This document shows positions 1 through 64,000 of a stretch of DNA of 64,000 nt, piece by piece. Each line of letters begins with the position of its first letter. The first letter of the stretch is position 1. The notes beneath the pieces were generated by a model that had not been told where the DNA came from, did no database searches, and was given only the letters and a program-made list of their open reading frames with translations. Source of the DNA: Triparma columacea. Taxonomy: Eukaryota > Sar > Bolidophyceae > Parmales > Triparmaceae. The position numbers were made by a program, and so were the translations under genes. The stretch is taken from the NCBI GenBank assembly GCA_030267965.1, contig BRYA01000072.1, forward strand, positions 4,886-68,885, written 5' to 3'.

Positions 1-1214
1 GGGGGTTTGCGTTGGTTGTCGTTTGGTTGTAAAATTGTTAGGGCGAAGGGCCCCGGGGTGGTTCGTTTCGCTCACCTCTTGCTCCATCTCGCGCTGTTAA
101 GGTCGCCCATGCTTTTAATCTCCCCCGCCTTGTTAGCCTTCCATAGCCATCCCCCGTCTCTACCTATCACTTCACTCATATCACCCTCGCTTCGCGCGGA
201 TGGTGAAGTTGTTGCAGCCTCATACTCGAATGAGGGATCGAAGGGGGGGAGGTTTAGATCAACGGAAAGAGGGTTAGGGAGGGATCGGGGGGGGGGGAGG
301 TTGTAGTTTTGGTAAGTACTTGAATTATCGGAGGCTACGGAAGGGGAGTCTTGAGCGTGGGGTGGGGAGGGGGTGTAGGGAGAGAGGTAGAGAGGGGGGA
401 GGGAGTGGGTTGAATTGGGGGGAGATGTTGTTGTTGTTGTAGGGTCATTTAGTTGGGCGTTGTTGTCATTGTTGGTGGTGGGAGGGTTGTAGTTGTGTGT
501 CTGTGTATGTGTCTGTGTGTGTCTCTGAGTGTGTCTTTCATTTGTATTGCTTCCAATGTTTCCATTGTCGTTGCTTTCATAATTCTGTGTGACATTATAT
601 TCATTCTAAGAGGTTGTTTGTGTGATATTATTGTAGTGTTAGGGTAGTGTTAGTATATTTGAGAGTATCGTCTTAATTTAATGTTCTAAAAGCAGCGTGT
701 GATGGATATTGAAGGGATTTGCTCAAATTGTGGCCTCATTTTGGGGTTCCTCTCTTATCCTCATTTTATCCTCAAATAACACACAATACGATACACACAC
801 ACACCACACACAACTATTACTATATAACTTAGAAATATATGCATCAAATTGGAATATATACGCACATCTAACACATTTTCAGCCATTGCTAGAATGCTCG
901 AAGGAGAATGAAAAGTGCGGCCACAGAAAATTGAGAAGAAATCAGTGTTTCGTCAGGAAAACACGTATTCTGCTCTATATCACTATTACACTAATATAAC
1001 AGTTGTAACACGCAGTTATATACTCAATATCAGCGAATATATCATCAAATACGTCATAAGTACTCAATTTGGAGAGAAATAAACCACACTCCAACACATC
1101 TTCGACGACCTTTCTCTAAACATCATCAAAATCTATCCTTCCTTTCAATCTCCTTCATTCAATACACCTTTCTTCACTACATACATACATACATACACAC
1201 ATACAAACACAAAT
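1..1214. other. Gene-poor 5' flank, low complexity
   Basis: I see no convincing gene here. The first 530 bases are G-rich with runs of seven to nine G, then come CA-rich (about 785-815) and AT-rich stretches, and a short TACA microsatellite (about 1179-1206) just before the P450 start codon. Short open frames exist but are low-complexity translations without domains. The last few hundred bases presumably hold the promoter and 5' UTR of the P450 gene. Confidence 0.6.
1179..1206. repeat. TACA tetranucleotide microsatellite
   Basis: About six TACA/CACA units lie immediately upstream of the P450 start codon. This is a simple sequence repeat, probably in the promoter or 5' UTR. Confidence 0.7.
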
Positions 1215-2930
1215 ATGACACAATACACCTCTCAAACATTAGACCCAAACCACTACCACTCTGACCACTCCTACCCATCCTACCACTCCTACCAATGGCA
1301 AGATCCACTACTCCCCACATTCCTTCTTCCCTCCCTCTTAACTCACATTCCCACCAGACTCGCCAATCTCCCATCCCTCCCATCCCTCCCTTCCCTCCCT
1401 GAAACACTCCTCTCAAACTCCTTCCTACAAACCTCAATTCTCTCTCCCTCAATCAAAATATCCTCAATAACAATATCCTCACCCTTCACTACTACCATCC
1501 TCCTCCTCCTTCTCCTCCTCCTCCTTCTCCCACTTCTCTACTACCTCCTCTTCTCCCCCCCCTCTCCCCCAATCCCCGGTATCCCTCACCACGTATCCCG
1601 TACTTCCTTCCCTCTCCGTTTCCTCCGTAGCTTATCAATATTCCCCTCCCCCCCTCCCTCCCCCCGCTTACCCCTCGGCGTCTCAATATCCCGTCGTTCC
1701 CACCTCACCTCCGGTCCCCTTGGAATGTACACAACTTCGTTCCCACCGTTCACTACGCTACTAAACTGCCCTACAAACGCCTCCATATCAGACGTACTAA
1801 CGTCCAGAGAACACGGGGGAAGGAAGGGTGGTGAGTACGATCATTTCAGTGAAACGTTATTCGGGGAATCCGTATTCACCGACGTTACTGACGGGTTTAT
1901 TAACAGGGTAAAGAGGAAGAGTTTGAAAGGTTGTTTCTTCTCTGGTTTACACCTATCCTCCGTCTCCGATACTGTGGACGATATATGGGAGTACCGTAAG
2001 TCCTCCTTAATAGGGGTTGTTAAAACGTTAGATTGGGCACAGCAGTTTAGTCTGGACTTCATCACACTCTACCTATCAGGTCTTACCCCCTCAACAATAG
2101 CCTTATTAAACCTCACGTCAGCCAGGTTAGAGTTCCTTAAATCCTCCAACTTACTACGCACGAAAATACTAGAAGTAGCGAGAGACCCAATGTACAGGGT
2201 TTTACCTAAAATTGCGTACTATAAGGTTACGAGGAGAGGGAGGGGGGTTAAGGATTTATCTAGGAAATGTAAGGCTTACGCAGAACTCGTGTGCCGAAAT
2301 TGTCTACCTGGTAGTCCATTAGAATCACTCCTACACCGCCTCCAGGGTGAAGGGTTTGGTGAGGGTGGTATGAAGAGTTCGGAAATAGGAAGTTACTCAA
2401 TAGACGAAGTAACAACACTACTATTCGCAGGTACCGACACTACCTCCAGCTCAATATCATGGTTAGTTAACGACGTGTCCGCTATCTCTGACCAGGAGAT
2501 GGCAAAGGGGGGGGGGATTGAAAGGGAATGGATGGTTAAAGAAAGCGCGAGACTTCACCCACCTGCACCGTTCGTTGTTAGGAGGATTCTAAGGGGGGCG
2601 AAGGTGGGGGGGATAACTATGACAAAAAACGTCACTGCGGTATGCTGGATAAACGCAGCAGGAAGAGAGGAGAAGGTATGGGGGAAAGATTGTGGAGTAT
2701 GGAAGTGGAAAAGATGGGGGGATATTAAGGGGGGGGAACTTATGACATTCGCTAAAGGACCGAGAAGCTGCTTGGGGCAGGCGGTGGGGAGGAAGGTTGT
2801 GAGGAGGGTCTTTGAAAGAATTGTAAGGGAGAAACGATGGAGGAAAATTGGGGGAGAGGAAATCGAGGAAAGAGGGGGGTTTACTGACACACCGGAGAAA
2901 GGGGGGTGGGCGGAGTTTGAGGATGTTTGA
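1215..2930 (+). CDS. Cytochrome P450 monooxygenase, single exon
   Basis: A 571-aa haem-thiolate monooxygenase that would use O2 and reductase electrons to oxidise a lipophilic substrate at the ER. Seen: a Leu-rich membrane anchor near residues 92-113; the I-helix motif AGTDTT at 405-410; the K-helix ExxR (E443-R446) within KESARLHPP; and the haem loop FAKGPRSCLG at 512-521 with Cys519 as axial ligand. The first 90 residues are Pro/Ser-rich low complexity. No intron is needed, unlike almost all neighbours. The stretch between ExxR and the Cys loop is short and Gly/Lys/Trp-rich, so the meander region is divergent. Subfamily and substrate (sterol, carotenoid or fatty acid) cannot be assigned. 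Convergent with the next gene, with 78 bp between stops. Confidence 0.88.
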   Translation: MTQYTSQTLDPNHYHSDHSYPSYHSYQWQDPLLPTFLLPSLLTHIPTRLANLPSLPSLPSLPETLLSNSFLQTSILSPSIKISSITISSPFTTTILLLLLLLLLLPLLYYLLFSPPSPPIPGIPHHVSRTSFPLRFLRSLSIFPSPPPSPRLPLGVSISRRSHLTSGPLGMYTTSFPPFTTLLNCPTNASISDVLTSREHGGRKGGEYDHFSETLFGESVFTDVTDGFINRVKRKSLKGCFFSGLHLSSVSDTVDDIWEYRKSSLIGVVKTLDWAQQFSLDFITLYLSGLTPSTIALLNLTSARLEFLKSSNLLRTKILEVARDPMYRVLPKIAYYKVTRRGRGVKDLSRKCKAYAELVCRNCLPGSPLESLLHRLQGEGFGEGGMKSSEIGSYSIDEVTTLLFAGTDTTSSSISWLVNDVSAISDQEMAKGGGIEREWMVKESARLHPPAPFVVRRILRGAKVGGITMTKNVTAVCWINAAGREEKVWGKDCGVWKWKRWGDIKGGELMTFAKGPRSCLGQAVGRKVVRRVFERIVREKRWRKIGGEEIEERGGFTDTPEKGGWAEFEDV

Positions 2931-3008
2931 GGTGAAGGGGGGGGCGGTTATCTTGTATCTTTTATAAGTGTATTCATTCACAACAAACAAAGTAACTATG
3001 ACTTTACT

Positions 3009-3614
3009 TTAAAAGATGAACGGTATCATGTTCTTCTTCCTCTTCCACCCATCGAACTTATCCTCGCTCCACCTCTGGTTGCTCACGCTCCTCCCCGCCA
3101 AATAGCAGGCCATCCCCAAGGCAGCGAGGTAAGCGTTAAGATGGTGACAGACTGCGCCGAAACTAAACCATGATATTACCTCGAAGAAATAGTGGGGACT
3201 AACACAGAGGGAGAACAGGCCACCGGAGGGAAGGACGTAGCGGGATGATACAACCTGGCCTTTGGTACCCGACACCCTCAAGCTCGCAAGCAGATAGTGG
3301 TGGTAAAAGTTCCCAGCCTGTCCAAATACAAAGCCCAACAGCGCAACGACAGGTATGCCCCCTCCGTAAGCCGCCACGGTCCTCTGTTGTAGTAGGACCG
3401 ATCCGCTGGTGATGGCGTATGTTGTCGCGATTAGGGACGCTATTGATAGTGGCATAGTACCGCTATATTTGTGAAGGAAGGACACCTCGAGAACGCGTTT
3501 ACCAAAGTGGAGGATTAAAAGGAAAGAGGAAAGGTGCTCGCGACCGTTTAGTGATGGGGAGGTTAAGAAGGATATTAGGGATACTAAGAGGGCGGGAGTG
3601 TAGATTATAAGCAT
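3009..3614 (-). CDS. TECR / steroid 5-alpha-reductase family C-terminal domain protein
   Basis: A 201-aa membrane protein resembling the reductase domain of very-long-chain enoyl-CoA reductase (TECR/Tsc13) and the 3-oxo-5-alpha-steroid 4-dehydrogenase family, which reduce a C=C bond with NADPH in the ER. Seen: HFGKRVLEVSFLHKYSGTMP, which matches the TECR pattern HFxKRxLExLFVHxxSxxTMP; GNFYHHYLL; a PHYFFEVISWFSFG segment; and the family-typical end WKRKKNMIPFIF, with several hydrophobic spans between. The family is usually near 300 aa and has an N-terminal ubiquitin-like or membrane part that is missing here. The frame stays open upstream of the ATG, so a 5' exon between 3615 and about 3750 is possible. 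Either the model is 5'-incomplete or the gene is short; substrate class is unresolved. Confidence 0.7.
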   Translation of the reverse strand: MLIIYTPALLVSLISFLTSPSLNGREHLSSFLLILHFGKRVLEVSFLHKYSGTMPLSIASLIATTYAITSGSVLLQQRTVAAYGGGIPVVALLGFVFGQAGNFYHHYLLASLRVSGTKGQVVSSRYVLPSGGLFSLCVSPHYFFEVISWFSFGAVCHHLNAYLAALGMACYLAGRSVSNQRWSEDKFDGWKRKKNMIPFIF

Positions 3615-4012
3615 ACCAGAACGACTTGATATTGAAGAGGTGGGGGAAGAGGAGGTGGGAGGTAAGGCAAAACGACTGTAGGGGGTTGGAGAGCTGAGAT
3701 CGAGGTATGTGGGAGTTGGTTAGATGTGTGGATTGGGGAATGAGCGCAGTTTTAGTTGAGGTGACGCGAGTGGGATTGAGAATCAGCTCAACTTTCAGTG
3801 AGCGACCCGACTCAGCTCACCTGATTTCCGCCCAATAGGATGCGCAGTACAAAATTTGGAAGCTTGTCAACGCTATAGAGCCAATGTTGGTGCCAACAGT
3901 TGGCATTAAGGGTGCCATTTGCGAAATTGGGGTTGTCAAGATCATTCCAATAAATTGGATCCTTGTCCTGACCCCTGGGGAATCCCCTATTCCGAAATTA
4001 TTCGATTGTTCC
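3615..4012. other. Divergent intergenic region
   Basis: This region separates the TECR-like gene (minus) from the coiled-coil gene (plus). It is expected to hold both promoters and perhaps a missed 5' exon of the TECR-like gene; a pyrimidine tract ending CTACAG on the minus strand near 3677 could be a splice acceptor. I recognise nothing else. Confidence 0.4.
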
Positions 4013-5043
4013 ATGTCCAAACGTGCCAAATCTGACTATATGACCCTATCACCTCGATCTTCTCGAAGTTATGCCACCCCACGTACCGACAATACAGCTC
4101 TGTACCCCGAAACCTCAGGTCTATCAACGTCATTTTCAGATAGACTTTCAAAGTACATCTCTGACTGTGATGTTCACGATGCAGCGTCAACGACATCATC
4201 GGTGTATCCTCAAGACCCCCTCAATCTGCCAGAGCAGTTATTCACGCCCTCGAAGGCAGATTCGTTCCCCTCCTCCTCCACCTCAATCCCCCCTTTCCGC
4301 TCCTCCTCCTTCAACCTCCTGAGAAGGAGCGTGAAGAACACAAGACGGAACAGCGAATTCAGCTCGAGGAGGACGCTGCAGACCTCGGTGGCGAATGTGG
4401 ATGGAGCTGGGGTGACCACGAGCACGCAAATTAGTGACCATTTCAGGTGAGAATGAAAGCAACAGAGTGGGGAGCGCAGCAACACGCAAAAACGAACCAA
4501 ACGTCATCGGCCTTCGTAACTTCGCTCCTCCCTCGTAGACGCTTGCGCCAAGTAGATCTTTTCAAGGTCGATAACGCCGTGAAGAACGTAAACTTCCTCC
4601 GCGACGATTGCCTTGACTCTGCCTTGCCCTCCGCCGGCCTGGGTAGGGACATCGAGGGCATCAATAGGCAGTTCGAGATCCTAGTATCCCAGGAAGCCAC
4701 GCGCGGAGATGCCTCAATCCAACAGAACGGACCATTGGTAATGGCAGAGCTGGAGCGCGTGAGGATGCTCAACCGCTCCCTGCGGGAGCGTAACGCGGTC
4801 GTTGAGGCCAAGATGGAGTATAATAGGAATCTGTACCAGCTGCATTGCAGGAGGATCAAGGACGAAGTCGTGAAGGATCTGCTCGTAATGTTCAAGCTCA
4901 TGTACACTGAGGACGGGAGGGTCACGTGGGCAAAGAGGGACTCCACGAACGGAGCTGTGTTTACCACGGATAACATCATTAAGGTCATGAACGAAATGAT
5001 GAAAGCACTGGACGTGCTTGAGAAGGTCGTAAAGTCAATGTAA
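4013..5043 (+). CDS. Unrecognised coiled-coil protein, two exons
   Basis: Exons 4013-4446 and 4539-5043, phase 2, intron GTGAGA...GTAG, 312 aa. I chose the ATG at 4013 (MSKRAKSDYM) because sequence further upstream reads as non-coding. The first 145 residues are Ser/Thr/Arg-rich and look disordered. The second half is helical and charged, with a likely coiled coil around ELERVRMLNRSLRERNAVVE and a helical end KVMNEMMKALDVLEKVVKSM. I do not recognise the family and assign no function. Convergent with the next gene; the stops are 150 bp apart. Confidence 0.65.
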
Positions 5044-5193
5044 TCCAAAATCAAGCAACTCTTTCAGAAACAACTTTGTGTTCGTTGTGTTTGTTTTGTG
5101 GTTGTGTGGTTGTGTGCGTTATGTGCATTATTTTAGTCGCAATATATATGCAAAAAAAGAAATACATACTCCCTTCCTTCCCCCTCTCCTACC

Positions 5194-8032
5194 CTATTTC
5201 AACCCGAACAGCACCGCCGAACAATTGACTATCTCGGTGATGTTGTTCTCAAAGTCTATAATCCCCGTGCCATCAATCTTGTCCCAAAAGACGTCGTTCT
5301 CATAAATCGCCCTGTATTGTCTTCCGTTGACGCAGACGACCCCCAGGACCAGGACGGTGGCCCACACTAGGTAGTTCACCGAGCCGGTAAAGACCTTTCC
5401 AATCACGGCGTCGGCGTCAACCTTGATGAGCATTTTGTCGACGAAGCTTCGAATGAAGTCCTCTGGGGCGAAGTCGAACTTGGAGCCCTTCTTGTCAATG
5501 TAAGAAGCGACGACGCTGGAGATGTTCTTCTTGATGAAATAAAATGGGAAGAATCCGGTTGTAGATGGATCTATGCTCATGACGTACGTGACGCGAGTGA
5601 ATGAACCTGGCTTAACCCCGATCGGGCTGCAGTCAGTGTAGTGCATTCCGTACACGAAGCCCCTGTTCCTGTACGCGTCATTATTTTTCTCCTTCCCTTC
5701 CCACGTAGCCGGCGCCCCTATAAGCAAGGCCTCCTCCGGCGAAAGAAATTCAACTTTATCAGCGATGACCGCGTCGGTATTCGCCATGCCAAAGGGGGTG
5801 CGGTTGTACTGGTATAGTACCCTCTCACGCTCCAGCGTCGTCAAATCTCCTGCATCAAGGATCTCCCTGGAGATTCTTTCATTCTCCTTGGCCTCTCCAA
5901 CAAAGTCCAAGTCGGACTTGAGAACGTCGTCAATGCTGCAGTTCTTCAATATGACCGATGCCATGAACGTCAAACTATCTTTCTTCCAAGGGCACGAAGC
6001 AAGCTTTTCCTTGCCCTCGTACTGGTGAACAGTGACGTTGCACAGTTTGCTTGTGTTGCAAGAAACCCAAAATTCTGATCTCTCCTGAAGCACGTCTAAG
6101 ATGTACGCTTTGGCGTCACTCAGCGCAGTCTCATTCGTGCAGTTTTCGTTGAGTAAGCTGGTGAGGTTCCCTGCCTTCGTATTTGACACCAATTTACTCA
6201 GGCTTTTTTTTATGGATGCACGGCGTCTTCGCAAGCTCTTTTCATGTACCAAAATCGAGGACTTGCTTCTCGCGGCCTTCTCGACACAACTTCGGAACAT
6301 AATTCTCTCAATCAAGAACCAGACGACTCTACTCAACACAACTATGCCGAGCGTTACTGCCATCTCTCCGAGGTTGGCGACATTCTCACTGCACTCGTCG
6401 TTCCGCGGTTCGAACAAGCAGGCGATATTGTCCGTACCCACTATCTTTGCCCCTATTAGGAATGCAAAGTAGGAGAAGGCAGCAAGGGCCTCCGCCACGG
6501 TGTCCACGGCTGCAATCGTAATGAGCTCTTCCAAAGTATGCAAATCGCTTAGGGGGAAGGGCCTCTTCATCCCAAAAATGTGCTGCAAGTACCACAGGGA
6601 AATCTCGTAGCCGCCGCAGTTCCTGAAGGCGCCCATAATCTCCTGGCATAGAAGGATCGTCCAGAATTTGAAGGACATGAACGGCACAATGAGGAAGAGG
6701 TACGTCTGCGTAATATCAATGACAAAGTAGAGAGGGAACATGATCGGGCCAGCAGTCTCAGTTGTGGCTGCCTTGAAAGCCATGGTCTCCCAGAGGAAAA
6801 CGAGAAGGATGGAGAACATAGTGATAGAGATAGATGCTATAATTTCGCGCCAATCATTCGCACCATCTTCCGAATCAGCATCAATGATCTCTGACGTGCC
6901 ATTTCTGTTGTACGTTCCCTGTTCTTCATCAGAAACCCCACTCTCGAGCATGGTGTCGCGAAGCAAAGTGAGAGCGTTGAGGGCGATGAGGAGGGTTGTG
7001 CAACAAATGTATAGATACGCAGTATTGCGCCTTGGTCGCCTGAGAATCCATCTTTTCCTTACACTCGAGCCGTCGAGGACAAAGTTAGTGAAGCAAATAG
7101 CAAGGAACACTAGAGAAAAAGACCCGGGAATAACAGAACGAGGAAGGTATCCGAAGTCGGAGCCCAAACAAGAAGCTGAAGTAAATATGATACCTCCAAC
7201 ATAAACGCGGTGGATGGCTTTCGATTCGTATATTTTGTGGTACTCTTCGAAGGTGAATTTCTCCAAGTCTTCGTCGCCATCGTTGTAATAATCGTCTATG
7301 TTCACCGAGGATGCTGTTTTCTCGTCCGCAGCGGTAAGCTCGTCCTCATCGTTGGATGTTTCAGTGGGATCTTTGACGTTCTTCCTCCTCGCAGACACAA
7401 TCAAGTGGTAGTGCTGCTCCTCCAACTCTTGCGTTTTTCTCTTCCATGCATAGTACAATGGTAATGAATAGAGAGGTATACATATGTTGCCGATCATACT
7501 ACGAAGAGCGCAGAGCGAAGTTGTTAGTAGTTAGCAACCTTCTAACGTTCGCAAACAGACATTCTCACCTGAGTACATTGATCTTCTTTTCCTCCGCAAA
7601 GGTCTCATAGTAGTCAGCGTGTCCACAGTCGTGCTCCAAAGCCTTCGCATCTTGCTGACTCCAAACAAAGAAATTGGCGATCCCAACAAGCACCACGATC
7701 CCAACAAAACCATTGTTTGTCAGTTTGTTTTCGAACAGCTGTGTGCCCCTGTTGCAGATGAAAGCAGTGTGGATGAACATGACTTGACACCCTCCGACAA
7801 TGGTTGAAAGAACAATCTGATACTGGCTTCCCTCTGTGAATGCCAGAACTGCCAATAGAACCCCACTCGCAACGTAAATGCTCGTGAATTTCAACGCTGT
7901 CAATCCGTCCCACATGCTAGTCTTTCCGAGCCCCGAAATTATACTCCTAACATCATCCTCAATGCTACCCCTCCGGTTACCCTTCGAGGCATGAACTACT
8001 GTGGTATGAGGAGAAGGTGAAACTTTATGCAT
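5194..8032 (-). CDS. Polytopic membrane protein with C-terminal START-like region
   Basis: Exons 8032-7569 and 7498-5194 (phase 2, intron GTGAGA...GTAG), 922 aa. About ten hydrophobic spans fill the first half, for example FTSIYVASGVLLAVLAF and TLGIVVLSRVVWFLIERI. They are followed by a basic cytosolic stretch (KSLRRRRASIKKSLSK) and a soluble region of about 220 residues. That region has the order expected of a START/Bet v1-like lipid-binding fold: a helix-rich entry, VLYQYNRTPFGMANTDAV, then FTRVTYVMSIDPSTTGFFP, which resembles the START stretch VTYV..DPKG..P. A last hydrophobic span (NYLVWATVLVLGVVCVN) sits near the C-terminus. A lipid-sensing or signalling role is inference only. A second, different START-like gene ends the window (62397 onward). 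Confidence 0.65.
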
Positions 8033-8661
8033 CGAGCCCGTAACTCACGCGACTCACGGGGGGAGGAGGACACAGGGGGAGGGGGCAGAAATTCCGTAAC
8101 AGAAAGGATGCTTACGAGGTATTTGAGACAGTTTGCGGAACCAGATGTCGAGTCACGAATCTACTGAAAAGAAGCTTGCACAGACAGTTTGTGCCGGAGA
8201 ACTTTGAGAACGGAGGTCGTAGGGGAGCACAGCGAGCCGGAGACCGGAGTTCCAAAATTCGGAGGCTCAAAAGTCGTGGTTTGGGTTGAAGAAGGTCCAC
8301 GTGAGTTTGATTCAGTAGTTGAAGAAGGTGGTCCACCTCAGAAACTGCACGAACTGCAAAAAATCATTAAAAATGAAAAAAATTCCTGCATGCCAACTGA
8401 CGCAACCGCACAAAAAACACCTTTGGCATTTATTCGCACCGTTTCATTTACAACAGCTTAGCGTCCCGCTAATCGTCCTTTTCGACTGCATCCTCCCATT
8501 TTTTTTTGCGACTTGATGGATTTTATAGGTTCAAGCTGTGGAAATTCGCAACATAATGCGATAGAAGAGGCAGTACCACCGCATCCATTGCGGCCTCAAA
8601 AAAAAAACGGTAGGAAAATTCTTAAAAGACAATTTATTTGTTCTGAATTGCATTAATTACC
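8033..8661. other. Divergent intergenic region
   Basis: About 630 bp between the START-like membrane gene (minus) and the TPGS2-like gene (plus). It contains purine-rich and A-tract sequence and short open frames without domains. No RNA gene or repeat was recognised. Both promoters are expected here. Confidence 0.5.
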
Positions 8662-9737
8662 ATGACCAGTGGGGGGGCAAGGGATGCCCTGGACTTCATA
8701 ACGAATGACATAGCCTCGTATCTTCCGACGCTCCCTGGAGTCTCGACATGCTCGTTGATGTCCTCGCCTCCCCTTTCTAAAGCCTCTAAGATTGTCCTTT
8801 TCGAGTCAACTCATGGGGTTACCTTGCCTGCAGACTTGCGGGTGATTTACGAGTGCGTGGGTGACGGGTTTTCCCTGAAATGGTATGCAAAGGCTGGGAG
8901 GGGTGTAGGTGTCAGCAGTGGGGAGTTCATGGACATGAGAAAAGGTAAGGTTTAGAGAGAGGTTCGGAAGGGGGGGGGGGGAGGGATGGAGGAAGTCACC
9001 GGGGTCCAGCAGCACATTTGTACAACCTGTCACTGTCGTTCTAACTATCGTCCACCGCAGCTGTGAACAAGTTCGGGGTTGCTACACCTGTCGAGCCCTC
9101 TTCGGGCTCGAATGAGACCAAGGTATCAGACCGAAATCAAGTCCTCGCAGGGAACGGCAAGATCAACGGAATAGACGACTTGGCTCCCGTCCCTATCGAC
9201 TGCCAGATGGATCCGACAGTGGCCTATCAGTACAGGATGGCTCATGGACCCAACTTCATTCCTCCTGTCCAGCCCCCTCCTTGTCCTGGCAACCTAAAGG
9301 CCTTCGCAATAGACAGTTTGCCAAATTATGGCTGTATTTGTATAGTTTACAACGCGGGTTACATTCCCGGAATACAGGTTCCCCCCGAGGACCACGATGC
9401 TGAGTGGCCTCCAAAGGAAACCACATCTATTTGGTTCAAAGATCGAAGTTGCCGGTTTTGGTACGTCGCCCCTGACGTCACAAGCTACTTGCGCCTTATG
9501 GTGGTCAATCTTTGCATAGTTGGTTGGTGGGGTGCATATTCGGACAGTGGTATGGATCCAGGGTCCAAGTTGCTGATGAGGAGGTTTGCGCCAGAGAGGA
9601 TGGTGGTGAACGAGGCATTTGGAATAAGGTATAATGATTGTGGTAGCAGTGGCAGTGGCAGTGGTGGCGGTGGCGGTGGTAGTGGCAGTGAAATGGTACA
9701 TATGGGAGGGGTGAGGGTGGGGGGGTTGACAGAATAG
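8662..9737 (+). CDS. TPGS2: Tubulin polyglutamylase complex subunit 2-like (TPGS2)
   Basis: Exons 8662-8944 and 9061-9737 (phase 1, GTAAGG...GCAG), 319 aa. TPGS2 is a non-catalytic subunit of the complex that adds glutamate chains to tubulin tails in axonemes and centrioles. Seen: an SMI1/KNR4-type start with GVTLPADLRVIYECVGDGFS followed by LKW, matching the TPGS2 pattern of Pro-Asp-Val/Leu, then DGFxxxW; and a second block SIWFKDRSCRFWYVAPDVTS followed by YLRLMVVNLCIVGWWGAYSD, which parallels the human EIWFLDR...YYRLLITHLGLPQWQYAF region. The C-terminal tail is Gly/Ser-rich low complexity. With IFT52 elsewhere in the window this supports a flagellated cell stage. The SMI1/KNR4 fold is broad, so TPGS2 is the best but not the only reading. 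Confidence 0.68.
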
Positions 9738-9800
9738 GAGGCTTGCGTAACCAATCTGCCCTTATTGGATATATTTCGTATGTGACATTTTCTTCTTTAT

Positions 9801-12800
9801 TCATCCGAAGAACAAACTGTTTCGTTTCTGCTGCTGGTTAAGTTCTCTTGCCAATCGCGCAAATTCTGATGACTGATTTGCGAGGGCCTCCGTCTTCTCG
9901 CTCAACTGAGAAAGCTTCTCCCCTCGCTCATTCAAGCGATCTCGAGCCTCGGCGGCAGCCGCCGCGGCGCCCTCCACTTTTCTTGTTGAAGAAGAGACGT
10001 CGCCCTTGCTTGTGCTATCCCTTTCCTCTCCATTAAAAAAATCCCCTACTCCTTTGACAGCGGCGATAATCGACTGGCGATGCTTCCCAAAGAGTTCGGT
10101 GCGGTTTGCATTTTCGTCTGCCTGAGAGGTAACCCGCCGGCTGGAGGCAGCATTCCTTCTCGCAGATTCCTCCTCCTCCATTTCTCGTAAGACCCTCTTT
10201 TCCCTTTGCTTCCTTTCCCTCTCTTTCCTCTCGAGGACCCTCTTCCCGTGTTCCATGACGACAACATACATTCCGTTGCTGACCCTCACTTCTTCGCCGT
10301 CGATGATGACCCTTTTCTGGCTGCAATCGTCGCACACCCAAGCCTTCGAGACATTGCAGAGGTGTTTGCGGGTCGATATTAGTCCAAACTTTGCCCTACA
10401 TATGGAGCACGTGGGAGGAGATTTGATTGTGGACTATGCGTGGGAAATATGGGGAAATTGTGAGCAGGTGAGATGAGAGAGAAAAATAAGGAAGTTATAA
10501 GGGCTCGCAAAATCTCACCTTCTCTTTGTCATTGACCTTGACCACCCCTGCCATGAAACATTCGACGTTTTCGTGTTTATTCCAGGCCTGTATGCTGTCG
10601 TGGATTCTTTCTGCTGTGCCGAGGAGGTTGATGTTTGTGTCGGATGCAAAATGGGAAGGGTTTGAGGGATGATTCAAGCGTGCTCCGCTAGAGAAGAGAA
10701 GGTTGGAAAGGCTGAGGACCACTGAGCGCATCTCTTCAATGTCCCTGGAGTCCAAATCAGCATTGAGGGGGTGAGCTTGCTGACCCTTGGCCAAGCGCTC
10801 GTTCATGTCGCCAACCAGCTTGGCAATTTGGGAGAGAATAGAAATGGCAGGGGTGGCCTGGTTGGCAGCTGGAGAGACGTAGTTCGGGTCGAACCCCTTC
10901 TCGATTAGAAATGCTGTAAACTTTAGGTAGGGATTGGCGTCGTTTCCAGGGGGGGGGCACTTTTCGCCAAGATCTGGGCGGGGAGGGAGAAGTTGGACGC
11001 GCAAGTAAGCCAGCAAGTACTTTGACGTGTTCACATAGAAACTCCATTGCCTCTCCTCAAACGTCGTCTCACCTTCCCAGTCGGAATCGTCGTCGTCTTC
11101 CTCCTCCCAGTCGTCCCATTCTCCCCACTTTCCATGCTCTATGACGTGCTTCAGGTGGAGAAGGGTTTGGACAATAGGAGGGGAGGAACATGCGTCGTCA
11201 GGTAGGGAGGGGTTTTCGATGTACGTCAAGGTATTGAGGGCAATCTTGGCTTGAGAGAAGCTTTCTGCAAGGAGAAAAACGAATAGCGAGGCAGCGAGGT
11301 TACTATGAGCAATAAATCGTCGCTGCGCTTCATCTCACACTCAACTATCCACCTCACTTCCTCACTCTACTTTTCTTTCGCTCCTTCTCCCTTTTCTCAC
11401 CTTTCCAGATGAGGTCTTTGGTGATGCTGTAGTCGACTGTGAAACCACCTTCATAGGCTGTCCTAACGAAACGAGAGAGCTTGGGGGCGGGAACGTCTGA
11501 AGTAAGAAGTGCTGTTTTTATGGGGTTGCGAACTTTCGCAGAAAAACACTTGGTAAGCTGGAAACCCTGCCAATTCATGAGGACCTCGAGAAAAAGCCAT
11601 TCTGCGGGGGGGGGGGACGAACGAAGCGACGAACGAGAAATTTTAGTTGTAGAGTTTGCTTTGAGGTTGATACTTTCGGCTGTTCTCACCTCCCCTCAGG
11701 GCAATCACATCCAAGATAGATATGCCATTCTTATCGTCGATGATGAAGGTAGTCGTAATTGCGGGGTTCTGCACTAGGGCCTCTGTAAAGAATGCCTTGT
11801 TGGACGAAAGGACGGAATAGTGCAGGGGTGTGAGGTTGAACTGATCGTACTCGGTTGCCTTAAGGAGGCTGAAAGGCGCGTTTGAAGTTTTCCTCTTGAC
11901 AGCGTCACTGAAAGGGGTGCCAGAAACTAATTGGTGCGCTGTTAGTCCGGGGAGAGATTTGGACTGGGAGAGAGTCACGGACTCATGAGTTGGGGTTTGG
12001 TAGTTGGGGAGGGAGTGGCTGTTGAATATCCCAGATGAAAGGAGCTGCGAAGGAGGGGCAAAGCGACAACCGAAGACAAAGGATTGCGTTAGTGTCCAGG
12101 ATTGTAGATGTCCGTTGGTTGCACTTTTTGCTCGTTCGTGCTCACCTCGCTCCAAGTTAGAGAGGAAGAGCTAGAGTCGGAGGAACGATTCAGTACAGAA
12201 GACACGGACTGGGAGAGAGAGGGAGTAATGTGGATCGAGGAGAGGGGAGAGGTTAGGGTGAAGGTCTGCGTTTGTGACGAAGGGAGAGAGAGCTGGAGGG
12301 TTTGCAGGTGAAGGGATTGCTGCACGAGCCAGATACGGGAGACGTTCAGCGGGGAGGACTCGGGAGGGATATAGTGGACGAGTTCCTGCTTGTTGTGCGG
12401 ACGACGCATGATGAGAAGAACATCTGGGTTGGAAAATAGGACGAGGTAGACGGGGGTAGACTCTGGGTTGTCGAGAAATTTATCGATGAAGTTGGTTTTT
12501 GCCTGCGTCGACGAGCGAGCGAAGCGAAGAGCGCGATGAATTAGCTGCTTGATAAGAATTAATTTAGCGGAGCGCAGCTTTTTCACCTTGTCCACGGGGA
12601 TGGATGCCGCCCCGTGCTTCACCAGAGTCCGCTTGGTGCATGCAGATTGGAACTCCTCCGTTGTCTTGTAGGGGGAAATCGCGAGGTTCTGGGTAGGCGT
12701 TAGGGGATAGAAAACATAGCCCCCGATCTCCTTGGCCTCGGCGTCTTGCGGAGACAAAGGGGACGGGGGGGTAGGTGGGGAAGGGGAGGCGGAGGTAGAC

Positions 12801-13865
12801 TGAGACTGGGGAGGGATTGGCTGAGGGGGGGGGGACTGTGGCGGAAGAGGAGCGGGGTGGAAGTGGAGCGGGGTGGACGTGGAGCAGGGTGGAACAAAAC
12901 GATGACGGAAGGAGGTTAGAATTGTTTCGTCGTACCCATACTGTAGTAATGTCTTCTCGGCACTCCTTTCTCTTTCGTCTTTGCCCATTCTCACCTCATT
13001 ACTCAGCCCCCCACTCTTGAGCACAACAACCTGGACGTCCGTAACGCGGTCCTTTAAGAAACGAATCAACTTGGACCAGACAACGTCACCACAGCCACTG
13101 CCCCAAGGCTCAAGACCGTGCACAGAAAGAATGATGTCGCCAGCCTCAAGGGGTGGGGAAGCAGGACTTATGGGAGCAAACAAGGAGGCGGCGTCCGGGC
13201 TGCTAGTGCGGGAGGTCGACTCAATAACCACTCGGCCCTCAGTGCTGCGAGTGGTGGGGAAGGTTAGGGGGAAGAAGGAGCAAGGAGGAATGGAGAGAAA
13301 AGGGTGGCAGAATGATAAATATTGCTCTCTGCCGTTCTTACCTACGAACCAGCTTCACACCCATTGTACCCAAGCCCAGAGTGTAAGTTATGACGGGTTT
13401 TTCTGATCTCTCAAGCACAGGAGTAGATGGGAACACCTGGGTGTACACGTTGGGGTGGGGGCCACCAGGGATGGGGGGAGAGGATCCCGGATCAGGAGAG
13501 GACAGAGGGGGGCTTAGGATCGAAGCGATAGCAGTGTCCGTGCTGACATCCAACGCAGAGACATCATCCACATTCAGAGCATCAAGCTGTTCAGAAAGTC
13601 TCTGCTCCTCTTCCACAGAGAACTCCTCGGGGGGGGAGCTGCTGGGGGCAGCAATATTCAGGGGGGAGCCCTCGGAGTCAGGTGAGCATAAGGGGGAACT
13701 TAGAATCGATGCGATTGCAGTATCGGTGGAGAGGTCCATTGAATTCACTTCTTCATGCCCCTGGGGTGGAAGCTGCGGAATCTTAGGGTCGGTTTCAATA
13801 CCACTCGTCAAAATATCGCTAATCAGTCCGTCCACAGAACTCATTGAAGCATTTGGATCTGTCAT
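9801..13865 (-). CDS. PDZ-ankyrin-FYVE-like scaffold protein, six exons
   Basis: Exons 13865-13342, 13244-12146, 12044-11690, 11601-11401, 11264-10519 and 10433-9801; all five junctions agree in phase, giving 1185 aa. Order: acidic Ser/Pro-rich N-terminus (1-160); a PDZ domain formed across the first intron, with a GLGTMGV carboxylate-binding loop and EAGDIILSVHG; a Pro-rich linker; a region that reads like a PH-type barrel (VYLVLFSNPDVLLIMRR); ankyrin-like helices including FNLTPLHYSVL and DKNGISILDVIALRGE; an acidic tract; then from about residue 980 a FYVE-like zinc finger, CSIC...RKHLCNVSKAWVCDDC. The position usually held by the fourth FYVE ligand is Ser. A charged coiled coil and a SNARE-like heptad tail follow. 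It is probably a membrane-trafficking scaffold, by inference. Its stop is 63 bp from the TPGS2-like stop. Confidence 0.72.
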
Positions 13866-14772
13866 TGCACAGAATTTGGAACTCGAGGTAGTGGGAAAAT
13901 GGGGGGAATTAATGAATTGATGCTTTGAGGAGCGGTGATAGAGATAACAGATTAACTAAGGGGGGTAAAGCGGGACGTCTGGGAGCTTGTTTGATATAGT
14001 CTCCGCGGGAAGAGCGTTACTTTGCCACAATTTTGATGAATTTATTCAAAATTTCAATTTTGACGAAGATCTCATTATATTTACCTCTTTAAAATGTTCA
14101 ATATTAGATTTCAAAATATTTAAATTGATTTCTCAGGACATTATTTTCAAATAAGCTTAAGGAGTCACCACAAATAATATTTTTTCGAATTATATTGGCT
14201 TGCGTTATAAAGTCTTTGGATGTATTAAATATATATGCGATTGTGATTTTAAAAAAACCACTGTTGCAAATGACAAATAAAAAATAAAAAAATTCTTCAC
14301 ATAAATTCTTATAATTCAATTGTAATATTTAACTTTATATCAATCAATAATTGATTAGTATTTCATCATTCAAACTTTCAATATAAAATTTAAGTGTGAA
14401 GTCCAACTTTTTTTTCTTTTTTTGAAAATTTTTCCCCTACGTTTTCGTAGGAGATAGTAGCGTAACTCCTGGTATGGAATTTCGGTTCAACGATAGTGTA
14501 TGGAGATAGTAGCGTAACTCCTGGTATGGAAATTCAGTCCAAAGATTGTATATTCAATGACCGACAAAGGACCGACAAAGACCGACCAACACACCAGGAA
14601 CCCTGACCCAAACAACTACTATTTCTCAAAAATAAATATTCTTGCAAGCCTCTACGATCGACAATCTACCCACGTCGTCCATTCTTCTCGGTTCTCTGCT
14701 CCTCTAACCCCAGTACTCTGTTACTAGAGACGTTTGCCCTTTCAAATCCAACCACATCCCGGGAACAGCCCC
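13866..14772. other. Intergenic region with an AT-rich island
   Basis: Bases about 14030-14440 are strongly AT-rich, with A and T runs and almost no GC clusters, unlike the GC-balanced flanks. The longest open frame in it (minus strand, 14104-14319) has no recognisable domain. The island is followed by two 30-bp direct repeats and a short GACCGACAAAG repeat (about 14561-14586). It could be a decayed mobile element or an organelle-DNA insertion; I cannot decide from the sequence. Confidence 0.5.
14450..14531. repeat. 30-bp direct repeat pair
   Basis: Two identical 30-bp copies begin at 14450 and 14502 (52-bp spacing), starting GGAGATAGTAGCG and ending CTGGTATGGAA. They lie between the AT-rich island and the sphingomyelin-synthase-like gene. 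Each copy contains the short inverted pair GGAG...CTCC, so each could form a small hairpin. Confidence 0.85.
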
Positions 14773-15749
14773 ATGAGACGCTCTGAATTTGATCGGGCAG
14801 TACAAGGCGCCATTGATCGCAAGTTAGCTCGCCTTCCGCCGTGGTGGGTTTCCCGTGCGGTACTTGTATTCTTCCTCCAGTTCATCTCAATCTACATCAA
14901 CACCATAGCTTCGAACGTGGCTGTGGTCCGCTGGGGCAACCTCCACAACCTCACTGCAGTTCCTGATGTCATCCACGACACCATCCCTAGGTACAGCAAT
15001 CACTACCTCAACGAATTTCCTCAGCTCGTGCTCTTTTTGGCTGTCTTAACTTATTTTGTTGTTTATGACATTTACGGCTTAGCCTACCCCGCTGGTGGTC
15101 AATACTTGCGTTGGGAATCGTGGTGTCGTTACTTAGAGACCCGCGTATGTATGGATTTGATGCGTGCTTCTACTGTTTGGCTCACTAATATTCCCGACCC
15201 GAATGGCAGGGGTTGCATGGACGGTACGTATCCAAATTTTCCTTCTTGTCTGGTCTTGTACCAAACCTAACCCAAACTACCCCCCCCCCGAATCACTGTG
15301 CAGTCGAGACCTTTGAGATCGAGAACGTTCTCACCACCTTTACATTCCGCAGATGCGGAGACAACATCTTTTCCGGCCATGCTAGCAACCTCATCAGTCT
15401 CTGCATCATAGTCCAAGCATACATATTTAAACTTCCCTGGATCTCCCGCTCGCCGACCCTCTTCTACGCGCTCAGCTTTAGCCTCTGGACCTTGGCTGTG
15501 GGCGAGTGCTTCTACATCGTTGTTGCAAGGCTGCATTACACTGTTGATGTCGTGCTCGCCCTTTTCCTTTGCGTTTCGGTTTGGCTTGCCTACATCCCGA
15601 CTCACTGGGGTAATAAGGAAAAGTTCTTCACCTACTGGCATTGGAAGGACGGACGGTACAGGAGGTATCGGGAGTGGGAAGAAGACGCAGTGCACATGCA
15701 CAAAAAGATGCATGAAGGGGAAGCTGACTCCATCGCAGATCGGCTTTGA
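14773..15749 (+). CDS. Sphingomyelin-synthase-like (PAP2_C) membrane enzyme
   Basis: Exons 14773-15223 and 15304-15749 (phase 1, GTACGT...GCAG), 298 aa. The frame is open upstream, but the first ATG is at 14773. Family members swap the headgroup of phosphatidylcholine, -ethanolamine or -inositol onto ceramide at the Golgi or plasma membrane. Seen: several membrane spans; the D3-type motif RRCGDNIFSGHASN; and the D4-type motif ARLHYTVDVVLALF. Together these give the His-His-Asp triad (SGH, HYT, TVD). The C-terminal tail is cytosolic and charged. Which headgroup is transferred cannot be read; inositolphosphorylceramide or sphingomyelin synthase are both open. Confidence 0.8.
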
Positions 15750-16046
15750 GGAGAATCGCACAACCTCAAACCCCCTACGCCAACCTAAGCATTAAGCGAC
15801 CCTCTGCATAAATACATAAAACCTTGGTTTACAAAATAACTAGCAAACAAGATAACTCTACTCAAGCGCACTGTCCCATCTAACTTACATCTCGGATATA
15901 TCTGTAATAACATCCACCGTAAGGATTCGATCCTTTACCGTTTATTAACTATGCAGCCCTCCGCGTCAATCTGCGTCCTCCGCGTCTCCTCCCGAATTCT
16001 CCATCTCTCCCTCTCTATCCCATCCCTATCCCATCCCTATCCCATC

Positions 16047-17113
16047 CTAAGCAGCGAAAGTATTATTACTCATCCCAGCAACGGAACCGTAGAGATAGGG
16101 CAGACCGCTGTCAGCCCCTCCGTGCCAGGTTTCGACGGAGTCTTCAGATCCAACACTGACGGCGAGGTGGTTCAATATTGTGGAGAGGATGTAGTTGTCA
16201 AAAATACAATAGAGGACAAAGGTGGCGAGCCAGGCGTACTGGAAGTGGCCTGCCAGCTTGAACATGACCTGCAGGGCATGGTTGCAGACCCCGATGAGGC
16301 AAAAGTCATCCTCGTGGGGGGGTTGGTGGTGGGCCTTGTGGTCTTTGACACTGATCATGAAGCCAGCCTTCTGCAGAAACTGCGAAAACTTGCCTGCCCT
16401 GATGTTGTGGGCCTCACGGTGTGAGAATTGGCCGAAATATGCCATGAGAAGCTTCATCGCCATGAAGATGGCCATCATGCGGTTCCTTCCGTAGTCCATG
16501 ACAATCATGTTGGCGGCGAGGATGGGGAAGACAGCGATGTTGAGGTCCCCTATGACGTCCATGAAATCCTTGTCAACAATGTCGGTGGGGATCGCGTGGT
16601 GCCACTGGAACTCGAGCGCGGCCTGACCAATTAATGGCAACTTAATGTTCCTAGGATCGTCCAAAGCCACATGGAGGATGCCAGAAAAGAAGTCATAGTT
16701 GAGGTACGACATAGCTGTGGATGGGTCGGTTGGAAAGGGATAGCGGTTGGATCGGGATGAGGTGTGAGGCGAGGAAATATAAATAAACTTCCCCGCAAGA
16801 GTAAATTTCATCAACTAATTCTCTTCTCACCTGCTGCCACAGCAAAGTACGGAAGAGGGAGGTTCATTTCGTTGGCCTGATAGATGATAACAAGGATCGC
16901 ACCAGCAATAATCAGGTAAGTAGGGAATCTAGGACGGGAAACATATATCGGACGACCAGCCCAGACGCCATCGAACTTGTAATCCAACACCCTCTTGTAA
17001 GTCACATCGAGTTCCTCTCCTTCTTTGCACAAATCAACTGCCTGCTGGGTCTTCTTTTCGACCCTAAGATTAAGCTGCCGGATTGCTTCTTCGCCGCTAA
17101 ATCTCTTGCCCAT
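16047..17113 (-). CDS. Kua/FAD4/TMEM189-type lipid desaturase
   Basis: Exons 17113-16831 and 16714-16047 (phase 1, GTGAGA...ACAG), 316 aa. The family uses a di-iron centre to desaturate lipid chains: plasmanylethanolamine desaturase in animals and CarF in bacteria, FAD4 palmitate trans-3-desaturation in plastids. Seen: a hydrophilic N-terminus, a membrane span PTYLIIAGAILVIIYQANEM, then the His clusters GILHVALDD, EFQWHHAIPTD, FSHREAH and KDHKAHHQPPHEDDFCLIG in family order. There is no clear plastid signal at the start, which slightly favours an ER enzyme of the TMEM189 kind; substrate is unresolved. Confidence 0.83.
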
Positions 17114-17379
17114 CTTGTAAAATTTCTTAACTAGCAGAGGGCCAAGAAGTCACAGGGAACTCGGCCAACACCTTGAATTGTGTGGAGGTGTGGGCAAAAT
17201 TTCAAAGAATCAGCGAATCCGGAGGTGGAGTGAAAGGCACTTTTAGGGGAAAAAAAACTAAACTAACACCCGAAAACGCAACCAAACACCGAAAACGAAG
17301 GGATAAACCAATACAATCACCCCCAAACCCGCTCCACAGCTACTTCACTCAAGCAAGTATTCCTCGCTAAACAAAAGTG

Positions 17380-18246
17380 ATGCTCCTCCCCATCCTCCTG
17401 ACTCTCCTCCCCCCGTCTCCATACATCAAATTTTACTCGCTATCGGACGTTTTCCCTTCGGAGTTGACGAATGGGGAGTGTTTGAGCACGGTATGGGATA
17501 CAGAAGAAGAGTTCAGGGGGAAGGTGAGGTGAGACTGGAGAGAGAGAGAGAGAGACAATCTTTACAACGCCTCCATCACCCCTCTACTCCCCCCTTCCTC
17601 ACCCCTTCCTACCCTCCCCATTACCCCTAGATTGGCAACCCGCAAGTCACTCTTCAACCCACCCCCGAACCCCCCCGAGGATGCTCCCAAAGAAAACAAG
17701 GATAAGTTCAAGAGGCGCTTAATGGCGCTCAAGATGGTGCAGATGGATCTCTCCTCAACTGCGAACGGATGCTGGGACACTGACAGTTGCGTTCATCTTG
17801 ATGCTGTCTTTGCAGACCGAGGCTACAGCCTCAAGGGTTCTCACTTCATTACCGAGTTGGGCAATCTGATGACCACGGCATTCCCTGACTCTTCGTCAAT
17901 CTCCCCGAACTACAGCTGGCTTGATATCGCAACCCACTACACTCGACCCCAGCCTTATTCTTGGCATGCTGACTCAGCGGTACCCTGCCAAGACACCGTC
18001 ATGCTTGGCTTTCCAAAAGTGAACAATTACGTAGGTTCCGATGTCTTTTCTCATATTGCTTTGCAAACACCTCCCCAAGGCGACGGAAGCTCCCCTGTGG
18101 TTGTAGAGACCGACAAGATAGACCCCAGCACCATATACAAGCCTGTCTATTCCAAACGAAATGAAATTCTCGTCTATAGAGACAGCGAGGTCCTCCACAC
18201 GGCCCCTGACAAGACGCACCGAGATGGAGTTTGGAGGTTCATATAG
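17380..18246 (+). CDS. Secreted 2OG-Fe(II) oxygenase-like protein
   Basis: Exons 17380-17528 and 17631-18246, 254 aa. Exon 1 encodes a signal peptide (MLLPILLTLLPPSPYIKFYS). The exon ends with two overlapping donors, GTGAG at 17524 and at 17529; only the second keeps the frame with exon 2. The second exon has a plausible facial triad: HAD in YSWHADSAV, then a distal His in EVLHTAP, followed by Arg in RDGVWRFI, the layout of prolyl-hydroxylase-type enzymes. The overall sequence is divergent and I cannot name a subfamily. It would act in the secretory pathway, on unknown substrates. Convergent with MnmA, 77 bp between stops. Confidence 0.55.
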
Positions 18247-18323
18247 TACCAAAGTCCAAAGTAGAGACAAAGTTGTTGTTGTATTTATTGTCGTGATTAA
18301 ATTTATTTCCCTCCCCTCCACAC

Positions 18324-20263
18324 TCATTCGCCGATAACGCAACTTCCCACGCACCCCCCTTCATCATCATAGAAGGCAATGTACTGCCCAGGAGCCAGCC
18401 CACCATCCTTCTCATTCAGAAAAACCTTCCCCCTCCCCCCCCCAACTTCCTCCACCCTCCCCTTTGCTAATTTGGGCCCGTGCCTTATCTTCATATCCCA
18501 CTTGCCCTCCTTCCCTCCCACATCCTCCCTCCACTTGAGCTCCTCCACCACGACTACCTTTCTGACTTCCTCAAATTTCTCGTACTCATTACTGACAAAG
18601 AGCCGGTTGTCCTTGACATTCTTCTTCACCACATACCACGGTCCCTTGCTGTTCACCTTGACGTCAAGGACGCTTCCCAGCCCCTTCCTTTGCCCGACCG
18701 TGTGGAACCACAGCCCGTTGTGCCGACCGACGACCTCCCCGCTGGCTGCGTTCAAAACCTCCCCTGGGTTTTCTCCCAGGTACGCCCCGATGAAGGCGTC
18801 GAACTTTACCTTCCCGAGAAAGCACAAGCCCTGACTATCGGGCCTGTCCCTGTTGGGGAGGTCGAACTTTTTCGCCAGCTCCCTAACCTGGCTCTTCTCG
18901 AGCCCGCCCACTGGGAACTGGACACCCTCCAGTACATCCTTCGAAAGGCCGCAAAGGAAGTAAGACTGGTCTTTCACTTCGTCCACACCCCTAATCAACC
19001 TCCCACCGCCGCCCACCTGCGCATAGTGTCCGCTCGCCACAACGTCAAAGCCCCTCTTGGAAATCTCATCCAAAAACACCCCGAACTTTACCCTTGAATT
19101 GCACATTATGTCAGGGTTCGGCGTCCTGCCCTTTCTCGCTTCCTCTACCGTATACCCCACGACCCGTTCATGGTACTGCAAGGAGGACAACGGTTGGGTA
19201 GGAGTTAGGGGAGGAGCGTAGCCGAAGGCTCATGAGCTGGCTATAAAAGTAGTCCCGTCAATTGTCGTCGCCTCTCCACCCTCCCCCCCGCACTCACCTC
19301 CTCCATCAAACTGATAACTTCCAATTCCACCCCCGCCCTGTCGCATACATCTCTGCAAATCTTCAGGTCATCCTCCCACGGGCACTCACTGAGGTGTGCG
19401 AGCTCGTCCTGCAGCCAGATCTTGAGGTAGAATGCCGTCACCTTGTAGCCCTTCTCCTTCATCAGGTGAAGGGCCACACTGCTATCCACGCCCCCGCTCA
19501 GCAGGAGCGCGCAAGTTGGTTTGCCTTCCCCCCCCNNNNNNNNNNNNNNNNNNNNNNNNNNNNNNNNNNNNNNNNNNNNNNNNNNNNNNNNNNNNNNNNC
19601 GGCCTTGTAAATTTCGCTCCCCCCCTCCACCACCTCAACCTCTGTCTTCCCCTCCCTGTGAAGGCTCCTTCTGACCCTCTCCCTCCCCCCCTCCATCTCT
19701 TTCCTCGTCGTTACGACATAGTGGCACCTTGGTTCCCCCCCCCCCACGACCTCCCTCAAAACCTTGAGCGCGTCTATGGTGATCTCTTGCCTGTAACCCT
19801 CCTCCAACTCGTTGCAGTAAACATTGGGCAGAATGGGGACGGGCATACCATCCAGAGATACCATGGCGGACAAGAGCTCCTTCTGGGACAGACCATCCAA
19901 GAGAGCGTTCACTTCATCAATATTATTTGAGGGGTGAGGGAGCTCAGGAGATTGAGCTGCTGCCAAGAGTGAAGTGGGTTGATGGGATGGAGTGAAAGGT
20001 GGGGTGAAAGGTGGAGTGGATGATGGAGTGGACGATGGAGTGAAAGGTGGAGTGGATGATGGAGTGGACGATGGAGTGAAAGGTGGAGTGGATGATGGAG
20101 TGGACAATGGAGTGAAAGGTGGAGTGAAAGGTCGAGTGAACGATGGAGAAAAAGATGGAGAGAACGATGATACTGAAGGGACAAATGAAGAAAGAAATGA
20201 AGAAAGAAATGAAGAAACGAAGAACGAAATGAACACACAGTAATACCGATAGATCATCGACAT
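18324..20263 (-). CDS. MNMA: tRNA-specific 2-thiouridylase MnmA (TRMU)
   Basis: Exons 20263-19298 and 19175-18324 (phase 0, GTGAGT...GCAG), about 605 aa including codons hidden by a 64-N gap. MnmA adds sulfur at C2 of the wobble uridine of Lys, Glu and Gln tRNAs, in mitochondria or plastids. Seen: PP-loop SGGVDSS; GRTPNPDIMCN with the first catalytic Cys; DQSYFLCGL; DSQGLCFLG with the second catalytic Cys; then the C-terminal beta domain. The N-terminus is about 230 residues longer than bacterial MnmA. It begins with a hydrophobic stretch and a Ser/Thr/Pro repeat region coded by a minisatellite, and could include an organelle signal. The ATG at 20263 is the first in frame. The two sides of the gap are in the same frame. 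Confidence 0.9.
19536..19599. other. Assembly gap (64 N)
   Basis: 64 undetermined bases lie inside the first MnmA exon, next to a C-run (G-run on the coding strand). The reading frame is the same on both sides for this gap length, so the size is consistent with the true coding distance. Confidence 0.95.
19988..20153. repeat. 12/36-bp coding minisatellite in MnmA
   Basis: Tandem 12-bp units (GGAGTGGATGAT, GGAGTGGACGAT, GGAGTGAAAGGT on the plus strand) form about three to four 36-bp higher-order repeats. On the coding minus strand they encode Ser/Thr/Pro/Phe repeats (SSTPPFTP) in the N-terminal extension of MnmA. The unit length is a multiple of three, so copy changes keep the frame. Confidence 0.85.
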
Positions 20264-20534
20264 ATTATCCAAAGTGAGTTGTCAAAAAGTGGCCAAAAAG
20301 TGGCCAAAAAGGCCTTCGACGAGGTGAGAGTGATGTGAGGAGTGCTACTTATTCTCTCTCCTCTCCTCTAATTCGCTTTTATTCTCAATTTAAGAGGTAA
20401 ATTGGAATGCTTGGGTAGATAATCTCGTTAAATATGCTTGTTTTTGTCCGAATAAATGATATGAATGGGTGGTAAAATGATTGAGGGAGATTTGCCTCAA
20501 AAAACAGGAGACTTGAACAAGCTCAAACAACACT

Positions 20535-23394
20535 ATGAAGGCATCCCCAGTTGCAGCAACCTCAGCATGCAGCAGCGCGCCCTCTAGCTTCATAACCGTA
20601 CCATCATTTATCTATATAGGAGACTGTTCATTGTATAAAGTCATAATAGAAGACGAGGCCACATCTTCTTTACCCCTAAATTCACTCAATGACGTAAGGA
20701 AGGCCAAGGTTGCGACAACTGTATCGATAGGATCGGGCGTTCACACTGAGGAGATTAATTGTATCCACTCCCTGTCTCCCTCTGATACCTTCATAACGGG
20801 AGGCTGCGATGGCATAGTGTGTCACTGGAAGGGTTACGCCTCCTCACCCCTCTCTTCGCTGTCTCTGGACGAGACTACGACGTCTACGATAAAGCTGGAG
20901 CAGATAGACGGGATTGTTACTTCGTGCTGGCACGGCAAGACACAAGAGAAGGGCATTGAGGTTACTATAGCAGGGAGGTGAGTATGCTGAACTCAAGTGA
21001 CACTCAACCACACCATAGATCTCACGCTCCCCCCCCTTGACCCCTCCAAGCACTGAGATCGGCGCGTCTCGAGGTGAGAATGGACGAAAAAGAAGCCGGA
21101 GGAGCATGCAGTGATGGCGTTCGTTTCGTCGTTTGCTCTTCGCACAATTTAAACCACTAACGCACCCCCTTGTGCGACTTGCTTCGCCCCCTCCCCCCCG
21201 CCCCCGTTCCTCGCAGTATTTATAGACTCCAAGCCCCACCCCATCTCCTCAGAAATTATCGAATCCCTTCACGTCCTCCCCTTCTCCTCCCTCCTCCTCC
21301 TCCTTACCGCCTCCGCGACGCCCCGCAACCACCACATCACTGTGCACTCCATAAGCCCCTCCGGCGAACTGCAGAAGATCGGCGCCCTCCAAGGTCACAT
21401 GGACTGGGTCCGGAGCTTCTCCTCAACCTCTCTCTCCCCTTCCTCCAAGATCGTCGCGTCCTCCGCAGCTGACCACCGCATGAGGCTCTGGAAGGTCTCC
21501 CTCAAGGCTCCCACCCCACCTACGGTAGCAAAAAACCTTACGGTGGACTCTGATGGTCACCTAGAGGGAGAGGTGAGAACAGGCGGGGAAGGAGGAGGCA
21601 AGGGCGAGAGTGCCGAACATCAAACTTAATGCGCCACATGTAATGGGCGAGTCACGCCATCCTAACCATGTCGGCTCCTCGCTTCGCTCGCCCCCCCAAA
21701 TCCCTCAGGCTCGTCTAATAATTCCCCAGTCTTCCCCCTCACCTCCAATTTCCGTGACCCTCGAGGCTGTCCTCATCGGACACGAGGAGACTTGCACCTC
21801 CTGCTCCTTCCATCCCACGATCTCCGACGTCCTCCTCACATCCAGTATGGACAGGACGCTCCTTATATGGAGGCCGTCCCCCGACGGCACGTACAGCCCC
21901 GTGGCCAAGCTGGGGTCGAGTGGCGGGGTTATTGGAGGCAGCGTCGGGAACAGCCTCCTGGGGTACACGCACGCGGGGTGGCTGGAGGGCGGGAGGGGGG
22001 TCGTAGGCGTGGGGTACGGGGGGAGCGTAAGCGTATGGAGCCCCACCCCGGAGCCCCCCCCCCAACTGTCATCTCCCCCCCCCCCGCCGGAAACAACGTC
22101 GGAAATACCACCACTCTGGAAGCTTACGCACACAATAACAGGCCACTTCCAACCCGTTAAGGATCTCGCCTTCCCCCCCTGCGGCCGCTATCTTTTGACG
22201 TGCTCCTCCGACCAGACCACCCGCCTATGGTCCCCCACTGTCGGGTCCCCCGATTCTTGGGTTGAGCTCTGTCGCCCCCAAGTCCACGGCTACGAGGTTG
22301 TCGCCCTCGCCCCCCTCGGCTACCCTGCACACAGGCTCGCGTCGGGGGGCGACGAGAAGGTCATAAGGGTGTTCGACGCGCCCTCGTCCTCTTTGGAAAG
22401 GCTCAAGAACCTGGGGGGGGCTGAGATCGGGGAGGACGAGGAGGAGGGGATCGAGGGGGGTAGGCAGGAGAGGGCGTACGTCCCGGCGCTGGGGCTGAGC
22501 AACATGGGAGGAGATGTAGACAGGCTCAAGGAGGACGATATCGAGGACAGCGAAGACGAAAGCGAGGGTGCGGAAGGCGCCTTGCAGGCGAGAAACCTCA
22601 CCATGCCGGGGGAGAGGGAGCTGGGAGTCAAGACGATATGGCTGGAGGTGGGAAAAATGGGCGGCCATGATGGGGAGGTGCTGACAATGGCGAGCACCGC
22701 ACTATGTAAAGTCGAGGACGGTAAAAAGAAGCAGCCCATCCTGCTTTCGGCAAACAAGAGCAGGGACGAAAAAACGTCAGGTATTAGAGTCTGGGACGTT
22801 GCCAGAAACGTGTGCACCGCAATTTTGAGTGGGGGGCACAAGTCCAGCGTCTGTTGCCTGGCATTCAACGACGCGGGCACGGTCGTTGCCAGCAGCGGGA
22901 AGGACAGGAGGCTCTGCCTGTGGTCCCTCCCAGCTGCCGGCGAAGCGGGCGAGGCAGGCGGGGCAGGGGAACCGGCTCTCATGGCGAGGGTAGAAGGGGC
23001 CCACAAGAGGATTGTCTGGTGCCTCGATTGGTGCAGGGGAGAGTCCGACGGGAGGTTCCTGGCGACTGGGAGCAGGGACGGAAAAGTTAAGATATGGGAC
23101 ACCTCCTTAGCCCCCCCTGTGGCCGTTCATGTCATAGACATAGGGGAACCCGTCACGGCACTCGCATTCGGATTCAGGCCGTTCTCGAACTTCCTCGCTC
23201 TAGGCACTGAGTCAGGGGTCGTATCTGTTCTGGAGATTGGCGAGGACTTCAAATCTCACACGGTTAAGGTGGAGAATATGCCCAACGGACACAGAAAGAC
23301 AGTCAACAAAGTTGCCTTCAGGCCGGGGCAAGAGAAACTCCAGCTAGCGAGCTGCGGGGATGACCACGGGGTGAGAATATGGAGTCTAGAGTAA
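20535..23394 (+). CDS. ELP2: Elongator complex subunit 2 (ELP2)
   Basis: Exons 20535-20977, 21051-21073, 21217-21572 and 21709-23394, 835 aa; human ELP2 is about 826. ELP2 is the double WD40-propeller subunit of Elongator, which makes the cm5U-type wobble modification. Seen: GHMDWVRSF and the following WD blade; VTLEAVLIGHEE; SSMDRTLLIWRPSPDG; TGHFQPVKDLAF with SSDQTTRLWSP; CRPQVHGYEV; GADEKV-type RLASGGDEKVIRVFDAP; VPALGLSN; and blades IVWCLDWCRGESDGRFLATG and LASCGDDHGVRIWSLE. Exons 1 and 3 are out of phase unless a 23-nt microexon (21051-21073) is included. The microexon is bounded by CCAAG and GTGAG and restores the frame. Acidic loop near residue 370. Confidence 0.92.
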
Positions 23395-23455
23395 CAATAG
23401 CTAGTCTTGTAAATGCAACACAATCCAATTAGTTCTCTTCTTTACAAGGACCACT

Positions 23456-24346
23456 CTATTCCTGGAACATGTCGAGAAGGGAGTTGTAAGCAACTCCAGT
23501 CTTCTCTCCCTCCTTGGTGCTCGGGGTCTGAACCACGATAGTTTTGGTCTCCTCGGAACCGAACGTCTTGAGACTCATGTTGGTATTCTGGCTGAAATCA
23601 GCCTGAGGAGGGTCCAGAGAGGGTGGGGGCAACGTTCCGAAGATCACAGGCTGACTACCTTGGGGGGAGAACGTCGAGGTCGATAACCTAACCGTCTGCT
23701 TCCAGGGTGTCGTAAACTTCCCAAACACGAAAGTGTGGGGCAGGGGAGACTGTGGGATGGGGCTCTTGTAGGTCAGAGGGTGATGAACGGAAGGGTAAGG
23801 CGTGGGTGCAGTGAAACTTGCAGCGGCTCCTAGGGTAGGGGGTTCAGTCGGACTGCTTCTCAGCTCAAGTTCCATGGACAAAAAGCGCTCTTCCTCTTGC
23901 GCCTCTTGTGTTGGCACTTCATCATCGACAAAGTGCTCCTCGAAGGAATTTAGCAGGGCTTCACTCCCAACATCACCAACCCCCGCTTCAGAGAAGTAGC
24001 AGCCCCCCTCCCCCTCCCCTTCCACACCAATCTCAACATCGTAGCTCTCCACACCACCACACCTTGACAGGATGAGGAAGCTGGCCCTCTTCAACCTCCC
24101 CTTCGAAAGATGCGAGTTCAACCCATCGCTACCTCTAAACCAAGACACAAGTTTTCTCTCAATAGTAGATTCACGGTTCTCAATACCCTCAATAATGGCA
24201 ATGTTGTTGTTCCATCGACTCTCGGCGTCAGTTTCCAAGTTCAATCCAATCTTGAATTTCTTCGCACAAACTACCTTCACAACGCAGCTTAGAAACTCCA
24301 AGATCTTTTTAGTAGTCGATGAGTTAGAATCATCTGCGGTACTCAT
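23456..24346 (-). CDS. Unrecognised protein, single exon
   Basis: 296 aa, starting at the ATG at 24346 (MSTADDSNSSTTKK); the frame is open a little further 5' but only from a TTG. The first 130 residues look folded, with LEFLSCVVKVVCAKKFKIGL, KLVSWFRGSD and ASFLILSRCGGVESYDVEIG. The remainder is acidic and then Pro/Ser/Thr-rich and looks disordered. The spacing in the first part is vaguely reminiscent of HORMA-type autophagy adaptors such as ATG13, but this is too weak to assign. The gene is head-to-head with the TMEM164-like gene; the two ATGs are 44 bp apart. Confidence 0.6.
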   Translation of the reverse strand: MSTADDSNSSTTKKILEFLSCVVKVVCAKKFKIGLNLETDAESRWNNNIAIIEGIENRESTIERKLVSWFRGSDGLNSHLSKGRLKRASFLILSRCGGVESYDVEIGVEGEGEGGCYFSEAGVGDVGSEALLNSFEEHFVDDEVPTQEAQEEERFLSMELELRSSPTEPPTLGAAASFTAPTPYPSVHHPLTYKSPIPQSPLPHTFVFGKFTTPWKQTVRLSTSTFSPQGSQPVIFGTLPPPSLDPPQADFSQNTNMSLKTFGSEETKTIVVQTPSTKEGEKTGVAYNSLLDMFQE

Positions 24347-24390
24347 CCTCAAATTGGACAATTTATTTGGACCAAAGATTTGTGAAAAGG

Positions 24391-25526
24391 ATGACCTCAA
24401 TCATCGCCATCGGTGCCAGCTTCTTCATGTGGCTTAGCGGCGGCAGGATTCTTGATGGCCCGATACCTAAAGAAGGTATGAGTTTTGTCGCTTCGTCTTG
24501 CAACTTACCTTTCCCCCATTTTCCCCCGGAGATTCGACAAGGAAAGGTGGAAGAGATTACTATGTTGATTGAATATACGTCGATTTGATATGCCTACGAG
24601 TTTTCTATATGTTATGATTGTACGGAGAATGATTATTGAACTCGAGCGGCCAAATTCTTCAACCCCTCTTATCCTCTTCTTCTCACAACCCGCACAACCC
24701 TCCCCACATCTTCTCCACAGAAAGTGGCTACTTCAGCTATGACGTCTGTCATCAGAACCCAACGACATACTGTCGCGATCTTCTCCCTGGTCATCGTGAG
24801 GTTGCAGCAACATGGTTCTTATCTCCCGAGCGGATCGCTGCAGAGACCCTCATTGTTCCTTCGGCACTTGGTGTGGTTCTCCTCCTCCTGATCCCATCGC
24901 TTCCTGTTTCTAAATCCACCTCCCCCGACCCTCCCTCCCTTCCCATTCGGTTCTTGTCCTTAATCTGTGTCTGCATTCAGGTTTTCTACAAGATTAGCGG
25001 ATACGCTAATAAACTCGCATTCATGGTGATGCCATGTAATATGCTTTGGACAGTCTCTCTCTTAGCCACTCTTATTCCCGCCGCCAGGGATACGTTGGTG
25101 CAGTGCATGTATAGCTTGCAGATTTTGGTCTGGGTTGTCTTCGTCATTTCGGATACGAGTGATCTGAAGATGCCGTTCGAGATTCAATTTTTCTGGATCA
25201 ACCACGTCCTCCTCGTTCTTGTCCCCTTTTATTATCTGTTCACCTCCAAAGTTCCAGCGAAACTCTGCGTCCTCGACTTCCTCAAGTGGTGGCTCCTCTC
25301 CTGCTCGGTTACGGGAATATTCTACTTCGGCTTTGTGACACCTCTCGCAGTCCTCACGCGTCTCAATCTCAACTACATGCTTTCACCACCCCCCACAGGG
25401 GGAAGCGAGAACTTCCGTCTCGAGTCCATGGCCCTCATGGCTCTCGGCTTCTTTATCTCCCGTTTAATTACTGTCGGGATCTACCAAGTCGTTCTCATTG
25501 CGAAGAAAAAAGTAAAGCAGCAATAG
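24391..25526 (+). CDS. TMEM164-like multi-pass membrane protein
   Basis: Exons 24391-24475 and 24721-25526 (phase 1, GTATGA...ACAG), 296 aa. The ATG lies in the short first exon; exon 2 has no ATG upstream of the conserved part. Human TMEM164 is an ER acyltransferase that makes C20:4 ether phospholipids and promotes ferroptosis. Seen: about seven membrane spans; KLAFMVMPCNMLWTV, with a Cys where the family has NPCHV; ISDTSDLKMPFEIQFFWINH, matching the D-T-x-x-x-x-P-F-E-x-x-x-F-x-x-x-H block; and a loop NLNYMLSPPP like the family's NLN.ML.PP. The first exon encodes a short hydrophobic segment. Enzymatic activity in this organism is inference. Confidence 0.72.
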
Positions 25527-25622
25527 TCTTGACCCATCACCCTTCTGGTGTCATTTCAAATGCAAAACGGCTCAAAGGGAAAATTAATTAAACGCTAACA
25601 ACCATTAACATACATAAAAAAT

Positions 25623-26753
25623 CTATCTTTCAACCTCATCGATGCTCCTCACGCCGTCAGGTAGGACTTGCCTCACATTAACATTTATCCTGTGCCCTTC
25701 CAAATATTTCACCACCCCCTTCTCCTCTTCTCCCCCTCTCCCCCCCCGAAAGGCTAAACCAGTAGCCCTCAACCCTTCATCGGCCCCAGGCAGCTTCACG
25801 TCATTCCCCAGGACCTTTGCAAGCCCGTGAAATCTAAGCCTGCTTCCGCCACCCATGACCATACAATCGCCATCCCTGCAGCGAGCGAAGCGAAGCGCGG
25901 AAAGGGTTTCGTTAGTTCACCGAATGTGCAGGAACTACAAAAAAGGATTTTGAGCACTTTGTCCTGTCCATTCTCACCTGACGAGAATGGGGGTGGGCTT
26001 CTCGTCCTTCGTTAGCCCCCCAAGCAGAAAGATTCCAGGGAGGCCAATACTCATCGAAATAACAGGTTTGTCGAAAGCGTATTCGAGGTTGTCCTGGTGT
26101 CCACCCATGAGGCTCTTGGTGTGGTAGAAGTTGACGATAGAGGCCTGGGGGCTGAAACATCGGTGACCGCACGCCTTGGCAAGTTCCAAGCTCAAGTCGG
26201 CCAGCTCTAAAGGAAAGGGAGAGCGTTTCCCTTCGTGGTAAGCCCGAAGGGTCCAGTCGTAATTATACCCCATCGTACTCCAAGACAATTTCCCAAGGCA
26301 CTTGTAGTAGTTCTCCCTTGTACCCCGCCTCTCTAAGCCCTCGACGTGATTCTCCCTTGTACCCCGCCTCTCTAAGCCCTCGACGTGATTCCTCCACATA
26401 CCGAAACCAGGAGGACCTTCGACTTCATCTTCCTTCATCGGAACTTGGTCAATGTTGGTGTCATGAGGAGGCTCACAGTATTCATTCAGGCAACTCCAAG
26501 CCAACCTCACCCTTGACTCCTCAGAGATACCGCCAGGAACGAAAAAGAAACCATCGTAGCCGTCAAGCCCGAGAATAGGCGCGCAACCGCCCACCAAGTC
26601 ACCCAGCGGCGTCTGGGTTATCCTATTATCACGACTCCTTTCGCGCGAGAAGTCGACAAGCCTTGAATCTTCAGTCACCCACCACTCCTCATCATTATTA
26701 TAGTAGTCCTTGTTTTTCCATATGTTTTGCTCAATCTTGTAAGGGTTAGCCAT
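25623..26753 (-). CDS. ALKBH1: AlkB homologue 1 (ALKBH1) dioxygenase
   Basis: Exons 26753-25978 and 25875-25623 (phase 2, GTGAGA...GCAG), 342 aa. An Fe(II)/2-oxoglutarate dioxygenase; ALKBH1 enzymes demethylate tRNA m1A and oxidise m5C at the wobble base, with DNA 6mA and histone claims debated. Seen: WSTMGYNYDW with a Tyr/Trp-rich nucleotide-recognition lid; the HxD iron motif in GGHQDNLE; SMSIGLPGIFLLGG; and across the intron DGDCMVMGGGSRLRFHGLA, with the distal His, followed by a terminal Arg/Asp region. A perfect 39-bp tandem duplication (26311-26388) repeats the 13 residues NHVEGLERRGTRE in the segment before the lid. Divergent from riboflavin kinase with 60 bp between start codons. Confidence 0.88.
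26311..26388. repeat. Perfect 39-bp tandem duplication in ALKBH1
   Basis: Two identical 39-bp copies (26311-26349 and 26350-26388) inside the coding region. The unit is 13 codons, so the frame is kept. Identity at every base suggests a recent duplication or an assembly artefact. Confidence 0.9.
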
Positions 26754-26813
26754 CGTTATGAATCATTCCCTTACAAAAACAGATCACCAAATAATTTGAT
26801 CTTGCAAGTCCAG

Positions 26814-27534
26814 ATGAATTTTCCAATCAGACTTCGGTCTTGCGTCATCAGGGGCTTCGGACGAGGGAGCAGGGAGCTTGGGATACCGACTGCGAACCTA
26901 GATCGTGCAGAAATCGGCGAGAATGTTTTCGACTCGCTTAGGTGCGTTCTCTCCCCTGATTTTCTGATGTTCTTCTCTTCTCCTTGGGCGCCAAACCCAC
27001 AACTCGCCCTATCCATCCATCTTTCTTTATCACTTGTCTCACTATCTATCAACACCTCCCTCTTCACAGTCCAGGGATATATTATGGTTTCGCAAGCATA
27101 GAGGGCAGAACGAATGTTTACAAGACTGCAATTTCAATAGGTTACAACCCCACGTATGGTAACGATGAGAAGACTTGCGAACCTCACCTGATTTCTCCCC
27201 CCGAAGACACTGATCACAGGACATCGTCAAGTTGTGGTGAGACTCAGCTCGAGGATTTCTACGGTGAGGTTCTGAGGCTTTCAATTATTGGTCACATTAG
27301 GGATGAGTTACCGTTTGAGAGGTGAGAACTGTGGACGGAACAATGACATGCTGCGTTTCCTCTTAACTCCCCCCCTTCCCCCCCCAAACCAACCCCCCCA
27401 CCCACCCCAAAAGTGTTGAAAAATTGGTAGATGCAATCAAGAACGATATTAAGGTGACTGAGATGCGCTGCGATGAAGAGACTCCGTTGAAGGCGGAAGA
27501 GGAGAAGTGGTGTCTGTCTACGAAAAAGGATTAA
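26814..27534 (+). CDS. RFK: Riboflavin kinase (FMN-forming)
   Basis: Exons 26814-26941, 27070-27321 and 27414-27534, all phase 2, 166 aa; typical length for a stand-alone eukaryotic riboflavin kinase. It phosphorylates riboflavin with ATP to FMN. Seen: VIRGFGRGSRELGIPTANLD, the signature GxGxGS..LGIPTAN; GIYYGFA; SIGYNPTYGNDEKTCEPHLI; EDFYGEVLRLSIIGHIRDEL; and the C-terminal helix VEKLVDAIKNDI. The last intron ends in an unusual acceptor (CCCCAAAAG) after a C-rich tract, but the phase and the family alignment require it. No FAD-synthetase or hydrolase domain is fused. Confidence 0.93.
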
Positions 27535-27571
27535 AGTAATCGCTCAGCATTAACACACAAACAAAAAACTC

Positions 27572-30500
27572 TTAAAATTGCAAACTGTTGTCCCCCATCT
27601 TGCTCGCCAAAAAATCCAGGTTCTCCCTCGCATTATAGCTTTCAAAGTTCCACTTCCTCAGGACCTCGAAGCTGCTCCTATTTCCATGCAGGGCAGCAAG
27701 GTCCGCGGCCGTCCTCCCCTTGTCGTCTTTCAACGCTTTGTCCGCCCCTGCCTTCAAAAGCATTTTCACCATGACCGTCCCCCCACTGTAAGCAGCAAAA
27801 TGTAGCGGCGTCCATCCAATATCGGTCCTTGCAATCATATTCGCGTCCTGCGTTAGCAAGTATGCAGCGGCTTCACACCGCCCCAATTTCGCAGCAAGAT
27901 GTAGAGGGGTCATCTTGCTCTCGGTCGCCATGTCGACTTTACTCCCCTTGGCTAGAAGCCATTTCAGACTCTTTACATGACCCCCCATCACCGCGAGGTG
28001 CAAGGCGGTGACGTCCTCGTCCACATTTCCGATGCATTTGGCGTTGACGTCTGCCCCCTTCAACATGAGGAGCTCAAGAACGCGGTTGTATTTCTTTTCT
28101 CTCATGGCTTCGATGACCTTGGGGTTATCGGGGGTACTCCCTCTGCCCCTCAGGAACCTGACGATCCTCTGCCTCCTCTGGCTTCTGCTCCAATCCCTCA
28201 GCTCGTCCGGGGACAGCTTTATGCTGCTCGCCTCGATGGCGCACATCAAAGCCGTCTTCCCAGCGTAGTCCCGAACATCTACTTTCACCCTATCCTTGAT
28301 TTGGGTTAGCGCCCTGATGACCTGACTTCTCTCTCCGTCAGTCGCAGCGGTAAGCATTTCATCGGGTGATAAACTTCTCCTGATGAAGAAGTCACACAAT
28401 CCCATGGTCGAAGCAGCTTCGGGTCCTCCAAGAATGTACACAAGCGCGTAACTTACGTACGCAGCTCTAGCCAATACCACATTCATACCGTACAGTGTCG
28501 CCATGGTAAGCCTCGTGCCGAAGGACTTGGATTGAAGCATCACGTCAGCATTGGCCTTCGTGAATCCTGCCCCCTGGTCGTAGTTTTGTTTCCCGCTAAC
28601 CTTCCATTCCTTCTTCCACAGCTTCTTCCTGATCAGGAAGGACTCAAATCTCGCAGCTTTCTTCTTGATCATGCTGCTCCCTACCTTCAGTAACCTGACC
28701 TCCTTCAGCCACTGCTTTTTGATGGCGGTCAGAGCTTGCTGGGAACTACTTGGTCTTTCTACGATTCCCCCCTCCCCCCTGATGACCCCAGGCTCTGTTC
28801 CAACGATCCCCACACCCTTCGCCCCGGATAATGGATTCGCCCCCTCTTTCGACACGTCGCCTCCAAAAAAGATGGGACCTCCATCGGGACTCTCGTTCAT
28901 TACTTCCTGATCAACACCGGTTGTGTTTTGTCTCCTCGTTTCCTTCCTCGCCTCATTCCTCGCGTCCCTCTGCACAGCGTGCATGTCGGGATCCTTGTAT
29001 CGTCCCCCGCTCGACGAAATATCATTCTTAACAGTTCCCATTTGAGACGACAGGGAAAGATCGTCGATGAACTCAAACGACGCAATCGGAACATTATCAT
29101 CCTTGTCGTCGCTGTTGACGTAAGCACTCAAATTCCTCTCGAGACTCCTACTGCCTTCGTCAGTGGCGATTGTTGCATCATCAAAGTCATCACCATCGTC
29201 TGTGAATCTCTTACTTTTCTTCTTTTTCTTCTTTTTCCTCCTCTTCTTCTTTCCCTCAGGGCCTGTCAAGTCAGAGATCATGGTCAAACTGCCGATACTG
29301 TCACCCCCAAAACTATCTTCACTCGATAGTAGTGATACAATCGTGTCATTGCCCCCCCCCCCCATGCCAGCACTATCGAGGGAGCTGCCCCCGTCAGACT
29401 CGCCTCCGATATCACCTTGCATCTTCTTCTCCTTCTTTTTCTTCTTCTTCTTCTTCTTACTCCCCTCATCTTCCGCTCCACTTCCCTCTAAGCTCATGAT
29501 CTCCTCGCTATCTAAGCTCTGTTCCTCAAACAACATGCTTCCATCGTCTCCAAGTGGCGCCGAATTTCTATGTTTCCTATTTCTCCTCCTTCCATTTGGC
29601 CTAACACTCTTCTTCTTGTCGGGCATGCCAGATAAAGAGCCTCCAGTGACGACATATGCCGGGGAGAAAGCTTCCCTCTCCGCCTCCTTGTCCTTGTTCT
29701 TGTCTTTGTCCATGTCCTTCTCTCCTTTCTTCTCTTCCTCTTCTTTCTTACCGCCACCCCTACTAATCAAGGCTCTCAAATCTTTCATCCATCCACCAAA
29801 CTTTTCCTGCCCAGCACTTCCCAGCTTCGCAAAGGGCGTGTTCCCGGCACTAGTTCCCCTGCCAAAGTGCGACCATAGGGGCGTTTTAACCCGTATGCCC
29901 TCCCATTTTTCCATTTCTGCAGCTGTGAGATCCGGCTCTTTCTTTTCGTCCTCGGGAAAGGAAGGGTGATTGATAACAAGTATGTCTGGGACACCACTAT
30001 CCTCTTTCTTTGGGTCGATCCTTCGGAATGATGACGTCGTAGAAATGCTCGCGTACGAGGAGACAGACGCATTTGACGAAGCGAGACTGCGGAGCGGAAG
30101 CGGAAGATGGGGTTTGATTAGCTGATGCAGAGACCATGCACTAACGAAGGGGACTCTTACCTTCCGGTTGTTCCAGGGCGCTTCCTAGACCTCCCAGGTC
30201 TGGCTCTTCTCCCGTCTCTCTTGTTTATTGTTCCAATCTTTGACAGCTTCTCCGTCATTTCCTTTCGCAACATTTTCCTCTCGTGAACCGCCTGCTTGGC
30301 CCTCTCATACTCCTCGTCAGCTCTTTTCTTCCTTCGCTGTTTTGCTCTCTCAGCCTTTGTAGCATCATCAAGTTTAGTCTCCGCCAAATACTCCATACTG
30401 TCAACTATCTTGTTGTGCCTCTTCTTGCTCCTCAACCCGCTCAGCACGTCTCCCTGAACGTAAGCGTTAAGTCGAGGATTGTAATTCAAGTCTAGGTGCT

Positions 30501-31197
30501 TTTTGTTTTCTTCGCGAGTAGCCTGCGGTATGATCCATGTGCCCGTGAACTCGTCGAACGTCTTCACATCTTTAGCTTGTTGATACTTATTCTTAATCCT
30601 TTGGTATGCTGGGCCCTTGGCTCTGACACCAGGATTAACATCCGGCCAAGGGATGCCAACGTTGGGGTTATCAGCGTCCCAATCGTAAGGCTTATGAACG
30701 TGGGGCACCATTCGCTTTTTCTTTGCAGCCCCATCTTCGAGTGATTGCAGCAGGTCTGAAACTGCACTCATATTTTGATCGCTCGTGTCCATTATTTTCG
30801 TCTTCGCCTTCAACTCCTCAATCTTCTTCAAGTGTTCTTCCTCCCCCACTTCTAATCCCTTCCCCCTCTCTTTCGCTCTTTCGTACGCCTCGCCCTTTGG
30901 TCTCTCGTCTCTCATGTTGGCCAACCTATGATTGTCCCAAGCATATTGACTGACAGTGGTGAAGTCCCCTGTCCCGAGTTTATCGCGCCCGAGCGTCCCA
31001 GCCGTATACGGCCTCATGTCAACAAACTTTTCCGACGTATGATTGGCCATGTAATCCCTCCTTTCTTTCTCATATTTGCGGGTGATATCAGCCGGAGTGG
31101 GCAACGTTGAGCAAAACGCGTTCATATTCCTCTGAAACCTTGCTTCCCTTGACCACTCTCCCTCATCACCTCGCGTCTTCTCTTCTGGTTGGAACAT
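27572..31197 (-). CDS. Large ankyrin-repeat protein with basic/acidic linkers
   Basis: Exons 31197-30161 and 30086-27572 (phase 2, GTAAGA...GCAG), 1183 aa. The junction joins what look like two separate frames into one protein. N-terminal third: charged, helical, Arg/Lys/Glu-rich, with FVDMRPYTAGTLGRDKLGTG and PYDWDADNPNVGIPWPDVNP blocks that look conserved but that I do not recognise. Middle: disordered, with Lys-only tracts (KKKRRKKKKKKKSKR, KKKKKKKKKEKK) and Asp/Ser-rich runs. C-terminal 280 residues: four to five ankyrin repeats, including VTALHLAVMGGHVKSLKWLL, MTPLHLAAKLGRCEAAAYLL and WTPLHFAAYSGGTVMVKMLL. The Lys tracts could be nuclear signals or sites binding acidic lipids. Function unknown. 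Confidence 0.75.
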
Positions 31198-31575
31198 GGC
31201 GCTTTAGCCCAAGTATTTTGCTTGGACACTCCACAGACTAGGAGTTAGAGGTGGGCCGAGTGAGGAAGAGGGAGGTTAAGAAGCGGAGCCAAATATGCGC
31301 CGTAACTAAGTGGCCTCGCGAACCGTCGACGCACGATGATCGCAATCACACGTTGAAGGCTCTTGGGTGAAAATATGAAGACAAAAATATTCTGCCTGTT
31401 CATCCCCCAAGGATTCGAGAGGATTCAGGGAGAGGGGAGGGGTTTGAAGAAGGAGTTGAAAAGGCGTTGAAGATTTGTTGTCGGCAATATGCGAGCACTT
31501 TGAAGGAGTTGAAAAGGCGTTGAAGATTTGTTGTCGGAAATATGCGAGCACTTTTAATATAACGAACGAGACCTC
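31198..31575. other. Intergenic region with a tandem duplication
   Basis: Promoter of the ankyrin gene and 3' flank of the GLTP gene, both on the minus strand. It contains a two-copy 53-bp tandem repeat and no gene I can support. Confidence 0.6.
31449..31554. repeat. 53-bp tandem duplication
   Basis: Copies 31449-31501 and 31502-31554 differ at a single base (C/A). The second copy ends about 20 bp downstream of the stop codon of the GLTP gene, so it may fall in the 3' UTR. Confidence 0.9.
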
Positions 31576-33381
31576 TCACACTTTCCTAACGTCTTCCAGG
31601 TCAAGGTCCGCGAAGATTTGCTTCCAAACTTTGATGACTGGCCCAACCTTTTCAACGAAGTACTTTAGGTCCTTCGTCACAACCTCGCTCCTGTTGCAGG
31701 AGATGTTCGGAGCGACATTATTTTCGAAGTCTCCCTTGGAAGGTACATTGGAGACCACCTTTCCGAAGATCTTCTTGAGGAGCCATCCGTGGAAAGGTTC
31801 CAACTCCTGCGCGTAAGCTTTCTCCGCAGCTTCAACAAAAGTTTCATTTGGCGCGTTTAGATGTTTCTCAAAAAAGGCGAGCTGGTAGGCAATGGACCTT
31901 CTCATCCACAGTAGACCCGCGGCAGACGATGGGTCCTTATTAACCCCCCCTGGTTTGTGGATGCCTGTCGCCTTCTCTCCAACCAAGAGGGCCTTCATAT
32001 TACTATAAGCGACTTTATCAGTAGAATAAAAGCTATAGGCCTTCTTGTGGTTGCCCTGGAAGTCCTTGACCCCGAGGGCCATGGCTGGGCCTTGGGCGCG
32101 AAGGAGTTCAAGGAAGGAAGAGGCTGCAAGGAGGAGCTTCTCAATGTCAATATCTTGAGTGTCCTCATTAAGGGCGGCGCTGAATTCGTCTGCCATCTTG
32201 TATAGGCAAGTCCTCTGATCAGCAGCATCGGATGCCGACGCTGACGCCATGACAGCGTCAGCTTTCAAATCATCCTCAGTTAGTTTGGGAGTGGCTTCGA
32301 CCTCTTCGTTCCATCCAGGAAGCTTCACCGTCACGCAAAGGGAGAATTTCATAACGGTTGGAGCAAGGAAGAGGTGGGTCATGACCACGAGCACGAGGGT
32401 AGTGGGGTAGAGCTCAGAGATGGTGCGGGGAATCGGGACCGGGAGGCCTTCTAGTAGATGTTCACTCGCGGTGAGGATGGCATGGGCAATCCCGAAGGCG
32501 AGAATTGGAAGAGAGAAGAGACCCTGGGCCAGGGTAGGGGTTTTCCGCAAGGCCTGCCTTTCGTAAGAAATAGCAAAAGATAAATCACCCAAGGTTGAGT
32601 GAGACACGGTTTTGGAGACCTCCTTGGTCGAGGAAGGGATCGGGATCGGAGGCATCTTGGTGCCGTCTGAAAGGAGGACCGTGATGGTCTTGGTATCGGG
32701 AACCGCAGAGGACACGACGGTAGTTCCATAGGACACATCGGCGGCAAGAACGGAGGAGTTGGAGTCATGGATGACATGGGTAATTGTAGGCGTAGGCGTC
32801 ACGTATGAACCAGAGATGGAAGCATTGCGGTTGCGGGTGTCACTAGATGCCCTCGATCTACTGTACGCGATGCTCTTCTGCAGTTGGATTGCCTCATGCC
32901 AAGCCTTGATGGAGGGAGAACTTCCGGGCCTCGACGCTGTCTTGGAAGATCTAAAAAAAAAGTCTCTATTATCAGAAGTCCTCAAGTGCAACATATCGCT
33001 GTCCACCGACACCTTCTCGATCATGGAGATGGCAAGGGAACCACGGTGGGTGCCAAACAGCTCATCCCTCACATCAGATGAGCTATCTGGATGCCTTGTG
33101 AACCAGTGCAACGCCGAGTTCGTCAGAACACAGTACCGAGCATGAGCACTATCCGGAAGTATCGTATGTGAGGTGACTTTCTCTAGCCTAAGCGGAAGAT
33201 CCGGTTGGGAGATTGGGGAGGAGTCAGGAGGGTTGTAGGGGTAGGGCGCAAAATACAGACGGGAAACACGGGCTGAATCAGTTGAACAATGGCCTCACCA
33301 TCCGGCCATCGAAAGAAATTGCTGCTTGCTACCCATTTTGCGTAAAAATGAACAGTCTTTTGCGGATTTGCCCAAATTCAT
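31576..33381 (-). CDS. PH-TM-GLTP lipid-transfer protein
   Basis: Exons 33381-33299 and 33187-31576 (phase 2, GTGAGG...TTAG), 564 aa; an in-frame ATG at 33336 is an alternative start. The splice creates MAGWLEK...ARYCVLTNSALHWF, a classic pleckstrin-homology start, and the PH domain ends near KAWHEAIQL. A hydrophobic pair follows (SLPILAFGIAHAILTA and TTLVLVVMTHLFLAP). The C-terminal third is a glycolipid-transfer-protein fold with the headgroup residues in place: Asp, Asn and Lys of KDFQGNHKK, Trp of LLWMRRSIAY and His of EPFHGWLLKKIF. By family knowledge it should bind sphingolipids; FAPP2 also joins PH and GLTP but has no membrane hairpin. Head-to-head with TrpD, ATGs 30 bp apart. Confidence 0.83.
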
Positions 33382-33411
33382 CAGCAACTCACAGAGGCAA
33401 TTTCTGGAAAA

Positions 33412-34943
33412 ATGAAACTATCATTAGCCTTCTACTTCGCCACGGCGTGCTCAGCTTTCTCACCAACACCTGCTTTCACAGGTCTGCCGCTAACACCGCG
33501 ATCGAGAAACGTTGGAAGCATAAGTCTTCATGCAACTGCGAAAGTTCCTTCCATGAAGAAGTATTTGGAGACCCTCATTGAGGGCAAGGACTTGGAAGCG
33601 GAAGATACACAGGATATATTTACGCAGATTTTGGAAGAGTGAGTTGATGGGTTTCATAGTGAGCGGTATGAGCCTCTGGGTCCAATTTTCATTTCTGATG
33701 TCGACTTTGTTGTGAGGGGGTTTGGGTCTTGGGTTGTTGGGATCGGTTCGATCGTTTCAAGCCGACCGGAATCACGGATTGGATTGATCTTTGGCTACGG
33801 CTTGGTATTGTTGAAACCACTGACTCTTTCGCATCCTCGAAAATCCCACCTGCAGCAACTTTGAGCCTATGCAAGCTTCGGCTCTTTTGATGCTCCTCCG
33901 TGCCAAGGGTGAAACGAAGAACGAGGTGGCAGGGATGGTTCGGGCCATGAACAACGGGTGCAACAGGGTCAATATCGATGAGAAGATGCTTGATATTGTG
34001 GGAACAGGTGGAGATGGTGCTGATACGATAAACATCTCCACCGCCAGTGTCGTCCTTTGTGCCGCCGCCGGTTGCATCGTGGCCAAGGCTGGGAACAGGA
34101 GTGTTTCCTCCAAGTGCGGCAGCGCCGACGTGCTGGAGCAGTTGGGCGTAAAGGTTGACTTGCAGCCCAGGGCGGTTGAGAAGTGTGTTAAAGAGACTGG
34201 GATAGCCTTCATGTGAGTGTGCGGGCGCAGAGGTGAATTATCGGCAAACCTTAACATCCAACTCACGAACTCGAGCGCATCTCTTTCCCGGCTCGGCGCT
34301 CTCGCTACTCTCCCCGTGTTCACACCCCCCCTCTTCCCTTTCCAGGTTTGCGCCCATGAACCACCCCTCCATGAGATTCATTGCCCCAGTACGAGCAGCT
34401 CTCGGGATTCGGTCTTGCTTCAATATCCTGGGACCCATGACCAATGCAGCCGGTGCCCAGCGCGCAGTAATTGGAGTTTTCGATGATGGCCTCGCACCCC
34501 TCATGGCTGATACCCTCATGGAGGTCGGAAGGGTCGACCACGCTATCGTCGTCCACGGGTGCGGCCTGGACGAAATCAGCCCTATCGGCCCCTCCCAAAT
34601 CATCGAAGTAAAAAACACCGCTGCCCCAGGAGCTCCCAAGGTTTATGAGAAGAAAACTTACATGTTCGATCCCCTCGACATCGGGATCCCCCGCTGCGAC
34701 GTCCTGGATCTCAAGGGAGGAGAACCCGAGGAGAACATGCTCGAGTTCAGGAAGGTACTACAAGGCGGGGACCACACCAACGCAAAGAGGGACTCTGTGG
34801 TGCTTAATGCAGGAGTTGGTTGCTATGTTTACGGCCTTGCGGACACTATCGAGGAGGGAGTCAAGCTCGCGAGAAAGACTCTGGAGTCCGGGAAGGCCAC
34901 CGATACTCTGGACAACTGGATTAAAGTTTCCCAAAGTGTGTAA
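33412..34943 (+). CDS. TRPD: Anthranilate phosphoribosyltransferase, plastid
   Basis: Exons 33412-33638, 33856-34212 and 34346-34943, all phase 2, 393 aa. Transfers phosphoribose from PRPP to anthranilate in tryptophan synthesis. Seen: VGTGGDGADTINISTAS (PRPP loop); AKAGNRSVSSKCGSADVLEQ; FAPMNHPSMRFIAPVRAALG; and FNILGPMTNAAGAQRAVIGV. The usual KHGNR is KAGNR here. The first 45 residues, MKLSLAFYFATACSAFSP onward, look like an ochrophyte bipartite plastid presequence: a signal peptide ending in a Ser-Ala-Phe motif, then a basic Ser/Thr-rich stretch. Exon 1 ends without a G before GTGAGT. Confidence 0.94.
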
Positions 34944-35039
34944 GGGCGCAGTAAAAACCAAGTTGCAGTTAGTTTGCCAAGAAAACAGTGACAAGGAAGG
35001 AAAGAACTCTTGCCATTTGGCCTTTTTCAATTACTGGGA

Positions 35040-35872
35040 ATGAGATCCTCTGTAATCGTGGTATTCGTTTCTTGTTTCTTGACCGACACCGGCCTCAGTT
35101 TCGTAACGCGGATCCCTGCATTCTCTCCCGTCACTTTTCCCACAACAAAAAATTCCTTGAACAGGAAGGGAATCGACAAAGCAAAACTCAATTATAGGAT
35201 TGACAACGATGAGGTAGAATTGAAAGAGGTAGACATAAAAGGGGAGGTCGAGGAATTTAAGAGAAGAACGCTTCGTGCCCTTTGTTGGATCGCCCCGAAG
35301 GCTCCAGAGGTGCGTCAACCAAGCAAGAGTTGAAGGTGTGTCATGCAAATACCAATTCTAACACCCTCCTAACCCTTCATCAGGATACAATGGCCGTGAC
35401 GATAGACGCGGTCGCTGTGGCGTTCTACTCTCAATTATACCACATGCTGTCGGCTGGGGGGGACCTTGGGGAGAAGTTGATGATCAAACACCTGGAAAGG
35501 ATTGGAACCAACAATGTTGTACCGTCGTATACAACGATGCCAGGCTACTCACCTTGCTTTGTCAACGCCGGTTATGCCACTGTGACTCTTATGCTGGGTT
35601 GGATGCTGGGTGGCGTCTTGGTCGGGGGATACAAGGAGAAGAACACCATCGAGGGAAGTATGGAGAGGAGCTGTCTAACCGCTGGAAAACAATTTGTCGC
35701 AAGCTTGCCTATCTGGCTGGGCATGGCGTTCACAAGCCAGACTCTTTGTGGCTGCGAGGTCTCCATCAAGGGAGGATTGCTTCCCGAGGATGTTGCCCTC
35801 ATCGGCGGTATGTTATGTGTCCTTGCGTACAGTAGAATCGGATGGAACTGGATACACAAACAAATTATTTGA
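35040..35872 (+). CDS. DUF3054-like membrane protein, probably plastid
   Basis: Exons 35040-35309 and 35384-35872 (phase 0, GTGCGT...TCAG), 252 aa. The N-terminus (MRSSVIVVFVSCFLTDTGLS, then FVTRIPAFSP) reads as a signal peptide plus a Phe-containing transit-like segment. The body has three to four membrane spans. The block LMLGWMLGGVLVGGYKE, then KQFVASLPIWLGMAF and a final WNWIHK resemble DUF3054 proteins of plants and bacteria (GW...GGY; K.W..G.P..; WR). The match is by pattern memory only, so the family is tentative and no function is known. The stop-to-start distance from TrpD on the same strand is 96 bp. Confidence 0.6.
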
Positions 35873-35986
35873 TGGGTCGGAATTTTTAGTATGATACGTG
35901 ACGAGGCGAATATTAAAAACATAATAGCTGAGCCTCATGCTCTTTTACAATTAAAAAACACATATGCGCTAACGTCCTCGATCGTA

Positions 35987-36454
35987 CTAACGCGGCTTGT
36001 CATCCTCAATCGTGTCTGCGACCCGGTTCAATACATGGCTAAGCTGACCTATGTCATCAACTGCTGATATTGACATTGTATAAGAGTTCTTGAGAGGGAG
36101 AAGGTGCTTATCTATCAACTGCGCAAGCGATGAGTTGAGAGCGGGAGTGAGGTTAAAAAAAGAGGAGCCACCATTACACCGATTTTCACCGGAACAAAAA
36201 CCCCATTACGTCATGAAGGTCCTAAAATAGTGATACAGATCTCGCTACTCCCCACACCATCCCCATTTTCTCAACCTTTCATCAACATGCATCTTCTACA
36301 ACCCACCCCAACGAGATGAGTAGACACAATCTCAACATACCTGCATCTGCTTGCTAATTTCCTTGTAATCTTCTGCTATTTCAGCTGCAGTTGGGATTGT
36401 CGACGACACAGAGGACATCTTTGTTGATGCTTCAGTTTGCTGTGCCTTATCCAT
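35987..36454 (-). CDS. Small 81-aa helical protein, two exons
   Basis: Exons 36454-36341 and 36118-35987 (phase 0, GTATGT...GCAG). It is too short for simple ORF calling because both exons are under 140 nt. The protein starts MDKAQQTEASTKMSSVSS and continues with a helix (AAEIAEDYKEISKQMQ) into a second helix with regular hydrophobic spacing (LIDKHLLPLKNSY...DDIGQLSHVLNRVADTI), so a short coiled coil is likely. The size and pattern resemble small subunits of trafficking or kinetochore complexes, but I cannot name one. Support is the matching phase, consensus splice sites and helical amphipathicity, not homology. Confidence 0.5.
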
Positions 36455-36729
36455 TTCGTTTTCGGTAGCTAATATGTGTCAATATGGAACTGTGCGAAGC
36501 ACAAAAATAGTATATATATAGTCAGGAGTAATTATTTATATTTTCCCTCACCTTCTCCTTCTCCTCCTCCTTCCCCACTTCACCCTTTCTTTTCCTCACA
36601 GTCTTCACCGTCACGATCAATAATAAAAGTTTTTGTATGTTGTTCTATTTGGCTGTGAAAAGAAATCACATTGCTATTACTCTGAAATACGCGAACCCCC
36701 CCTAAATTCTTCTATTTTCCAAAATTTCC

Positions 36730-39700
36730 TCAAATCATCTCAGTGGCCTTGGCGCCCTTCCAGTTTTTGTTGCCTGCGAATCTCTTGCCCTTGTTGGCGT
36801 TGGCCTGGTACCTGTTGTAGGCGTAGTAACCTCCCCAAGCGCTTCCCATACCCACAAAGAGGAGGGCGATGGCAAGTCCGATCTTCTCTTCGAGGGTGGC
36901 CTGTTGGAAGAAGAAGATAATTGTGTCGCAGGGCTCCTCGTTACCGTCTCCGATCTTGTCGTTGTCAGCCTGGGTCGAGGCCTGGGTCTCGGTCAGGAGG
37001 AGGGTCTCGTCGAGCTCGATGCAACTAGCGGCACCAAAGTTGTTGCCCATGGAGTAATCACTGGCCTCGTCGTTGCAGTAACTCTTGCTCCTGATGGTGG
37101 CAGTGGAGATGTGCTGGTTCTCGTCCTGAAGTACGCCGCTGGCGTCGTTCACGCAGGTTTCGCCGTCACCTCTTACGCAGAGGATGCCAGTCTGGTCCCT
37201 GTTACTGAAGTTGTTGTTCCTGCTGCTGAAGTAGGCGAACTTGCCTCCCTTCTGAGCTTTCATGACACCTCCGTCGAAATAAGGGAAGGGCTTCGCGTTG
37301 AGCTTGGCGCAATTAAGGGGATGGTTCTCTCTCTCGTTCTTGTTCTTGATGGCGTCTAGCTCCTCTTCGGTTAGGCAATTCTTATTGCCCCTGAGCATCA
37401 AGGATCCCCCGTCAGACTGCTGGTTGAGGTAGGCAAGCCTCATCACATGCTCGTAACACTCATTGCTGTCCCCGCAAGGAGTTTCCCCTTTAAGGGCATC
37501 CTTGCTCTTCAAGACCCTATCTTGGAAGCTCAAGCCGTTCTCGTCAGCCTTGCTGGTGATTCCCAACATGTCCATGGGAACATTCTCCGCCATGGTGTTC
37601 ATGAAGATGAGGTTACTGCGATCGGCCCTGGAGTTCTTGTTGGCGTTAGCTGCGGAGACGAAGTCGTTGGGATCTGGGGGACCCCCCTCTCCATTGTTGC
37701 AGCCACGGCGAGGGTTGTAGTCACTTCCGGTCCACTGGAAATGGATGTAGTCAGTGTCCTTGTCGACGGCAAGCCTGTTGGGGACGAAGTCGTACTCAAC
37801 GGAGGGATAAGTCTGGACAATGTTCCCCCTCTTCCCCCTCACATTGACGTTGAATATCTTGGCGTTGGCAGGGATGTTCTCTCTCCTTGGCTCGTCCGCG
37901 ACATCGTTGGCATCAACGGTCGCAGTGGGGCGCTTTTTGATGGCGAACTTTTAGCTACGGTCCTGGAACGTCCTACCGTACTGGTTGGTGTTAGCGGCAA
38001 GAGAGACGAACTGAGACCCCTTGGACGCAGCATCTCCGGCTCCAGTGTAAATGTAAGGATCCTGAACAAGGGGAGTGCGAGAGTCGTCCTGGCCCTTCTT
38101 GGCGTTGTGGGTGGCGTTGACCATTTGCTTGGCCCACGGGTGACCAATCTCCATGGCGTCCTCGGGCCACTGAGCGAAGTCACTGGTGCTGATATTGTAC
38201 CTCAACCTGAGCGTACAGCTCTGGTAGGCCTTCTCCATACCGGCACTGAAATAGGCGGCCTCATTCTTGGGCTCAGGAATGCTGGGAATCGTCCACACAA
38301 ACCTGTTGGCGTTGTTGCTCTGGGGCAGGTAGACCGTATTGTCCTCCTTGAAGTAGTTGCTGCTGTCGACGTTTGCGTCGTCATCAGCGTTACCAAGGTG
38401 GTTGACGCGGGAGAAGGAGGTTTGGCCACAGATGGGATAGCCAATTTCGTTGGTTTGGAAGTTATCGGCGTGAGAGATTTCGATCCACTCGGCGATCTCC
38501 TCACCAGCACCGTTCCTGACGGCCTCGCATGCCTCCTTGTTGTTGGGCCACCTGTTCTGTTTCCACTCGTTGCTGTCGTACTTGACCTGGACGCTTAGGT
38601 TCCTCTTGGCGTCGCAGTAACCCTTCTTGTGTTTGTTCATGGAGTTGGCCAGGTAGTAAGCACAGCGGGCTGACACGTACTCGGATTCTTCGGCACCGTC
38701 GGCAACGGCCTTGTCAGAGGCTTTGCACGCGTACCTCCCAGTCTCTTGGCCTCCAACCACGATGGGAGTGATGTCAGTGCATGGGTACTTGGAGGGCGCC
38801 TCATTGGTGAGGACGGCGACGTCGATCCAAGGGGTAGGGTGCCACCAGGGATAGTGGTCGCGCTCTTCGGGGCATTCGAGCCCGTTGCGGTTTCCATTGG
38901 GGTTCTGCCTTGTGGCCCTCTGGTCGTTCCTCCTCATCCTCTGATCGGCGGTGTAAAGCCCCTTGTTCCTTTCGGTGTGCTCACACCTGTCGTAGTAGTC
39001 AAAATTTTCGTGCATGCCGAACCTCCTGTTCTCCTTGGTGTTGGGAACGGCAGCCTCAGCGTTTTTGGGGATGGTATCAGTAGCGGCATCCTGGGAATCA
39101 CGAGGGATGCCGTCACGGGGAGAAGCAATGTCAATTGTGGAGCGAAAGGCCTGCTCCCCAACCTTCTTCTCACCCGTAACGGCATTGTCAGTAGACGGCC
39201 CCCACTTGTTGTTGCTCCAAGGCCAGAAGTTGTTCACCTCAGGGTCGGCGGTATCCTCGCACATGTATTGGATGATGATCTCGCAGTTCACCTTGCTGTT
39301 GGGGCCGCAGCCGTGCTGATTGGTCCACTCGATGGGCAGGATGGAACCCTCGTAGTAGTACATTTTCTTGTCCTGAGGGGTGCCCCTCCCACCAAACTTT
39401 GCAACACCGTCCTCATCCTGGAAGGTCTCATCTCCCACAGCACGAGGACACGCGTATCCACCGGCGGCATTGTTTTGAGAATCGAAAAGGCGGTTACCGT
39501 TGTTACGGTTTGCATTGCGTTCGCAATTTCGGTCATTTGATCCTGGAGCGAGAGTCAGTTGGGGAAGGGGCATTATTTAGTGAGCTTCTGCAGGACGAAT
39601 TTTCGAGGAAGCGGGCCAAAGAAACGATAAATCATGACGGACAACCACAAGGGTCGAATATTCAGACGTAACATCCTCCCTCCCCTCCCAAAAGCTTGAC

Positions 39701-39867
39701 AACCTCTGAAGGAATGGATGTGAAAAGGTGGTTCTTGGTGATTCTCAACCCAAAACATATTGATCCTGACGGGGAAAATCCCCCAAAATGTACCCACCTC
39801 GTGGATTGTGCATATACACATCCGCATTAGCCAGCGAAATAACAGAAGCTAACGTTAGAAACTTCAT
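36730..39867 (-). CDS. Secreted/type I membrane glycoprotein with in-frame TAA
   Basis: Exons 39867-39798 and 39542-36730 (phase 1, GTGGGT...CCAG), 960 codons of which one is a stop. The signal peptide MKFLTLASVISLANA is followed by DVYMHNPRGSNDRNCERNANR and RLFDSQNN. From memory this block recurs in large surface or secreted proteins of protists and some animals with no known function. The ectodomain is Asn- and Cys-rich with many N-x-S/T sites. A membrane span (GLAIALLFVGMGSAWGGYY) and a short basic tail end it. At codon 37953-37951 a TAA interrupts the frame between TFQDRS and KFAIKKRP; both sides are otherwise open, of similar composition, and read as one protein. A neighbouring intron cannot remove it. 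Confidence 0.75.
37951..37953 (-). other. In-frame TAA inside an otherwise open frame
   Basis: On the minus strand the frame of the glycoprotein gene reads TTCCAGGACCGTAGC, TAA, AAGTTCGCCATC and then stays open for another 406 codons to the expected membrane span and the stop at 36730. TAA differs by one base from Tyr (TAT/TAC), Lys, Glu and Gln codons. Confidence 0.9.
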
Positions 39868-40533
39868 AGAGAAACTTTTGTTTTGGATATCTTGGCTCTG
39901 ATTTTCTGTCTCCACCAAGAACCCCACTGTCAAATCCAAGTCGAAGGGAGAAGGGAAACCCCTCTTTGATTTATTTAGGGAAGATGTCACACGTAAAAAC
40001 GTCGATTTTTTAAAGAACGATGTCACTAATGAGGTTCTTACGTATGTTACATGTAAGAAATAAATTGAGCCGTATGATGCCGCCACCACTCTCAAGCAGT
40101 TTAACACTTCCCCCAAAAGTCCGAAAACCGAGTGGTTGAATTGGTTTTTGTCTTGGATTGCTAATTCTCACAACTGATACTTACCCATTTTTTTACCTCC
40201 CATACAGCGCTAACTTCACTTTTCTAGCCTTACCCGTCGTCATACCTACTTGAGGGAGCTTAAGGCGCATTAAACCACACAATTGGGTGCTCAGCAGCCC
40301 TATCCCAGAGCATTCACCTCAGCGCTCAACTGTCTCATTCTTCACAGATTACTGCACCTTGACCCAAGTTCTCAGTTTTGTTTGGTCGCAGAGGAAGAGA
40401 TTCTACGAATTTAGCTTCACGTGGCTCTTCTAGAGCGTATTTACCCCGAGAATTTCTCAAGGAGGAAGTCATCAAGACATCGTCATTGCCGGGGTTTAGT
40501 TAGTTTTGGATCTTGGAACTCATAGACTACTAG
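39868..40533. other. Divergent intergenic region
   Basis: About 665 bp between the glycoprotein gene (minus) and the cyclin-Y-like gene (plus). No open frame with a domain, no repeat and no RNA gene was recognised. Confidence 0.5.
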
Positions 40534-42225
40534 ATGGGGGCATCAGGATCCATTCACTCGTTGTCTCAGAACGGCAATGGCAGCCTTTTTTACGAACGGT
40601 CTCCTTCGTCGGTGCCAGCAGCCGAGATAACAACAAGCATGATGGATAGCAAGCAGAATAAGGTCAAGTCTTTCACGAACGGCAAGATGGGGAAGGGTGG
40701 AGCGGGCACGAAGGCGAGCATGCTGAACCCCGCCAAGCCCAAGAAGGGAACCAACAAACAACCGAAGATGAGTGATAACGAGAAGGTACATGAAACTGTC
40801 CGACAGGAGGTCAGCAAACACATCTTATCGGGCACAAGTTTACTTTGTCCTACACCAGCACTCGGTGAGGAGGTCGATAGCGAAATATTGGGGAAAGTAC
40901 GAAACTTCAGGACGACGCTCTTTCACCATGTCGCGCTTCCCGCACCCCTTCCTTCGAGACTTAGCAAGGAGGACGTGTCTGAATTTAAGAGCATCTCAAT
41001 ATGGGAAGAGCACCTTAGGCAGACGAAGCCCTGGCTCGATAATCAGAAAATCAGCTCTTCGGCGAGCCTTGTAAACGGCTTGCAAACCGAACAGGCCAAG
41101 AGGAGAAATACAGACCCTCTGACGCAGCAACAGCAACCCATGATGGCCTTCCAGACTCCACGCAGCCCGCGAGGGCAGGAAGAGGCGAAGACTGACTTCC
41201 TTGATGGAGACGCCAGCAACAAGGCCCTGCTCAACAGCTTGGACGGGTCGAAGCGGCCTCTGCCACAGAAGGCACGAGGAAAAACCTTCGTCAGCTTGCC
41301 TGTCGCCAAGAAGGACGAGAAGCTTCGGAGAAGAAGCGTCCACAAGCCTGACGTCCAAACCATCCTTCACGGATTGTCGATCTTGCTGAGTTACCTCATC
41401 CAGGAACCCCCCGAGAAGTACATAAAGAAACAAAGCTGGGACATTTTCTCCGTCCCCGGGGACAAGACTAAGGTCATCCCTCCGGTAACGGCTAAGGAAC
41501 GGGAGACGAATGCTGGAAACGTCGTGATTCCGAACGACACAGTAAGGGAATGCCTCACGACACTCTTCAAAATCTGTCAGTGGACGAGCGAGTGCCATAT
41601 AATCGCCTTTATCCTCATGATCAGGCTCATCAACATGTCGAACGGGAAGGTGGCCCTTCACAGGTACAACTGGCAGTGCCTTTTGTGTGTCAGCCTTATG
41701 ATATCCCAGAAGCTGTGGGACGACGTTTCGCTAAACAACGTCGACTTTCCCAAAGTTTGGAGGATGGTGGCTCCCAAGGGAGGAGAGCTGGACCTGAAGG
41801 ACGTCAACTTCATGGAACGGGAGTTCCTCAGCATCCTCGGCTTCGAGGTGACGGTAAGCCTCCGCCTTTACACGTCCTGCTACTACGACGTGATGGCGCT
41901 GGCCGTTATGCATAGCGACCCTCACGACATCCCGGGGATGTCACAGGCCTTATCTGACTACTTTGGGAAATCCACCGTCGCCAGGTACAGCATTGGCAAG
42001 ATTCACGTGCTGAAGGGTGGTGTGAAGGTCGAGGACAACAGTTTCAAGACGACTCAAGACAAATTTGAGGACGAAGACGAAGTCCCCCCAGAGGAGGAGA
42101 GCTTTGTCTTCAAGACGGAGGAAGAGGTTGCCAAAGAGAAGGCAAAAAGAAAGTACGCACGAAGGCACACGGCCGACGTCCTCATGAGGACTCCTCCCAG
42201 GCAAGCCAGGGAGATAAAACTTTGA
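40534..42225 (+). CDS. Cyclin-Y-like protein, N-myristoylation motif
   Basis: Single exon, 563 aa. The start MGASGSIHS has Gly2 and small residues at 3-6, the pattern for N-myristoylation, as in animal cyclin Y. After about 330 mostly disordered residues comes a cyclin box of the CCNY/Pho80 type: LTTLFKICQWTSECHIIAFI, then LHRYNWQCLLCVSLMISQKL, WDDVSLNNVDFPKVW, and FMEREFLSILGFEVTVSLRL. These match the cyclin-Y pattern NW+...L.A..L..K.WDD.....VD......MER.FL..L.F.....V. Cyclin Y recruits CDK14/16-type kinases to the plasma membrane; that role here is inference. The C-terminus is acidic then basic. Confidence 0.82.
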   Translation: MGASGSIHSLSQNGNGSLFYERSPSSVPAAEITTSMMDSKQNKVKSFTNGKMGKGGAGTKASMLNPAKPKKGTNKQPKMSDNEKVHETVRQEVSKHILSGTSLLCPTPALGEEVDSEILGKVRNFRTTLFHHVALPAPLPSRLSKEDVSEFKSISIWEEHLRQTKPWLDNQKISSSASLVNGLQTEQAKRRNTDPLTQQQQPMMAFQTPRSPRGQEEAKTDFLDGDASNKALLNSLDGSKRPLPQKARGKTFVSLPVAKKDEKLRRRSVHKPDVQTILHGLSILLSYLIQEPPEKYIKKQSWDIFSVPGDKTKVIPPVTAKERETNAGNVVIPNDTVRECLTTLFKICQWTSECHIIAFILMIRLINMSNGKVALHRYNWQCLLCVSLMISQKLWDDVSLNNVDFPKVWRMVAPKGGELDLKDVNFMEREFLSILGFEVTVSLRLYTSCYYDVMALAVMHSDPHDIPGMSQALSDYFGKSTVARYSIGKIHVLKGGVKVEDNSFKTTQDKFEDEDEVPPEEESFVFKTEEEVAKEKAKRKYARRHTADVLMRTPPRQAREIKL

Positions 42226-42480
42226 GAAAGACGCTGTTTGAGGTGGTCAACTCAAGACAGGGAAACAATTTCCCTTTTTGTGTATATGGGTAGACAGTTA
42301 TTGAAGAGAATATAAAAATCGACTGGACAGGTTAGAAATATAGTTAAGACTTCATGGTCCAACCCTGAAGTCACAAAAAAGTGTATTAAGATTGGAATGC
42401 AAAAATCATCCTCGCCACATTAGTTCCCGCCCGCCCGCACTACAACCGCTACAAGGCATCCCACCCCTTCTGCTTACAGC

Positions 42481-44574
42481 TTAATTGAAGGACATCACAT
42501 CATTTCCTCCTCCCTCACCCTGCCATTCATTGTAGTTGTTCCCCTCCTGCGAACCCCCCTGTTGTGCACTGTCCTGATTGAGCATCTTGAACCTGACCAG
42601 CTCCGAGAACACAAAGTCGAGGACCGCCCTCGCACTCTTTTCACCCTTAATTTTACCCATCACCCCCATAATCTCTCCGGCCTCCTTGACGTAGTATTCG
42701 AGGTCATCATCTCCCGCGCACTTGTTGGTGAGCTGAGCCAACCGAAGATTGTCGTCAGCAAAGTGCTCATCCAGGTCGAACTGGTCGAGCGCCGGGGGCG
42801 GCGCCTCCCTAATGTGCGGTAAGAAGACGGCAGGCTGGAGGGGCGGAAGCGGGCACTCGAACTGAGGCGGTATCAGCGTGAGAGGCTCGTGCTTCACGTT
42901 GAGGGTGTCGTAGAGGTTAACAGCTTCAGGGATTTTGCTCGTGTCGAACTTGAAGAGCTCGTCGTTGAAAAGGTGGGTAAAGTCATGCGGGAGCGGTTCC
43001 CCCTCCTGCAAGCAAGGCTTGAGCCTCTCGGCTAGGGCCTCAATGTCAGGGACTTGTTTCTGCAGTTAGGGAAAGAAAGGGGGGGGTTGAAGCGTTATGT
43101 TTTGGATGTTAGCACCTTCATACTATAGACTCGAAACGAAAGAAGCGTCTCTCTCTTCTCACCTTCTCCTCAATTTCGACGTCTCTCCCTCTCTCGATGT
43201 CAATCTCCCCTGTAGCGTATCTAATTAGGACGTCAATTAGCTTTCCATTCTACGTGGGGGAGAAACGGGTAAGGAAGGTAAGAGAGATATTGGAGGGGTC
43301 AGTCAGGTCGGGGGGCCAGTCCGTAGAGGCGCCCGCCGTTGGTTTGCCTCGCTCCTCACAAACCAACAAATAATCTCAACTCACCTCTTCCTTGTCAATC
43401 CACTCGTCATTGAACATGTCCGCCGACCCAAGCACCACGACCCTCCCGGGAGCCTTGTCCGAGGAGGATGGTGTCGCAGAGTAGACGGCACCGACGGGCC
43501 TGTTCATCGGGAAACTAATAGGTCCGCTCCCCACCACCGGTATAGCAGGCTTTTGAACGTTCATTGAGCAGCCGTAAGGGTACACAAAGGTAAGACCTGC
43601 ATTGTTGTTGAGCTCCTCCTGGGTCAGCTGCCTGTTCTCACGGCGATCATTCTCCTTGTTCCTCCCCTTCCCGGACTTGGACTTCTTCTTCCCCGAACCC
43701 TTCTTCGTAGCGATGGAAGGGTTGAGCACCCCATTCGCTACATACACCTGCTTAGGGTGCAAGTACTTGTGGTATACAGTGCGAACCACACTATCTGACG
43801 CGCAGGACACTCCAAACTGTTCGAGGAGGTAGTTGTAGTTGCAGCCGGACTGACAGAGGGGAGGGGGAGGATGATGAGTCACCGCTAGAAGAAGACCCCC
43901 CCCCCCTCCTTCCCCACTCCCCCCCCCCCCCCCCCTAACCCCCCGTCTCTCGTCGTCAACCCGCTCTCACCTTCTCCTCACCACCCTCAGAGAGGAGGAA
44001 CATGAGGGAACCTCCAGCCTTGACATAATCGGACAGAGCAGTGAACTCGGCAGAGGTGAAGGGTGTAGTAGGGTTTCCAAACACGTGGAGGGAGGCAGAG
44101 GAGCTGCGATAGGGAACGGCTGGTTAGTGTAAAGGAGGGAAGGAGGCGGGGAGCACAAGCATATTTTCAAATTTACCACGCCCCAAGACAACAGATCGTT
44201 TTACCAACCGCACTCAACCCAACAATACAACCATTAACTACTCACAGCATGTCCTCCGTCACGTCATCCTTCCCATTGGACACATTATAGGCCGACCTTA
44301 ACCTGCGAAACAAACGCTTGAAACCCTTTCCCCCAGTGTGGGTCTCCCCCTTCGTGGTATTGATAGAGATCGACTTCTGCGGATTACGAGGTAGGCATAA
44401 GCGGGCGTGGAGGAAAAAATGATCGCGGAGTGTGTTAGTTCAGTAAACCCAAGGAAGGAAGAGTTCGAAGGGCGGGTCAAGGAGGTGGAGCCATTTTCAG
44501 CAACTGTCAGGGAAATATCAACAAAACAGGGGCTATCCACGGACCTTCTTCGAGGACGCTGCTTCCTCCGACAT
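42481..44574 (-). CDS. IFT52: Intraflagellar transport protein 52 (IFT52)
   Basis: Exons 44574-44545, 44376-44246, 44103-43971, 43849-43385, 43249-43163 and 43059-42481, all in phase, 474 aa (human 437). IFT52 is a core IFT-B1 subunit that links IFT88, IFT70 and IFT46 during flagellum assembly. Seen: the N-terminal GIFT domain (SLHVFGNPTTPFTSAEF, KAGGSLMFLLSEGGE); NYNYLLEQFGV; YHKYLHPKQVYVANGVLN; TFVYPYGCSMNVQKPAIPV; FPMNRPVGAVY; VVVLGSADMFNDEWIDKEE; NGKLIDVLIRYATGEIDI; and a C-terminal block LYDTLNVKHEPLTLIPPQFE, then LPPLQPAVFLPHIREAPPP. The 30-nt first exon (MSEEAASSKK) rests on a weak GTCCGT donor and is the least certain part. Head-to-head with the LRR gene, ATGs 67 bp apart. Confidence 0.95.
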
Positions 44575-44641
44575 TTTAAATCAACAGTGCGCGTGTGGAG
44601 GGTATTGAGGGCACCGAGAAAATCAAATTCTGGAAACCGGG

Positions 44642-47600
44642 ATGGATTTTGAGAAAATGCTAAAAAGGAGGATTCCAAAAAAGAAAAACCAGGAACTTGC
44701 TGTACAGCTTCCATCTTCAGAAGCTGAAAATGGGAAGCAGAACGCCCTCAATGAAGGACAATGTCGGAGACATGGATGTAAATGTAAGATTAGTACGCCA
44801 TACGCAAGTCATTTTGACGATTTAAGGGACAGGAATGTTAAAACAAACCTGTTCTTTTTTATGATGTTTAATGAATTCTTAAACAACTTCTGGGGCCAGC
44901 AGGGGTCCGAAAGTTGGACGGAAGGCGGCTGTCATATGTGAGCGCATATTTTCTAACTCTTCTGACCATCCGTGTGCTCTCTTTGTAGGATGATGTCAGA
45001 AACCTTGACCCCTGTTGCCTTCGAGAAGCTGTGAGTACTGCACTTGGGGTAGGAAGTTACCCTGTTGTTTCAGGTTAAGGAGAGCTGCAAATGTCTAAAT
45101 AGTTCACGTGAGCGTCTAACTCTCCTCCCTCCCTTCCTTCCGCAACTCTGTCTTTTTTGTCGTTGTTTTCATCACCCTCAAAATCTAGGTGAGTGACTTG
45201 AGTGTTTCTACGGTTTCTCCTCATTTTGATTCCACCGTGGTTCCATCACTCCAGTACTATTGCCTCCTCTCTCTTCTCCGCATTCTTCCAAGCTCCGAAT
45301 CCCTCCCGGCATTGCCTTCACATCTTCGTGATAAAATGAAGACGATGATGAGAAAATCGCTCAACAGGTGAGTGTTCGGCAGCCAAGAGGGGGGGGGAAG
45401 GCCCGTGTCATACTTTCAAATCATCATTATACTAACACGGTCTCTATCTCAGGTCCACCGTGAGGGGATGGGGGGCGAACTGGGCTGAGGATGGTATCCT
45501 TGACCTGAGTGGAGTAAGGGGAGTTGAAGGGGTTTGGTTTTACGACCTCTTGCCTTCGAATTTTGAGAGCGAGGCGCGGATTAAGTCGTACCATGCCAAC
45601 CGTGGCATCGACGACATCCAATGCAACAACGACCACAACGATGATCATAATCAGCATGACAGAGACACTGATGAGGATAGCGAGTTCATGTCACCCGACC
45701 CGGTGAGGAAACATCGCTCCTCGACGATTTCATCTACAGGGACCGTCCCGACGAGCTCCCCCAGTTTTGAAAGTCCGAGTTTTGGAAGTCCGAGCTTTGG
45801 GAGCCCCACTCCGAGTCTCATTGGCAGCGTAATATCGAGCATGGGGAGGTGAGCGAGCGGGTAGAGCAAACGCAATCTACTAGCGAGAAGACGACAACCA
45901 TGTCAACTCCAGCTCACCCCCCCCCTCTCTTACCTCCATACAAAACTCCAGCTTCAGCCATGATCGTACGGAGCAATCTAGTTTCACCCTGGGACCGAGC
46001 GCAGGGGCGAAGGAGGAGCCGCAAGTTTACACAATGATGGAGCAGGACGACGCGGATTCATATAATTCGTTCGACGAGTTCGAAGATTACTGGAAGGCAT
46101 CGCTTTGGGCCAACCTCACTACCCTCAGCGTACAGGGCTGCAAGAGCCTAACCTTCCTGCCACCCTTTCCGACAATGCCTTCGCTGACCAGCCTCAACAT
46201 ATCCTCAACATGCCTTCCTTCTTGCTCCCTTTACAGCTTCTCTGGGTCCGACTCTCTGGCGTTTATTGACATTAGCAACAATAGGTACGTCAAGGGGAAG
46301 GACATTTGGGCACTCAGCCACCTCGCCAACGTCAAGGTGTTCAAGGCAAACAGGTGCCGAGGCATCCAAGACGCGGGGTGGGCGGAATCGTGGGCCAACC
46401 TTGAAACTTTCGAACTTTCAGCTACCTCCATCATCAAGGTGCCGAGGCTCGTCAGCCTCGTCACTGTCAACTTTTCCCACAACCCGCAGCTCCAAGAGCT
46501 GCCGCACTTCCCACACCTCAGAAGTTGTAACGTTGCAAGCACGAGATTGGGCAGCAACTGGGTGAGAGGGCTTTGGCAGTGCGAGAAGGTGGATGTGAGC
46601 GGGCTGGATTTGGATTACACAGACGTCGAGGCTTTACACGCTGTTAAGGTGCTCAAAGTCAACCGTATCACCAACGTACTCCGAAGACCTGAAGTTGGGG
46701 AAGACGCTGATGGGTCCTTCGTCAAGACGGAGCACCTTGAGGCCAGGTACTGCGGGGCCACGGACAGTCACATCAAAGCGTGGAGGTGGAGCGCTCTGAG
46801 GTGAGAAAGAGGGTTGTTGTGAGAGGTGGGGTGGGGGAGAGGGGGAGCGGGGGCGGAGGGGTCGCAGTTGAAGCGCAGGATGAGAGTAGAGTCTAACCCC
46901 AAGAGTCCCCCGCGTACGGCAGACACATTGATTTGGAGGGCAACACAAGGGTCTCAGACGCAGGGGTGGATTTCCTCGCAAACATCACCAATGGGAAGCT
47001 CGAAGGGATCAAACTTTCGGACTGCTCAGTAACGAGGATTCCGACAATCGTGGGCCTCCAGGTCCTGGACTTATTCTTTTGCCCAATCAACTCATACGAC
47101 AGAATTAACAGCTTGACGGAGATGATGGAATTGAACCTTGACGGCAGGGGCGTGCACGACTCGGATATCATGGGACTTGGGGCACTGAAAAGCTTGGTCA
47201 AGCTCGACCTCCACAGCGCAGTCATTTCGGATAGGGGGGCGAGGGAGATCTGCAAGCTGAGTAACCTCAAGTGGCTGGCAGTCTGCGGGGGAAGCTTGAC
47301 CTCTGTAGGTGCGAGGATGATCTGCGATGGGTGCGAGATGCTCAGGAGGGTAGACTTTAGTCAGAATTCGTGTGTAAGGGACGAAGCGGTGGGAGCCCTT
47401 GCAGCATTGGTTTGGCTGGAGGAAATCAACCTCAGCAACACCGGCGTCACGTCCGCAACGTTGTACTTATGGGCAGTGACACCGAACCTTAAATGTCTGA
47501 CGCTGCTGGGCTGCAAGGGAATCACTGAAGGGAGCGTTCGGGCGGTACTGGAAGGCACAGGGGGGGACTTTGGGGTGAGGGCATGGACTGAGGACGCCAA

Positions 47601-47853
47601 GAACTACTTTTTGGATCGGGATGATGACGAGAGCGAAGAGGAGGACGAGGATGAGGTTGATGAGGTTGATGAGGTTGATGAGGTTGATGAGGTTGATGAG
47701 GTTGTTGTTGATGATGGTGATGACGATGTCGATGACGACGACGATGATGAGGAGGTGGTGTTGGAGGAGGTGGTGTTGGAGGAGGAAGAGGTGGGAGTTG
47801 GAGTGGTTGCAATGGAAGAGCAGGACGAGGACGACGACATGGAGGATGATTAA
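44642..47853 (+). CDS. Leucine-rich-repeat protein, seven exons
   Basis: Exons 44642-44937, 44989-45030, 45074-45092, 45189-45367, 45453-45848, 45952-46800 and 46923-47853; all phases agree, 903 aa. The 19-nt third exon uses a weak GTCTAA donor. After a charged start and a disordered Ser-rich stretch (SFESPSFGSPSFGSP), about 550 residues form irregular LRRs, e.g. LTTLSVQGCKSLTFLPPF, SLVKLDLHSAVISDRGA, WLEEINLSNTGVTSA and LKCLTLLGCKGITEGSVR; the last are of the cysteine-containing or ribonuclease-inhibitor type. The C-terminus is an acidic tail with VDE repeats. Divergent from IFT52, which may mean coexpression, but a flagellar role is not shown. Confidence 0.75.
47650..47703. repeat. 9-bp coding microsatellite (GATGAGGTT)n
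   Basis: About five to six 9-bp units encode Val-Asp-Glu repeats in the acidic tail of the LRR protein. The unit keeps the frame. Confidence 0.9.
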
Positions 47854-48643
47854 GCACGGACTGTTTTGCATGAACATGTGCCATAATTTATTTTGGTTGC
47901 AAGTATGAGGAGCGGCACAAAAAGTATGGAAGGGAGGAAGGCGAAGGAAAGTGATGGGGAGGAAGAGGAGCAAAATCTTTTTTTCTCAGCTCCTTCACTA
48001 GCGCGAAATGTTGAAAATTATACACGCAGAGACTTTCATTTGATAGGAAGTAAAACCTCCAACAAGATACTTCGAACCATAGCCCACCACTTCGTGGTAT
48101 TTCCTAGATTTCGTTCCTCCAGCGTTTGTGGCTCAGCACTGCAGAGCTGAAAATGAATGAAATGGGAGTAGTTATCATGACGTTAGTGGCATCATATTTG
48201 TACAAACCTGGGAATAATGCATTTCCAACCACGAATAAGGGATAACATCCGGTTTTTGCTACAATGGTGAGTTTGTTCTGAGGCGGAATGACGACAGCCA
48301 AGGTTTCTTTCAAACGATTCTATGATGACATACCTTTTGTTTCACGACGGTCTTATGAATGCATTTTAACCTTCTACGCTAGCGGACACTAAAATGGTTT
48401 CCGTGTATTAGGGTGCTTGATCTTAGTTAAGGTTTACCTGAGTTTCGCCTTCTTCAGTGACTTAACTTCGTCGCCAACTTAACTGTTCCTAACACGCTCG
48501 ATACCCACACCCGCAGCGCATACTTCTTATTGCACGCCCTTTTAGTTCCCGTCTCCACCGAGGAGCTCCTCTGATACTGTTAAAACAACTAATAAATAAT
48601 CAATAAAGGCTTTTCTTCTCACTGTTTACAATTTCTGATTTTC
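47854..48643. other. Intergenic region, nothing recognised
   Basis: About 790 bp between the converging LRR and thioredoxin-fusion genes. I saw no coding frame with domain content, no tRNA-like T-loop and no repeat. It holds both 3' ends. Confidence 0.5.
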
Positions 48644-50788
48644 TTAGGCGCCTATTAGCATTCGCGAAAAATAGTCGTAATCGATAAGCATATCATCATC
48701 CGCGACTTTGACTATGCTTGTCCTTTCGTCACTTCCCATGGCCACCCCTCCCATCTCCTCGAGGACGACCCTTAAATCGCCCGCCCTGATGAAGCCGCTG
48801 TTCTGCTTGTCAAGTGCGTTGAAAGTGTCAACAAAGAGGTTGTAGAACTCCGCCTCAGCAATCATTCCCACGAACTCATCATACTCTAGGACTACATTCC
48901 CGTCAATGGCGGGATTTGCCTTGTTTATCATGGCTGCTAGTTCCTCGTCTGTGCGTGCTTGCCCGACCGATTCCATGACGCGCTTGAGGTCCAGAAGTGT
49001 TATTTTCCCATCGCGCTCGTCGCCACCATCGATAATGTCAAAGACCGCCTTGAATTCGGTTTTCTGAGCCTCCGTAAGTTGTCCGACGAGCAGACTCCTC
49101 CTGTAGAGCTCTGCGGGGTCTCCCCACTTCGGGCTTGTTTCCATTATGTGGTCAAAGCACCTGGCGGCAGTGCGGACCATTTTGAACTTCTGGAGGAGGG
49201 GTATGACGGAGGCGGGGTCAAGGTCGACCTTCACCGCTTTCTCCTCCTGTGACAGCTTGAGTTCCTGGACGCCGACGGCCCCGTACTTGTCGTCGACCCT
49301 CTCGAAAACGTCCTTGCTTATCATTTCCCTCTTCTTTCCGCTCAGAGCGCAGCTGGCTGGGATCTCGTTTTGCTTAAAGGTGAAGCACCTAGTCGTCTCC
49401 GCACTCTTGACAGCTTTTATTGTGGCTGCTCTCGGCTCGCCGGTGATGAGTGAACGCTGCGGGGGGAGGTAAGGGTTAGCGATGTCAGGGCTATGACACC
49501 CGAACCAAAACCGTTCGGTGGTCACCAAAACCGTTCGGTGGTCGATTCTCCCCCCCCACCCCCTAGCCCGCGTCTCACCTCCCCAAAGAAGTTCCCCGTA
49601 TCAAGCCTGTTCACCACGACGCCCTCGTAGTCGGAAGAGAGAATCGACGGATCCTCTTTCCCCGTGCGCGCCTTGACCTCAACCTCCCCATCCCTAATAA
49701 CATAGAACTTGGCACCCTCGAAGCCTTGCTTCATGATTGTGCTCCCAGGCTCAAACGACGACAGCGTGGCCTTGGAGAGCATCTCCTGGAAGTCAGATTC
49801 AGGCATATCCACAAAGTAAACGATGTTGCGAATCATGTTTTCCTCCTCCTTCGTTATTATTGTGTCCCTCTCAGCGCAAGGCGCAGACTCGGTCACGTTG
49901 GGCTGTGGGGAGGCGAGGGGAGAAGGTTAGCTCATAATGCACAAAATAATCACGGCGAACCATGGCAAAATCCCTCGCAAACCCCTCACCTCTCCATCTT
50001 CCTCAACAATGATGACATTACCATCAGCATCAAGCCGATTAGTTATGTAGTCAGCCAATTTCTTTTTGAGGATGGGAACCTTAGAGGGCCCACACGGGAA
50101 GCTCTCAAGGACCTTGATCTCTGGACCACCAGAGTAAAAGTGGACATTGGGGAGGGCCAGGATGCCCAGCGACTTGACGAACTTTTTGTTATGCTGCACG
50201 TCGAACTGCGCAAATACTACGTCCTTGGCGTCGTCGACGTTGGCAATGCGCTTATACTTAGGCTCCAAGCCCTTGCAAGCGCGGCACCAGGGCGCATAGA
50301 ACTTCATCACCACGAGCTTGTCTGGGTTCTCACCGAGAAAACGCTTGTGGTCCTCCTCGTTGGATAGATTCGTTATGTTGTCGACAGGCTAGTCAGCGGA
50401 GGGGGAGGCGGGGATGTGTGTGTGTGTGTGTGTGTGTAGGGGTATGGTTAGGGGGTGTACGGGGGGTCATCTCCATCTCCCACCACCTCCGACCAAGAGC
50501 CAACACCCTTACCTCAAAAACACCCTGACTACCATCCTCGCCGCCCGTCGCTCGAATGTCACTACTGCTGACACCCTCTTCAACACTCCCCTCCTCTACA
50601 CTGGCATCGAGCCTCATTGAATCCTGCCATCTCCCTGACAACGACACTGATCTTGTTGAAAAGGCTGGTATTTCATCATTGTAGCCTTTAACGGGAAAAA
50701 CAACCCTCTCACGCCAAGTTGATGTCGTCATCATAACATAACCATTACATCCGAGGAAAAATAGTACAATAACGGCGCAAACTTTCAT
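48644..50788 (-). CDS. Thioredoxin - cNMP-binding - EF-hand fusion protein
   Basis: Exons 50788-50513, 50388-49990, 49902-49579 and 49456-48644, all phase 0, 603 aa. Residues 1-17 (MKVCAVIVLFFLGCNGY) look like a signal peptide. Exon 2 is a thioredoxin domain with LVVMKFYAPWCRACKGLEPK; active-site Cys127 and Cys130, and a cis-Pro in ALPNVHFYSGG. Exon 3 and the start of exon 4 form a cyclic-nucleotide-binding domain: FEPGSTIMKQGFEGAKFYVI, RDGEVEV, then, joined across the intron, NFFGERSLITGEPRAATIKA, the phosphate-binding cassette. The C-terminal half has EF-hand helices and loops (DGGDERDGKITLLDLKRVME; AIDGNVVLEYDEF; DKQNSGFIRAGDL); the third loop is the most canonical. It could join redox, cAMP/cGMP and Ca2+ inputs; location and function are unknown. 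Confidence 0.85.
50415..50437. repeat. TG dinucleotide microsatellite
   Basis: An uninterrupted TG run in the first intron of the thioredoxin-fusion gene. Confidence 0.95.
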
Positions 50789-51176
50789 TTCCCAAACCCA
50801 AACTCGTGGCCACCTTGGTGATTATTTCTCCGGAAACGATGCCCGTGACTGCAAAATAGGTACTATTAAAATAAGCACTATGTGTACCTATTAGGGTCGA
50901 GATGGAATTCAAATTTGTGAAGCGAACGAATAGGGGATTTCAAGGCCAATCAGAATGTGGAAGCCAATCCAAATCCGACAGCAGACGAGAAGAGCTCAAT
51001 CCAGTTCTAATTGAGCTGACACAAGCCCACAACAAAACACCGCTGAAATCAACAGGGACAGATTTCAGCTGGACGCGATCACGTAACAGGTGTTGGAGCC
51101 TTACTTATCCTCCTACTTTAGTGGTTAAAAGATCTCAGTGCCTTAACTGCTCACGGCCGAAACCCCTGCCTGGATC
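50789..51176. other. Divergent intergenic region
   Basis: 388 bp between the thioredoxin-fusion gene (minus) and a coiled-coil gene (plus). A 92-codon frame (50902-51180) ends over the ATG of the downstream gene, has no domain, and may be an upstream ORF or chance. Confidence 0.45.
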
Positions 51177-52837
51177 ATGAATAATTCCACCTTCCTGACT
51201 TCCACTGGTGCGGAGGAGAAGATTTCATCTTCTTCACCGACATCTGCCCCTCTCGAACAGCGCCCACATGTTGTGGTGAAGAAGAAGCCCACTATCATCT
51301 GGAAGGGACAGAGGTAAGAAGTGGAGTGTGAGGGTGTGAGGGGTGTGGGGTGTGTGGGGTGTGTGGGGTGTGTGGGGTGTGTGTAGTGTTCCTAACATCC
51401 GCTGTCTTACCTCCCCTGCCAGTCTTGACGAGAGCGATGCTGCAAATCGCATGAACCGAGATTTTTACCAGCAAAAGTATGAACATGAGGACATAACAAT
51501 ACAACGGAAGTATCTCCTTCTATGGTTCGAAGTGACTGCGTCGCAAAAGGACGCGCGCGCAGATAAGGAGATGGAGATGATGATCCTCACCCGCCGCAAT
51601 AACCACAAGATGAAGATTGAGGTTAGGGGAGTTATGAATGCCGTGATTTTCGGCCTGTGGAAGAACTGGGCGAAGAACAAAATAGAGAGGAGGGAGGAGT
51701 GGGCAAGACAGCTTGAGAGGGAAAAGAAGGAGGCGGACGAGGCCAAGAAGAGGGAAGAATTGAGAGAAAGGACCAAAAGGAAGACGGATGTGAAACAGAG
51801 AATGTCATGGATGACAGGCGCACGGAGATCCTCATTCTCAATAGCGAAGGAAAAAGAGAGGCAAGGTGAGAACAAATGGGAGGAATTGGACTAGGGTCCT
51901 TCCCATTCGTCGTCCCTGTGCTACTTCGCTTTCTTGACACTCATTCCCCTCCTCCTATCCAACTCTTCCTCCGGTCATCGCTTCGCTTCTCTTTCCTACC
52001 TTAGAACTCAAGATGCTGAGACCAGAAACAGTCAATAGCAACAACAGCGCACTCCCAAATTCTGGAAATGAGCCCTATGCTAAACCCGTCACGAGCGTAG
52101 ACAACACTGACTCTTTGGGCTTCAAACCCTTTGCGCCCACCCGCCCAGAGACCAAAAAGCCTACGAAGAGCTCACCGTCGAAGCGACCAGTGACGCGGCT
52201 TAAAGTCACCACTGTTACCCCCTTGTCCGAGGAAATGGTAAAGTCAGTCAACAGGCTGGCCAACCCTCCCAACTACGTCCCTGCTTACATGAAGAGGGAC
52301 TCTTCGGAAGCAAGAAAAGGAAGCTTCCAGCTAATATTCGGGGAACACGCAAATGAGACCAACAAGAATAATCACTTCATTTTCAATGAGGGAGACGCGA
52401 GCATGGGAGACACTGACGAGGACAGCTTCAAAGACACTTTGACCAAGATGTACTACGATCACATGTCAAAGGTGAAGAAAAGCACAGCCAAGAAACTTAG
52501 GGAGAGAAACAAGGCAAAGATGCTCAGGTCGCAGCCACCTTCCTCCCCCACCAACGCGGACAAGAAAACTCCGGAGCAAGTGGAGAAAAGGAAACAGCTT
52601 AAAATGAAACAGAGGGAAGTGACCGACCGGCTCTACCAGGGACGTAGCGGAGGCAAGAGCAACCAAGAAGAGGACGCAACCGGGGAAGGAACGACGAGGA
52701 GGCGAGGAACGAGAATCCAGCCAAAAAAGAGCATACTTGTGAAGGCCCTCCAGAAGGAGAAGGAAAGCATGCTCAGGTATTTAGATAGGCTGATCACCCC
52801 CGTTAACGGCTTAGATGGCGCGAGGGGGACGTTATAA
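51177..52837 (+). CDS. Unrecognised charged coiled-coil protein, three exons
   Basis: Exons 51177-51313, 51423-51865 and 52005-52837 (phases 2 and 1), 470 aa. Exon 2 is a long basic/acidic helix with Trp residues spaced along it: KYLLLWFEVTASQ, then VIFGLWKNWAKNKIERREEW, then EREKKEADEAKKREELRERT. This W-rich helical pattern recalls Sfi1-type or calmodulin-binding centrin repeats, but only two units are visible. Exon 3 is disordered and ends in charged helices. No function assigned. Confidence 0.65.
51342..51383. repeat. G-rich 10-bp minisatellite (GTGTGTGGGG)n
   Basis: About four units in the first intron of the coiled-coil gene. The GGGG runs spaced by six bases could form a G-quadruplex on the plus strand. 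Confidence 0.85.
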
Positions 52838-52984
52838 TAAAGGCACATAGTATTGTCGTTTAAATCTGGGGTCGCTGGGTTGGCCGTGTTGAAGGCGTTC
52901 GTGGAAGAGCTGCGGAATCATCCCAAAGAATGATCCCCCCCAGAATGATCCCCCCCCAGTTTGTCCGAAAATCAAATCACAAAC

Positions 52985-53591
52985 ATGCCTGAGTCAAATA
53001 AAGCCGCCAAGAAGCGTATTCAGAAGGCCAATAGGGCTGCCGGAATCGGTGCGTGATGTCCTGCGGAGCGAAGATACTCTATACCCTCATCGAGCAGAAA
53101 TGGACTTTGTGGTCTCGCCTTTTTGGCTTTTACTTTACTTGATTACTGCATTTATTACGACTATACACCCGTATTAGCAAATTTTTTTGAAGTTCAACAA
53201 CGACATGTTAACCCTCTGACTCTCAAAATTCCCCCCTTCCCTCTCCTCTAACACCCCAGGTGACGAGACTGGCCGCCTTGTGAGGGTGAAAGAGGCCCCC
53301 AAGATGGCCAGGTGCACAATATGCCAGATTGAACTCAAAATAACCAAGACTTGTACCGAGCTGAAGGCACACGCCGAGGGTAAGCACGGGAAGACTCTGG
53401 AGGAGGCCTTCCCTGGAGCTGCTGCAATTGCTGCTGAATTGGCGGCCGCCAAGCCCGGGAAGGGGGGGGCCGCCGCGGCTGCGCCGGCGGCCAAGAAGGG
53501 GGGTAAGAAGAAGGGTGGAGACATTGGAGACCTCGACGATTTGCTGGCCGCAGGCCTCAATGTGGGAAAGAAGAAGGGAAAGGGAAAGTGA
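52985..53591 (+). CDS. ZNF706-like small zinc-binding protein
   Basis: Exons 52985-53048 and 53260-53591 (phase 1, GTGCGT...CCAG), 131 aa. The N-terminus (MPESNKAAKKRIQKANRAAG) is basic, like the 4F5/SERF-type segment of this family. A single C2H2-type site follows: ARCTICQIEL...LKAHAEGKHGKTL, with EAFPG after it, as in ZNF706 and plant At2g23090-like proteins. The tail is Ala/Gly/Lys-rich. Human ZNF706 acts in stem-cell differentiation and binds nucleic acids; the role in algae is unknown. Confidence 0.78.
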
Positions 53592-53911
53592 GCTGTGGGG
53601 AGCGAGAGAGCGGGGGAGCCGGGTTATGTGATGACGGGGGAAGGACGAGAAGAAATGGGGTCGAGGTAGGGGTAGGGACCGGGGCGAGGATCGGGTTATC
53701 AGGCAACCCACAGTCCTGGAAACAGCCAAGGACGAATAGACAGAACGTGGTTGTGAGGAATACAAATACTGTAGAACATACCTACTATGTTGTTAATCCA
53801 ATATTTCGTCTTTTTCTGCATTCGAATCAAAGCAAAGCACTGGAAACCCGGATCAGAAAGTAGGGTCTTAAAACTCTCGCTTCGACCTTCACCTCGCGAA
53901 AGAAACAAAAC
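53592..53911. other. Intergenic region
   Basis: 320 bp between two plus-strand genes, purine-rich in its first third. No feature recognised; it should hold a 3' UTR and a promoter. Confidence 0.5.
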
Positions 53912-55266
53912 ATGCTGATACTTTTTCTTCTAGTCCTCGTGCTAGCCCCTCTCGGCATCTCAGGGGCCTCCTTACCATACCCCGTCGCCACCACATATAA
54001 CTCATTGGACCCAGAAGCATCAGCCAAATTTATGATAAGTGCGTGAGACAGAGTAATGCCTCGGAACCAGAAAAATCACTTTCTCCCTCTCACACCCCGC
54101 TATCCTTATCAGATTATCTGGGAGCCGTGTCCATCCCGCCCAACATAACTAGTTGTTCCTCCGTGCCTGTTGCATGGGTTAGATTCCCCACATCAAATTA
54201 TGAGTTTCACTTCATCTCCACCCCTTCTCTTGCCTCTGACTCCTTCACCTTCTCGGAGTTCGAGGAGTACGCGCACAAAACCTTCGGAAATCTTTCGGAG
54301 GCGAGCGCTTCCAGCTACTCCCAGTTTATGGACTTCCATGTTGGCATGATAACCGATGATATGACCCCTTTTTATGTTGCACTGAAAGAGGGAAGCGTCC
54401 CGTTCTTTATGGTCGGGCAGTACCCCGCCTTCTTCGACCTGTTCGTCGAGATTCCCGGGACCGCCACAATCCTTGAGATCACGTCTCAGAGGTTGGATAT
54501 ACCTGACGCGAAGATTTCAGAGTGGGACATATGCCAAGTGAACGGGACGGAATCGTGGAGCTTCGACCCACAGCCACTGGCCTCTGCACCGCTGACTGAC
54601 TCGAAGGTCGCCGATATTGACCCCTCGGAAACCTCACGCGAAGATTTCAGAGTGGGACATATGCCAAGTGAACGGGACGGAATCGTGGAGCCTCGACCCA
54701 CAGCCTCCTTTCCCACGATAAACTGGCGCAAGACCACCATGGCAGCCCCCCACCCTGCATTAGCGGAGGTATTCTCTGTGAAGATATTGGGAGCAAAACA
54801 TATACAGCAAGGACACCCGGGGGTCTGGATCAGACGATGTGCGAAGATATCGTGGGTTGAGTTCGATTACCCCGAAGGTACTTACTTGCCCGCTGGCATA
54901 GACTACCAGTTTCACTTCGTTGATGGTTATAAGTATCTTCCGCATGAACCAGACATGACGGTGGAGTCATTCGCCGCGAAAATCGAGGATGAGGTCCGGG
55001 ACTTCGGGGCGGACGCTTTTGATGAATTTGCGCACAACAGGGTGACTATGTGGGTTGATGACTTGGATGATTACGCAGAGGCGCTGGAGGGGAATGAGTT
55101 TGGAGTCGAGTGGATATTTAGGAAGGACGAGGGGGGGAACCCGAACTACTATTTGATCATGGACACAGCAGGATTCACGGGGAATGTTATAGAACTCGTC
55201 AGTGATAAAGCGCCGAAGAACGCTGGGGATATCATGACTTGGCAGGAGGATTTTTGTGGCGCCTAA
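53912..55266 (+). CDS. Secreted protein with two VOC-like modules
   Basis: Exons 53912-54038 and 54113-55266 (phase 1, GTGCGT...TCAG), 426 aa. A clear signal peptide opens it (MLILFLLVLVLAPLGISG). The body shows two similar halves: the first with VAWVRFPTSNYEFHF, DFHVGMITDDMTPFYVALKE and VEIPGTATILEITSQ; the second with ISWVEFDYPEG...YQFHFVD, NRVTMWVDDLDDYAEALEG and MDTAGFTGNVIELVSD. The pattern strand - helix after (D/T)DD - strands - 'G..IE(I/L)xS' fits the vicinal-oxygen-chelate (glyoxalase) fold, but the metal ligands are not clear, so activity is doubtful. The linker between the halves contains a 75-bp duplication read in two frames. Confidence 0.6.
54501..54705. repeat. 75-bp duplication translated in two frames
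   Basis: Copies 54501-54575 and 54631-54705 differ at two bases. The offset of 130 bp is not a multiple of three, so the first copy encodes ...KISEWDICQVNGTESWSFDP and the second ...EDFRVGHMPSERDGIVEPRP from nearly the same DNA. Both lie in the linker of the VOC-like protein and neither introduces a stop. Confidence 0.9.
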
Positions 55267-55321
55267 GAAGAATATTTTTGGTTAAAAATTCTTCAATTGA
55301 CTTTTGCATATTTTTCCTAGC

Positions 55322-56312
55322 TTATAATCTCCTTAGCAACCTCCTCCACAGGCTCTTCTTCCCCTCCGCTCTCTTCCTGTCTTTGATAATAGCCTCAGCG
55401 ACCTCCATATCCTCCGGTGTTGTGATCTTAAGGTTCGTGTACTCCCCCCTCGTCAGCTTCACCTTCTCCCCCATTGCCTCGACTATCGAAACGTCGTCAG
55501 TAACCTCGAGGTTCTCCCTCCTGACCTTCTCGAAGCCCCTGGAAAGTGTCTCAATCCCAATGACCTGTGGGGTGTGGATCTCCCAAAGCCTAGACCTGGG
55601 TATGGTCCTGAGCACGGTCTCCCCGTCGGAGGACTCTTTTATTGTGGCCTTGCAGGGGACGCCTAGGACCGCGGCCCCGTTGGCGAAGGCGTCAGACACG
55701 ACGGAGAAAATCTCATTAGGGGTCACCAAGGGCCGGGCAGAATCGTGGACGGCGCAGAAGGTACAGGACGGGGAGCTTTCCTTCAACTACGTGAGATGGG
55801 GGAGGGGGGAGTTGGTCAGTTTCATCTTGCGAGCTGGCCTTGCCGCCTTCTCCATCCCCATTTTCACTAACCTTGTTCAACCCATTCTCAACAGAACCCT
55901 GCCTCTCGATACCAGGGTCAGCGAAAATGAGCCTCCCCCCGCTCCCCCCCACCAAGTGCTCGAATTCGCCCCTGTACTCCTCGTTCATCACCAGGACGAC
56001 TTTAGCTGGAGGGTTGTTGAAGTCTGTGGGCAAGGTGGATAGGAGGAGGGTAAGGGAGTGCTCCAAGACGGTTTTACCGGCGAGGGTGAGGAACTGCTTA
56101 GGACGATCGGCCTTCATTCTGGAACCGGTACCACCGGCGAGGAGGATGAAACCAACGGTAGAAAGGGAGGGGGGAGGAGGGGGAGGAAACGATGAGGTGG
56201 GGGTTGCAAATAAATGGTTTGGGGGAGATTGAGAGGAAATGGAAGGTATACGAAGGAGGGTAAATGGTTGAACGAGGAGTGGAAGGAGGAAAAAGAGGAT
56301 GTAATTCGGCAT
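55322..56312 (-). CDS. ISPD: IspD, 2-C-methyl-D-erythritol 4-phosphate cytidylyltransferase
   Basis: Exons 56312-55872 and 55786-55322 (phase 0, GTTAGT...GTAG), 301 aa. Transfers CMP from CTP to methylerythritol phosphate, step three of the plastid MEP isoprenoid pathway. Seen: GFILLAGGTGSRMKADRPKQ, with the Arg and Lys that contact CTP; FADPGIERQGSVENGL; across the intron AVHDSARPLVT; VTDDVSIVEAMGEKVKLTRG; and NLKITTPEDMEVAEAII. The first 40 residues (MPNYILFFLLPLLVQPFTLL...) read as a signal peptide plus transit segment with Phe, consistent with a complex plastid. Convergent with the VOC-like gene, 55 bp apart. Confidence 0.95.
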
Positions 56313-56372
56313 CGGTTGAAATCTAGGATGTGTTGTGTGGGTGTGGAAAAGCCAATTTAATAGAGGGACCTT

Positions 56373-57876
56373 ATGGAATCCAAATACTTTGACGGTTCTA
56401 ATTCTAAACTGTCAGGTTTCGGTTCAATAGATAACTTTAACTTTGGTAAGATTTGATGGTTTTTTGAGACACAAGGGGAGGATAATTACTGCTTCTTCTC
56501 TTGTTTTGTCGACTGCCCCATCTTTCTCTCCACTTTATTCACCTATTCAGCTACGAAAATGTTTTTTACGGCATAAATTCCTAACAACACACAATAATTA
56601 TCTCACCCCAAACCCTCCAGGTAACTCAATAACCTCCTTAAACCCCTTCCTTTCCTGTCCTCTCTTCCTCTCCCACCACAACCTCTCTTCCCCACACCGT
56701 CCTCCCCTCCACGTATCTACCCGTCACCTATGCTCTAACCTATGCTTCTACAAGGCATACTCCCCCGTCCGGGCCTGGCACGTTTTGAGGAGATCCCTGG
56801 GAGAGTTTGGGTTTAACCCTGACGAGCTTCTTGAGGGTTGGACGGCGGAATTAGTGGAGAGTCAGGGTGGGAGAAGAGGGGGGGAGGTTGGGGCGGTCGA
56901 TGAAGGTGGGGGCAAGTGGGAAATAAAATTCGTAGCGCCAAACGGGGAGGAGTTCTCCTCAACCAACGCTGTATGCAGGGCTCTGGGGATTGACACGGTT
57001 GATTCTGGAGGTGGAAAAGGTTTTGGTTCAACCCCCTGCGTGTCAACCGCCTCCAACTCCTCCTCATCTCCGCGTTCCAATAAAAGGGGACCCCTGAAAA
57101 GGTCAGTCCCCCCCGTCCCCGCAGTCCTAGTAAACGCAGCATCCCTCCAGAGCCCAAGCTTCCGGGACCTCGACCCAACCAGCCTTACAAACAAGCGCAT
57201 AAAGTCCCTCCGTTCCCCTATCACCCAACCTCCCTCCCCCCACCAAAACGTGTCCTCCCCAGGCCTGTCACTCTGGCCAAGCAAGACGTTCCTACACTCT
57301 AAATCAAGGGCAAGCCCATTCGGGCTCCTCGAGGAGCTTACATTCACCGACCCATGGAGACTCCTACTAACATGCATACTCCTGAACAGGACCACAAGAG
57401 TACAAGTTGACAAGGTGCTATTAAACTTTCTTAAAAAATGGCCTGACCACAAAGCAGTGTGCGCAGAGACTGACGTTCGACTTATAGAGTCCTGCGTTCG
57501 GGACTGCGGTATATGGAAGACACGCGCATTAACCATCGTAAATTTCTCCTCCGATTACACTACCCTCGTGACTTCGGGCCGAAATATGGAGGACTTAACG
57601 GAGGGTGAGGTTAAAGGACTCAAGGGATGTGGAGAGTACGCGTGGGACGCGTACAGGGTATTCGTTAAGGGGGAAGTTAATGGGAAGGTTGGGGACAGAG
57701 CGCTTGGGATGTACTTGGGATGGAAAAGAGGGGTTAAGTGGGAGGTTAAGAGGAAGGGGGGAGGGGAAGGAGAAGTACAGACTTTTGGGGAGGAAGGGGA
57801 GGGAGAGGAGGAGGTGGGGGAGGAGGATTTGGGGGAGGAGGAGTTGGGGGAGGAGGAGTTGGGGGAGGAGGAGTAG
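56373..57876 (+). CDS. MBD4-type HhH-GPD DNA glycosylase
   Basis: Exons 56373-56445 and 56621-57876 (phase 1, GTAAGA...CCAG), 442 aa; the downstream frame lacks an ATG, and this exon supplies MESKYFDGSN. MBD4 removes T or U from G mismatches arising by deamination. Seen in the C-terminal half: SPFGLLEELTFTDPWRLLLT, CILLNRT, RDCGIWKTRALTIVNFSSDY, LKGCGEYAWDAYRVF; the Asp of WDAYRVF sits at the catalytic Asp of the helix-hairpin-helix family. Near residues 135-200, GGKWEIKFVAPNGEEFSSTN preceded by a Trp-containing stretch resembles a methyl-CpG-binding (TAM/MBD) domain. The tail repeats EEELGEEELGEEE. If the MBD reading is right, the organism may have CpG methylation. Confidence 0.82.
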
Positions 57877-57990
57877 GAGGAGGCGGGCGTGTAAAATGAA
57901 GCCCACTTGCATGTTGTTTTATAAATCACTCTCCCTATTTAAAACCCCCTCCCCTGCTATATCTCCTCCCAGCCCCAGTCCCTCTCGAAG

Positions 57991-59187
57991 TTATCGGTAA
58001 AGGTGTTCGGCTGCGAGGTTCTTAGCAATGGCCTTCTCCCACTTGTCACCGTTCGCCAGTAGTTTCTCCTTGTCGTACAGGAGTTCCTCGTGCGTCTCCG
58101 TAGCGTACTCGAAGTTCGGTCCCTCTACAATCGCGTCCACCGGGCACGCCTCCTGGCAGAACCCGCAGTATATGCACTTGGTCATGTCGATGTCGTACCT
58201 CGTGGTCCTGCGGGCCCCGTCCTCGCGCTCCTCGGTGTCGATGGTTATGGCCTGGGCGGGGCAGACGGCCTCGCAGAGCTTGCAGGCGATGCAGCGCTCG
58301 TCGCCGGAGGGGTAGCGACGGAGGGCGTGCTCACCGCGGAAACGGGGGGAGAGGTAACCCTTCTCAAAGGGGTAGTTTATTGTCACCTTGGGCTAAGATT
58401 GGGGGGAGGGGGAGGGAAAGAGGAGGCGTTAGCGTTCGTTCATGCGTCGGATGCCGCTTGCAGCCCCATCCTCTCACTGTCTAGTTCCTCTAAGTGGATA
58501 CAGGACCTAACCCTCAGTGGTTCCTTACCTTCATGGCGACTTCGCCAGTAAGCCAGAGGGCACGCCAGATCTCAGTTAGGAAGAAACTGTGTTGTTGTGA
58601 GGGGGTTGTTGGGGCGATGATGGGTTAGTGTGGTATGATTGAGTGGGTGAAGAAGGTGAAGCAGGAGTGAAGTCAGGAGTGAAGTCAGGGGTGAAGAAGG
58701 TGTCTTTTATTTCCCTAAATATCATTATACTTGTTGTATTATGTGTATGTATGTGTATGTATGTATATGTAGGTACGTTTACGCTGAAAATGCTCTTAAA
58801 ATACTTACACAGAGCTTGAGTTATCTAGGATTTCAGAGATGGAAGTCTGTGGGTTTGTTTTGTGGAACAACATTTCAACGTTTGGGGGGTTATTGTGTTA
58901 GTTTATTATGCGTAATTGTTTCAAATAGACTTATTGAAGCGATTGAAACTATGTGCACATAAATTGAGCGTATTTTGAGGGAGAAAATGAACAAATAGAA
59001 ATAAGGCCGAACCGAACCTTCTCTCTCTTTTGCATCCATTTATTGCTCTAATTTGCTCCATCCTTCATAATATCATATAACTAACCTTTGCAATGTTATC
59101 AGGATTCTTTTCAGGTACACTACCAACACATCGTACACCTAATTGAGCAGCTGGCCGACCTAGCCTCCGAAGCCCTGAGGAGAGCAT
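57991..59187 (-). CDS. NDUFS8: Complex I 23-kDa subunit NDUFS8
   Basis: Exons 59187-59086, 58846-58809, 58586-58529 and 58392-57991, all in phase, 199 aa. The 8Fe ferredoxin-like subunit (NuoI/TYKY) that carries clusters N6a and N6b of mitochondrial complex I. Seen: [56 protein letters not shown] and [20 protein letters not shown], two complete CxxCxxCxxxCP sites; and [20 protein letters not shown]. Exon 1 encodes a mitochondrial presequence, [19 protein letters not shown]. The 38-nt second exon is inferred from phase and a consensus GTAAGT donor. A TATG-type simple repeat sits in the intron at about 58741-58775. Confidence 0.93.
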
Positions 59188-59634
59188 CTTTTTTGGCAGA
59201 AAGGGAGATGGTCAGAAAGTGGCGGAAGTTTGGGAGACTTTGAGGGAAAAAGAAATTAAAGAGAAAACGAAAACGAGGAAGAAAAATGATGTACGAAAAG
59301 AACGCTAACACACGACCCCATCAAACTATTTTCGACGTTGTCTCTCTTTCATTTCATTCATAAATGGTATATTATGAGTATTTATGTGATGTATAACACC
59401 ATTCACAACGTCTAAGCGGCATTTCATCTGAACCGTGGAGAGTTTAATCATAGTACAAGCCGCTTATCGATTTCTATCTCAAACGAAATGTTAATTTAAT
59501 AGGGATTCCTAAACATTTAATCAAAACAGAAATAAATGACTCCAAAATGAGGAGAAAAGTGCCTTTTAGAGTACCCATCCATTTTCATCAAAATAATCCA
59601 AAATATCAACAATTTACACACACACACAAACATA
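59188..59634. other. Divergent intergenic region, AT-rich
   Basis: 447 bp between NDUFS8 (minus) and the RCC1 gene (plus), moderately AT-rich, with a CA run at about 59616-59628. It is expected to hold both promoters. Nothing else recognised. Confidence 0.5.
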
Positions 59635-61610
59635 ATGGGACATATAACAACCGTTAGTACAAGATTAGCAACCCTAACTCCTTCCTTTCCTTCAAAATGT
59701 CCCAAAGCCTCCCCGCTTAGAAACTTTAGCACCAAAATATACCCCTTTGGCTCGTCTTTTACCGGAGCGCTTGGAATAGGCGACAAGGGCTTAACTACCT
59801 CACTCCCAAAACTAACCCCTAAATCCGTAGAATTCCTTCAGGAGTCAACAGATCCCGCCACCGGCTCAGTCCTCGTCTCCCCCCTCCCTTCATCATCTTC
59901 TTCCCACCAGCAGCCCACGAGTGTGCGGTGCGGTTGGGGTCACAGCGTTTGGACAAGGGATGGTGATTTGTTCGTGGCTGGTAAGCCGCATGACTTTCAG
60001 ACGCTTTTAAGGATGAACAGACTGCCAGGTGAGAGAGAGAGGGGGTGGGGGGGGGGGAGGGGGCTTGCTTTAGGGCGGCGGAAGGCGGAAGGCAGGGGCG
60101 AACGATATTGCTAAAACCCTAATACCCTCTCCTAACTCCCCACAACCCTCTCCTACCTTAAGTGTTCGCCGTGAACCTGATGAACTGGATGTTAACGAGT
60201 TTCTCAGTGAACGTAGGCGTCGCCGAGGACGACGCCTCAACCGTAGCCGCCGGCATGATGAAGACCACGCCTACTAGGTACGACCTACCTGAGGGGGTTA
60301 GGGCGGGGGGGAAGATCGCAGCCGGCGCAGGGCTTACGGCTTTCGTATGCGAACAAGGTGAGATGGGGAGAAGGAGCAGGGGGGAGAAAGAGCAGAACGA
60401 GAAGGGAGACAGGAACCTTGGCCGGCGGGTGGGGGGGTATACAGAAGTCACAGCAAGGGAGCCTATGCAAGGGAGCCTATTCCCACGAGTCGTCTCTCCC
60501 TCCCCCAAGCTCCCCCAAAAACTCACCTCTACCTCCCCCCTCCCCCTCTCCCCCCCCCTGACCCCCTACCCTGGGACAGGAAAACTGTACTGCTTCGGGC
60601 TCTCTGCCTACGGTCAGTGCGGTTCAGGCACTGAGGTGAACAACGTGTGGTCCCCCACCCCAGTCCTCGGTCTTCACTCCTCCCTCCCCCCCCCCCCCAG
60701 CGCTACCCTTCCCAGTGATAAGAAGCTTGAGAATCTCACTTCTATCGGACAGGAGGGTAGCATCGTTGACGTAGGCTTGGGGCTACAGCACGGGGCAGCC
60801 GTGGACTCCTTAGGGAACGTATACGCATGGGGAAAGGGTGAAAGGGGACAGTGCGGCCTCTGGCCAGACGGGGGAAACACGAGCTACGCGGGAAAGGTCA
60901 GACTAAGGAGGGGGAGGGGGTACGATGAAGAGGTTAAGGTTGAGGGGGTGGAATGCGGGATGCAACATACGGCGGCGATTACAGAGGTGAGGAGGAAGGG
61001 GGAGGGGGTGGGGGGGGAATGTCTTGCCCATGAACAACTGAAGAACAATTACCAAATGAAGCAAGACTAACACCAAGCGGAGCAGGACGGGGAGGTTTAT
61101 ATATGGGGTAAGTTCCAGGGCGGCGTGGATACCCAGGGGTCGGAGGGCCAGGCCGTCGACGCATTCTGGCCCCACAGGATGGTCTGCGGGCGTTCGGATA
61201 GCAAGGTTATAAGCATCGCTACTGCCAGCCACCAGACCGCGGCACTCATGGACGACGGGAGCGTATGGATGAACGGTATCGTTAAGGACGGGAGGGGGGA
61301 AACTGTCTACGACTTCGTCGAGGTTGCGGGGGGGGAGATGTGGGGGGGGGAGGAGGTTGAGATATTCGGGGGCTTTCAGGTGGTGGCTGTGGTGGGGGGG
61401 AAAGAGGCTTGGGTTCTGGAACTTAGGGAAACGGGGAGAGGGGAGGGAGGGGACGGGGAGGGGGGGGAGGAGGGGGGGGAGATAGACGAAGCGGCGAGGT
61501 GGGGGAACGTAGAAAGGGCGGACTTCTTAGACGGGTGGGAGGGAGAGGGGAAGATCGTCGATTTATCCATGGGGTGGAAATTCGGACAAGCCATAGTCGT
61601 CAGGGACTGA
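59635..61610 (+). CDS. RCC1-repeat protein, probably organellar
   Basis: Exons 59635-60028, 60163-60357, 60580-60986 and 61086-61610, all GTGAG donors and phase-consistent, 506 aa. Seven-bladed RCC1-type propeller: YPFGSSFTGALGIGD, VRCGWGHSVWTRDGDLFVAG, IAAGAGLTAFVCEQGKLYCF, GLSAYGQCGSGTEV, VDVGLGLQHGAAVDSLGNVY, AWGKGERGQCG, VECGMQHTAAITEDGEVYIW, SIATASHQTAALMDDGSVWM. Several blade motifs are created only by splicing, which supports the model. The N-terminus (THVSTRLATLT-like, then ASPLRNFSTK) resembles a mitochondrial presequence, as in RCC1L, but this is weak. The last part is Gly/Glu-rich with long G-runs in DNA, a place where indel errors are likely. Confidence 0.8.
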
Positions 61611-62396
61611 TAGGGCGTATAGGGGGGGATAATTTAAGGCTCCCCGTTTTGTTGGACATCAAATTATCGTTAGGGTTTGGCGTAGTGTCAGGTCAGGGTC
61701 ATGAGGAATTGTGTGGGAGGGGGAAAGAAATGTGATATACGTTTTTCAAAGCTATATTATTTTTTAACATAGGGAGGAAGGCGACAGTACCAAGGGCGAG
61801 TTAATGCTACGAACGTGCTGGCTGGTTATGGGTGTTGTGAGTTGGGAAGGATTAAAGGCAAATTTGTTTTGCCTTGGCTAAACTCGCTGTGGGAAGAGAT
61901 TATCGACTGTTGGCGTGTGACAATACTTACGGCGCAAATAAGAACCACCCAAACACAAACTAATTGACGAAAGACGGTGACAAGGAATTTAAAAACTAGG
62001 ACATCCCGAGGCTGGCCGAGTTGACAACTTCTTGGGACCATTGGAGGAGTGGGGCTTCAGGACGTGTGGTGAAGAGGTAAGTTGGGAGGGCGGGTGATCG
62101 GTGGAGGGATGGGACGATAGAAGGGAAGCGGTCACGGATGGAAAAACCTTAAGAGAGGAGGAGGGACAGGTGGAAAGGGAGGAGGAGCTCCCAACGCCCT
62201 TCTCTGTTGTCTTTCTGGCCTTTGGGCCTTTAGAATGGGTGATTTTGGAAAATATAAAAACACACAATAATGTGACGCACTTTACGAACATGCCGTTTTA
62301 CAATATCTTTACTCACACCAAAAAACGCCGCTCCGCCACCTTTTTTACGCACGCCGATCGCGAACTCATGATTTTCAGCACCCCATTAAGATCGTC
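61611..62396. other. Intergenic region, nothing recognised
   Basis: About 785 bp with G-rich and AT-rich patches between two plus-strand genes. No supported gene or repeat. Confidence 0.5.
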
Positions 62397-64000
62397 ATGG
62401 AGGGTGAGGTTGAAGCAGATGCGGGAGCCGTGAATGACGCCGGCAAGACCTACTTCGCCTCCGAGCCCCCCTCAGGCCCCAATCACACCCCCTCCGCCAT
62501 AAGTGGTCCCGTAGATATCGATTACACAGCTCTTGGCCCCGAACAAGCCGAACTTGTCAAGCTTCTAGAGGACAGAGGAGCCGTTGAAGGCCTCATCGAC
62601 AAATCTACCGGCATCGACGTGAAGATTATGGAGCTTGCTAATGTCTTCCACAACGAGCGCGACAAGATCATTGACTTTCTCCTCACCGATTGCGAGCAGG
62701 GCAAGTTCCGAAGGAAGACCCTCCAGGAGTATGACGAAAAGGAAGGAGTCATCCACAGACTCGTCTACTGGCAGCACTACGGCAGCGGGAATAAGTTTGA
62801 CGAATTTCTCCTTGACGTCAGTGTCTTCTCTCCTGACGAATCGACGAACATTATGGAGTTGGCACCCCTTGATGAGGATGACCTTTCTGATGAGGCAACT
62901 GCGATGCTTGTCGAAATTCTAGCATCAATAAAGACCAAGACTGTCAAGCGAGGAGTCATTAAAGGGGAGCTCAGCTTCACTGACTTTGGATTTGGACAAA
63001 CTGCAGTCACCATGGTGGGAACTCTTAAGGCAGAGGAGAGATTAACAGAGGAGAGATTAACAGAGGAGAGATTATCAGAGACAAAACCGGAAGTTGGCAT
63101 TAGCACAATCAAAAGCTCAAAGAGTGCGCGCTCTAGTTTCAAGAATGTGCGCCCTAGTTTCAAGAGTGCGCGCCCTAGTTTCAAAAGTGACGGGAAAAGA
63201 GACACCAAGTCTGCCTATACCTCATTGAAGGGAATTCTCAATGAAGTTATGAATGAGTTCAGACAGCCTGCAGTCATTGACATGAGGAGGAAGGTGCACT
63301 TTGTAGAAGAGGTCATGCCCAATGTGCCAACTCTTACTGAGGAAGAGGACAGGATGCTGGAAAGTGTTGAAGGGCTGGAGGAGGAACTCTACAAGAAGGG
63401 GAAGAGAATCAAGGGGACACTGAAGGAGGGCATTGACAAGTTCTTGTGGAGAAAGGGGGACAATGTGTGGGCAGCCTTTGGGGTCACTGTGGACAAATCA
63501 GCAAAGGTTATTTTGGCAGAGGAATTTCTGCTTGACACATTTGCACTATCTGAGAAGCACTTCAAAAATAATGGGAACTTACCATGGACTATCAGAAATG
63601 ATTCTGAGGGAACTAGAAGCATGCACTGTCATGTTGGTGTGAAGGTCCCTGCTGCCACCAATCGACTATTTGAGAATTGGTATGTGTGGAAGGAAGTCAA
63701 ACTTGAGAATGGCCGGACTTCATACATGTTAGCTTTTGTGCCACTGACAGAGTACCCTGGAGGAGGCTTCAAGGACCTCAGTAAGGAAGGATTTGTGCTA
63801 GCAGAGACTACAGGTGTCTACTTCTTCAATGAGATTGCTACAAATGTTTGTAGAGTGACACGCATTCAAACAGTTGATCTGAAATTCAAAGGCCTTCAAA
63901 AGACACTTATGGACAATGCTATTGACTACCTTACAAAGAATCAGCTTGTTGAGGCCAACAGGTTGCAGAAGAAGTTCAGGAGGAACGGGAAGGAGGTTGA
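62397..64000 (+). CDS. START-like domain protein, 3' end outside the window
   Basis: Open from the ATG at 62397 to the window edge, 534 codons so far, no intron. The first 220 residues are acidic and helical (YTALGPEQAELVKLLEDRGA). A low-complexity part holds three 5-residue EERLT repeats and three 7-residue RPSFKSA-type repeats. From about residue 330 there is a Bet v1/START-like stretch: LAEEFLLDTFALSEKHFKN, WYVWKEVKLENGRTSYMLAF, VPLTEYPGGGF, VLAETTGVYFFNEIATNVCR and VTRIQTVDLKF, i.e. the strand order of a START barrel. From memory such modules are much expanded in bolidophytes and diatoms. Codon third positions shift from G/C to A/T in the second half. Lipid binding is inference. Confidence 0.62.
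   Translation, partial: MEGEVEADAGAVNDAGKTYFASEPPSGPNHTPSAISGPVDIDYTALGPEQAELVKLLEDRGAVEGLIDKSTGIDVKIMELANVFHNERDKIIDFLLTDCEQGKFRRKTLQEYDEKEGVIHRLVYWQHYGSGNKFDEFLLDVSVFSPDESTNIMELAPLDEDDLSDEATAMLVEILASIKTKTVKRGVIKGELSFTDFGFGQTAVTMVGTLKAEERLTEERLTEERLSETKPEVGISTIKSSKSARSSFKNVRPSFKSARPSFKSDGKRDTKSAYTSLKGILNEVMNEFRQPAVIDMRRKVHFVEEVMPNVPTLTEEEDRMLESVEGLEEELYKKGKRIKGTLKEGIDKFLWRKGDNVWAAFGVTVDKSAKVILAEEFLLDTFALSEKHFKNNGNLPWTIRNDSEGTRSMHCHVGVKVPAATNRLFENWYVWKEVKLENGRTSYMLAFVPLTEYPGGGFKDLSKEGFVLAETTGVYFFNEIATNVCRVTRIQTVDLKFKGLQKTLMDNAIDYLTKNQLVEANRLQKKFRRNGKEV
63031..63075. repeat. 15-bp coding repeat, three copies
   Basis: Three near-identical 15-bp units starting CAGAGGAGAGATTA in the START-like gene, encoding EERLT/S repeats. 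Confidence 0.95.
63123..63185. repeat. 21-bp coding repeat, three copies
   Basis: Three 21-bp units differing by a few bases, encoding SARSSFK, NVRPSFK and SARPSFK. The Ser/Arg/Lys pattern looks like a kinase-site linker. Confidence 0.95.

Follow-up and report, generated by a model that had tools for sequence, protein, structure and literature searches.

Triparma columacea, a single-celled marine alga and kin of the diatoms, encodes a 603-amino-acid protein in which a signal peptide, a thioredoxin domain, a cyclic-nucleotide-binding (cNMP-binding) domain and a C-terminal EF-hand module follow one another from the N- to the C-terminus. The four-exon gene lies on the minus strand (50788-48644) of the window, that is, of the whole 64,000-nucleotide stretch of DNA analysed here. 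An earlier note on this DNA had proposed that a single polypeptide unites the three kinds of domain, and both an intronless public protein and the curated Pfam cut-offs bear this out. The window protein is very probably the bolidophyte member of a family common to diatoms and of conserved architecture, and a calredoxin-like sensor-responder design is the best reading of that family. The idea of coupling a redox enzyme to a cyclic-nucleotide sensor survives and is strengthened by conservation.

Gene model, family and exon borders

All four exons lie on the minus strand. Exon 1 (50513..50788; residues 1-92) contains the signal peptide and a presequence or linker, exon 2 (49990..50388; residues 93-225) the thioredoxin domain and a linker, exon 3 (49579..49902; residues 226-333) the start of the cNMP-binding domain, and exon 4 (48644..49456; residues 334-603 and the stop codon) the remainder of that domain, a helical linker and the EF-hand module. 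The introns between them measure 124 nt (50389..50512), 87 nt (49903..49989) and 122 nt (49457..49578). Each is GT-AG and in phase 0, in exact agreement with the coordinates and the single phase given in the earlier note. Retention of intron 2 would introduce an in-frame stop, and a (CA)n run is found within intron 1, near 50437-50415. Intron 3 sits within the phosphate-binding cassette (FGE / RSLITGEPRAATI), with junction 333/334 falling between E333 and R334, so the cassette is assembled across an intron, as had been claimed.

The public protein P0001 (546 aa) is identical at every position to residues 58-603 and lacks all three introns, including intron 1, and P0004 aligns over ~400 aa that span introns 2 and 3. 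Because the introns are missing, both are read as transcript-derived, most simply from RNA-derived contigs. P0005, in turn, runs through intron 3, as an unspliced DNA contig would, and an unspliced copy is therefore also on record. These three sequences come from the window's own species or a very near one. In the Pfam search, Thioredoxin (55.9 bits, 4.8e-15; curated cut-off 23.5), cNMP_binding (47 bits, 2.6e-12; cut-off 27.5) and EF-hand_7 (31.5 bits, 2.3e-7; cut-off 30) all cleared their curated cut-offs, the last of them barely; EF-hand_6 scored 24.3 bits, below its cut-off of 25. The 37.85 Mb assembly returned 26 matches, comprising the gene's own four exons and 22 single-domain matches (best E 1.8e-10). 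The locus looks single copy in this assembly, since those 22 are weaker and cover one domain each.

How widespread is this architecture? Our search recovered 388 homologs among 7995 scored candidates (those sharing most words), of which 120 are listed. All three domain types were recognized by Pfam in 112 of these 120; thioredoxin was missing from six (P0004, P0005, P0007, P0066, P0081, P0092) and an EF-hand entry from two (P0008, P0010); the sequences of P0004, P0005, P0007 and P0010, at a minimum, are incomplete. Twelve of the listed 120 bear an organism name, in every case a diatom or a bolidophyte: Triparma, Bolidomonas and Tetraparma, which are the nearest named proteins, and the diatoms Corethron, Extubocellulus, Skeletonema (two), Chaetoceros, Thalassiosira, Cyclotella and Cylindrotheca (two). 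The aligned homologs keep the order thioredoxin–cNMP–EF-hand. Transcriptome-named homologs join thioredoxin and cNMP domains, for example P0010 (Bolidomonas) and P0017 (Corethron), and the automatic name of P0098 already gives the three domains. A quick tree (118 rows; P0004, P0005 and P0007 dropped) places the window protein within a nine-row bolidophyte-type group. P0017, on a very long branch (1.56), joins the same group, a placement that may be an artefact. Since both diatoms and bolidophytes have the family, it would be at least as old as their split.

Candidate outside sources were rejected. A two-pattern peptide scan of prokaryotic genome contigs gave 36 matches and one weak relative, confined to the thioredoxin region and located on a Chloroflexota contig, and a scan of viral contigs with two short patterns gave 75 matches and no relatives. 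A thioredoxin-only query returned six phage records (29-33% identity in the five shown), which are silent on the whole architecture. For a stand-alone thioredoxin ancestor, a first query yielded 11 matches and a profile built from 11 sequences yielded 93; no clear ancestor was present among the 15 of these 93 that we examined. Several of the 15 resemble fragments of the family, and P0170 and P0184 are PDI-like. P0153, P0159 and P0160 were set aside as separate thioredoxins with WCKTC and SFPCGP motifs; they are ~190 aa long and have no cNMP or EF-hand entry, and one stems from a Bacillariaceae MAG. A wider group of FPCGP thioredoxins may exist.

The earlier note had further held that exon borders coincide with domain borders and took this to suggest exon shuffling. 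The coincidence holds for two of the three introns, as junctions 92/93 and 225/226 fall between domains, but not for intron 3, which splits the cNMP pocket at 333/334, inside the phosphate-binding cassette; between the cNMP domain and the EF-hand module there is no intron at all. Residues outside the domains as bounded make up 26.7% of the protein, and finding at least two of three junctions there is chance-like (P 0.18). Moreover, 12 of the listed 120 homologs (P0006, P0021, P0036, P0037, P0082, P0087, P0098, P0109, P0110, P0111, P0115 and P0116), whose longest contig reaches at least 10 kb and which have no NCBI source, hold the three domains in one predicted protein, which suggests intron-poor genes in relatives. 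If these 12 were called without splicing, their domain regions would be intron-free and the introns in the window later. Exon shuffling is therefore unsupported, given the split cassette, the chance-like borders and the single-protein homologs on long contigs.

On the plus strand nearby, two adjoining open frames at 45884-47853 contain leucine-rich repeats (LRR_8 3.4e-8; LRR_4 4e-8), the second of them ending in a long acidic run; they may together make up one LRR gene that an intron or a break in frame interrupts between 46804 and 46897. A small protein at 53220-53591 (+) has a weak zf-met2 zinc-binding match (25.7 bits, below the cut-off of 27), and a tandem array of CCCCACACA lies at about 51390-51310.

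Thioredoxin, cNMP-binding and EF-hand domains

The thioredoxin domain (residues 93-210; 50035..50388, minus strand) is ACHT-like and, as the earlier note had it, retains an intact CxxC. The two cysteines of the active site C127-R-A-C130 (50275..50286) are present in 114 of 114 homologs covering these columns. A third, C191 in SFPCGPSK (50092..50094), is found in all 117 homologs covering it and aligns with the ESFSC of ACHT1. The active site reads WCRAC, differing from the classic WCGPC. Among the best 60 PDB sequences listed, ACHT1 is the top single-domain chain against the thioredoxin domain and PDI chains beat it in whole-chain bits; ACHT1 also ranks first for the C-terminal piece of the domain. 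In a fold comparison it is level with many other thioredoxins. To our knowledge, the ACHT and TrxL2 thioredoxins of plant chloroplasts come without sensor domains. Measured against ACHT1 (structures 6lyw/6lyx) and TrxL2, as covered by excerpts of PMC6882916 and PMC11910432, the domain aligns with ACHT1 over most of its length, with HFY-G and ESF-C, including the cysteine of the latter, common to both. In contrast, the ACHT1 active site is CGSC rather than C-R-A-C, and the cysteine of its NKSLCKSL is a valine in the window protein, whose WCR-C recalls the WCRKC of TrxL2. Overall, the domain resembles the plastid ACHT1 type.

The cNMP-binding domain (residues 237-370; 49346..49869, minus strand) is interrupted by intron 3, with F331-E333 of its cassette at the end of exon 3 (49587-49579) and R334-I346 at the start of exon 4 (49418..49456). 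The cassette, FGERSLITGEPRAAT, contains both the Glu and the Arg. Conservation at its key positions is high: E333 is kept in 113 of 121 rows (Asp in the remaining eight), R334 in 121 of 121, R342 in 118 (Leu or Ile in the other three), and the alanine that follows, A343, in 121 of 121. A strict whole-cassette pattern, however, fits only 97 of 121 rows, and 11 of 121 deviate at the Glu or Arg column. Given these substitutions and the 97 strict matches, not every family member need bind a ligand.

By sequence, the domain is closest to PCR12 and to the regulatory chains of PKG and PKA. It has the fold and the phosphate-binding cassette in common with the cyclic-nucleotide domains of the PKA regulatory subunit and PKG; unlike these, the window protein has no kinase part. 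Foldseek ranks 1-3 are CNB structures with bound cGMP or cAMP, yet the fold also matches closed or apo CNG channels, the regulator DNR and cAMP-independent trypanosomatid PKA subunits, and fold alone therefore shows no ligand. Taking cassette and fold together, we lean modestly toward a domain that binds a cyclic nucleotide. As a rule, Ala after the cassette Arg favours cAMP over cGMP. The PKG cassettes in our comparison read FGERALLYDEPR[ST]A, with Ser or Thr where the family invariably has Ala, and because A343 never varies, the putative ligand would be cAMP rather than cGMP. Potential sources of such a ligand exist in the genome in the form of 18 stretches matching class III cyclases (11 on the plus and seven on the minus strand). 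None of the cyclase frames inspected had a convincing plastid presequence, their gene starts being mostly uncertain and often unreachable. PF00027 has 130 matches in the genome, many for 38 Mb, and contig C572 carries a single 3601-aa frame with several cNMP-binding domains.

The C-terminal part (residues 414-603; 48647..49216, minus strand) consists of a helical lead-in and the EF-hand module, with calmodulin matches covering residues 458-601. Of the EF-hand loops that the earlier note had described, the module stands, as EF-hand_7 passes its cut-off, whereas the loops themselves are degenerate. None of the four fits the consensus D-x-[DNS]-x-[DNSTG]-G-x-[ILVFM]-x-x-x-[DE]; loop 1 (residues 476-489; 48989..49030) has 14 residues and a terminal Asp, and loop 3 (residues 549-560, DKQNSGFIRAGD; 48776..48811) has Gln at position 3 and Asp at position 12. 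The 11 rows P0001-P0011, labelled bolidophyte-type by similarity and tree (P0010 ends within loop 3), have no canonical loop either. Among the 109 other rows, labelled in the same way, 23 have two canonical loops, 52 have one and 34 none. Loop by loop, loop 1 is canonical in 73 of these 109 and in none of 11 bolidophyte-type rows (here counted with the window protein and without P0004), loop 3 in 25 of 109, and none of these rows has a canonical loop 2 or 4. A calmodulin frame from the same genome, used as a positive control, showed three canonical loops in the portion translated. With none of its four loops fitting the consensus, a Ca2+ input, likewise claimed in the earlier note, is doubtful in the window species, where it has probably been lost or weakened; in many diatoms it is plausible.

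AlphaFold2 on P0001 (72-sequence alignment) gave a mean pLDDT of 85.6 and a pTM of 0.43, so that the model defines each domain well but not how the domains are arranged relative to one another. No calredoxin or EF-hand chain appeared among the 50 VIA rows listed, which one domain filled.

N-terminus and compartment

Where does the protein reside? In algae with complex red plastids, the classic plastid presequence is a hydrophobic core followed by [ASGCT]F, the ASAFAP-type motif. The window protein starts with a probable signal peptide (residues 1-16; 50741..50788, minus strand), for which inspection by eye suggests cleavage before Y17; its hydrophobic core (KD9 3.42) is followed by N-G-Y, and there is no A-F motif. 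Among intact N-termini, defined as starting with M and having >60 residues before the thioredoxin domain (n=64, window included), 54 show a hydrophobic core and then [ASGCT]F, the window protein being one of the ten that fail. Shuffling the same residues 200 times gave 11.5 on average and at most 25, as against the observed 54, although the 64 are not independent cases because several rows are near-identical. As a further control, 57 matches to light-harvesting proteins were found in the same genome, 27 of which were tried; nine of the 10 with a readable N-terminus scored for the plastid motif by script, and seven were clear by eye (L029, L030, L038, L039, L041, L048 and L055). Since these proteins carry the F, a copy without it is unusual for this genome, and the plastid assignment of the window protein leans mainly on its relatives.

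The signal peptide recognized in the earlier note is present and is best taken as the opening half of a plastid presequence, which is what most intact homologs have. "Secretory" here most likely means plastid, given that 54 of 64 homolog N-termini are of plastid type, and we consider it probable that the family protein is located in the plastid after entry via the ER route. The C-terminus ends in LIGA, with no KDEL-type tail. As to potential redox partners, the peroxiredoxin C-terminal family has two matches in the genome. No match was found for the beta subunit of ferredoxin-thioredoxin reductase, possibly because red-lineage plastids encode it themselves.

Proposed mechanism and its alternatives

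The explanation we favour is an ACHT-like thioredoxin wired to a ligand sensor and working most likely in the plastid. The protein would reach the plastid by way of the ER; its cNMP domain would bind a cyclic nucleotide, presumably cAMP and not cGMP; and this binding would change how the thioredoxin is positioned against the helical linker and EF-hand module, thereby switching thiol exchange with its partners in the plastid. The likeliest of these partners are 2-Cys peroxiredoxin and the enzymes that this peroxiredoxin oxidises. Many diatoms may have a second input, Ca2+ at EF loop 1. Overall, we slightly prefer a cyclic-nucleotide-gated plastid thioredoxin; ligand-gated thioredoxin activity as such is a nearly even call that falls just short of our endorsement. 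More tentatively still, the plastids of diatoms and bolidophytes might hold a cyclic-nucleotide pathway with a thioredoxin as receptor, in which cAMP, whether synthesized inside the plastid or brought into it, would directly switch the thiol oxidation and reduction of photosynthetic enzymes. We know of no plant example of such a second-messenger cAMP input to plastid redox control.

Could Ca2+ alone be the signal? A plastid thioredoxin built like calredoxin and gated by Ca2+, with the cNMP domain structural or reserved for another small ligand, would draw on the canonical loops 1 and 3 outside the bolidophyte type (73 and 25 of 109), the calmodulin matches, the Ca2+ transients in the diatom stroma described in an excerpt of PMC11663583, and the precedent of calredoxin itself (PMC4911631, in excerpt). 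We regard it as unlikely, for canonical loops are absent from the window protein, its nearest rows and 34 of the 109 others, whereas the cNMP cassette is near invariant. That same cassette, with Glu retained in 113 and Arg in 118 of 121 rows, argues against a constitutive thioredoxin whose extra domains serve docking only and sense no signal, an improbable reading to which the lack of canonical loops in the window protein, the 11 of 121 deviating cassettes and the known cAMP-independent relatives of the fold nevertheless lend something.

The N-terminus and the thioredoxin domain bear on a different possibility, a PDI-like oxidoreductase in the ER or periplastid space with its sensors toward that lumen. 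A signal peptide without F at +1, the top whole-chain scores of PDI chains and a WCRAC that departs from WCGPC all fit such an enzyme, but 54 of 64 plastid-type N-termini, the LIGA end in place of a KDEL-type tail, and the first rank of ACHT1 for the C-terminal piece, with its ESF-C match, make it quite improbable. The last alternative is two adjacent genes or a mis-joined model. The chance of this is minute: intronless P0001 is identical to residues 58-603, P0010 and P0017 carry thioredoxin and cNMP domains together, and the 12 long-contig homologs hold all three domains. Joined homologs thus exist, and no evidence for two separate genes emerged.

For the gated plastid thioredoxin that we prefer, calredoxin is among the closest known systems. 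The EF-hands of calredoxin stand before its thioredoxin domain, whereas those of the window protein come after it and have degenerate loops. According to excerpts of PMC4911631 and PMC10602609, calredoxin (CRX) of Chlamydomonas joins a chloroplast thioredoxin to four EF-hands and works on peroxiredoxin as a sensor-responder; green algae have conserved it, and vascular plants lack it. Its redox-active CxxC is matched by the window protein; its four EF-hands bind Ca2+, while the window protein has no canonical loop and the 109 other rows have 0, 1 or 2; and these excerpts name no cNMP domain, which the window protein does possess. In Verrucomicrobiae, calmodulin-like EF-hands are fused to cNMP-binding, thioredoxin and other domains, and the authors consider bacterial and eukaryotic EF-hand fusions independent (PMC7016017, in excerpt); the partners are of the same kinds, but the excerpt does not state the triple found here. 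The earlier note knew the triple from no described family, and our searches of open-access papers likewise turned up no description of thioredoxin, cNMP-binding and EF-hand domains together, nor did the excerpts of PMC5139114, PMC9436416, PMC5462543, PMC8318260 and PMC2173943.

Diatoms account for ~20% of global carbon fixation (PMC2173943, in excerpt). Should the cNMP domain bind its ligand, cyclic nucleotides would be directly linked to plastid thiol chemistry in diatoms, and in many species Ca2+ would be as well. The protein also shows that a calredoxin-like design extends beyond green algae, and the question of cyclic nucleotides inside complex plastids becomes testable through one protein.
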